Assembly: GCA_945861535.1 (NCBI GenBank)
Contig: CAMAUZ010000013.1
Location: 1-37,943 of the forward strand
Source of the DNA: Akkermansia muciniphila
GTDB lineage: Bacteria; Verrucomicrobiota; Verrucomicrobiia; Limisphaerales; BJHT01
Length of the DNA: 37,943 bases
Direction of reading: 5' to 3'
Made by a program: the position numbers and the translations under genes. This document shows, in pieces, positions 1 to 37,943 of this stretch. Below the pieces are notes generated by a model. That model searched no databases and was not told where the DNA came from. It saw only the letters and a list, made by a program, of their open reading frames with translations. Every line of letters starts with the position of its first letter. Within the stretch, counting starts at the first letter, position 1.

Positions 1-16
1 GGGGGGGGTGGGGGGG

Positions 17-145
17 GGCAGGCATCCTTGCCTGCCAGTTCACGGGGCATCCCTGCCCCGTATTCCCGTCGCCGCCGGAGGTTTATTCCGCCGCAGACAC
101 GGGCGGCACGGATGCCGCCCGAACTGGCAGGCAGGGATGCCTGCC
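17..145. repeat. Nested inverted repeat of four small hairpins
   Basis: Positions 17-41 and 121-145 are reverse complements with one mismatch in 25. The arms fold on themselves into small hairpins, as do 43-60 and 101-120. Each small hairpin has a GC-rich stem and a four-base loop of the TCCY or GGGA/CGGA type. The element ends about 50 bases before the first gene. It resembles a REP-like intergenic palindrome family. A run of G (8 G, T, 9 G) precedes it at the window edge and could be a sequencing or assembly artefact. Confidence 0.7.
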
Positions 146-194
146 CCACCGCACCGGCGCACCCGCCGGCAGGTGCGCGCCCCGTTCTGCTTCG

Positions 195-2744
195 GTGTTC
201 CGGTTCAATGCTGCGGAAGCGCGGTGCGTCTGCCTCCCCGTGTTTCGCAGCCCAACGCCATTCATTCGCCTGCCACAGATCATATTGTTTTCGTGGCTCG
301 TGCTATGCGCGGTCGTCGCGGGGCGGCACGCCGGCGCGGCGGCGGAAGTCGGGGCGGGGACTGGCAAGGCGGGGCTGACGGTTTTTCCGGCAGAGTTGGT
401 TTTGCCCGCAGGCACGACGCATCGGCTGGCGGTGACGCGGACGGATGGCGCCGGGCACGAGACGGATGTCACGGGCGCGGCGGAGTTGGTCTCGAATGCG
501 GAGGCGGTGGCGGCGGGCGGCGGACGCGGGATAGTGCGGGCAAAGGGCGTGGGGACGACGACTGTTCGCGTGCGGCAGGACGGGAGCGAGGCGATGGTGA
601 AGATCCAGGTGGTGCCGGGGCCGACGGTGAAGGCGCTGAGCTTCGTGAACGACATTTTGCCGGTGCTCAGCCGCGCGGGTTGCAACGCGGGTTCGTGTCA
701 CGCGAAGCCGGACGGGCAGGCGGGTTTCAAGCTGTCGGTCTTCGCCTACGATCCGAAGGCGGACTACGATTTCATCCTGAAACATGCGCGCGGGCGGCGC
801 GTTTTTCCCGCCGCGCCCGAGGAGAGTTTGCTGCTGCGCAAACCGACGATGGAAGTGCAGCACGGCGGCGGGCTGCGGTTGCTGCGCGAATCGGCCGGGT
901 ATCGGCTGCTGGTGGAATGGATCAATCAGGGGATGCCTTTCGGGCGAACGAATGATGCGACGCTGACGGGCATCGAGGTTTTCCCGCGGGAGCGGCGGTA
1001 TGGCAAGGAGGCGGTGCAGCCGTTGCTGGTACGGGCGAAATACTCGGACGGCACGGAGAAGGACGTGACGCACTTGGCGGATTTCAGCTCGAACGACAAG
1101 GAGATCGCGAAGGTGGATGAGCACGGGGTGGTGACGATTGGGCGGAGTTCGGGCCAGGGCGTGATCATCGCGCGGTTCATGGGCCTGGTGGATGTCGCGC
1201 GGCTGACGGTGCCGACGGATCGTGCGCTGCCGGACGCGTTGTATGCGGGGTTGCCGTTGAACAACGACATCGACCGGCTGGTGTACGCACAGCTCAAGAA
1301 GCTGGGGTTCGCGCCATCGGCGACATGCAGTGATGCGGAGTTCGCGCGGCGGTCTTCGTTGGATGTGACCGGGCAGCTTCCGTCGCCCGAGTCGGTGCGC
1401 GCGTTTCTGGCGGACCGCGATCCGGCGCGGCGGGAGCGATGGATCGACCGGCTGCTCGAAAGCCCGTCGTATGCGGATCACTGGGCGGTGAAATGGGCCG
1501 ATCTGCTGCGGGGCAATCCGTCGCGCGTCGGGGTGAAGAGCGTGTATGTGTTCGACAACTGGCTGCGTGAGTCGTTCCGGCAAAACAAGCCCTACGATCA
1601 GATGGTGGGCGAACTGCTCGTGGCGCAAGGCTCGACGCACAAATACGGGCCGACGGTGTTCTTCCGCGACCGCCGCGAGCCGGCGGATGTGGCGACGATC
1701 GTGAGCCAGATTTTTCTCGGCATCCGCATGGAGTGCGCGAAGTGCCATCATCATCCGAACGAGAAATGGAGCCAGACGGACTTCTTCCAGCTCGCAGCGT
1801 TTTTCGGCGACATCAAGCGGAAGGGTCAGGGAATCTCAGCCCCAATTTCCGGCGAGGCGGAGTTCATCTATTACGGCCCCGGCAGCGACGTGAAGCATCC
1901 GGTTACGGGTGCGAAGCTCAGCCCGACGCCGCCGGACGGCCCGCCGACGCAGCTCGAGGAAGGCCGCGATCCGCGCGGGGCGTTCGTCGCGTGGATGCGG
2001 CGGCCGGACAATCCGCACTTCTCGCGCGCCATCGTGAACCGCGTGTGGGCCGAGCTGCTGGGCCGCGGGATCGTCGATCCGGTGGATGATTTCCGCGCGT
2101 CGAATCCGCCCTCGAACGAGGCGTTGCTGGATTTTCTGGCGCGCGATTTTGCGGGGCACGGCTTCGACTTGAAGCAGCTCATGCGCACGATTCTGCGGTC
2201 GCGAGTCTATCAGCAGAGTTCCGTCGCGACCGAAAACAACCTCGCCGATCTGCGGAATTTCTCGCGCTCGTATCGCCGGCGCCTGGCGGCGGAGGCGTTG
2301 TCCGACGCGGTCTTCGCGGTGACGGGCGTGGCGGATTCCTTCCAGGGTTTGCCGCCGGGCGCGCGCGCGGTGGAGACGTGGAATCACAAGCTGGACTCGG
2401 ATTTTCTGGATGCGTTTGGGCGGCCGAATTCGAGCGCCGAATGTCCGTGCGAACGCGACACGAAAGCCAGCGTCGTGCAGGTGCTGCACTTGATGAACTC
2501 GAACAAACTCCAGTCGCGCATCAGCGCCACCGAGGGTCGCGCGGCGCGGCTGGCGGGCGGCAAGGCGACCGAGGCGGAGATCATCGCGGAGCTGTATCTG
2601 GCGGCGTATGGGCGCTTCCCGACGACAGAGGAAACGCGCCGGGCCGGGGTCGCGTTTCAAGGCGACGGCGCGACGCGCAAGACCGGGACCGAGGACGTGA
2701 TGTGGTCCCTGATCAATTCCGCGGAATTCATTTTCAACCACTGA
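195..2744 (+). CDS. DUF1549/DUF1553 planctomycete-type cytochrome c protein with Ig-like domains
   Basis: Large exported protein, 849 aa from the ATG at 195. A GTG at 240 is an alternative start directly before the hydrophobic signal segment (residues about 27-45). In order: a bacterial Ig-like (Big_2) domain near residues 65-145, an atypical haem-like motif CNAGSCH near 163-169, a second Ig-like segment, a DUF1549/PSCyt2 region (from about NNDIDRLVYAQLKKLGF), a CAKCHHHP c-haem motif near residue 515, and a DUF1553/PSD1 region with HFSRAIVNRVWAELLGRGIV. The family is abundant in Planctomycetota and Verrucomicrobiota and usually sits beside a DUF1501 gene, as here with a 37-base gap. The biochemical function is unknown; a periplasmic haem or electron-transfer role linked to polymer degradation is inference. 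Confidence 0.9.
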   Translation: MFRFNAAEARCVCLPVFRSPTPFIRLPQIILFSWLVLCAVVAGRHAGAAAEVGAGTGKAGLTVFPAELVLPAGTTHRLAVTRTDGAGHETDVTGAAELVSNAEAVAAGGGRGIVRAKGVGTTTVRVRQDGSEAMVKIQVVPGPTVKALSFVNDILPVLSRAGCNAGSCHAKPDGQAGFKLSVFAYDPKADYDFILKHARGRRVFPAAPEESLLLRKPTMEVQHGGGLRLLRESAGYRLLVEWINQGMPFGRTNDATLTGIEVFPRERRYGKEAVQPLLVRAKYSDGTEKDVTHLADFSSNDKEIAKVDEHGVVTIGRSSGQGVIIARFMGLVDVARLTVPTDRALPDALYAGLPLNNDIDRLVYAQLKKLGFAPSATCSDAEFARRSSLDVTGQLPSPESVRAFLADRDPARRERWIDRLLESPSYADHWAVKWADLLRGNPSRVGVKSVYVFDNWLRESFRQNKPYDQMVGELLVAQGSTHKYGPTVFFRDRREPADVATIVSQIFLGIRMECAKCHHHPNEKWSQTDFFQLAAFFGDIKRKGQGISAPISGEAEFIYYGPGSDVKHPVTGAKLSPTPPDGPPTQLEEGRDPRGAFVAWMRRPDNPHFSRAIVNRVWAELLGRGIVDPVDDFRASNPPSNEALLDFLARDFAGHGFDLKQLMRTILRSRVYQQSSVATENNLADLRNFSRSYRRRLAAEALSDAVFAVTGVADSFQGLPPGARAVETWNHKLDSDFLDAFGRPNSSAECPCERDTKASVVQVLHLMNSNKLQSRISATEGRAARLAGGKATEAEIIAELYLAAYGRFPTTEETRRAGVAFQGDGATRKTGTEDVMWSLINSAEFIFNH

Positions 2745-2781
2745 GCGGCGACGTAAGTTCACCAACGAACCGGAGAAAACC

Positions 2782-4119
2782 ATGAGCGAAATAAAGACCA
2801 ACTGCGCGGGCGTGCGACGCCGCGATTTCCTGCAACTCGGCCTCGGTGCGGCGGCGGGCATCGGCTTTTCCGATCTGCTGCGCCTCCGCGCGCAGGGAGC
2901 GGCGGCGATGGGCAAGGCCAGCCCGGACGAGGTGCGCTGCATTCTCGTGTGGCTGGATGGCGGGCCGAGCCATTTCGAGTCGTTCGATCCGAAGCCGGAC
3001 GCGCCACGGGAGATTCGCGGGCAGTTCGGCACGATTCCGACGAAGATTCCCGGCGCGCATTTTTCGGAGGTTGTGCCGCAGCTCGCGGCGGCGTCGGACA
3101 AGTTCACGATCGTCCGCTCGATCTGCCACAAGGATCCGAATCACGGCGGCGGCAATCATTACCTGATGACCGGCGCGCCGACGCCCGTGCCCGTGGGCTG
3201 CGGGGCGTTTGTCACGTTTCACCCGTCGTTCGGCTCGGTGGTGTCTTACAAGCGCGGGGTGCGGAGCGGGATGCCGGCGTACATGACGACGCCGTCGATG
3301 ACACGCTCGGGCGGGCCGAATTTCCTCGGCGGTCAGCACGCGCCATTTGTGATCGGCAACGATCCGAATGGCGCGGACTTCAAGGTGCGCGACGTGGTCC
3401 TGCCCACCGAGATCAGCGAAGGGCGCGCGATGACGCGACAGCAGTTGCGCCAGTCACTCGACCAGATGGCGCGCATCAACGACGCCGAGGCGGAGGATCC
3501 AACGCTGAGTTTCGACAGCTTTTACCGGCAGGGTCTCGAGTTGGTGTCGTCGCCGACTGCCCAGGCGGCGTTCGATATTTCGCGCGAGCCGGAGAAGGTG
3601 CGCGACATGTATGGGCGAAATTCGGTGGGCCAGCGACTGCTGCTGTGCCGGCGACTGGTCGAGGTCGGCGTGTCGTTCGTGACCTGTCACTACGGCGGAT
3701 GGGATCATCATGTGGATCTTTTCAAGGTGGTGAAGGAGACCTTCATGCCGAAGCTCGATCAGGGCTTGTCGGCGCTGATCCGCGATTTGGATGACCGCGG
3801 GTTGTTGAAGAACACGCTGGTGATCTGCCTGGGCGAATTTGGGCGGACGCCGATCATCAACGAGCGCGCCGGGCGCGATCACTGGCCGGGCGCGATGTCG
3901 GTGCTGATGGCGGGCGCGGGCGTGCCGCGTGGGCACATCGTGGGCGCGACGGACTCGAAGGGTTATTACGCGTCGGAGAACATTTATTCGCCGGAGGATT
4001 TCGCCGCGACGCTCTATACGAAGATGGGCATTGATCCCGAACAGGTGCTGCACACGAACACGGGGCGGCCCGTGCAACTGGTCAACGGCGGGCGCCGGAT
4101 CAAGGAATTGTTCGCTTGA
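2782..4119 (+). CDS. DUF1501 Tat-exported protein (alkaline phosphatase/sulfatase-like fold)
   Basis: Protein of 445 aa starting at an ATG with a purine-rich GGAGAA ribosome-binding sequence 5-10 bases upstream. Residues 11-30 form a twin-arginine signal (RRRDFLQLGLGAAAGIGFSD). DUF1501 landmarks follow: WLDGGPSHFESFDPK near residue 55, CHKDPNHGGGNHYLMTGAP near 115, CHYGGWDHH near 300 and CLGEFGRTP near 350. These proteins are distant relatives of the alkaline-phosphatase/sulfatase superfamily, but the substrate is unknown. It follows the DUF1549/1553 gene closely and its stop overlaps the first possible start of the PPC gene, so the three probably form one operon. Pairing of DUF1501 with DUF1549/1553 is a recurrent context in these phyla. 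Confidence 0.9.
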   Translation: MSEIKTNCAGVRRRDFLQLGLGAAAGIGFSDLLRLRAQGAAAMGKASPDEVRCILVWLDGGPSHFESFDPKPDAPREIRGQFGTIPTKIPGAHFSEVVPQLAAASDKFTIVRSICHKDPNHGGGNHYLMTGAPTPVPVGCGAFVTFHPSFGSVVSYKRGVRSGMPAYMTTPSMTRSGGPNFLGGQHAPFVIGNDPNGADFKVRDVVLPTEISEGRAMTRQQLRQSLDQMARINDAEAEDPTLSFDSFYRQGLELVSSPTAQAAFDISREPEKVRDMYGRNSVGQRLLLCRRLVEVGVSFVTCHYGGWDHHVDLFKVVKETFMPKLDQGLSALIRDLDDRGLLKNTLVICLGEFGRTPIINERAGRDHWPGAMSVLMAGAGVPRGHIVGATDSKGYYASENIYSPEDFAATLYTKMGIDPEQVLHTNTGRPVQLVNGGRRIKELFA

Positions 4120-6017
4120 GCTTGAGCAGGGCGGGTGAGAGCGACGGGACCCACGCGGGGGAGCGCGCGCCGCTGGCGTGCAGTTTTCGGCGGCCCGCCG
4201 AAAACTTCGTTCCACTAACCTCCCGCCCAAAAGGAGAAGGCAGACTGGGGAACGAGGGTTTGGGCGGGCCGCCCAAACCGGCACGCCAGCGGCGTGCGCT
4301 CCCCTGTCGGGGTCGCGGCTTCGCCGCGCTACCGCTCTTGCTTCTCGCGCTCGTGCTGCTCAGTTGTCCGGCTTGGAGCCGCGCCGAGGCTCCGGTCATC
4401 GAGTCGATGTTTCCGCTCGGCGGGCAGGCGGGGACAACGGCGAAGGTCACATTCACCGGCAAGCTTGGTCCGGGGCCGGTCGGGGGTTGGGTGGACTTTC
4501 CCGGCGGCGTGGTGAAGCCCGACGGCACCAACGGAATTTTCCAGATCGTCATCCCCACGAACACTCCCCCCGGCCCGCGTTTGCTGCGGCTGTTCAACGC
4601 CGAGGGCGCGTCGCGGCCGCGCATTTTCATGGTGGGCATTCTTCCCGAGATCACGGAAATCGAGCCGAACGACAGCCTCACCAAACCGCAGGCGATCACG
4701 AATTTGCCCGTCACCATCAATGGCCGGTTCGACAAGGCGGGCGATGTTGATTTGTTCACCGTGAAGCTTGCGGCCAGCCAGACGCTGATAGCCGAAGCCG
4801 TGGCGAACATGGTGGGGTCGTCGATTGATCCCGCGCTCACGTTGCGCGACGCGGCCGGGCACCAGGTGGCGTTCGGGCACGACGGCATCGGGCTGGATGC
4901 GCTGCTCGCGTATCCGGTGAGCAAGGCGGGGACTTACATTGTGCAGCTCGCGGGGTTCGCGTATCCGCCGGCGGCGGACGTGCGGTTTGTCGGCGGCAAG
5001 AGTCAGTTCTACCGGCTCACGCTCACGACCGGGGCGTATCTGCGGAGCAGCTTTCCGGCGGGCATCGCGCGCGGCACGACGGGCAGCGTGCAGCTCTCGG
5101 GCTGGAATCTGGCGGGGACGAATCAGCTTCTCGCGCAGACCATCACGGCGGCCGCAAGCACCGGGCGGCAGGATTTCGCGGAAATCATCCAGGCGTCGGT
5201 TCCCAACCGGCTGCGGCTGGCGCTGGGCGATGGGACCGAAGTGTTGGAAAGCGAACCAAACGACACGCGGGAAAAGGCGCAGAAGATTACACCGCCGCTG
5301 ACGTTGAATGGTCGTCTCGACCGCGCGGGCGATGTGGACCGCTTTGCGTTTTCCGCGCGCAAGGGCGAACGCTTCGAGTTCAAGCTGCTGGCCCGGACGC
5401 AGGGCGGGCCAATGGATTCGGTGCTGGTCATCGAGGACGCCGCGGGCAAGGAACTCGCACGCGTGGATGATTCCGCCGGCGACACGGACGCGCGGCTCGT
5501 GTGGGCGGCGACGGCGGAGACGAACTATTTCGTCGCGGTGCGCGATCTCTTCGGCAAAGGCGGGCCGGATCATGTCTATCGGCTCGAAGTCGGGCCGCCG
5601 GCGCCAGGTTTCACAGTGACGGTGGACACGCACGCCTTCGCGGTGCAGGTGGGAAAAACCAACGAACTGAAACTGACGGTCACGCCCGTGAACGGCTACG
5701 CCTGCACTAATCTGCAGGTCGTCATCGAAGGACTGCCAGACGACATCACGGTGCAGGTGCCGAAGCTCGCGGCGAAGGGCGGCGAGGTGAAGGTGAGCTT
5801 GATCGCGGGGGCGGACGCCGAGCCGTCCAATCAGCCGATCCGCGTGCTGGTGGTCGCGCCGGAGTTCAAGCCGGCGAAAGTGCGACCGGCAATTTTCACA
5901 GTGAACGCGAAGGACACGTCGCCGGAACTTTTCATCAATCAGACCGACGAGCTGTGGCTGACAGTCACGTCGGGACCGGCGCTGGCCAGTCCGGTGGTGA
6001 AGAAGAAAAAGAAGTGA
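4116..6017 (+). CDS. Secreted protein with two PPC (pre-peptidase C-terminal) domains
   Basis: The open frame of 633 aa begins with a TTG at 4116, overlapping the DUF1501 stop by four bases. No ATG occurs in frame before the hydrophobic export segment (LPLLLLALVLLSCPAWS, near residues 71-88). The first 65 residues are therefore probably a read-through of an inserted palindromic element rather than functional protein, and the true start is uncertain. After the signal comes a beta-sandwich/IPT-like segment (SMFPLGGQAGTTAKVTFTG). Two PPC domains follow, opening with EIEPNDSLTKPQAI (about residue 187) and ESEPNDTREKAQKI (about residue 377), each followed by GRxDxAGDVDxF. The C-terminus is beta-rich and ends in a lysine run. 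PPC domains occur in secreted enzymes and binding proteins. The gene probably belongs with the upstream DUF1549/DUF1501 pair. Confidence 0.8.
   Translation: MSLSRAGESDGTHAGERAPLACSFRRPAENFVPLTSRPKGEGRLGNEGLGGPPKPARQRRALPCRGRGFAALPLLLLALVLLSCPAWSRAEAPVIESMFPLGGQAGTTAKVTFTGKLGPGPVGGWVDFPGGVVKPDGTNGIFQIVIPTNTPPGPRLLRLFNAEGASRPRIFMVGILPEITEIEPNDSLTKPQAITNLPVTINGRFDKAGDVDLFTVKLAASQTLIAEAVANMVGSSIDPALTLRDAAGHQVAFGHDGIGLDALLAYPVSKAGTYIVQLAGFAYPPAADVRFVGGKSQFYRLTLTTGAYLRSSFPAGIARGTTGSVQLSGWNLAGTNQLLAQTITAAASTGRQDFAEIIQASVPNRLRLALGDGTEVLESEPNDTREKAQKITPPLTLNGRLDRAGDVDRFAFSARKGERFEFKLLARTQGGPMDSVLVIEDAAGKELARVDDSAGDTDARLVWAATAETNYFVAVRDLFGKGGPDHVYRLEVGPPAPGFTVTVDTHAFAVQVGKTNELKLTVTPVNGYACTNLQVVIEGLPDDITVQVPKLAAKGGEVKVSLIAGADAEPSNQPIRVLVVAPEFKPAKVRPAIFTVNAKDTSPELFINQTDELWLTVTSGPALASPVVKKKKK
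4158..4304. repeat. Large nested palindromic element inside the PPC gene 5' end
   Basis: The outer arms 4158-4181 and 4281-4304 are reverse complements with one mismatch in 24. Two perfect inner palindromes lie between them, at 4183-4205 (11-base arms, one-base centre) and 4257-4279 (11-base arms, one-base centre). Both inner palindromes are built around GGCGG-N-CCGCC. The whole element stays open in the reading frame of the PPC gene. It looks like a REP/BIME-type mobile palindrome that overwrote the original start region of that gene. Confidence 0.8.
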
Positions 6018-6040
6018 GCGGCCCGCCGGCGGCGTGGTAG

Positions 6041-6059
6041 GGACGCGCTGCGCGCGTCC
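6041..6059. repeat. Short GC-rich hairpin (REP-like)
   Basis: GGACGCG and CGCGTCC form a perfect seven-base stem around a five-base loop, 23 bases past the stop of the PPC gene. It has no T-tract, so it is more likely a REP-type palindrome than an intrinsic terminator. The rest of the gap to 6244 is GC-rich and shows no gene. Confidence 0.5.
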
Positions 6060-6244
6060 GTGACCTTTCCCCCGAACGACGTGCGCCGTGCAACCAGCGC
6101 CGCTGACCTCCCCGCGCCCGAAAAACGGGGACATTGCAGGGCCGCGCGCAACGCAGCCCTGCCACGCTGCTGGCCCGCGTGGCGCGTGGCGCCTTCAACG
6201 CGTTGCGGGTTGCGCGGGAGAACGGCGGCGGGCAGTGTCGCGGC

Positions 6245-7180
6245 ATGAACACATTTCGGCACACATCGGAATCTTCCACACCGGTCTCCCGGCGTTCAGC
6301 GTTGCAACTGGCGGCGATCGCTGCGGCGGCGGGCACATTGCAGCCGGAGCCGACCGCGGCGCAGCTCGCCAAGACGGAGGCGGACCCGGCTTTCAAGGTC
6401 CGGCATGGGCGCATCCGGCAGTCGATCATGGGCTGGACCTTCAATCCGATGCCGACGCCGGAGCTGGCGAAACATTGCAAGGAGATCGGGCTGGTCGCGA
6501 TGGAGGGCGTGGGGCGCGATCATTATCCGCTGATTCGCGAGCTGGGATTGGACATTTCGCTGGTGGGCAGTCACGGGTTCGCGAAGGGGCCGTTCAACAA
6601 AGCGAATCATCCGGCGGTGACGAAGGCGTTGCGCGAGGGCATTGATCTGGCGGTGAAGTTTGGGTGCCCGAAGGTCATCACGTTCACCGGCATGAAGGAG
6701 GCGGGAATCACGGACGAGGAAGGCGCGGCGAACTGTGTGGCGGCGTGGAAGGAAGTGATCGGCTATGCGGAGGAAAAGAAGATCACGTTGTGTCTCGAAC
6801 ACTTGAACAGCCGCGACAACACGCATCCGATGAAGGGGCATCCGGGGTATTTCGGCGATCATGTGGATTTCTGCGTCGAGCTGATCAAGCGGGTCGGGTC
6901 GCCGAACTTCAAACTGCTGTTCGACATTTATCACGTCGCGATCATGGACGGCGATGTGATCCGGCGGCTGCGGCAGCACAAGGAAGTCATCGGGCATATT
7001 CACACGGCGGGCGTGCCGGGACGCGCGGAGCTGGATGACACGCAGGAGGTGAATTATCCGGCAGTGATGCGGGCGCTGCTAGAGATCGGCTACACGGGGC
7101 ATGTGGCGCAGGAATTCATCCCGACTTGGTCGGACAAGGTGCTGGCGCTGCGTCACGCGGCGAAGGTGTGCGACGTGTAA
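6245..7180 (+). CDS. Tat-exported TIM-barrel sugar isomerase/epimerase (hydroxypyruvate isomerase-like)
   Basis: The ATG at 6245 gives 311 aa. This start was chosen because the twin-arginine signal (SRRSALQLAAIAAAAG) follows directly; the longer open frame to 6134 is GC-rich non-gene sequence. The body is an AP-endonuclease-2/xylose-isomerase-like TIM barrel (PF01261). The likely metal-binding set is visible: Glu in LCLEHLN, Asp in LLFDIYH, His in GHIHTAG and Glu in VAQEFIP. Family members isomerise or epimerise small sugars or hydroxypyruvate; the substrate here is unknown. Tat export implies folding in the cytoplasm with the metal bound. The next gene encodes an RbsD/FucU-like mutarotase, supporting a joint role in handling a free sugar outside the cytoplasm (inference). 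Confidence 0.85.
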   Translation: MNTFRHTSESSTPVSRRSALQLAAIAAAAGTLQPEPTAAQLAKTEADPAFKVRHGRIRQSIMGWTFNPMPTPELAKHCKEIGLVAMEGVGRDHYPLIRELGLDISLVGSHGFAKGPFNKANHPAVTKALREGIDLAVKFGCPKVITFTGMKEAGITDEEGAANCVAAWKEVIGYAEEKKITLCLEHLNSRDNTHPMKGHPGYFGDHVDFCVELIKRVGSPNFKLLFDIYHVAIMDGDVIRRLRQHKEVIGHIHTAGVPGRAELDDTQEVNYPAVMRALLEIGYTGHVAQEFIPTWSDKVLALRHAAKVCDV

Positions 7181-7186
7181 CGCAGG

Positions 7187-7214
7187 GAATTTCGAGGGAC
7201 GAATTTCGAGGGAC
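7187..7214 (+). repeat. Tandem duplication of a 14-base unit
   Basis: GAATTTCGAGGGAC occurs twice in direct succession and its first four bases begin a third copy. It lies just after the isomerase stop, in front of the RbsD-like gene. It may be simple replication slippage. Confidence 0.6.
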
Positions 7215-7284
7215 GAATGGGGAAGGGGCGATGAACGAGCGGGCGGAATCGGGTTGGAAAACGGGTGTGAGTGTTTTGGCAAAT

Positions 7285-7833
7285 ATGAAACGAAACACGC
7301 TGGGCTGGTTGGCGGGGTTTTTGTTGGCGGGCGCGGTGGGCGCGTCGGCGCAGTCGGCGCAGTCGGCGTGGCAGGAGAAGCTGCGGGGCGCTCTCCCGCT
7401 GCTGGGACATCGCAACTGGATTGTCATCGCGGACTCGGCGTATCCATTGCAGACCGCGCCGGGGATCGAGACGGTCTATGTCGATGGCGATCAGCTCGAG
7501 GTGACGAAGGCGGTGCTGGCGGAGTTGGGGAAGGTGATGCATGTGCGGCCGGTGATTTTCACGGATGCGGAGTTGAAGTTTGTGCCGGAAAAGAACGCGC
7601 CGGGGGTCACGGAATATCGCGCGGGGTTGGAGAAGGTTTTGGCGAAGCGGGCCGTGCAGGCTCTGCCGCACGAGCAGATCATCGCGCGGCTCGATGAGGC
7701 GGGGAAAGCTTTCAAGGTGCTCCTGTTCAAGACGCGGCTGACCGTTCCGTACACGTCGGTGTTTCTCCAACTCGACTGCGGTTACTGGAGCGCGGAGGCG
7801 GAGAAGGAGTTGCGGGACGCGATGCGCAAGTGA
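7285..7833 (+). CDS. Secreted RbsD/FucU-family protein (sugar pyranase/mutarotase-like)
   Basis: From the ATG at 7285 the product is 182 aa and opens with a signal peptide (MKRNTLGWLAGFLLAGAVGA, then SAQ). An upstream in-frame ATG at 7231 has a better ribosome-binding sequence (GGGGAAGGGG) and would lengthen the N-terminus by 18 residues. The RbsD/FucU domain (PF05025) is seen from LPLLGHRNWIVIADSAYP, which contains the conserved catalytic-type His, through YVDGDQLEVTKAVLAEL to the C-terminal PYTSVFLQLDCGYW. Known members interconvert anomers or ring forms of ribose or fucose and are cytoplasmic decamers of about 130-150 aa. A secreted form is unusual. It lies 104 bases after the Tat-exported sugar isomerase, suggesting a shared substrate. 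Confidence 0.8.
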   Translation: MKRNTLGWLAGFLLAGAVGASAQSAQSAWQEKLRGALPLLGHRNWIVIADSAYPLQTAPGIETVYVDGDQLEVTKAVLAELGKVMHVRPVIFTDAELKFVPEKNAPGVTEYRAGLEKVLAKRAVQALPHEQIIARLDEAGKAFKVLLFKTRLTVPYTSVFLQLDCGYWSAEAEKELRDAMRK

Positions 7834-7912
7834 GTGGCACGGTGGGTTTGTAAGGCGCGGGCTTGATGGGGGTCAATGAGGCGCGCGGGAAAAGCCGTTA
7901 GGAATCAGCATT

Positions 7913-8497
7913 ATGAAAACCAGAGCGTGGAGGGTTGGCGGGGTGCTGGTGAGCGGGATGTTCTGCGCCGCGGGGATTCTGTGCGGACAGGAAGCAGGCG
8001 GCGCGAAAGACACAGGGGATGGTAACCAATCAGCCGCGATCACCGTGCTGACGAGCCACCGCAGCGCCGCCGCGGTGGCCGCGGCGCGCGAGCGGGCGAA
8101 GCTGCTGCACGATATTTACTCAACGACGCTGGAAGTGATGCATCGCCATTATTTCCGCGCCGAGCGGGCGGTGTTGCCGGCGCGGGCGATGGAGGATGTC
8201 TTCGCGGACATGGCCCGGCTGTCGAAGGATTCGGCGCGCTGGATTGCGGTGAACACGAAGGCGATGAGCGTGCAGCACGAACCGAAGACGGACTTTGACC
8301 GGAAGGCCGCCGCCGAGCTGGCGACAGGCAAGGAGTCCTACGAGCGGATCGAGGACGGCGTGTATCAGCGGGCCGGCTCCATACCGCTCGGTTCGAGTTG
8401 CGTGGGGTGCCACACGAAGCATTTCTCAGGTCCGATCAAGTCGCCGCGTTTCGCCGGGCTGGTCATTGCCATTCCGCTGAGCGATGGGAAAAGGTGA
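7913..8497 (+). CDS. Exported DUF3365 (Tll0287-like) c-type haem protein
   Basis: Protein of 194 aa with an N-terminal export signal (residues about 7-25) followed by a short linker. The central helical region (HDIYSTTLEVMHRHYF, RAMEDVFADMARLSKD, then AKTDFDRKAAAEL-type sequence) and a C-terminal CVGCH c-haem motif near residue 164 match the DUF3365/Tll0287-like sensor-type haem domain. The motif is followed by a short GLVIAIPL strand, as in the family. An AGGA box lies about 12 bases before the start. Proteins of this type are periplasmic mono-haem proteins, often proposed as redox or gas sensors. No histidine kinase adjoins it here, so its role is open. Confidence 0.8.
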   Translation: MKTRAWRVGGVLVSGMFCAAGILCGQEAGGAKDTGDGNQSAAITVLTSHRSAAAVAAARERAKLLHDIYSTTLEVMHRHYFRAERAVLPARAMEDVFADMARLSKDSARWIAVNTKAMSVQHEPKTDFDRKAAAELATGKESYERIEDGVYQRAGSIPLGSSCVGCHTKHFSGPIKSPRFAGLVIAIPLSDGKR

Positions 8498-8893
8498 CGG
8501 AGCGGCCGGCGAGAAACGCCGGGGTGGCTGGACTGGAAGCGGCCGGTGGGTCTGCCACCGAGCGGCACAGAAGGCACAAGCGACCGAAGTCCGGCGGAGA
8601 GCGCCCGCCTACTTGTCCACAAACACGACAACGCCGCGGGCGCGGGGCGCTGAAGTTGTTGGGTTTCCTGCGGGGTAAACTCGGGGTCACTGACAGTTTG
8701 TTTCATCCCGATTTCATTGGAGCAAGTTTGCCAATGAGCACGGTTCGTTGTCCGAAAATCACAGCTACTCTCACCCACTCTTGATCACACCGCGTCGCCA
8801 CGTTCGCCCTTAAAACCAGCGGGCTTTCCCTGCCTTTTGTGGCCATTACTACGGCTGATTTCAGTTTGAGCTTACCGCCCGGCCGCCGCCTCC
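8498..8893. other. Intergenic stretch without a recognised gene
   Basis: These 396 bases hold only GC-rich repeat-like sequence up to about 8690 and more AT-balanced sequence after it. Small open frames occur on both strands, but none has a recognisable product, a convincing start or conserved motifs. The second half probably carries the promoter of the nucleotidyltransferase gene, but no clear -35/-10 pair could be assigned. Confidence 0.5.
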
Positions 8894-9871
8894 ATGTCCC
8901 ACCAACCCCATAACATCTCCGCCGGCACGCAGGTCGTGTCCCTGATCGCAGTCCGCGGGACCAACGACTCGCTCGTCCACCCGCGCGGCGCCGTCGGCGT
9001 CGTGACGCGCACCCCCGCCGTCGCCGGCGAGAAATTTCTCGTCCGCTTTCCCGATGGCTTCGAGAAGTCCCTGGCCCGTTCCGAACTCGAAGTCCTGCAA
9101 CACTTCAAATCCCGCCTCGGTCCGGTAGGGCGTGGTGTCCTCACCGCGCCGCCGCCAGCCGACGGCCCGCCCGATCTCGCGCCCGCCGCCTTCGACCTCG
9201 AATCCTTCATCCTCTACCGCTGCGTCGTCGGCTCGCGTGCCTACGGACTCGACCACGACGACTCCGACACCGACCGCCGCGGCATCTACCTCGCGCCCGC
9301 CGACCTGCACTGGTCGCTCTTCGGCGCGCCCGAACAATTCGAGGACCACGCCGCGCAAAGCTGCTACTGGGAATTGCAGAAATTCCTCACCATGGCGCTC
9401 AAGGCCAACCCGAACATCCTCGAGTGCCTCTACTCGCCGCTGGTCGAGAAAATCACGCCGCTCGGCGAAGAACTCCTCACCCTGCGCTCCGGCTTCCTCT
9501 CGCAAATGATCTTCCAGACCTTCAACGGCTACGCGATGAGCCAGTTCAAAAAAATCGAACAGGACATCCGCAACCACGGCACCGTGCGCTGGAAACACGC
9601 CATGCACCTCCTCCGACTCCTCCTCACCGGCGCCGCCACCTTGCGTCTGGCCCGCGTCCCGGTCCGCGTCGAGGCCCACCGCGACCGCCTCCTCGCCGTC
9701 AAACACGGTGCCCTTCCCTGGCCCGCCGTGGACGCCTGGCGGCAAGAACTCCACCGCGACTTCGAGCTCGCCCTCGCCGAAACCCACCTCCCCGAACGCC
9801 CCGACTACGAGGCGGCGAACCGCTTCCTGATCAAAGCCCGACGGGCGATGGCGATGACGGGAGAACGTTGA
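8894..9871 (+). CDS. Pol-beta superfamily nucleotidyltransferase, RlaP type (RNA repair-associated)
   Basis: Protein of 325 aa. Residues 12-72 form a small beta-rich domain of unknown role. The nucleotidyltransferase core (PF10127/RlaP type) opens with GSRAYGLDHDDSDTDRRG at residues 113-130, with the catalytic metal-binding pair Asp125/Asp127. It continues through WELQKFLTMALKANPNILECLY, a conserved helix of this family. Members are found beside the bacterial RNA-repair genes hen1 and pnkp and are thought to add nucleotides to damaged RNA ends. Consistent with this, a Hen1 fragment begins three bases after its stop. No disabling change is visible, so it appears intact, although the adjacent repair genes are wrecked. 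A second member of the family lies at 13332. Confidence 0.85.
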   Translation: MSHQPHNISAGTQVVSLIAVRGTNDSLVHPRGAVGVVTRTPAVAGEKFLVRFPDGFEKSLARSELEVLQHFKSRLGPVGRGVLTAPPPADGPPDLAPAAFDLESFILYRCVVGSRAYGLDHDDSDTDRRGIYLAPADLHWSLFGAPEQFEDHAAQSCYWELQKFLTMALKANPNILECLYSPLVEKITPLGEELLTLRSGFLSQMIFQTFNGYAMSQFKKIEQDIRNHGTVRWKHAMHLLRLLLTGAATLRLARVPVRVEAHRDRLLAVKHGALPWPAVDAWRQELHRDFELALAETHLPERPDYEAANRFLIKARRAMAMTGER

Positions 9872-9874
9872 GCC

Positions 9875-10048
9875 ATGGGCGCCACGCGCGACGAACGCCG
9901 CGCCGCCTGCGACGCCGCCGCGGTGGTCGAGGTCATCGAACATCTCGACCCGCCCCGTCTGGCCAACTTCGAGCACGTGCTCTTTGGCTGCGCCCGCCCC
10001 GGCACCGTGGTGCTCACCACGCCCTACCGTGAATACAAGGTGAAGTGA
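9875..10048 (+). pseudogene. hen1: Remnant of Hen1 3'-terminal RNA ribose 2'-O-methyltransferase
   Basis: A 57-codon open frame starts three bases after the nucleotidyltransferase stop. It reads AAAVVEVIEHLDPPRL followed by a phenylalanine/valine-rich helix, then PGTVVLTTP and REYKV. This is the metal-binding and SAM-pocket segment of bacterial Hen1 (motif ExxEH, then the TTP strand). Full Hen1 is about 450-480 aa, so some 300 N-terminal residues and about 100 C-terminal residues, including the later metal ligands, are gone. Hen1 marks repaired tRNA 3' ends with a 2'-O-methyl group before Pnkp seals them. This fragment cannot be active. The kept stretch is contiguous and free of stops. Confidence 0.75.
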
Positions 10049-10155
10049 GAAACCCTACCCGTCGGCCCCGAGGACGCGCTGGTAGGTTCGTCGACGTAGT
10101 TGGCGGTGTTCAGGCAACTCAAACACGGCGAAAAACCGGCTTCCACCTAGCCGAG

Positions 10156-10208
10156 TTTTTGAAAATGAACTTTCAAAAAGGGCGAGGATTTTAAAGTGGA
10201 CTTTCAAT
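10156..10208 (+). promoter_or_regulatory. Twin palindromes upstream of the DUF4143 ATPase gene, candidate operators
   Basis: The first palindrome, 10156-10179, is TTTTTGAAA, a six-base spacer, then TTTCAAAAA. The second, about 10189-10208, is less perfect: AAAG-TGGA-CTTT flanked by TT and CAA. Both share the core ACTTTCAA and are exactly 30 bases apart, about three helical turns, ending about 20 bases before the ATG at 10230. The AT-rich composition stands out from the surroundings. They could be operators for an autoregulator or sites recognised by the ATPase itself. That is inference. Confidence 0.5.
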
Positions 10209-10229
10209 AAGTGGTGTCTATGAAACGGC

Positions 10230-11477
10230 ATGATTGCACGTTGGCCGGAGAGCAAATGGCGGAAAGATTTCACCCGCCCCTACGTTCAGATTGTCTTTGG
10301 CGCCCGCCAGACCGGCAAATCCACCTTGATCCGAAGCCTGCTCCCGGAGGGCGCCACCGTCGTGGACCTGTCCGACCCCAGGGAACGCGGGCTGTATTTG
10401 AACGACCCGGGCCGGTTCATCACGCTTTGCCGGAGTCTGCCCGCCCGCGGACCGGCGACTTGGGTCTTCGTGGACGAGGCCCAGTCCGTGCCGTCGATCT
10501 TCGATTCAGTCCAGCACCTCTACGACCGGGAGAAACAGCGCTGGCATTTCATCCTCTGCGGCAGCTCAGCCCGCAAGCTGCGCCAGACCGGTGCAAACCT
10601 CCTCCCCGGACGCAGCTTCCTCCACCGGCTTTTTCCCCTGACCCGCATTGAACGCCCGGCCCCCGAACCCCCGATCGCTTTCGATGGGCCTGCGCCATTG
10701 GCACTGCCGTGGCCCAAAGAAGAAACCCCGGCGCGCCTGTTCCCGGCCGCCGACCTGATGGAGCGGTTGGCGTTTGGTGAACTGCCCGGCGTGGTGACCA
10801 TCGCCCGGTCGCAACGCGCCCAGATACTCGACGGCTATACCCAACTGCATCTCGAAGAGGAGATGCGGCGCGAGGCGATGGTGAAGGATTGGCCCGCCTT
10901 TGTCCGCTTCCTCCGCCTGGCGGCGGTCGAGTCCGGTCAGATGGTGAATTACCACAAAATCGCCAGCGACATCGGCCTGTCGGTGCCCACGGTCAAAAGC
11001 CATTACCAGCTATTGGAGGATATGTTTCTGGGTTTTCGCCTGCCCGCCTTCAGCGGCAGCGCCCGCAAGAACCTGCTCTCGACAGACCGGTTTCTCTTTT
11101 TCGATCTGGGCGTTCGCCATGCCGCTGCAGGACTGGTCGCCGGGTTGGACACCGTCCGCGCCAACCCCGGCCCCCTGTTCGAGCAATGGGTCGGCATCGA
11201 ATTGTGGAAGCGCCTGCAATATCTCGGCACCGGCTCGCTCCACTATCTCCGCACCAAGGACGGCGCGGAGGTGGACTTCATTATCCAACACGGCGGGCGG
11301 CTCGCGCCCATCGAGGTGAAATGGACCGAACGCCCGACGCTGACCGACGCCCGCCATCTGCTGACCTTTTTGCGCGAACATCCCAAGCAGGCCAAACACG
11401 CCTACATCATCTGCCGCTGCGACCACCCGCTGCGCCTGCACGAAAGGGTGACGGCGCTGCCGTGGTTTTGTCTGTGA
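10230..11477 (+). CDS. AAA_14/DUF4143 ATPase
   Basis: Protein of 415 aa. An N-terminal AAA_14 P-loop domain has Walker A GARQTGKST at residues 24-32, Walker B VFVDEAQ at 79-85 and a sensor-like FILCGSSARKLR near 111. It is followed by a winged-helix-like region (NYHKIASDIGLSVPTVKSHY). The C-terminal DUF4143 domain carries the PD-(D/E)XK-like signature GAEVDFI and IEVKW. Such ATPases are widespread in bacteria and archaea, often scattered or horizontally transferred, and their role is poorly defined; links to DNA mobility or toxin-like systems have been suggested. Here it sits between the Hen1 and Pnkp remnants, so it is probably an insertion into the old repair locus. Twin palindromes lie directly upstream. 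Confidence 0.9.
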   Translation: MIARWPESKWRKDFTRPYVQIVFGARQTGKSTLIRSLLPEGATVVDLSDPRERGLYLNDPGRFITLCRSLPARGPATWVFVDEAQSVPSIFDSVQHLYDREKQRWHFILCGSSARKLRQTGANLLPGRSFLHRLFPLTRIERPAPEPPIAFDGPAPLALPWPKEETPARLFPAADLMERLAFGELPGVVTIARSQRAQILDGYTQLHLEEEMRREAMVKDWPAFVRFLRLAAVESGQMVNYHKIASDIGLSVPTVKSHYQLLEDMFLGFRLPAFSGSARKNLLSTDRFLFFDLGVRHAAAGLVAGLDTVRANPGPLFEQWVGIELWKRLQYLGTGSLHYLRTKDGAEVDFIIQHGGRLAPIEVKWTERPTLTDARHLLTFLREHPKQAKHAYIICRCDHPLRLHERVTALPWFCL

Positions 11478-11669
11478 ACACCTCGTTGCCCAGGTTGCCC
11501 AAACGATTTCTGCCCGTAGGGCCGGAGGAAGCGGAGATCGGTTCGCCGACGCAGATGGGCGGTTTGAATTGAAGGCTTAATCTATCTCGGAGGAACCAAA
11601 CTAAGCGCACGGTCGCGCGCCGGAATTTCATTCCAGTGGATAACTTGAAACCTTCGCATCATCGCCTCA

Positions 11670-11909
11670 ATGTCTCAGCGCATGAGACCGACTGTTGCCC
11701 CGGATGCCGGCGTGTTTAATCCCGCGCCGGTGCCGACGCCAGTTCCCAACAAGAGACTGCGCGAAGGTATTTTGCTACAGGCACGGCGCAGCTTTCAGTC
11801 ATCCAAAAACGCCTACCGAACCAAGCTGCCGGGCTTCGAGGTCCGGCGCGATGCCGCCATCATTCCCAGCCGCCGCGCGCAGGAGTTGCTCGCGGAGGAA
11901 ACGACATGA
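11670..11909 (+). CDS. Small basic hypothetical protein (79 aa)
   Basis: Not recognised. It has a proline-rich N-terminus (FNPAPVPTPVPNKRL) and a basic helix-prone C-terminal half (LLQARRSFQSSKNAYRTK, then IIPSRRAQELLAEE). No signal or membrane segment is present. A second ATG lies at 11682. There is no strong ribosome-binding site before either start. Its stop overlaps the start of the next 23-codon frame as ATGA, and that frame in turn overlaps the GyrB-like gene, so the three are arranged for coupled translation. This arrangement is the main reason to believe it is real. Confidence 0.45.
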   Translation: MSQRMRPTVAPDAGVFNPAPVPTPVPNKRLREGILLQARRSFQSSKNAYRTKLPGFEVRRDAAIIPSRRAQELLAEETT

Positions 11910-11977
11910 AAACCGTCTTGTTGAAGACGAATGTCCCGCTCGCGCTGGCGCGAAAACCCCGGTTCGTCAATGACTGA
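11906..11977 (+). CDS. Very short ORF (23 aa) coupled to the GyrB-like gene
   Basis: A strong ribosome-binding sequence GGAGGAA (11894-11900) lies five bases before the ATG at 11906. The frame encodes 23 residues (MKTVLLKTNV to FVND) and ends at 11977, eight bases past the start of the GyrB-like gene at 11970. That gene has no ribosome-binding sequence of its own, so this short frame probably delivers ribosomes to it. It may be a leader peptide, a small functional peptide, or the residue of a decayed gene. No homology was recognised. Confidence 0.45.
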   Translation: MKTVLLKTNVPLALARKPRFVND

Positions 11978-13010
11978 GATACTGGAGCAACTCAGAGATT
12001 TTGCCGCCGGCATCCGCCGCAAGCCGGCAATGTATTTCGGCCGCCGCGGCAGCCCGGCAATACCGCTGATGACTCGTGGCTTGATTGACGCCGTGTTGGC
12101 CACGGCTGGGAAAAAGTATCGTGGGCCGATTGTAGTTTCGGTCACGGGCAAGGGACGAAGGCAGGCCATTTCGGTCGAGTTCGCAGCCTTGGCTTCGACG
12201 GTGTTTTCCCACGCCCGGCTGGACGGATTTCTCCAGTCAATGACGACACAGCCGGCCTATGAGCTTGGCTCGGCTGCCGCCGGATCCCGCCAGTTCGCCA
12301 TGGAAAGTTGCGACGGTCAGCGGCGCGCGCTTTTGGAAATTCAGCATGGCTTCCAAGTCGCGACCGAAACCACGCCGTCTCCCCTGCCCCCCAGCCTCCG
12401 CGTCGTGTTTCAACCAGAGCCAACGCTGTTCGACTGCTTGTCGCACGATGGTCTCTATAATCTGGCGGGCAATCTTCGCGATTTGAGTCTGCTCCATCCC
12501 GGCCTGGCCACTCATTTCACCGCCGATTCATTGGCTGGCGAGCTCCGCTACTTTCACCAGCATGGACTGAAGAGCCTCCTCTTCGAAGACGATCACGCCC
12601 GCTGGCCGCTGCATCCGGGTTGCCTGAGTTTCAAAGGCACGGCGAAGAACATGCGGGTAGAGGGTCATCTTCGCTTTCTTCACGCCGGACTTCCCCATGT
12701 TCGGAGTTACGTCAATGGCCACCCGGCGCAGGGAGCCGCGCATCTGGAAGGTCTGGGTGCCGCCTTGCTCGAGTTGTTTCCCGATCCATCGTTGGGCTGC
12801 CGACGCGTCTCCTTTGTTACCAATCCAGACACCGACGCCAAAATCGAACTGCCCCACCCGTTCCTCGCAGCGATGCAGCTTCAACTTGCCGAGCCACGAT
12901 ATTACGGCCCCACCCGGGACGTTCTCTGTGGCGACGAGGTGCGTGAATTCGTCCGCTGCGCGGCATCCGAAACGCTGCGGAAGCAGTGGGAAAACCTCCG
13001 CGCGCCGTGA
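11970..13010 (+). CDS. Stand-alone GyrB-like GHKL/transducer protein with degenerate ATP site
   Basis: Protein of 346 aa from the ATG at 11970; the open frame also extends to 11931. It matches the N-terminal 390 residues of DNA gyrase B along its whole length. Residues 16-24 (RRKPAMYFG) resemble the KRPGMYIG motif. NLRDLSLLHPGL (168-179) resembles RLRELSFLNSG. The stretch around 247-261 (YVNGHPAQGAAHLEG) resembles the FTNNI...GGTHLAGF transducer motif. GPTRDVLCGDEV (313-324) sits where gyrase has the QTK loop. It ends where the transducer domain of GyrB ends, with no TOPRIM domain. The ATPase motifs are degenerate: no Glu/Asn pair of the N-box (GLIDAVLA instead), no GxxGxG lid glycines, and Arg for the QTK lysine. 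It is probably a non-hydrolysing structural or DNA-contacting protein. Its partner and role are unknown. Confidence 0.65.
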   Translation: MTEILEQLRDFAAGIRRKPAMYFGRRGSPAIPLMTRGLIDAVLATAGKKYRGPIVVSVTGKGRRQAISVEFAALASTVFSHARLDGFLQSMTTQPAYELGSAAAGSRQFAMESCDGQRRALLEIQHGFQVATETTPSPLPPSLRVVFQPEPTLFDCLSHDGLYNLAGNLRDLSLLHPGLATHFTADSLAGELRYFHQHGLKSLLFEDDHARWPLHPGCLSFKGTAKNMRVEGHLRFLHAGLPHVRSYVNGHPAQGAAHLEGLGAALLELFPDPSLGCRRVSFVTNPDTDAKIELPHPFLAAMQLQLAEPRYYGPTRDVLCGDEVREFVRCAASETLRKQWENLRAP

Positions 13011-13037
13011 ACTCGCGATGTCCCGCCTCGAATTGCC

Positions 13038-13316
13038 ATGACCCTCACCCTCCCCGATCTCTCCCTCGTCGTGCTCGTCGGCGTGTCCGGCTCGGGCAAG
13101 AGCACGTTTGCGCGGAAGCATTTTCGGCCGACGGAGATTCTGTCGTCGGATGCATGCCGGGCGATGGTGTCGGATAACGAGAACAATCAGGCGACGACGA
13201 AGGATGCGCCTGCGTTGAACCACTTTCTCCCGCGCCGCGAGGCGCTCCGGCGCGTCCACGAATGCATCTTCGGCGTGCTCGCGCTGGAGAACGAGCCGGT
13301 GGACCCAAGGTTGTGA
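13038..13316 (+). pseudogene. pnkp: Internally deleted Pnkp (polynucleotide kinase-phosphatase-ligase)
   Basis: An intact 92-codon frame joins the two ends of Pnkp. Residues 1-57 are its kinase start, with P-loop GVSGSGKST and the conserved SSDACRAMVSDNENNQATTK segment. Residues from about 60 on (REALRRVHECIFGVLALE, then EPVDPRL) match, from memory of the family, the last 30 residues of the C-terminal ligase domain. Normal bacterial Pnkp is roughly 850 aa, so about 750 residues (rest of kinase, phosphatase, most of ligase) are missing in frame, with the junction near 13203. The product cannot repair RNA. Pnkp normally follows hen1 directly; here the two remnants are separated by 3 kb of inserted genes. 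Confidence 0.75.
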
Positions 13317-13331
13317 GCGATCGTTGAGCCT

Positions 13332-14090
13332 ATGCCCATTGATCCACGCCTCCACCGCATCGTCGCCGCGCAGCCGTATCCATTGCTCTTCGCGACTATA
13401 AGCGGGGCGCACCTGTATGGCTTTCCTTCGCCCGACTCGGACTTCGATTTGCGCGGGGCGCATGTGCTGCCGCTGGCGCACGTCGTCGGGCTGGTGGTGC
13501 GCGAGGAGACGATCACGGATGCGCGGGTCAGCGAAGGGCTGGAGATGGACATCGTGAGCCATGATGTGCGGAAGTTTTTCGGCCTGCTGCTCAAGAAGAA
13601 CGGTTACGTGCTGGAGCAGCTCTTCTCGCCGCTCATCGTTCACACGACGCCGGAGCACGCGGAGCTGAAGAACCTGGCGCGCGGGTGCATCACGCGGCAT
13701 CACTCGCATCATTACTTCGGGTTCGCGGAGACGCAGTGGAAGCTGTTTTTGAAGGAGTCGCCGCGCCGGGTGAAGCCGCTGCTCTACGTGTATCGCGTGC
13801 TGCTCACGGGCATTCACCTGCTGCGCACGGGCGCGGCGGAGGCGAATCTCGTCACGCTGAACCGCGAGTTCCGGCTCCCGTTCATCGACGACCTCGTGGC
13901 GCGCAAACTCGCCGGGCCGGAGCAGTCCACGCTGGCGGCGGACGACCTCGCCTTCCATGAGTCGGAATACCAGCGGCTGCGCGGCGAATTGCAGGCGGCA
14001 CACGAGGCCAGTCACCTGCCCGAGCTGCCGAGTGAGGCGACGCGCGCGGGATTGAACGATCTGCTGGTGAGACTGCGGACGGCGTGGTGA
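13332..14090 (+). CDS. Second Pol-beta superfamily nucleotidyltransferase, RlaP type
   Basis: Protein of 252 aa starting 15 bases after the Pnkp remnant. The catalytic motif GAHLYGFPSPDSDFDLRG lies at residues 25-42, with the metal-binding pair Asp37/Asp39 and a likely third acid at Asp73 (EMDIVSHD). FGLLLKKNGYVLEQLFSPL and LLYVYRVLLTGIHLLRTGA are typical of the RlaP/PF10127 family next to pnkp. In this family the gene usually stands right after pnkp, as here. It lacks the small N-terminal domain of the paralogue at 8894 and is only distantly similar to it. No defect is seen. With Hen1 and Pnkp gone, its remaining substrate is unclear. Confidence 0.85.
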   Translation: MPIDPRLHRIVAAQPYPLLFATISGAHLYGFPSPDSDFDLRGAHVLPLAHVVGLVVREETITDARVSEGLEMDIVSHDVRKFFGLLLKKNGYVLEQLFSPLIVHTTPEHAELKNLARGCITRHHSHHYFGFAETQWKLFLKESPRRVKPLLYVYRVLLTGIHLLRTGAAEANLVTLNREFRLPFIDDLVARKLAGPEQSTLAADDLAFHESEYQRLRGELQAAHEASHLPELPSEATRAGLNDLLVRLRTAW

Positions 14091-14135
14091 GGGGGCATCC
14101 CGAAGCGGGCGGAGGCCGCCGCCCCCGCTCCCGCC

Positions 14136-14319
14136 CCTTGTAGGAGTCGAGGTAACGAGACTCTGACCTCCCTCCACGAGCGGCCCGCCCAAAAACACTC
14201 CAAGCCGCGTCTGGCAACCAAGTTCCAGTCCCACACGCCGCACCCAAGTCAGCCCTCGAAACTCAGTCTGCTCCTCGCGCAGAAAAGGTTAGAGTCTCGT
14301 TACCTCGCCTCCTACAAGG
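14136..14319. repeat. 33-bp inverted-repeat element, candidate MITE-like unit
   Basis: The arms 14136-14168 and 14287-14319 match as reverse complements at 31 of 33 positions. They enclose a 118-base spacer (14169-14286) with no gene. The arms begin CCTTGTAGGAG and contain GAGGTAACGAGACTCT. The element fills most of the 310-base gap between the nucleotidyltransferase and the PQQ-propeller gene. It resembles a non-autonomous mobile palindrome; no transposase is present in the window. Confidence 0.8.
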
Positions 14320-14400
14320 CGGTCTCGCGGACGCGCCGCCCGCGCTCCCGGCGCACTTCGCCACTTGCTGCGGGGCGCAAAGCGGCCCACGCTTTCCAGC

Positions 14401-15681
14401 ATGAAATCACCGCGCTTCTTCCCCGCCGCCCTGTTGCTTGCCGTCGTTGTTCCCGCCGTCGTCGCCGTCGCCGCGGACTGGCCGCAGTGGCGCGGACCAG
14501 CGCGCGATGGTCAGGCACCGCCGGGAAAGACCGCGTTGAACGCCTTACCCAAAGAGGTGAAGGCGCTGTGGAGCATCGCGGTGGGCAATGGCCAGGCGTC
14601 GCCGCTGATCGCGGGTGGCCGCGTGTTTTACCTCGATGAACAGCAGGGGCAGGAGACAGCCCACGCGGTCGAATTGGCGACCGGGAAGGAAGTGTGGCAC
14701 GCCGCGTTCGATCAGTCCGAACAGTTCGCCAACAACTACGGCACCGGGCCGCGCTGCACGCCGCTCGTGGAGGGCGACCGCGTTTATGTGCAATCCTGCC
14801 GCGGGGAATTTCGCTGCCTCTCGGCGGTGGACGGCAAGACGATCTGGCGGACCAGTTTCGAGAAGGACTGGGGTGCGACCTTTTTCGGAAACAAAAAAGA
14901 AAACGCGCCCGAGGCCAAGGAAACCGCCGCGCGTCGTCACGGTCACAATGGTTCGGCGGTGATCGACGGCGACACGATTTTCGTGCCGGTGGGCAGCCCC
15001 ACCAAGGGCACGCTGGTGGCCTTCAACAAAGCAACAGGCAAAGTCCTGTGGACCGTCGGGAGCGACAACACGGCGTACTCGTCGGTCATGGTGGCGACGC
15101 TGGGCGACACGCGGCAGGCGGTGCATCTCACGGCGGATTCGCTGATGGGCGTGGACGTGGCAAGCGGCAAATTGCTGTGGCAGACGCCCGTCAAAACGGG
15201 CGCCAAGCGGCACGTCCTCACGCCGCTCATCGTCGGCGACACGGTGACGATTGCGTCGTCATCGGTGGGCCTCACGAAGTTTGAAATCAAGCAGGAGGGC
15301 GGCATTTTCAAAATCAGCGAAGCGTGGAAAAATGACCGGCTCAAGATCACGCTCGCCACGCCCGTGCTCGTCGGCGGCCATCTCTACGGCCTCGGACAGG
15401 GATCGAAGACCGATTTTGTCTGTGTCGATTTCAACACGGGCGAGGTGAAGTGGACGCAGCCGGGCTTTGTGGATTACGCGGCCGTCATCGCGGTCGGCGA
15501 CCGGCTGCTCGTGCAAAGTTCGAGCGGCGAACTGCTCCTGCTCCGCGCGAATCCGCAGAAATTCGACGAACTGGGCCGGACGCAGGCCTGCGGCAACACC
15601 TGGAGCCATCCCGCGTTCGCCGACGGCCGGCTCGTGCTGCGCGACAAGCGCCAGCTCTTCGCGCTGGAACTGGCGAAGTGA
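14401..15681 (+). CDS. Exported PQQ-type beta-propeller protein (BamB-like)
   Basis: The ATG at 14401 gives 426 aa with a signal peptide (residues 5-24, ending AVAA). The mature protein opens with DWPQWRGPARDG, a hallmark of secreted PQQ-like propeller proteins in Planctomycetota and Verrucomicrobiota. Repeated blades follow, such as TGKEVWHAAFD, DGKTIWRTSF, TGKVLWTVG, SGKLLWQTPV and TGEVKWTQPG. The repeats resemble BamB and PQQ-dehydrogenase blades. No quinoprotein dehydrogenase active-site residues were recognised, so a binding or scaffold role is more likely than catalysis. It stands alone, between an inverted-repeat element and a perfect hairpin repeat. Confidence 0.85.
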   Translation: MKSPRFFPAALLLAVVVPAVVAVAADWPQWRGPARDGQAPPGKTALNALPKEVKALWSIAVGNGQASPLIAGGRVFYLDEQQGQETAHAVELATGKEVWHAAFDQSEQFANNYGTGPRCTPLVEGDRVYVQSCRGEFRCLSAVDGKTIWRTSFEKDWGATFFGNKKENAPEAKETAARRHGHNGSAVIDGDTIFVPVGSPTKGTLVAFNKATGKVLWTVGSDNTAYSSVMVATLGDTRQAVHLTADSLMGVDVASGKLLWQTPVKTGAKRHVLTPLIVGDTVTIASSSVGLTKFEIKQEGGIFKISEAWKNDRLKITLATPVLVGGHLYGLGQGSKTDFVCVDFNTGEVKWTQPGFVDYAAVIAVGDRLLVQSSSGELLLLRANPQKFDELGRTQACGNTWSHPAFADGRLVLRDKRQLFALELAK

Positions 15682-15739
15682 GGAGTGGCGGGATCCGCGG
15701 GGCGGGGTCGGTGGCATTGGGGCGACTGCAGCGCGGCCT

Positions 15740-15815
15740 GTAGCCGCCGACGTGAGGAGGCGGATTTCCCCGCAGTTCGAGCGCGTTCCATCCGCCTCCT
15801 CACGTCGGCGGCTAC
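15740..15815. repeat. Perfect 25-bp inverted repeat
   Basis: Positions 15740-15764 and 15791-15815 are exact reverse complements (arms start GTAGCCGCCGACGTGAGGAG) separated by 26 bases. The element lies between the convergent ends of the PQQ-propeller gene and the phosphorylase gene. It could end transcription from both sides, but it has no T-tract and looks like an intergenic REP-type element. Confidence 0.8.
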
Positions 15816-15892
15816 GTTTTCACACAGGCTCTGAAAGCCACGCTCCTTCTACTCCGCATTCGCTGGTCTGGCACCCAACCGACGAGCAGCGT

Positions 15893-16555
15893 TCATCCCA
15901 GCGCTCGCAGCAGTTGATCCAGCACTGCTCCCAACTTCCCCGCCGCGGCTGACGTTCGTTTTCCCAACGCGAGCAGCGCCGGGATTTGTCCCGGAGCCGC
16001 TGCAACCGCCCACGCCAGCTTGGCGAAACTCAGGTTTTGCTCGGGCGTCGTCAGGCGGTTGAAATCCAGCGGCAGGTCTTCGTTCGCCGCGTCGGAAATC
16101 ACGCGCAACGTCACGCAGGCAATCCCCAGTTCAGCGCAGATTTTCCGGATCACCCCCGACTCCATCTCGACCGCGTCCGCACCGGTCTCGGCGAACAGCA
16201 CCCGCTTCTCGACGGCGGTGATGGCTACCCGCGACTCGCAATGGAAACGGCCCGCGCGCGCGCCCAGCTTTTCCAGCGCAGTCGCCACCCGCTCCGGCGC
16301 ATCGTTCGAGAAGACCAGCGTCAGCGGCGGCAGCGCCGGATTCAGCCCGCCCGCGTAGCCGCACGTCAGCACCAACGCGGGCCGCCCCGCCGCGACCGTC
16401 GCCCGCGCCACGCGCTCGGCATTGCGCGCGCCCATTCCGGTGACAACGACCTTCGCCCTCCCCTGCCCCGTCACCGCCGCCCCGAGTTTTCGGAACGGCC
16501 GCGCCTCTTCGGGCAGCGCGAAAAAAATTAGAATGGAAGCGAGCGGCGGGTTCAC
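15893..16555 (-). CDS. hpnG: Hopanoid-associated phosphorylase / nucleosidase-family protein (HpnG-like)
   Basis: Protein of 220 aa from a GTG start. It belongs to the nucleoside phosphorylase/MTA-SAH nucleosidase superfamily (PF01048): CGYAGGLNPALPP near residues 65-77, GADAVEMESGVI near 125-136 (substrate-binding Met/Glu) and ISDAANEDLPLDF near 153-165 (catalytic Asp region). Its place downstream of squalene-hopene cyclase on the same strand suggests HpnG, which removes adenine from adenosylhopane to give ribosylhopane or its phosphate. A general MTA/SAH nucleosidase is the alternative. The 453-base gap from shc, filled with repeats, means co-transcription is uncertain. No hpnH or other hopanoid gene lies in the window. 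Confidence 0.7.
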   Translation of the reverse strand: MNPPLASILIFFALPEEARPFRKLGAAVTGQGRAKVVVTGMGARNAERVARATVAAGRPALVLTCGYAGGLNPALPPLTLVFSNDAPERVATALEKLGARAGRFHCESRVAITAVEKRVLFAETGADAVEMESGVIRKICAELGIACVTLRVISDAANEDLPLDFNRLTTPEQNLSFAKLAWAVAAAPGQIPALLALGKRTSAAAGKLGAVLDQLLRALG

Positions 16556-17008
16556 GAGGACGGGGAAAAGTTCAAAGGATAAAGCTCAAAGCTCAAGGGA
16601 AGTTTCAAGCAACAAGCGGGTCCAAGTACCAAGAGCGGCGTATAAATCGTTGCGAAAATTCGCGCCGGAACTTCCGAAACAAGGAGCGCGTCCGTCTCCC
16701 TCGCCCCGTGAGGCACGAACAGGGAGAAGGATGGGGAGAGGGGTGGCCCACTGTTGCGTCCGGTTTCGCCGAAGCGGAGCGCCTCCTCTCCCCGGCCCTC
16801 TCCTCCGTTCCGAACGGAGGAGAGGGAGGCGGAGGCCCCGGTGTGGAATGCACGAATCTTCACAAAGGCTGATAATGTTGTTGATGACGGCTCACCAACG
16901 GAAACGGCGGTTCCGCCGACACATTGGCTCTTGGCCCTTCCCTTGAGCATTGAGCTTCACCCCTTGCCTGCCGCATCCATCGCCAGTCGCATGCTTTGTC
17001 TCACACGT
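16556..17008. other. Repeat-rich intergenic region with a strong hairpin
   Basis: No gene was found in these 453 bases between hpnG and shc. A perfect hairpin lies at 16796-16826: CCCTCTCCTCCGTTC, one base, then its reverse complement. The purine/pyrimidine-rich sequence around it (16690-16850) has the look of an intergenic palindrome family. A smaller GGCGGTTCCGCC palindrome lies near 16910. Confidence 0.6.
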
Positions 17009-19036
17009 TCACCCCACGGCGAGCGCCGCCACCTTGCCCGCCTGCCCGTTTTTGCCCGCGGCTTTTTTTTCGAGCAGCCGCTGGTAGCTGGCCAGCGCCA
17101 GCAGCGGCCAGGCATTCCGATACATGTCGTACTTGAGATAAAACACGCACGGAAAGCCCGTGCCCGTGGTCTCTTCCTCGGCCCACGATCCATCCGCGCT
17201 CTGCGTGCGGATTAGGTAGTCGATGCCGCGCTTCAGCCCCGGCAGATCAGGATTGTCGAACGCGCACAGGCCCATCACGGCCCAGGCCGTCTGCGATGCC
17301 GTGCTCGGTCCCTGGCCTTTGAACACCGGGTCGTCGTAGGTGTTGCAGCGCTCGCCCCAGCCGCCGTCGTCGCGCTGGACGCTCTCGAGCCAGCGGCGGC
17401 CGCGCTGGAGCCACGGCTCGTTCATGTCGAGATTCATCGCGCGCATCCCACGCAGCACCTGCCAGGTGCCGTAGATGTAATTCACGCCCCACCGCCCATA
17501 CCACGAGCCATCCGCCTCCTGATGCTCCTTCACGAATTGCAGCGCGCGTTTCACCTGCGGATTGTCCGTGCCGAAGCCCTCGTAGCCGAGCAGTTCGAGG
17601 ATGCGCGCCGTGATGTCCGCGCACTCGGGATCGAGCATCGCGTTGTGATCGGCGAACGGCACCTTCTCGAGGATTCCCTTAGTGCAGTCCTTGTCGAACG
17701 CCGCCCAGCCGCCGTCCTTGCACTGAAAGGTCAGCATCCATTTCAACCCGCGCTGATAGCACTCATCGCGCCGCCGCGGGTTGTCGGTCGCCACGCGGCG
17801 CAGCGCCATGAGCACCATCGCGGTGTCGTCGACGTCGGGGTTCCATTTGTTCTCATATTCGAACACCCAGCCGCTCGGCTCGACATCCACCGGATTCTTG
17901 TGCCACCAGTCGCCCTTGAACCGAATCTCCTTGGCGATGAGCCACTCGACCGCGCGTTTCATCGCCGGATGCTCGGCGGGCACGCCCGATTCGTGCATGC
18001 AGATCGTGACAATCGCCGTGTCCCACACCGGCGAAAAACACGGCTCGATCCGCACGCTGTCCGCCGTCTCGTGCTCGAGCTTCTTCAACTCGCGCTCGGC
18101 CCGGCGCACCTGCGGATGATCCGCCGGATAACCCAACGCCTTGAGCGCGATGAGCGCGTTCAGCATCGCCGGGAAAATCGCCGCCAGGCCGTCGGTGCCC
18201 TCCAGCCGTTCGAGCATCCATTCCTCGCAGCGTTTCAGCGCGCGCGCGCGAAACGGATGCAGCCCGAGGCGGCTCACCCACTCGGCCAGTTTGTGCAGCT
18301 TGTCGAGCCAGAGAAACGCGTTGCGCAGCGAGAAATCGAAGTAGCGGGGCCGCAGCGTTTCGTTCAGCTCCCATTTTCCGTTCGGATACAACTCGTCGAG
18401 ATTCACGCCGTTCTTCAAGGGCCGCGTCGGGCGGAAATGATTGATGATCGCCAGCGGCACGAGCATCGCGCGCGACCAGTTGCTCATCTCCCAGAAGTTC
18501 ACATGAAACCATTTGCCGATCAGCAAGACCTCGCACGGAATGGTCGGAACCTGCGGCCATTCCACCAAGCCGAGCAGCACCAGATAGAGCTTCGAGAACG
18601 TGTTCATCCGCGGCACGCCGCCGAGGTTCCGCGCCATCTCGCGCGCCCGGAGCATCCGCGAATCGGTCACCGGGACGCCGGCCAATTTCAGCGCGAGATA
18701 GGCCTTGATCGTCGCGTTCACCTCCGAGGGGCCGCCGAAGTAAATGTTCCAGCCGCCATCGGGCAACTGCCGGTCGAGAATGTGATTGATCGCCTTCTGC
18801 TCCCACGCCCGGTCCACATCGCCCGCCCAGTGATGATACGCGAGCGTGTCCGACACGAGCGTGGAATCCACGAGCAACTCGCCGACCCAGTACCCCTCGG
18901 GCTTTTGCTCGCGCAGCAAATACTCCTGCGAGCGGCGGATGCTCTCGTGCAGGCCGGCCACCGGAGTGGCGGGCGGATTCGTCGCCGTCGCCGTCGTGGC
19001 GCGGTTGTCAGTGTTCGCGGAACTTGTGCGCATCAT
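17009..19036 (-). CDS. shc: Squalene-hopene cyclase
   Basis: From the ATG pair at 19031-19036 the product is 675 aa, the usual length; the open frame continues to 19381 only because it runs into an intergenic repeat. The enzyme cyclises squalene to hopene at the membrane, the first step of hopanoid synthesis. The protonating motif DVDDTA lies at residues about 401-406. QW-type repeats run through both domains (QLPDGGWNIYFGGPSE near 90, QCKDGGWAAFDKD, QEADGSWYGRWG, QRDDGGWGE, QSADGSWAEEE). The N-terminal residues 1-30 are low-complexity Thr/Ala/Asn. It is transcribed away from two copies of a composite repeat that form its upstream region. All expected catalytic features are present. Confidence 0.95.
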   Translation of the reverse strand: MMRTSSANTDNRATTATATNPPATPVAGLHESIRRSQEYLLREQKPEGYWVGELLVDSTLVSDTLAYHHWAGDVDRAWEQKAINHILDRQLPDGGWNIYFGGPSEVNATIKAYLALKLAGVPVTDSRMLRAREMARNLGGVPRMNTFSKLYLVLLGLVEWPQVPTIPCEVLLIGKWFHVNFWEMSNWSRAMLVPLAIINHFRPTRPLKNGVNLDELYPNGKWELNETLRPRYFDFSLRNAFLWLDKLHKLAEWVSRLGLHPFRARALKRCEEWMLERLEGTDGLAAIFPAMLNALIALKALGYPADHPQVRRAERELKKLEHETADSVRIEPCFSPVWDTAIVTICMHESGVPAEHPAMKRAVEWLIAKEIRFKGDWWHKNPVDVEPSGWVFEYENKWNPDVDDTAMVLMALRRVATDNPRRRDECYQRGLKWMLTFQCKDGGWAAFDKDCTKGILEKVPFADHNAMLDPECADITARILELLGYEGFGTDNPQVKRALQFVKEHQEADGSWYGRWGVNYIYGTWQVLRGMRAMNLDMNEPWLQRGRRWLESVQRDDGGWGERCNTYDDPVFKGQGPSTASQTAWAVMGLCAFDNPDLPGLKRGIDYLIRTQSADGSWAEEETTGTGFPCVFYLKYDMYRNAWPLLALASYQRLLEKKAAGKNGQAGKVAALAVG

Positions 19037-19052
19037 GGTTACTTTGGGAGGC

Positions 19053-19289
19053 CGCCGCGCGGGGTGTAAAGTTTTATCCCCGGCGCAGCCACGACCGCAG
19101 CGGCGCGCGACCGGTCCCGGGTCGCAGTGCGCGGAGAGGACGGAGGCGACGGACATTCCCACCGGCGTTGCTTGGGAGGCGCGCAACGGATGGGGAGGGA
19201 CGAACTTCATGCCACGGGTGGCGTTGGCGGCGCCCGCTCGCAAGCACGACCGAGTTTGGCAGGGGAATTTGGGGTATGGGAATGGAAGG
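19053..19289 (-). repeat. Composite intergenic repeat, copy A
   Basis: Read on the minus strand it contains CCCCAAATTCCCCTGCC (within 19251-19289), about 100 variable bases, a palindrome ACTGCGACCCGGGACCGGT around 19104-19134, and a GGCTGCGCCG tail. The same order of motifs is found at 19328-19446 and 31746-31943. This copy directly precedes the squalene-hopene cyclase gene and points the opposite way to copy B. Confidence 0.65.
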
Positions 19290-19327
19290 TGATGAATTGG
19301 CAGCGGGCCGGTCTGGTGGTCCAATTC

Positions 19328-19446
19328 TTCCCTTCCCATTTCCTTGCCCCAAATTCCCCTGCCCAATCCGGCTATGCTCACGAGCGGTTCCGTCCCGCGC
19401 TGCGACCGAGGAGCGGTCGCACTCCGCTTTGGTTACGGTTTCGCCG
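19328..19446 (+). repeat. Composite intergenic repeat, copy B
   Basis: TTGCCCCAAATTCCCCTGCC at about 19343-19362 is followed by the palindrome GCTGCGACCGAGGAGCGGTC (within 19397-19425) and GGTTACGGTTTCGCCG. It is a shorter version of copies A and C, divergent from copy A with 38 bases between them. Confidence 0.65.
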
Positions 19447-20027
19447 CTCTGTCGCCCCCGGCAGTTTCGCCGGGATAGTCAGAGCTTGTCCGCAAAACGC
19501 CGATTTCTGAAATAGGGGTATCCCCTTGACTCAACTCGTGTTGATCTGGCCATCACAAATAGCACCCATGGCTGCATAGATTTCGATGCGTCGCTGTCGG
19601 CTGTGGCAAAGACATAGCTCTGAAAAACAGCAGAACTTTCCCATCTTTTACCCCGCATCTTTTACCCTCACTTCCGGGTCGGACGCTGGATCAGCTCGCT
19701 TGCCTGCGCCGCCAACTCGTCGAGCCGGTCTGGCAGCCCCGTGATTGTGAAAAGTTCAGCCGATGGGCGATCACTCGGCGAAGACCTGGCCACTGTTCGT
19801 GCGGGTGCTGCCGGAGAGATTTTTGGTAAAAGATGGGCGGTAAAAGATAAAGACCAGTGGGGCCATCCCCTTGACTCAACTCCCGTCGGTCTTCCCACCA
19901 CAAAAACCACGATTGGCGGTCAAAACGTCGGGGCGTAGCTGTTGGTTGAGTCAAGGCCGCAACCCTTTTCTAAAAAAGCGCAAACCACCGGCGGGGTTCT
20001 GGGATCCCCATGCAGGCTTGCCGGACG
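19447..20027. repeat. Gene-free region with an inverted repeat and three short repeats
   Basis: Arms 19643-19666 and 19825-19848 are reverse complements at 22 of 24 positions. Each contains ATCTTTTACC twice. CTTGACTCAAC occurs at 19525 and 19870, and its inverse at 19945-19955. An 80-codon frame on the minus strand (19668-19910) overlaps the arms and has no recognised product; a tail reading LDELAAQASELIQRP could be the debris of a gene. The region looks like remains of a mobile element. Confidence 0.55.
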
Positions 20028-22280
20028 CTAGTTTTTCCGGGCGTGGGACGGTTCGCTGATGAATTCAACCACGCCGGTGCGGACGTCGTAGAGTCCACCG
20101 ACAAGGGCGATTTGCCGGCGTTCCAACAAGCCGCGCATGGTCGCGCTGCGGCGGCGGATGACTTCCATGGTGTGCAGGACGTTCAACCGGGCGACGCTGT
20201 CCACGAAGGCCTCGTTGTGGGCGCTGCGGTCGCCGCGGGTTTCGTGCTCAGCTTCCACAGCGTGCTGGATGTAGCCGGTGATGGATTTGATGTGGTCGCA
20301 GCCGGAGGCCTGGCAGGCGTCCACCTGACGGTGAACGATGTCCACCGTGGCCTTCACGGCGCCGCATCGGGTGTGGCCCAGGACCAGGAGCAACTTGGCC
20401 CCGGCCACCGCACAGCCGTATTCCATGCTGGCCAGGGCGTCTTCCATGGCGATGTTGCCCGCCACCCGGATGCTGAAGATGTCCCCGAGGCCGAGATCGA
20501 AGACGAGTTCCGTGGAGGTGCGGGAATCCATGCAACTGAGCACGACGGCGAGGGGGAACTGGCCTTGGGCGGTGGCGTTGACCTGCCGCATGAGATCGCG
20601 GGAAACGCGTTCGCCGCGCACGAACCGCGCGTTGCCCTCCTGCAGAATCTTCAGAACGCGCGCGGGGTCGATCTGGGTCTGGACCTCGCGGGTGGAGACG
20701 TCCACGTATTGGATGTGGTCGTCCATGACATAGCGTTCCTTGAAGCCCACCAGGCTGAGGAAGATGCCGCGCGCGGGCGCGGTCTGGGTGCGGAAGTCCT
20801 GGATCAGGTCCAGCACGTCCGAGTCGATGTAGTCGGTGTTGCGCGCATCCAGCACGACGTGCCCGCCGGATGGCACGGAGTTCAGCGACTGCTCGAGCAC
20901 GGCGCGGTTGAGGAAGCTGACCTGGTTCGCCAGCTCGATCCGCAACACTTCGCCGCCAACGTGGTGTTCCATGAAGCGGCGCAAGGGTCGGCGGAAGTTG
21001 CTGTGCAGGATGAAGAGCAAGCTGACGCCGAGCCCAATCAGAATGCCCACCAGCAAGTCGGTCAGGACGATGGCCAGAATGGTGACGATGAAGGGGAGGA
21101 ACTGGTTGCGGCCCTCGGCCCACATCTGCCGGAAGAGGGCGGGACTGGCCAGTTTGAGCCCGGTGGCAAGGAGGATGGCGGCCAGTGCGGCGAGGGGGAT
21201 TTCATTGAGCCAATGGGGGACCAGCACGACCAGCAGCAACAGCAGCGCGCCATGGATGAAGGCGGACATGCGGGTCGCCCCCCCGGCGTTGATGTTCACT
21301 GAGCTGCGCACGATGACGGACGTCACCGGCAGGCCGCCCAGCAGGCCGGCGACGCAGTTGCCGATGCCTTGGGCGACGAGTTCCCGATTGGGGGGCGAGG
21401 TGCGCTTGCGGGGGTCCAGCTTGTCCACCGCCTCGAGGTTGAGCAGCGTCTCCAGCGAGGCCACGACGGCGATGGTGAAGGCCGCGGTGTAGATGGCGGG
21501 GTTTGCCAGCGCCCGGAAATCCGGCCGGGGCAACTGTCGAAACAGTTCCCCCAGGCTTGCGGCTGTCGGAACCTGGACCAAGTGGGACTCGCTGATGGCC
21601 CAACCGCTGCCAAAGTGGCGCAAGGCTTGGTTCACCAGCACGCCGAGCAGCACCACGACCAATGGGGCCGGCACCCGGAGTTGCTTCAGCTTGGTGCGAT
21701 CCCAAACGAGCAGCAAGGTCAGGGAGAGCAAGCCGACCAGGGTGGCTCCCGCCTCAAAATCGAGAAAGCTGGCGAAGAGCTCGCTGAAGGTGTTCTGCCC
21801 GTCTGGTTGCAGGAACTCCATTTCGCCTTCCGGGTCGGCATCGTGGCCCACCACATGGGGAATCTGCTTCAGAATGAGGAGCACACCGATGGCCGCCAGC
21901 AGCCCCTTGATGACGCTGGACGGGAAGAAGGCGGCGATGAATCCCGCCCGCATCACCCCCAGGCCAATCTGCATCAAGCCCGCCAGCATCACCGCCACGA
22001 GAAAGGCCTCAAATGATTTCAGCGCGGCGATTTGCGCGAACACCACGGCGGCCAAACCTGCTGCTGGTCCGCTGACGCTGGTGTGCGAGCCGCTGAGCCA
22101 GGCGACGACCAATCCGCCAACCACCCCGCTGATGATGCCCGCCATGAGCGGGGCGTTGGATGCCAGCGCGATGCCCAGACACAGCGGCAGTGCGACCAGA
22201 AACACGACTACGCTGGCCGCCAGATCCTTGGGCAGCGCCTTGAGGTAATCCGGCTGCGATACGGCCGTTGAGCTTGTCAT
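20028..22280 (-). CDS. SulP anion transporter fused to STAS and beta-carbonic anhydrase
   Basis: From the ATG at 22280 the protein is 750 aa. The first 430 residues are a SulP-type membrane transporter with about 10-12 hydrophobic segments, including SGPAAGLAAVVFAQIAAL and GLLGGLPVTSVIVRSSVN. A STAS-like domain follows near 455-540 (HVVLDARNTDYIDSDVLDLI). The C-terminus, about 560-740, is a beta-class carbonic anhydrase with zinc ligands Cys583 (SCMDSR, with Asp585/Arg587), His636 and Cys639 (LGHTRCGA). SulP-carbonic anhydrase fusions are known in several bacteria and are thought to couple bicarbonate or another anion to CO2 hydration. All zinc ligands are present, so the enzyme half should be active. 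The gene stands alone, with a perfect hairpin about 96 bases upstream. Confidence 0.92.
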   Translation of the reverse strand: MTSSTAVSQPDYLKALPKDLAASVVVFLVALPLCLGIALASNAPLMAGIISGVVGGLVVAWLSGSHTSVSGPAAGLAAVVFAQIAALKSFEAFLVAVMLAGLMQIGLGVMRAGFIAAFFPSSVIKGLLAAIGVLLILKQIPHVVGHDADPEGEMEFLQPDGQNTFSELFASFLDFEAGATLVGLLSLTLLLVWDRTKLKQLRVPAPLVVVLLGVLVNQALRHFGSGWAISESHLVQVPTAASLGELFRQLPRPDFRALANPAIYTAAFTIAVVASLETLLNLEAVDKLDPRKRTSPPNRELVAQGIGNCVAGLLGGLPVTSVIVRSSVNINAGGATRMSAFIHGALLLLLVVLVPHWLNEIPLAALAAILLATGLKLASPALFRQMWAEGRNQFLPFIVTILAIVLTDLLVGILIGLGVSLLFILHSNFRRPLRRFMEHHVGGEVLRIELANQVSFLNRAVLEQSLNSVPSGGHVVLDARNTDYIDSDVLDLIQDFRTQTAPARGIFLSLVGFKERYVMDDHIQYVDVSTREVQTQIDPARVLKILQEGNARFVRGERVSRDLMRQVNATAQGQFPLAVVLSCMDSRTSTELVFDLGLGDIFSIRVAGNIAMEDALASMEYGCAVAGAKLLLVLGHTRCGAVKATVDIVHRQVDACQASGCDHIKSITGYIQHAVEAEHETRGDRSAHNEAFVDSVARLNVLHTMEVIRRRSATMRGLLERRQIALVGGLYDVRTGVVEFISEPSHARKN

Positions 22281-22375
22281 AGTTTGATTCGTTGAAGTGC
22301 TGGCGGAGACTTGGGCAGCGTCCGGCTTCGGGCAAATATGAATTTCCGAATGGGAGCTTAGGTTTTCCCGAACTA

Positions 22376-22397
22376 CCACTCCAACGTCTTGGAGTGG
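22376..22397. promoter_or_regulatory. Perfect hairpin upstream of the SulP-carbonic anhydrase gene
   Basis: CCACTCCAA and TTGGAGTGG form a nine-base perfect stem around the loop CGTC, 96 bases before the ATG at 22280. It may be an operator or a 5'-leader structure. No promoter elements could be assigned next to it. Confidence 0.35.
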
Positions 22398-22528
22398 CTC
22401 AACTATCCTCAACTGCGTTATTGCTACGGCGGCGCCAAGCCGGGCGGCCTGGCGGCGACAGAAAGTAGCAAGTCAGCCGCGCCATACCGGGCGGGCCACG
22501 CCCAGCGGAGCGAGAAAAGGCCAGCGGC

Positions 22529-22780
22529 TTAAGATTGGTATTCCAAGGTGAGAGGGGAGCGGCCCGCAGGCAGGGACAGCGGAATCAGCACCTCGCCCGC
22601 ATTGCCTTCACGGACGATTCCCTGGTGGTTGCTGATGATGCGCAGTTGCAGTTGGGCGATGCTGAAACTGCGGTTGGGGCATCCGCGCCTTGTGCCAGGG
22701 AAGCGCACCACAGCGGGCCTGCTGGGTTTCATCGCGGGAGAGATCACGTCCCCTTGGCTCACAATGGAGCGCCTTACCAA
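22529..22780 (-). CDS. Unidentified small ORF, possibly a gene remnant
   Basis: An 83-codon frame begins 62 bases after the DUF1552 gene stop, on the same strand. The sequence contains AVVRFPGTRRGCPNRSFSI and ends in AGEVLIPLSLPAGRSPLTLE, which looks like the last strands of a beta-sandwich protein. There is no signal peptide and no good ribosome-binding sequence. It may be the 3' debris of a longer gene rather than a functional protein. The adjacent 22413-22528 contains no recognised feature. Confidence 0.25.
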   Translation of the reverse strand: MVRRSIVSQGDVISPAMKPSRPAVVRFPGTRRGCPNRSFSIAQLQLRIISNHQGIVREGNAGEVLIPLSLPAGRSPLTLEYQS

Positions 22781-22841
22781 GTTCCCGGCTTGAATTCTGC
22801 GGCCCGCGAAACCTGGTCGCCAGCCGATGCGAGCGCCAGGG

Positions 22842-24209
22842 TCAGGTCGTCATCTCTTTGATCTGCTTGGTCGCAATGCCGATGGGGCGATCCACCGGCA
22901 CGCCCATGCAGGCGAGCAACGTCATGAGCAGGTCGCCTTGGTTGCCTTTCGTGCCCGCCAGGAACCGGCCGGTCTTGAGCGAGCCGCCACCTTTGCCGGC
23001 GAGGATGAAGGGCAGGTTTTCGCGCGTGTGCTTGTTGCCGTCCTCCAGGCCGGTGCCCCACATCATGATGCAGTTGTCCAAAAGCGTGCCGTCGCCTTCG
23101 CGCAGGCCGGCCATCTTCTTCACCATGTGGGCGAACTGCTCGATGTTGAAGGCGGTGATGGCCGCGACCTTGCGGACCATTTCCGCGTCCTGGTTGTGAT
23201 GCGTCTGGGAGTGGTGCTCGTTCTTGAAGCCCAGCTCGGGATACGAAACGCCATTGGGCGTGGAACCAATGTAGGTGCTGACGCGGGTGGTGTCGGTCTG
23301 GAACGCGAGGACGTTCAAGTCGCACATGACCTGCATGTATTCGCTGCGCTTGTCACCCTCGGGAATTTTGATCTCGATGGGCGGGGCATCGGTCGCGTTG
23401 CGCTTGGCGGAGCTGACGCCGGACTTGGCCAGGGCCGCCTCCTTCTGACGGTGTTCGATGGCGGCGATGCGGCGCTCCACCGAGCGCACGCTGTCGAGGT
23501 ATTCGTCGAGTTTTTCCTGATCGGTCTTGGGCAGCCGGCGGCGCAGGTCGCGCGCCCCGCCGAGCACGAGGTCGAGCATCCGCCGGTCGAGGGGATTGGC
23601 CCGCGTGGTTTGGCCGGGCCGGTCGGTCTTGCCGAACAGGCGGTTCAGGACGACGCGCGGATTGATCTCGGCGGGCAGCGGCTGGGTTGGCGAACTAAAG
23701 CTGCAGTGAGTGTAATAACCTTCGTTCAGCCCTTCCTGATTCTCCTTGTGCGTCTGCGGCATTGTGGCGAGCTCCAGCGACGGCAGCGCAGTGAAGCCGC
23801 CGACGTAGTTCGCCGCGATCTGGTCGGCGGAGATGCCGATGTCGATGCGGTTGCGGTGGCGCGCGTCGGGGAGCTTCGCGGTGAGCCAGGTGGAAAGCTC
23901 CAGCGCGTGCGGGGCACCGTTGAAGGGCGCGATGGGCACGCCCGAAATGCCTTTGACTAAGAGGCATTGGTCGAGCACCGGTCGCAGCGCTTCCAACGCC
24001 GGCGGCGGCGAGGTGAGAAAACTCTCGGGCGACTTGGGCCAGAACTGATCCATGATGACGCCGTGCGGCATGAACATGAAGGCGAGGCGCACCGGCGGCT
24101 TGGGGGCCTTGGCTTCCGCCCAGCCCATGGTTTCCAAAAGCGGGAGGGCAAGCGTGGCTCCGATTCCTTTCAGGCAGGTCCGGCGAGAGAGGCGGAATCT
24201 ATTTTGCAT
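22842..24209 (-). CDS. DUF1552 Tat-exported protein (first of three)
   Basis: Protein of 455 aa with a twin-arginine signal ([19 protein letters not shown], residues 8-26). DUF1552 landmarks: [19 protein letters not shown] near 40, [11 protein letters not shown] near 83, SLDRR/ERRIAA-type helical middle, [19 protein letters not shown] near 305, HHSQTHH near 335 and [11 protein letters not shown] near 405. The family shares the general phosphatase/sulfatase-like layout of DUF1501 but its activity is unknown. Its start overlaps the end of the upstream cytochrome gene by 11 bases, giving translational coupling. It is the last clear gene of the five-gene run. Confidence 0.9.
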
Positions 24210-26118
24210 TGGTTGTAAGTGTGGTTTGGACGCGGCGGTTTAGGAAGGGGTAACTCGTGACGATCTCGGTGATCAGGGTCTGCATCCGGTAGCCGTCGCG
24301 GGCCAAGTTCTCGGTGAGTTGGTCTGCCACGAGCTGGTCGTAACCCTCCAACTGCCGGCACAGGGCGTAGGCGAGCAGCTTTTCCGTCAGATTGCGCGCG
24401 AGGTCATTCTGACGGCCGGCGATGATGGCTTTCAGTTCCTTGGGCGACGCGAATCGCTTGCCACCGGGCAACTCCCCGGCCGCATCAATCGGTCCGCCCG
24501 AATCATCGCGGTCGCGCCAGCGGCCGATGGCGTCGAAGTTCTCCAGGCCAAAGCCAATGGGATCGAGCAGCTTGTGGCAGTTAGCGCAGGCGGGGTTCGT
24601 GCGGTGCAATTCGGTGCGCTGGCGCAAGGTCAGGTTCGCGACTTTTTGCCGGTCCTGCTTCTCCAAGGTGGGGACATTCGCCGGGGCGGGCGGCACGTGC
24701 TGGCCGAGCACTTGTTCCAGCACCCACACGCCCCGCTTCACGGCGCTGGTGCGTTCCGGCATCGAGGTCACCGCGAGCACGCCGGGCATGCCGAGGATGC
24801 CGCCGCGGTTCGCGTCCGTGAGCTGCACGCGGCGCAGCTCGGGGCCGGTAACGGTCTTTTCCAAACCGTAGAGCGGGGCGAGCGTGCCGTTGAGGAAAGT
24901 GTAATCCCCGTCCACGAAGTTCACCACGCTCCGGTTCTCGCGCACGATGCTCTCGAAGAACAGCCGCGCCTCGTCATACATCGCCTGGCGCAACGCGGGG
25001 GTCATTTGTGGAAACTTCGCCGTGTCGAAGGTTTTGTCCTTCAGCCCGCCCACGCCGAGCCATTGCGCGCCGAAGCCGTCGAAGAGAGCGCGGGCGCGGT
25101 GGTCGGCGAGGAACCGCTTCGTTTGCGCGCGGAGCACCGCCGGTTCGCGCAGTTTCCCGCTGTCGGCGAGCGACATGAGTTCCGCGTCCGGCATGGTGGC
25201 CCAGAGGAAATAGGACAGGCGCGAGGCAAGTTGATGATCATCCAATGGAACGATGGCCTGGCCCGGCTCCGCCTCCTGCGCGGGAGTGATGAAGAGGAAT
25301 TGCGGCGAGACCAGCACGGCCTTGAGCATCAGCCGCAACGCTTCCGGGTAGGCGAGTTGGTTTTCCCGTGCGAGGTCGAAGACTTTCACCAGCACTTCGA
25401 TTTCATCGTCCGCCGGTGGCCGGCGATACGCGCTGCGGGCGAACGAACGGGCGACTTTCCGCGCCGCCTCGCGCGGGTCGCTGCGTGGCGTTGGCGGTTC
25501 ACCAAACAGCGTCTTCTGCAACTTCGTCGGCTTGCCGCCGACGGGCCCGAGCGCCTGGTCCAGAGCGGCGTTCGCGACGCCGAGATACAGCTCCGTCAAC
25601 AATGGCGAGAGGGCGTTCAGATACCCCTCGCCCGCCACGTCCTCCGGCAGCTCGGCCGCCACCGCCGGGTCAACGCCCAGCAAGTCGCGCAACGTGTTGC
25701 CATACTCGACCTTCGTCAGCCGGCGAATCACGAACACCCCGGGGTCTTTCACGCTGAGGAATTTGACCGTGCCGATCCACTCGGTGAACCGCTGCCGCTC
25801 GACGTCCGTGGGCTGCTTCTCCGCGGCGCGCGGCGGCATCTCGTGGTCCCGCACACTGGCCAGCGCCAGTTGCCAGACCCGCCGGTAATCCGCGGCCTCC
25901 GGGCGGTTGACCATCCGCGAAAAATCCACGCCCGCCTTCCGCTTCTTGTTCCCGTGACACTCGAAGCAATTCGCCTTCAGGAACGGAACAATCTCGTTGA
26001 GAAAGGTCTGCCTGACCGCTTTGCGGCGCGCCTCGGAATCGGGATGTTCCGCCACAGCAGCGCGCGCGGTCAGCGATGCGCTCAGCAGGAGCAGAACGAG
26101 CAGGCAAAAGGGTCTCAT
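24199..26118 (-). CDS. DUF1587/1592/1588/1585 planctomycete-type cytochrome c protein, 639 aa
   Basis: A signal peptide (residues 1-22) is followed by a PSCyt1 haem domain with CFECH near residue 47 ([15 protein letters not shown]). Next are DUF1587 ([19 protein letters not shown] near 130), DUF1595/DUF1592 ([18 protein letters not shown] near 258, [15 protein letters not shown] near 295), DUF1588 ([17 protein letters not shown] near 445) and DUF1585. A second haem motif CANCH is in the context [16 protein letters not shown] near 515. It lacks the extra beta-domain of the paralogue at 27429. It overlaps its neighbours on both sides (ATGA upstream, 11 bases downstream). Probable periplasmic multi-haem electron-transfer protein; the partner is unknown. 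Confidence 0.9.
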
Positions 26119-27413
26119 GCTGATTTCAATTCTGACAACGCGCCGGTGCTGCTGCCGAACTTGTCCACCGCAACGCCCGCGTGCTGCAGCATCCGCACGA
26201 AGAGGTTCGACATGGGCGTGTTCTTCTTGCGGTCGAAGGCCAGGTGGCCGGGATGCTTGAAGCCGCCGCCGGCGAAAATGACGGGCAGATTGTCCGAGCT
26301 GTGCGCGGAGGCGTCGCCGAGGTTGCTGACGAAGAGGACTTGCGTGCGGTCCAGGAGCGGGCGGCCGTTCTCGTTGGCGGCCACGAGCTGGTCGAGGAAG
26401 CCGGCAAAGTTGCGATACTCCTTCTCCTCGTAGCGCGCGAGTTGCTCGATCTTCGCCGGGTCCTTGCCGTGGTGCGAAGCGTCGTGATGGCCGATGGCGA
26501 GGTCGGACTGGCCGCTCTGGTTGTGCTCACCGAGACCGAGCACCACAAGGCGGGTCGAGTCCGTCTGCAACGCGAGCTGCACGAGCGTGAACCACTGCTG
26601 CTGCGCGGCGACCCAGTGCTCGGCTTGGTCAAACTCCTTCGCGGTCGCCGCCACCGTCGGCTTCGGCTTCGCCGCCCAAGCCTGGTCCTGCTGGAGAAAA
26701 CCCTCGGCCTCACGGATGGAATTCGCGAGCAGGTCGAGGCGGTCGCGGTCGGGGCCACCGAGTTCCCGGCTGAGGGACTTCAACTGGCCGCGCACGCCGT
26801 CGAGGATGCTCTGGCCGGTTTCGAGGCGCTTCACTTCGCGGGCGATTTCCTCCGGCGTGCCGTCGAGGAAGAGGCGGCGGAAGACCTGCGCGCGGTTGCG
26901 CTCGAAGGGCGTGGGCACGCCCTTTTCATTCCACGAGAGCGAGGCGCAGTTGGCCGTGTTCAGCACGAGGTGCGGCACGCGCGTCTCCGCGCCGATGCGC
27001 CGCGCGACGAACTGGTCGAGCGAGATGGAGTTGTGGATGTCGTCGGAGCGCTTGATGCCCTCGGGCGCGACGCCGGTGAAGATGGCCGACTCGGTGTGGT
27101 GCGAGTTTGGATAGCCGACGTGCCCCATGCCGGAGATGACCGTGAAGCGTCCGCGATGCGGTTCGAGCAGCTTGAGGAAGCGCGTGGCCTCGTAGTCCGG
27201 GCCGGCCTTTTCGGGAAAGAGAAACGGGTGATAGGTGCCGAGCGGCCGGTGGATGAGCACCATGCGCTGCGGCTGGAGCGCCTTCGCCAACGCCTTGGAC
27301 TCCGCGCCGAGCGCGGCGGGAATCATGGCGTCGAGCAAAGGCAGCGCGAGCGAGACACCACCGGCGCGAAGGAACGTGCGACGGGCGAGGCGGCGGGAGT
27401 TGATGAAGTTCAT
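26115..27413 (-). CDS. DUF1552 Tat-exported protein (second of three)
   Basis: Protein of 432 aa with a twin-arginine signal (ARRTFLRAGGVSLALPLLD, residues 10-28). Typical DUF1552 features are RMVLIHRPLGTYHPFLFP near 49, ISGMGHVGYPNSHHTESAI near 93, LALQTDSTRLVVLGLGEHN near 281, ASHHGKDPAKIEQL near 312 and QVLFVSNLGDASAHSSDNLP near 360. The gene ends in ATGA shared with the downstream cytochrome gene and starts 15 bases after the upstream one. Tight packing shows a single transcript. The three DUF1552 paralogues differ clearly in sequence, so they are old duplicates or separate acquisitions rather than a recent copy event. Confidence 0.9.
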   Translation of the reverse strand: MNFINSRRLARRTFLRAGGVSLALPLLDAMIPAALGAESKALAKALQPQRMVLIHRPLGTYHPFLFPEKAGPDYEATRFLKLLEPHRGRFTVISGMGHVGYPNSHHTESAIFTGVAPEGIKRSDDIHNSISLDQFVARRIGAETRVPHLVLNTANCASLSWNEKGVPTPFERNRAQVFRRLFLDGTPEEIAREVKRLETGQSILDGVRGQLKSLSRELGGPDRDRLDLLANSIREAEGFLQQDQAWAAKPKPTVAATAKEFDQAEHWVAAQQQWFTLVQLALQTDSTRLVVLGLGEHNQSGQSDLAIGHHDASHHGKDPAKIEQLARYEEKEYRNFAGFLDQLVAANENGRPLLDRTQVLFVSNLGDASAHSSDNLPVIFAGGGFKHPGHLAFDRKKNTPMSNLFVRMLQHAGVAVDKFGSSTGALSELKSA

Positions 27414-27428
27414 GCGAGCTTGGACGGA

Positions 27429-29924
27429 TTATTTGCTGAGAAAAACCGGACTCTGCACCACGGCATGCACGAGCGCGCGGAAGCCGTGGTTCTGCTTGCG
27501 CACGTCGGCGACGATTTGCTCGACGACGGCGCGGTCGGCGAACTGGACGTCCGCGCCGGTGGCGTAGGTGAGGAGCTTGTGCGCGAGGTTGCGCGTGAGT
27601 TGGTCGGGGTCGCGCAGGAGCAGGCGCTTGTAGTCGTCCAGATTCGCGAAGGGCTGGCCATCGGCGCTTTCGCCGGCCGGCTCGACAGGGCGCGCGAGCC
27701 AGACTTTCTTGCCGGGATAATTGGCCAACTCCACGTAGTCGCCACCCTTCGGCGGCGGTTGCTTCACGCGGTAGCGGTCGCGCCAGCCGCCGACCACGTC
27801 GAAGTTTTCCAAGGCGAAGCCCGGCGGGTCGATGTGGACGTGGCAGGATGCGCACACGGCGATGTTCTTATGCTTCTCCAACTGCTCGCGCAACGTGGTC
27901 GCGCCGCGAATGTCCGGCTCGATGGCGGCGATGTCCGCGGGCGGTGGCGGTGGCGGCTTGCCGATGATGCGCTCCAGCACCCACGCGCCGCGCTTCACCG
28001 GCGAGGTGTAGGTGGCGTTGGTGGTGAGCTTGAGCAGGCTGGCGTGCGTCAGGAGACCGCCGCGATGCGAACCGGGCGGGAGGTTCACGCGACATAACTC
28101 CAGCCCGAGCACGCCAGGCAGGCCGTAATGCTGCGCCAACCGCGCGTTGAGAAAGGTCCAGTCCGAGTGGACAAATGTGCTGGTGGGCAGGTCGCGCGCG
28201 AGCACCTCGGCGAAGAACTTCGTCGTCTCCAGCGGCATGGCCCACGCGAGCAGGTCGTCATATTCCACGTAAAGTGCGTCGGGCTTCATTTCGTGAAACT
28301 TCCTTAGGTCAAGCCACTGGCCGGTGAAGCCCGTCGTGAAACGCCGCGCCTTCGGGTCGCGCAACAGCCGCTCGGTCTGCGCACGCAAGGTTGCGGGCTT
28401 GGCCAACTCACCTTTCGCCGCGAGCGCCGTCAGCTCATCGTCGGGCAGCGAATTCCAAAACAACCGCGCCAGCCGCGCGGCCACGGCGAAGTCATCCAGC
28501 CGCCCCGGCTTCTCGACGTAGAGCAGGAAGTGCGGCGAGCAGAGCGCGGCCTTGTAGCCGGCGCGCATCGCGGTGCCGAAGGTCTCGCCCGCCGCGAGTT
28601 GTTCGTGGACGAAGCGCACGAAGTAAGCCGTCGTCTCCGCGCTCACGAGCCGGCGGAAGGCGCGCGGCAGGAAGGCAAGCAGCAACCGCTCGGCGTCCAA
28701 GTGCGCGTTGGTCGAGACCGGCGAGAGAGGATACTTCGTGAACTCTCCGGGCACGGACCACTTCTTCCAATCGTCGCGCACCGGCTTGCCCGCAAGCGTG
28801 TCGGCGAGGTAGCGCGCGGGAACTTGCGGCAAGTCACCGAACAGCCGCACATAGCCGAGGCCGGCATCCAGCGGGCCTTCGATTTCAATCCAGTCCACCG
28901 CGAGGCCGGGACCTTTGAAATCTTCGCCGACCGGTTCGCCGTTGCGCTGCTTCTTCTGGTCCTGAAAGAACGGCAGGTCCATGCCTTCGAGATACACCTG
29001 CTCGCCAGCGGGCAGCACGACCTCGACCTCGATGACACGCGGTTGGTCCGCCGGGGCGTCGAAGTGGTCCAGCACATGTTGGAGCTTCTCGTGCGCGAAG
29101 CGGTCGGAGCTGATTTTGCCGACCAGCATCGGGATGGTTTTCCCGCCCGTGTTCACGGCGCGCACCGAGGCGCGGACGCGGTAACGGCCCGGTGCGGGTG
29201 TGGCCGGCGTGGTGACACTGCCGTGCTTGTAGAGGCGGGCGCAGAGAATGATGGTGTCGCCCTCGAAGCGCACGAACGGCGCGGAGCCCTCGCGGTTCGG
29301 CTTGGGGCGGCTGTCGAGGAACTGCCGGCCGGTCCAGCGTCGCACCGTATTCGTGAGCGGCCAGGCCGGCAGCGCGGCGGCGAGTGCGCGGTCAGCAGCG
29401 TGCTGGTAGCGAACGAGGTGCGTGGCGGAGGTTTCGAGCGCGCTGCTGACATTGTCGAAACCCGCCGCTGCGTTGTCTTCGGGCAGCAAATCCGCGAGCG
29501 GCGCCGTGATGCCGAGCAAGTCATGCAGCGTGTGCTCGTATTCCGTGCGGTTCATCCGGCGCACGACCACCCGGCCCGCCTCGCGCTGGCGAGCGGCGGA
29601 CACGGAGTGCAGCTCCGCGCCCAGCGACTTCACGAACATCTCCCGTGCCGCCGCCGGCGGCTGCGCGCTCTTCTTTGGCGGCATCTCGCCCTTGGCCACC
29701 CGGTCGAAGACCTTCTCCCACCCCGCGAAAGATTCTCGTGCGGCGAAATCCGGCTTCAGCGAAGTCAGGTCGAGATTGCCCTTCTTCGTGTCCTTGTCAT
29801 GGCACTCGGTGCAGTGCTGGGCGAAGAACGAAGCGGGCTTGAACTCAGCAGCGGACGTTGCGGCGGTGAAGCCCGCCCAGATGAGACCGCACCGGACCAG
29901 CAGGCGCAGGGGAAGCGAGGTCAT
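27429..29924 (-). CDS. DUF1587/1592/1588/1585 planctomycete-type cytochrome c protein, 831 aa
   Basis: Signal peptide (residues 1-24), then a PSCyt1 domain with CTECH near 37 (FFAQHCTECHDKDTKKG). DUF1587 follows (VVRRMNRTEYEHTLHDLLG near 120). An extra beta-sandwich domain occupies about residues 215-335 (RYRVRASVRAVNTGGKTIPM to YLEGMDLPFFQ), which the 639-aa paralogue lacks. Then come DUF1592 (MRAGYKAALCSPHFLLYVE near 460), DUF1588 (HRGGLLTHASLLKLTTNATY near 620) and DUF1585 with CASCH in CASCHVHIDPPGFALENFD near 692. It lies six bases after one DUF1552 gene and 15 before the next. The extra domain resembles a carbohydrate-binding or structural module and may set substrate or surface specificity (inference). 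Confidence 0.9.
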   Translation of the reverse strand: MTSLPLRLLVRCGLIWAGFTAATSAAEFKPASFFAQHCTECHDKDTKKGNLDLTSLKPDFAARESFAGWEKVFDRVAKGEMPPKKSAQPPAAAREMFVKSLGAELHSVSAARQREAGRVVVRRMNRTEYEHTLHDLLGITAPLADLLPEDNAAAGFDNVSSALETSATHLVRYQHAADRALAAALPAWPLTNTVRRWTGRQFLDSRPKPNREGSAPFVRFEGDTIILCARLYKHGSVTTPATPAPGRYRVRASVRAVNTGGKTIPMLVGKISSDRFAHEKLQHVLDHFDAPADQPRVIEVEVVLPAGEQVYLEGMDLPFFQDQKKQRNGEPVGEDFKGPGLAVDWIEIEGPLDAGLGYVRLFGDLPQVPARYLADTLAGKPVRDDWKKWSVPGEFTKYPLSPVSTNAHLDAERLLLAFLPRAFRRLVSAETTAYFVRFVHEQLAAGETFGTAMRAGYKAALCSPHFLLYVEKPGRLDDFAVAARLARLFWNSLPDDELTALAAKGELAKPATLRAQTERLLRDPKARRFTTGFTGQWLDLRKFHEMKPDALYVEYDDLLAWAMPLETTKFFAEVLARDLPTSTFVHSDWTFLNARLAQHYGLPGVLGLELCRVNLPPGSHRGGLLTHASLLKLTTNATYTSPVKRGAWVLERIIGKPPPPPPADIAAIEPDIRGATTLREQLEKHKNIAVCASCHVHIDPPGFALENFDVVGGWRDRYRVKQPPPKGGDYVELANYPGKKVWLARPVEPAGESADGQPFANLDDYKRLLLRDPDQLTRNLAHKLLTYATGADVQFADRAVVEQIVADVRKQNHGFRALVHAVVQSPVFLSK

Positions 29925-29930
29925 GCAACT

Positions 29931-31202
29931 TCACGCCAGCTCCAGCCCGCGCAGCGTGCCCTTACCGGTGCTGAACTGGTCGGTCTCGACGCCGAGGCGC
30001 TGGAGCATGGAGACGTAGAGGTTCGTGAGCGGGTAGTTGTTCGTCGTGTTGAAGGCGAGGTGCTGGCCGTGCTGAAAGCCGCCGCCAGCCAGCAGCACGG
30101 GGAGGTTCACGTTCGAGTGCGAGTTCGCGCTACCCATCGGCGTGCCGTAGAGCACCATCGTGCGGTCGAGGAGGGACTGGTTCTCCTCCTTCGTCGCGGC
30201 GAGCGCGGTGAGGAAGCTGTTCAGGGCGTCGAACTGTTTCTCCTCGTGCCCGCGCAGTTCGCCCAACACCTCGGGACGATTGCCGTGGTGCGTGATGTTG
30301 TGGATGACCACGGTGTCGATGAAGAGCGAGACGATGCGCGTGGAGTCGGTCTCGAGCGCGAGCTTCATCACCTCGAACATCAGGCGTGTCTTGGCGACGA
30401 ACTCCTTGGCATCATCAATGTCATCGGGGGCCTTGGTGGTGACGACGGGCTTGGGTTTGTATTCCCACTCCTCGGAACTGTGCAGCCGCTGCTCCAGCTC
30501 GCGAACGGAGGTGTAATACTGGTCCATCCGCACCTGGTCGGCCTTCGAGAGGGAGCGGTTCAGGCGCTTGGATTGGTCGCCGACGAAATCGAGGAGGCTT
30601 CGGCCTTGTTTGATGGCCTCGACGTTGGCGGCGACTTCCTTGGGGTTGCCCTGGATGAAGAGTTTTTGAAACAGCTTCTTCGGACTCTTCTCCGCCGGAA
30701 TGGGCGCGCCGCTGCGGGTGTAGCTTAACGTTTGGCCCTCGCTCGACATCGCGAGCACAAGCGAAGGGTAGCGCGTGTGGTTGCCGACGCGCTCGGCGGC
30801 AAATTGGTCGAGGGAAATCCAGTTGCGGAAGCCGCCGCGCTCCGGATGTGGCGTGCCGGTGAGGAAACATTTCTCCGCCGCGTGCGCACCGGTGACGCCG
30901 GGATGGCTCGTTCCGGAGAGCACGGTCATCTGCTGGCGGTGCGCGGCGAGGCGTTCCAGATACGGACTGGGCGCGTAGTCCTTGCCAGCCTTCTCGGGGA
31001 AGAAGAACTGGGGGAGGATGCCCATGTTCGTCTCGATGCACACCATGCGGCGCGGCGTGGGCTTGCCGGCGTCGGCCCCGAACGCGGGGCGCATCGCGTC
31101 GAGGAACGGCAGCGTGAGCGCGACGCCCGTGCCACGGAGGAAGGTGCGGCGGGACAACGGTGCGCGGGTGGCGGCAAAGGGCGAGTTCATCGTGACTTTC
31201 AT
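29931..31202 (-). CDS. DUF1552 Tat-exported protein (third, promoter-proximal)
   Basis: Protein of 423 aa. The ATG at 31202 and an internal ATG at 31190 are both possible starts. A twin-arginine signal (LSRRTFLRGTGVALTLPFLD, residues 17-36) is followed by RRMVCIETNMGILPQFFFP near 51, VLSGTSHPGVTGAHAAEKCF near 95, LALETDSTRIVSLFIDTVVI near 286 and MVLYGTPMGSANSHSNVNLP near 362. It is the first gene of the run of five. Usual pairs are cytochrome then DUF1552; this copy has no cytochrome partner upstream, where only decayed genes stand. The partner may have been lost in the same deletion. Confidence 0.9.
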   Translation of the reverse strand: MKVTMNSPFAATRAPLSRRTFLRGTGVALTLPFLDAMRPAFGADAGKPTPRRMVCIETNMGILPQFFFPEKAGKDYAPSPYLERLAAHRQQMTVLSGTSHPGVTGAHAAEKCFLTGTPHPERGGFRNWISLDQFAAERVGNHTRYPSLVLAMSSEGQTLSYTRSGAPIPAEKSPKKLFQKLFIQGNPKEVAANVEAIKQGRSLLDFVGDQSKRLNRSLSKADQVRMDQYYTSVRELEQRLHSSEEWEYKPKPVVTTKAPDDIDDAKEFVAKTRLMFEVMKLALETDSTRIVSLFIDTVVIHNITHHGNRPEVLGELRGHEEKQFDALNSFLTALAATKEENQSLLDRTMVLYGTPMGSANSHSNVNLPVLLAGGGFQHGQHLAFNTTNNYPLTNLYVSMLQRLGVETDQFSTGKGTLRGLELA

Positions 31203-31274
31203 TTCGGCAATTGGGACGCGTGCGTCGTGCCAGGAGGACAGACGCTCGGAGTCAGGCAGCCTTCACCGCGGACG

Positions 31275-31634
31275 TCAGGGCTTCGTGGCGAACTGGTCCT
31301 CGGCAGCTTTCTTGAAGGCGCCCTGCGCCTTGTTGCCCTCGCCGGGGAAGCCGGAGTGCTGCACGAGCCAGACGAAGACGAGTCCGCGCGCAGGGTCAAT
31401 GCTCATGTTCGTGGCCAGCGCGCCGCCGTGGCCGAAGGTCGGGCCGGTGGCCCAGCCGACGCCGTAGTTTTCCTTCATGCCAGCGGGCGTCTGGAGGCTG
31501 GTCATTTCCTTCACGGCGTTCGCGGACAGGTAGCGCTTGCCGTTGAACTCGCCGCCGATGAGGACCATCTGGCAGAACTTCGCGACATCGCTCGCGGTCG
31601 AGAACAGGCCGCCGCCGGCGCCTCGTATGAGCAC
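31275..31634 (-). pseudogene. C-terminal fragment of a serine hydrolase (beta-lactamase family)
   Basis: The 119 codons left correspond to the last third of a class-C beta-lactamase-like hydrolase (PF00144). GGGLFSTASDVAKFCQMVL, then GGEFNGKRYLS, YGVGWATG and FGHGGALATNMSIDP show the HGG motif region. The N-terminal half with the SxxK nucleophile motif and the YxN motif is missing; an in-frame stop lies just before the GTG at 31634. The break falls at about 31610-31622, where homology to DUF885 begins on the opposite strand. Family members are 350-600 aa. The product is inactive. Confidence 0.8.
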
Positions 31635-32528
31635 CCGTCAGCCGACGCATTCAGGCCCGGCACCTACTAAGTACTACAATCCTGCAGAAACTTTACGTGC
31701 CGCGAGGATTTTTCATGCCCTGCTCGCCCAGTCCGCAGTTCGTCACCTTCCCATTCCCCTGCCCCAAATTCCCCTGCCAAACTCAGTTGTGTCCCCCGAA
31801 GACGGCGGCGCGCGCCGCCAGCCAAATCATCCGTTTCCCTCTGCGCCCGCCGCACGAAAGCGGTCCGAAAATTCCGCCCTCTTCTCCCGCTTCCCGCGCT
31901 GCGACCGGGGACCGGTCGCGCTCCTTGGGTTGCGGCTGCGCCGCCCTGTGAACACCGTTGCCATGCGCGGACTGCCGATCTTCGAGATGGAGACACTCGC
32001 GCATCACGAGGCGCTTCCGGGGCATCACATGCAGATTGCCATCGCGCAGGAATTCAAGGGCCTGCCCCGGTTCCGTATGTATGGCGGCAACACCGCCTAT
32101 GCCGAAGGTCGGGCGCTCTACAGCGAGTTTTTCCCCAAAGAGTTCGGATTCTATCAGGATCCCTACATGGACTTCGGCCGGCTCAACGACGAATTGCTGC
32201 GCCTGTCCGTCTGGTCGTTAATACTGGGATCCACGTGAAGAAATGGACGCGGGCGCAAGTGATGGACTACTTCCGCGCCAACACCCACAATCCCGAGCGC
32301 AACATTATGACCGAGACCAACCGTTAAATTGTGTTTCCCAGCCAGGCGACCGCCTACAAGATCGGCATGATCAAGATTCTCGAACTGCGCGAACTCGCGA
32401 AACGGCAGCTCGGCGCAACCTTCGACCTCCGGCAATACCACGACCTGGTCCTGAAGCACGGTGCCGTGCTGTTGAACATTTTGAAGGAAAACGTCCGCGC
32501 TTGGATCGCCAAGAAGAAAACAGAATGA
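31620..32528 (+). pseudogene. DUF885 gene fragment with an insertion, a frameshift and a stop
   Basis: The DUF885 family (PF05960, HExxxGH metallo-hydrolase-like, about 600 aa) is readable in pieces. GASYEHPSADAFRPGTY (31617-31667) comes before an insert. VNTVAMRGLPIFEMETL (from 31948) and HEALPGHHMQIAIAQE follow it. The frame then shifts by one base near 32208-32211: LVVNTGIHVKKWTRAQ continues in another frame. An in-frame TAA at about 32326 replaces a codon normally Tyr (NR-stop-IVFPSQATAYKIG). Sequence similarity then runs to the end at 32528. The N-terminal half is absent. The end overlaps the start of the next gene as ATGA, suggesting it once formed an operon with that esterase. Confidence 0.85.
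31669..31947 (+). mobile_element. Composite repeat (copy C) inserted in the DUF885 pseudogene
   Basis: About 280 bases split the DUF885 coding sequence between RPGTY and VNT, residues normally adjacent in the family apart from one aromatic. Within it, 31746-31943 repeats the motifs of copies A and B near 19 kb: TGCCCCAAATTCCCCTGCC, the palindrome GCTGCGACCGGGGACCGGTC, then GGTTGCGGCTGCGCCG. It encodes no protein. No clear target-site duplication was seen at the junctions. The position inside a known gene shows that the repeat moved or was copied there. Confidence 0.6.
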
Positions 32529-33661
32529 AACAAAAGCCCATCACGCGCAGAACTTTTGCGCTCTCATCGATCGCGCTCACCGCGCTCGGCCTGTCGTCCT
32601 TTGCCACCGTCTCGGCGGCGGAGCCGCCAACCCCGAAGCCGGACGGCAAGCCGGCCGACATGAGCAGACCTGTCCAAGTCTTCATCCTTCTGGGCCAATC
32701 CAACATGGTCGGTCTCGGGAGGATTGACGCTGGCGACAAAGGCAAACCTGAGGGGTCCCTGGAGCATGCCGTAAAGACCAAGATGAAATATCCCTATCTC
32801 GTGGATGATGCCGGCAACTGGTCGGTGCGCAAAGATGTCCGCTTTGTGCGGATGATGCAGGGAAAGGGGTTGATGAATAACGAGTGGCTGGGCGTTGCGC
32901 AACCGGAGCAATTAGTCAGGTCAACCACCATTGGGCCGGAGTTCGGGATCGGACATGTCGTCGGCAATGCGGTCGATGCGCCCGTGATGATTCTCAAGAG
33001 CTGCATCGGCAACCGCGCCCTTGGCTGGCATCTTTTGCCTCCGGGAAGCGCGCGGTTTGAAGAAGGGGACAAAGTGTATGCCGGTTATAGAGACGCTCCG
33101 GATTCATGGGCCAAAGGGACTGAACCCACTCCGCCCGTCATCAAAGAGGGAACGGTAACCTTGAAGGGTGATCAACCGGCAGGCTGGTATGCTGGCAAAC
33201 AGTATGACGATGACACAGCGGATGCCAGGAAGGTGCTGGCGGATTTCGACAAGCACTACCCCGGGGCGAAGAGCTACGAGGTTGCCGGCTTCTTTTACTG
33301 GCAGGGTGAAAAAGACGCCGGCAATCCAGTCTGGGCGGCTCACTACGAGAAGAATCTGGTCCAGTTAATCAAGGCCGTGCGCAAGGACTTCAATGCACCG
33401 AATGCGAAGTTCGTGCTCGGCACGATGGGTGAATCCGTAAAAGGCAGCGGCGGCAACGGCGGCAAGATCCTCGAAGCCCATCTCGCCGTGGACGGCACCG
33501 CGGGCAAATATCCCGAGTTCAAAGGCAACGTCGCAACCATCTACACGCATGACATGGCGCAGGGCGGCAGCGGCAACGGCCACTACGGCGGCAAGGCGGA
33601 AGTTTATATGGATGTCGGCGAAGCGATGGGCAAGGCAATGGTCGAGCTGTCGAAGAAATGA
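32525..33661 (+). CDS. Sialate O-acetylesterase-type hydrolase (SASA domain)
   Basis: The ATG at 32525 gives 378 aa; the longer frame from 32243 overlaps the DUF885 remnant. A twin-arginine-like signal (TRRTFALSSIALTALGLSS, residues 7-25) leads into a SASA domain (PF03629). The nucleophile motif is LLGQSNMVGLG near residue 58, FYWQGEKDAG near 258 carries the second conserved block, and GHYGGKAEVYMDVGEAMG near 353 holds the catalytic His region. It should remove O-acetyl groups from glycans outside the cytoplasm; the true glycan need not be sialic acid. Its start shares ATGA with the end of the broken DUF885 gene. The duplicated esterase lies 130 bases downstream. Confidence 0.85.
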   Translation: MKQKPITRRTFALSSIALTALGLSSFATVSAAEPPTPKPDGKPADMSRPVQVFILLGQSNMVGLGRIDAGDKGKPEGSLEHAVKTKMKYPYLVDDAGNWSVRKDVRFVRMMQGKGLMNNEWLGVAQPEQLVRSTTIGPEFGIGHVVGNAVDAPVMILKSCIGNRALGWHLLPPGSARFEEGDKVYAGYRDAPDSWAKGTEPTPPVIKEGTVTLKGDQPAGWYAGKQYDDDTADARKVLADFDKHYPGAKSYEVAGFFYWQGEKDAGNPVWAAHYEKNLVQLIKAVRKDFNAPNAKFVLGTMGESVKGSGGNGGKILEAHLAVDGTAGKYPEFKGNVATIYTHDMAQGGSGNGHYGGKAEVYMDVGEAMGKAMVELSKK

Positions 33662-33791
33662 ACTCGGCGAAACCACAGCCAGACGAGGCTTCGTCGCAAA
33701 GGTGGCGCAATGCGCTGCCCCATCACACCGGAGGCGCTGGCAAAATCCCACCAGTCCGTTCTACGACATTGAAAACCCATCCGCACATCTC

Positions 33792-36680
33792 ATGAAACTA
33801 CCAAATCAAATCCTCACTCTCGCGGCGGTCGTGCTGCTTTCGCCCTTCGCGGCTTTAGCGGCGGAGCCTGCGACCAAGCCTGCGCCGGCCATCGAACTGG
33901 GTGCGCCGTTTGCCGACCATGCGATCCTGCAGCGCGGGGTGGACCTGCCAGTGTGGGGTTGGAGCAAGCCCGGTACTACGGTGACGGTGGAGTTTTCCGG
34001 CCAGAAAGAATCGGCTACCGCCGGCGCGGATGGCAGGTGGACGGTGAAGCTCAAGCCGCTCACGGCCAGCGCTGCGCCTGCGGAGTTGATCGTGAGCGAC
34101 AGCGAGGGCCGGAGGGTGGCGCGCAAGAATGTGCTGGTAGGTGAGGTGTGGCATGCGAGCGGGCAATCGAACATGGAGTGGTTTGCGGGCAAGTCGCTCT
34201 GTGCGGGGCTGGCGCAGGAGCTGGCGAAGGCGAAGGACGAGGTTCCCATTCGGGAGTTGAGAACCGACACCGTGTCGGCGCTTTACCCGCAGAAGAAGGT
34301 GACCTCGGAGGCAGGATGGAAGACGAGCCGCGCGGCGGGCGATTTCTCGGCGCTGGCGCTCGCTTTTGCTCACGAATTGTACCGGGAGTTGAAAGTGCCA
34401 GTGGGCATCCTGCTGACTTCCCACAGCAACACGCGCATCGAGGCTTTCACCCAACGCAGGGCAATCGAGGCGCATCCGCTGCTCAAGGCGGATGCGGATC
34501 TGATCCACGACGGGGATGCGGACACGACGCAGGGACGCGCGGCTTTTGAAAAATACTACACGGACTTGGCGGCGTGGCAGAAGGCTTCGGCGGAGCTGGG
34601 TTTCCCCTTGGAGAAACCGCTGAAGCGTCCGGAACTGCCGGGAATCGCGGGTCAGTGGCGCGGGCCGTCGCAGTTTTTCAACGGCAAGATTGCGCCGGTG
34701 GTGTCGTATCCCATCCGCGGGTCGCTGTGGTGCCAAGGGGAGTCCAACGGGGGTGACGGACGGCTTTATGCCGCGCGGATGGAAGCGCTCGTGCGCGGCT
34801 GGCGCGAGGCGTGGGGAATGCCGGAGATGCCGTTCTACTTCACTCAGATGCAGAATTACGGCGCGGCGGATTCCTCCGATGTCGGGCTCGCCGACGTCCG
34901 GCAGGCGCAACACCTGTTCTTCATGAACAACCGCAGCCATGTCGGGATGGTGGTTCAGACGGATCTCAACCCTGCGGCTCCGGGAAACATCCATTACCAA
35001 AACAAGCTTCATCCCGGAATGCGGCTGGCGCGTTGGGCACTGGCCAAAGACTACGGGCGACAAATCGCCTATACCGGTCCGATCTACGAGAAATATACGA
35101 TTGAAGGGAACAAAGCGGTTGTCTCGTTCGACAAGGGTAGTCTCTTCGGCGGACTGATGGTGGGCAGCAAAGGTCTCGAAAAGGATTTGAAGGAATCCGG
35201 CAAGTTCGTCGAACCGGCCCGCCCGACGCCCGGCGAGAAGCTCAATCATTTCCGCCTCTGCGGCAAAGACCGGAAGTGGCAAGCTGCGGAAGCCGTGATC
35301 ACCGGCGATACCGTGGTGGTGACGTCGAAGAACGTGCCGGAGCCGGTCGGCGTGCAATACGCCTACAGCGCGGCCCCGCAGAACGCGAACCTCTACAACA
35401 AGGCCGGCCTTCCGGCCACGCCCTTCGCCGCGATCAACGGCAAGCTCATCTTCGAGGAGGACGACGCGGAAAAGGCTGCGGCGCAAAAGGCGAAGTACGC
35501 CCAATACACCGATCCGGATTACCCGGTCTTCACCGTCGCGGCTTCTTATCGCGATGGCGCGATCATCCAGCGCGATCAGCCGATTCCCGTGTGGGGTTTT
35601 GCCAACAAAGGCGTGGAGGTGGCCGTGACGCTCGGCGGCGTCACTCGGTCCGCCGTGGCCAACGACCGGCAGCAGTGGTCAGTTTCCTTCCCGGCCCTGA
35701 AAGCTTCCGCGCAGCCAATCACCCTCGCTGTGAAAGCGAGTCACGGTCACAGCAAGACGGTGCAAAACATCCTCGTGGGCGATGTCTGGTTCCTGACCGG
35801 CAGCACGCAGCTCACTTCCGAACCTGCCCACGACCGGCGTGACACGAAGGCCGCCGTTCCAGAGGCCATGCCGCTGGTGCGAGAGTTCAGGCGAAGAACC
35901 GCAGCCAGCTCGAACCCCGTTCCGAGAAAGCGCGGGTTCGAGGTGGGCGGCGACCGTAAATATCAATCCTTCTGGCAGACGGCTGATTTCAAGTCCGATG
36001 ACGGTGTCACCGCGTTTGCCTACGAGTTCGCCAAAGCGCTCAACCGCCCCGGCATCCCGCAGGGCTTTGTGACCATGTCCTCCGGCGGACGCGACCAGAT
36101 GGCCTCGCCGCTGTCGTGGACAGCCTTCGCCGGGGTCAAGGATGCGGCACACCCCGCCTTCCGCGCCCGCCTCGATGCGTTGCTTCTTCAAGACCCCAAC
36201 TCCGCGGTCTCAAAGAAAGCCATCACCGAATACGTGAAGGTCTTGCAAGCGGAGGTCGCGAAAGTCGCCGACCTGGCCCGGAAGGGCGCGGACATGTCCG
36301 AGGCACCGCTGCAGTTCCCCGCGTTTCCGGAACCGGGACGGAACGGCGAAGTCAAACCGGACACGGTCCCTACCTTTGCCTACAACTGGTGCGTCAGCCC
36401 GCTCACGCCAATGGGGGTGGCTGGGGTGATCTGGATGCCCGGCAAAGACAATCTCGGCTACGCGCCCGCCGATTACTCCGCCGAGCTGGAAATCTATGCC
36501 CGGAGCCTGCCGGCCACGTATGGGCAGGACAAGGTGCCCTTTCTCTACGCACAGCCGTCCGCCAAGCTGGTCCCGGGGATCTCGGCGCCTTCAATTCCGA
36601 ACGCCAAGTCCGTGCCCTTCGATGCGTGGCCCAAGAGCCTCAAAAACATCGCGGCTGAAATGGCGAAGGCAGCGAATTGA
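33792..36680 (+). CDS. Tandem-duplicated sialate O-acetylesterase with degenerate second module
   Basis: From the ATG at 33792 the protein is 962 aa with a signal peptide (residues 1-23). The first module has the beta-domain AILQRGVDLPVWGWSKPG near 45-62, nucleophile motif HASGQSNMEW (Ser126 in 121-130) and SLWCQGESNGGDGRLY near 312; it looks active. The second module starts near residue 575 with AIIQRDQPIPVWGFANKG and NILVGDVWFLTGSTQL near 655-675. It mirrors the first domain by domain, but the nucleophile motif is changed to GSTQL and the QGESN block is not found, so it should be inactive. Typical family members are about 500-650 aa. The second half may bind or shape the substrate cleft. 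It is presumably co-expressed with the upstream esterase. Confidence 0.85.
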   Translation: MKLPNQILTLAAVVLLSPFAALAAEPATKPAPAIELGAPFADHAILQRGVDLPVWGWSKPGTTVTVEFSGQKESATAGADGRWTVKLKPLTASAAPAELIVSDSEGRRVARKNVLVGEVWHASGQSNMEWFAGKSLCAGLAQELAKAKDEVPIRELRTDTVSALYPQKKVTSEAGWKTSRAAGDFSALALAFAHELYRELKVPVGILLTSHSNTRIEAFTQRRAIEAHPLLKADADLIHDGDADTTQGRAAFEKYYTDLAAWQKASAELGFPLEKPLKRPELPGIAGQWRGPSQFFNGKIAPVVSYPIRGSLWCQGESNGGDGRLYAARMEALVRGWREAWGMPEMPFYFTQMQNYGAADSSDVGLADVRQAQHLFFMNNRSHVGMVVQTDLNPAAPGNIHYQNKLHPGMRLARWALAKDYGRQIAYTGPIYEKYTIEGNKAVVSFDKGSLFGGLMVGSKGLEKDLKESGKFVEPARPTPGEKLNHFRLCGKDRKWQAAEAVITGDTVVVTSKNVPEPVGVQYAYSAAPQNANLYNKAGLPATPFAAINGKLIFEEDDAEKAAAQKAKYAQYTDPDYPVFTVAASYRDGAIIQRDQPIPVWGFANKGVEVAVTLGGVTRSAVANDRQQWSVSFPALKASAQPITLAVKASHGHSKTVQNILVGDVWFLTGSTQLTSEPAHDRRDTKAAVPEAMPLVREFRRRTAASSNPVPRKRGFEVGGDRKYQSFWQTADFKSDDGVTAFAYEFAKALNRPGIPQGFVTMSSGGRDQMASPLSWTAFAGVKDAAHPAFRARLDALLLQDPNSAVSKKAITEYVKVLQAEVAKVADLARKGADMSEAPLQFPAFPEPGRNGEVKPDTVPTFAYNWCVSPLTPMGVAGVIWMPGKDNLGYAPADYSAELEIYARSLPATYGQDKVPFLYAQPSAKLVPGISAPSIPNAKSVPFDAWPKSLKNIAAEMAKAAN

Positions 36681-36993
36681 GCAGCAATAAAATAGAATTC
36701 ACCGAGTTAGGAATACGAAAGGGCGACGCACCAGCACGGCGATCCATGTGAGTATTGTCTTGCGCGTCCGCAACAGCGTCTGGCTTCGGTCAAAGGGCTT
36801 GAAATGTTGTTTCGTCGCCCCACTCTCTGTTGTCCCCCGCGTTGGATTACGCCCGGCCGTCACAAATTGCAGCTTAAGAGCGGGTGGATGCGCAGATTAT
36901 TTTGCAGAAGCAAGACCAGCACCGGGCGGCGGGCAGCTTGAAACCGAAGCCCGCCGATTTTGCCCCCTAAATCGCGATCCGCAGGAAAATATT
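36681..36993. other. Intergenic stretch without a recognised gene
   Basis: These 313 bases hold no convincing open frame, RNA gene or repeat. AGGGCGACG near 36719 and CGTCGCCCC near 36812 are weakly complementary. The last bases supply the ribosome-binding sequence AGGA (about 36983) for the following gene. A promoter is likely here but no clear -35/-10 pair was found. Confidence 0.5.
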
Positions 36994-37943
36994 ATGAAGC
37001 AACCGAATGACACCCTGGCTAGCAACCATGATAAGGGCCGGCCCATGCCGGGAATTAGCCTCCCGGCGGCGAGTCAGTCATGGAAGCACCGGCTCGGCCG
37101 GTTTGTGCTCGTTGCTCTTGGCTCCGGGGCGCCCCTTTTGCCGGTGGCGAATCTGGATTCGGCGCGCGCGGCGGCTGCCCCAGCGCCGACTGTCTTGGTT
37201 GTGGCTCCAACCGGTGACGACACGGCACCGGGCACGGAACTCAAGCCGCTCGCCACGCTCGCCGGGGGGAGAGACGCCGTCCGGCGTTTGCGTCAGAAGG
37301 GCTTCGCCGGCGCGGTCGAAGTGCTCGTCAAGCCCGGCACCTATTACCTCGGAGAACCGCTGATTCTGGGTCCCGAGGATTCGGGCACGGCAGTGGGTCC
37401 GACGACCTATCGTGGCGCCGAGGACGGGCAGGTGGTACTTAGCGGCGGGGTGCCGATCACGGGCTGGAAAAAGCGCGATGCCCGCATCTGGGTCGCGCCC
37501 GCGCCAGCCGGTTTGGACTTTCGCCTGTTACGGGTTGGTGATCGCTGGGCCACCCGCGCGCGGCATCCGAACTTCGACCCACAGAACGCCCGCACCGGCG
37601 GGTGGCTCTTCGCCGACGCGATCAAGCCGGCGCCGGCGATGGGTCAGCCAACAACCTTTATGAAATTCCGCGGTAACGACGTGCCCGCGTACGCGAACCT
37701 TTCCGGTGCTGAGGTGCATATCTTCATCGCCTGGGGCTGGGTCAACGCCATCGTGCCGATTGCCAAAATCGACCGGGCGCAGCAGCGCATTGAATTCGCC
37801 GGCAAGGGAGCCAGCCAAGATGCCCGCTCGGGCAATCGCTACTTCATCGAGAACGTGCGCGAGGCGCTGGATGCGCCCGGTGAGTGGTTCCTGGACAAGG
37901 CCAAGAGCGAGGTGCTTTACATCCCAGACCGGGCGGATTTTTC
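36994..37943 (+). CDS. Exported right-handed beta-helix protein, 5' part only
   Basis: The frame starts at the ATG at 36994, with AGGA about eight bases upstream, and remains open to the window edge (316 codons seen). A long N-terminal tail (residues 1-30) is followed by a hydrophobic export segment (about 35-52). Next comes VLVVAPTGDDTAPGTELKPL, the lead-in of beta-helix carbohydrate-active proteins, then RDAVRRLRQKGF, VLVKPGTYYLGEPLIL, EDSGTAVGPTTYRG and GQVVLSGGVPITGW. This layout is shared by GH141-like and polysaccharide-lyase-like proteins. The C-terminal helix rungs and catalytic residues lie beyond the window, so no enzyme class can be named. With the two esterases upstream it suggests glycan degradation. 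Confidence 0.8.
   Translation, partial: MKQPNDTLASNHDKGRPMPGISLPAASQSWKHRLGRFVLVALGSGAPLLPVANLDSARAAAAPAPTVLVVAPTGDDTAPGTELKPLATLAGGRDAVRRLRQKGFAGAVEVLVKPGTYYLGEPLILGPEDSGTAVGPTTYRGAEDGQVVLSGGVPITGWKKRDARIWVAPAPAGLDFRLLRVGDRWATRARHPNFDPQNARTGGWLFADAIKPAPAMGQPTTFMKFRGNDVPAYANLSGAEVHIFIAWGWVNAIVPIAKIDRAQQRIEFAGKGASQDARSGNRYFIENVREALDAPGEWFLDKAKSEVLYIPDRADF

Follow-up and report, generated by a model that had tools for sequence, protein, structure and literature searches.

The window, that is, the whole stretch of 37,943 nucleotides analyzed here, carries at positions 11970-13010 of the forward strand an intact open reading frame encoding a 346-aa protein that resembles the N-terminal half of GyrB and lies directly behind the remains of a vapBC module. 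The features that bear on this gene are as follows, with L004 standing for the corresponding locus of a sister genome.

11970..13010, + strand: stand-alone GyrB-NTD-like protein made of a pseudo-GHKL part and a transducer, 346 aa (ORF, profiles, family, model, motif table)
12000..12398, + strand: degenerate GHKL (Bergerat) half, residues ~11-143, in which the N-box and G1 box are lost and the lid is deleted (motif table, identity comparison)
12399..13007, + strand: transducer half (S5 fold, PF00204), residues 144-346, with GPTR replacing the GyrB QTK at residues 313-316 (Pfam, motif table)
11670..11977, + strand: vapB remnant (11670-11909) and 5′ start of vapC (11906-11977); the vapC stop reaches into the start of the GyrB-like gene (comparison with L004)

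An in-frame ATG also occurs at 11931, but the relative at L004, which is 90% identical, begins with the same MTEIL that the window protein shows from 11970, so the ATG at 11931 is probably unused and 11970 the true start. As a single sequence, the window protein matched the NCBIfam gyrB model at 1e-10 and PDB GyrB chains at 4e-8, the best of the latter being GyrB 43-kDa fragments and 3CWV. Pfam PF00204 fell below its cut-off in the window protein (6e-4, 19.8 bits versus 27 bits) and above it in three more distant members of the family (L035, L036, and L055). Furthermore, a four-sequence family profile aligned with GyrB chains at ~1e-20, collinearly over residues 14-339, which bears out the sequence-only reading that the protein follows the GyrB N-terminal half through the transducer and then stops. 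Judged from these sequence comparisons, its homology to GyrB is well beyond chance. TOPRIM and the GyrA-binding tail are absent, as the protein ends at residue 346, at the transducer and some tens of residues short of the GyrB43 end, with most of the exit helix missing; the next ORF downstream (13038) is a polynucleotide-kinase (Pnkp) remnant and holds no TOPRIM either. A search of a defense-system library left the GyrB-like protein unmatched.

Both in the window and at L004, the gene sits in a ruined RlaP / RNA ligase / Hen1 / Pnkp RNA-repair cassette. In the window (8894-10197 and 13038-14090), it comprises two RlaP genes, a Hen1 C-terminal remnant (~9887-10067), and a pnkp gene with an internal deletion, of which the first ~60 and last ~28 codons are left. 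L004 (5-2742 and 5161-5371) retains RlaP, RNA ligase, and Hen1_L together with an apparent second ligase fragment. The window's genome no longer has Hen1_L. A functional tie to these adjoining genes was rejected because the cassette is in ruin and because L035 and L036 lie elsewhere, the former near genes reading as NADH dehydrogenase and DNA-alkylation repair and the latter near genes reading as a type II secretion/pilus cluster (putative assignments read from the sequence). L055 adjoins an IS transposase, and no neighbor or gyrase gene common to the loci of different lineages was found. Full-length gyrB (846 aa) and a parE-like gene (659 aa) are encoded elsewhere in the window's own genome. 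At the place equivalent to the vapBC remnants, L004 carries an intact vapBC (VapB/PIN-VapC, 3363-4024), and in the window this module was eroded by a deletion ending at the GyrB-like start codon. Farther upstream, 10230-11477 encodes an AAA_14 + DUF4143 ATPase that matches the PADLOC candidate defense family PDC-S01 at 1e-66 and of which only the 3′ end remains in L004. An additional ORF of 794 aa at 20028-22412 has a translation that reads as a putative fusion of a carbonic anhydrase to a SulP-type anion transporter.

Four relatives of the window protein were found within its order, at 90, 42, 40, and 38% identity. The closest copy (L004/L034) belongs to the sister genome, of the same genus, and the other three (L035, L036, and L055; 38-42%) come from three other families of that order, the gene being present in 5 of the 320 genomes of the order. 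Searches of 388 genomes from the phylum added no new member, the matches besides the window being open frames of full GyrB length; 384 genomes from the class yielded once more the window and G436 alone, and no relative was found among viral contigs, plasmids, and phages. None of the five members contains an internal stop, and the four complete ones (346-373 aa) end at about the same place, L036 being cut by its contig. The dN/dS ratio between the window and L004 copies was 0.19 (bootstrap 0.13-0.30), with 0.15 for the transducer and 0.32 for the N-terminal half, and by this measure the gene is under purifying selection. The concern that the homologs might merely be decayed parE copies with random stops is thus removed by the dN/dS value, the five open frames, and the common end, which characterize a rare, patchy, but functional gene.

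Residues of the ATP site were compared, in E. coli-type GyrB numbering, among 11 GyrBs, the five family members, and 3CWV; the family residues are listed in the order window/L004/L035/L036/L055.

N-box E42: G/G/Y/F/Y
N-box N46: A/A/S/G/G
G1 box D73: V/V/V/V/T
T165: L/L/L/V/L
Q335: P/P/P/P/A
K337 (QTK lysine): R/R/R/K/R

The 11 GyrBs keep the N-box Glu/Asn, the G1 Asp/Gly, the lid, and T165, two of them showing single lid-glycine changes. In the family, the GRGIP box is lost in all five members, and the N, G1, and G2 boxes for Mg-ATP that mark a GHKL ATPase were not found. The sequence-only reading had proposed that the N-box Glu/Asn, the lid glycines, and the QTK lysine are replaced. The first part held, with Gly and Ala in the window protein and changes in all five members. 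The loss of the lid (GGKF...SGGLHGVG) is equally real and common to all five, but the segment is deleted rather than substituted. At the QTK loop, which reads PTR, PTK, or ATR in the family, only the Gln is clearly lost; the Lys is changed to Arg in the window protein, a conservative replacement, and is retained in L036, so that a basic residue is kept throughout. On the strength of this alignment, the ATP-binding motifs are lost family-wide, the K337 site excepted.

An AlphaFold2 model built from the two closest sequences alone was useless (pLDDT 34). With an alignment (A5) of these two sequences, but not of L035, L036, or L055, plus 34 GyrB rows from viral contigs, the model reached a pLDDT of 83 and a pTM of 0.82, and in VIA-align 2 it matched E. 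coli GyrB (5l3j) with Z 30.8 and rmsd 2.4 over 312 residues and 3CWV with Z 28.0 and rmsd 3.1 over 316 residues. The family is therefore predicted to keep the GyrB N-terminal fold, and the GHKL-plus-S5 architecture sought as a check was obtained, albeit in partial dependence on the GyrB rows of the alignment. Since the model leans on these rows, better independent support for the fold comes from the sequence profile. Matches listed in the fold search were mostly gyrase or topo II. Among the weaker ones was a BFVD entry from Nile crocodilepox virus, a "GyrB-like ATPase domain protein" of 392 aa, and thus viruses too have short GyrB-like proteins.

Between lineages, identity amounts to 22-32% in the GHKL half and 37-52% in the transducer (residues 144-317), and no pocket motif conserved across members was found in the GHKL half. 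This order of constraint is the reverse of that in GyrB, whose GHKL part is more conserved than its transducer (PMC6821735). The identity values indicate that constraint is shifted to the transducer half, the ATP machinery having been released from selection and the transducer retained.

The transducer has lost, in all five members, the basic cavity residues of the T-segment DNA clamp: the position of E. coli R286 is Gly or Ala, the REGL Arg is Pro, and the QTKxK Lys is Val, Ile, or Asn. In S. pneumoniae ParE, the cavity residues K291, R321, and K346 are required for strand passage (PMC6030046), and the spacing suggests that the REGL Arg and QTKxK Lys equal R321 and K346. E. coli R286 also acts via transducer rigidity and not through DNA contact alone (PMC6821735). 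The members are near neutral to slightly basic overall (pI 6.0-8.5). Because the basic cavity residues are lost, a GyrB-like DNA clamp action is improbable, and the earlier suggestion of a DNA-binding scaffold is weakened.

On balance, we consider it probable that these proteins are nucleotide-independent pseudo-GHKL scaffolds that work through protein contacts on the transducer surface. Such a pseudo-enzyme would derive from the N-terminal half of GyrB/ParE and would neither bind nor hydrolyze ATP; its GHKL half would survive as a structural shell, possibly a dimerizing one, and its working part would be the conserved S5/transducer surface, a protein-protein scaffold without nucleotide, whose mapping comes from only five sequences, one of them cut and two nearly identical. 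MTOPVIB, in which ATP binding is lost and dimers form without ATP, would be comparable in principle. The basic residue kept at the QTK lysine and a conserved Thr count against the scaffold, as they may signal residual ligand contact.

A second explanation, possible but unlikely, is that the protein antagonizes or regulates gyrase or topo IV by forming an inactive hetero-complex with the GyrB/ParE N-terminal domain or with GyrA/ParC, as a dominant-negative decoy. Its fold is that of the N-gate domain, gyrase is targeted by many unrelated proteins (PMC10886550), potential partners are encoded in its own genome by the full-length gyrB and the parE-like gene, and its patchiness (5/320) and mobile-element neighbors (the IS at L055, vapBC at L004) would suit an accessory conflict gene. 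However, the N-terminal arm of GyrB mediates ATP-dependent dimerization, and the arm residues are not conserved across the family; nor does a gyrase gene or a common neighbor lie nearby. No GyrB-like inhibitor was found in the part of a review on protein inhibitors of gyrase that we consulted (PMC10886550). Moreover, AtGyrB3, a short GyrB relative of Arabidopsis, binds neither GyrA nor itself and is no gyrase subunit (PMC2845627). The more specific proposal that such proteins represent undescribed, ATP-independent GyrB-like pseudo-subunits that hetero-pair with the N-gate of their own gyrase or topo IV and thereby regulate it is doubtful; if true, gyrase would here be inhibited by one of its own homologs.

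Comparably doubtful is a nucleotide-independent clamp or scaffold holding DNA through the transducer cavity. The transducer is the constrained half, and MTOPVIB still binds DNA and dimerizes without ATP binding, so the loss of three cavity residues leaves room for DNA binding via another surface; the cavity itself speaks against a clamp, as the three basic positions conserved in bacterial gyrase and topo IV, whose importance is known from ParE (PMC6030046), are missing in every member, and so does the modest overall charge. Continued use of a nucleotide or other small ligand, bound in a different mode by a remodeled pocket, is very unlikely: a compact predicted fold of the GHKL half and the basic residue at the QTK site would be compatible with it, but all other canonical ATP-contact positions examined are changed, the lid is gone, and the GHKL half evolves faster and lacks a conserved pocket motif. 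Least credible of all is a functionless, decaying gyrB/parE copy, which the motif losses and the eroding window neighborhood (vapBC remnants, pnkp deletion, Hen1 remnant) might suggest but which is contradicted by the upper dN/dS bound of 0.30, by uninterrupted frames with like ends across four families of the order, and by identical motif losses in all members.

Proteins of this kind are already known, with 3CWV as a bacterial example of like anatomy and AtGyrB3 and MTOPVIB/TOPOVIBL as functional parallels in eukaryotes, and the novelty claimed for such a protein in the sequence-only reading does not stand. 3CWV, a 369-aa "DNA gyrase, B subunit, truncated" of Myxococcus xanthus released in 2008, is likewise a stand-alone GHKL and transducer protein without TOPRIM, and it shares the losses in the N-box (E/N to F/V) and G1 box (D/G); a literature search by its PDB code found no paper. 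In contrast to the family, it retains the lid region, with the glycines mostly replaced, and is nearer to ordinary GyrB (32% identity to L079), its identity to the window protein being 20% over the structural alignment. In a tree, the family joined 3CWV (93/95), with both branches long, and an AU test rejected neither of two alternatives, in which the family groups with ParE (p 0.43) or with GyrB of its own order (p 0.46). The Verrucomicrobiota family with a deleted lid appears to be undescribed so far.

The 43-kDa N-terminal domain of GyrB/ParE shares with the family its fold, domain order, and collinearity over residues 14-339, and differs in possessing the ATP motifs, the lid, the QTK Gln, and the cavity Arg/Lys, and in being followed by TOPRIM and the tail. 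AtGyrB3 is similar in being short, in keeping the transducer, and in lacking ATP and TOPRIM motifs, and dissimilar in that its ATPase region consists of the transducer domain only and that it carries a putative SANT domain (PMC2845627). MTOPVIB has a degenerate GHKL domain without ATP binding, dimerizes independently of ATP, and binds DNA; like the family, MTOPVIB/TOPOVIBL combine a degenerate GHKL domain having a poor or missing ATP lid with a transducer, and they act without ATP (PMC11077084). They differ as eukaryotic, meiotic proteins of the Topo VI (IIB) type with a known partner, SPO11, and are set beside the family as a functional parallel; no neighbor that could be such a catalytic A-type partner is shared between the family's lineages, though one may lie elsewhere in the genome. 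Dead relatives of GHKL ATPases can thus take new jobs, MTOPVIB/TOPOVIBL being needed for meiotic breaks and AtGyrB3 being no longer a gyrase subunit. The family makes it testable whether bacteria, too, use ATP-free gyrase-shaped proteins, one of which may perhaps control gyrase, a major drug target. Among bacteria, the visible precedent is one solved structure, 3CWV, beside which the present family, maintained by selection and with its lid removed outright, stands as a second set.
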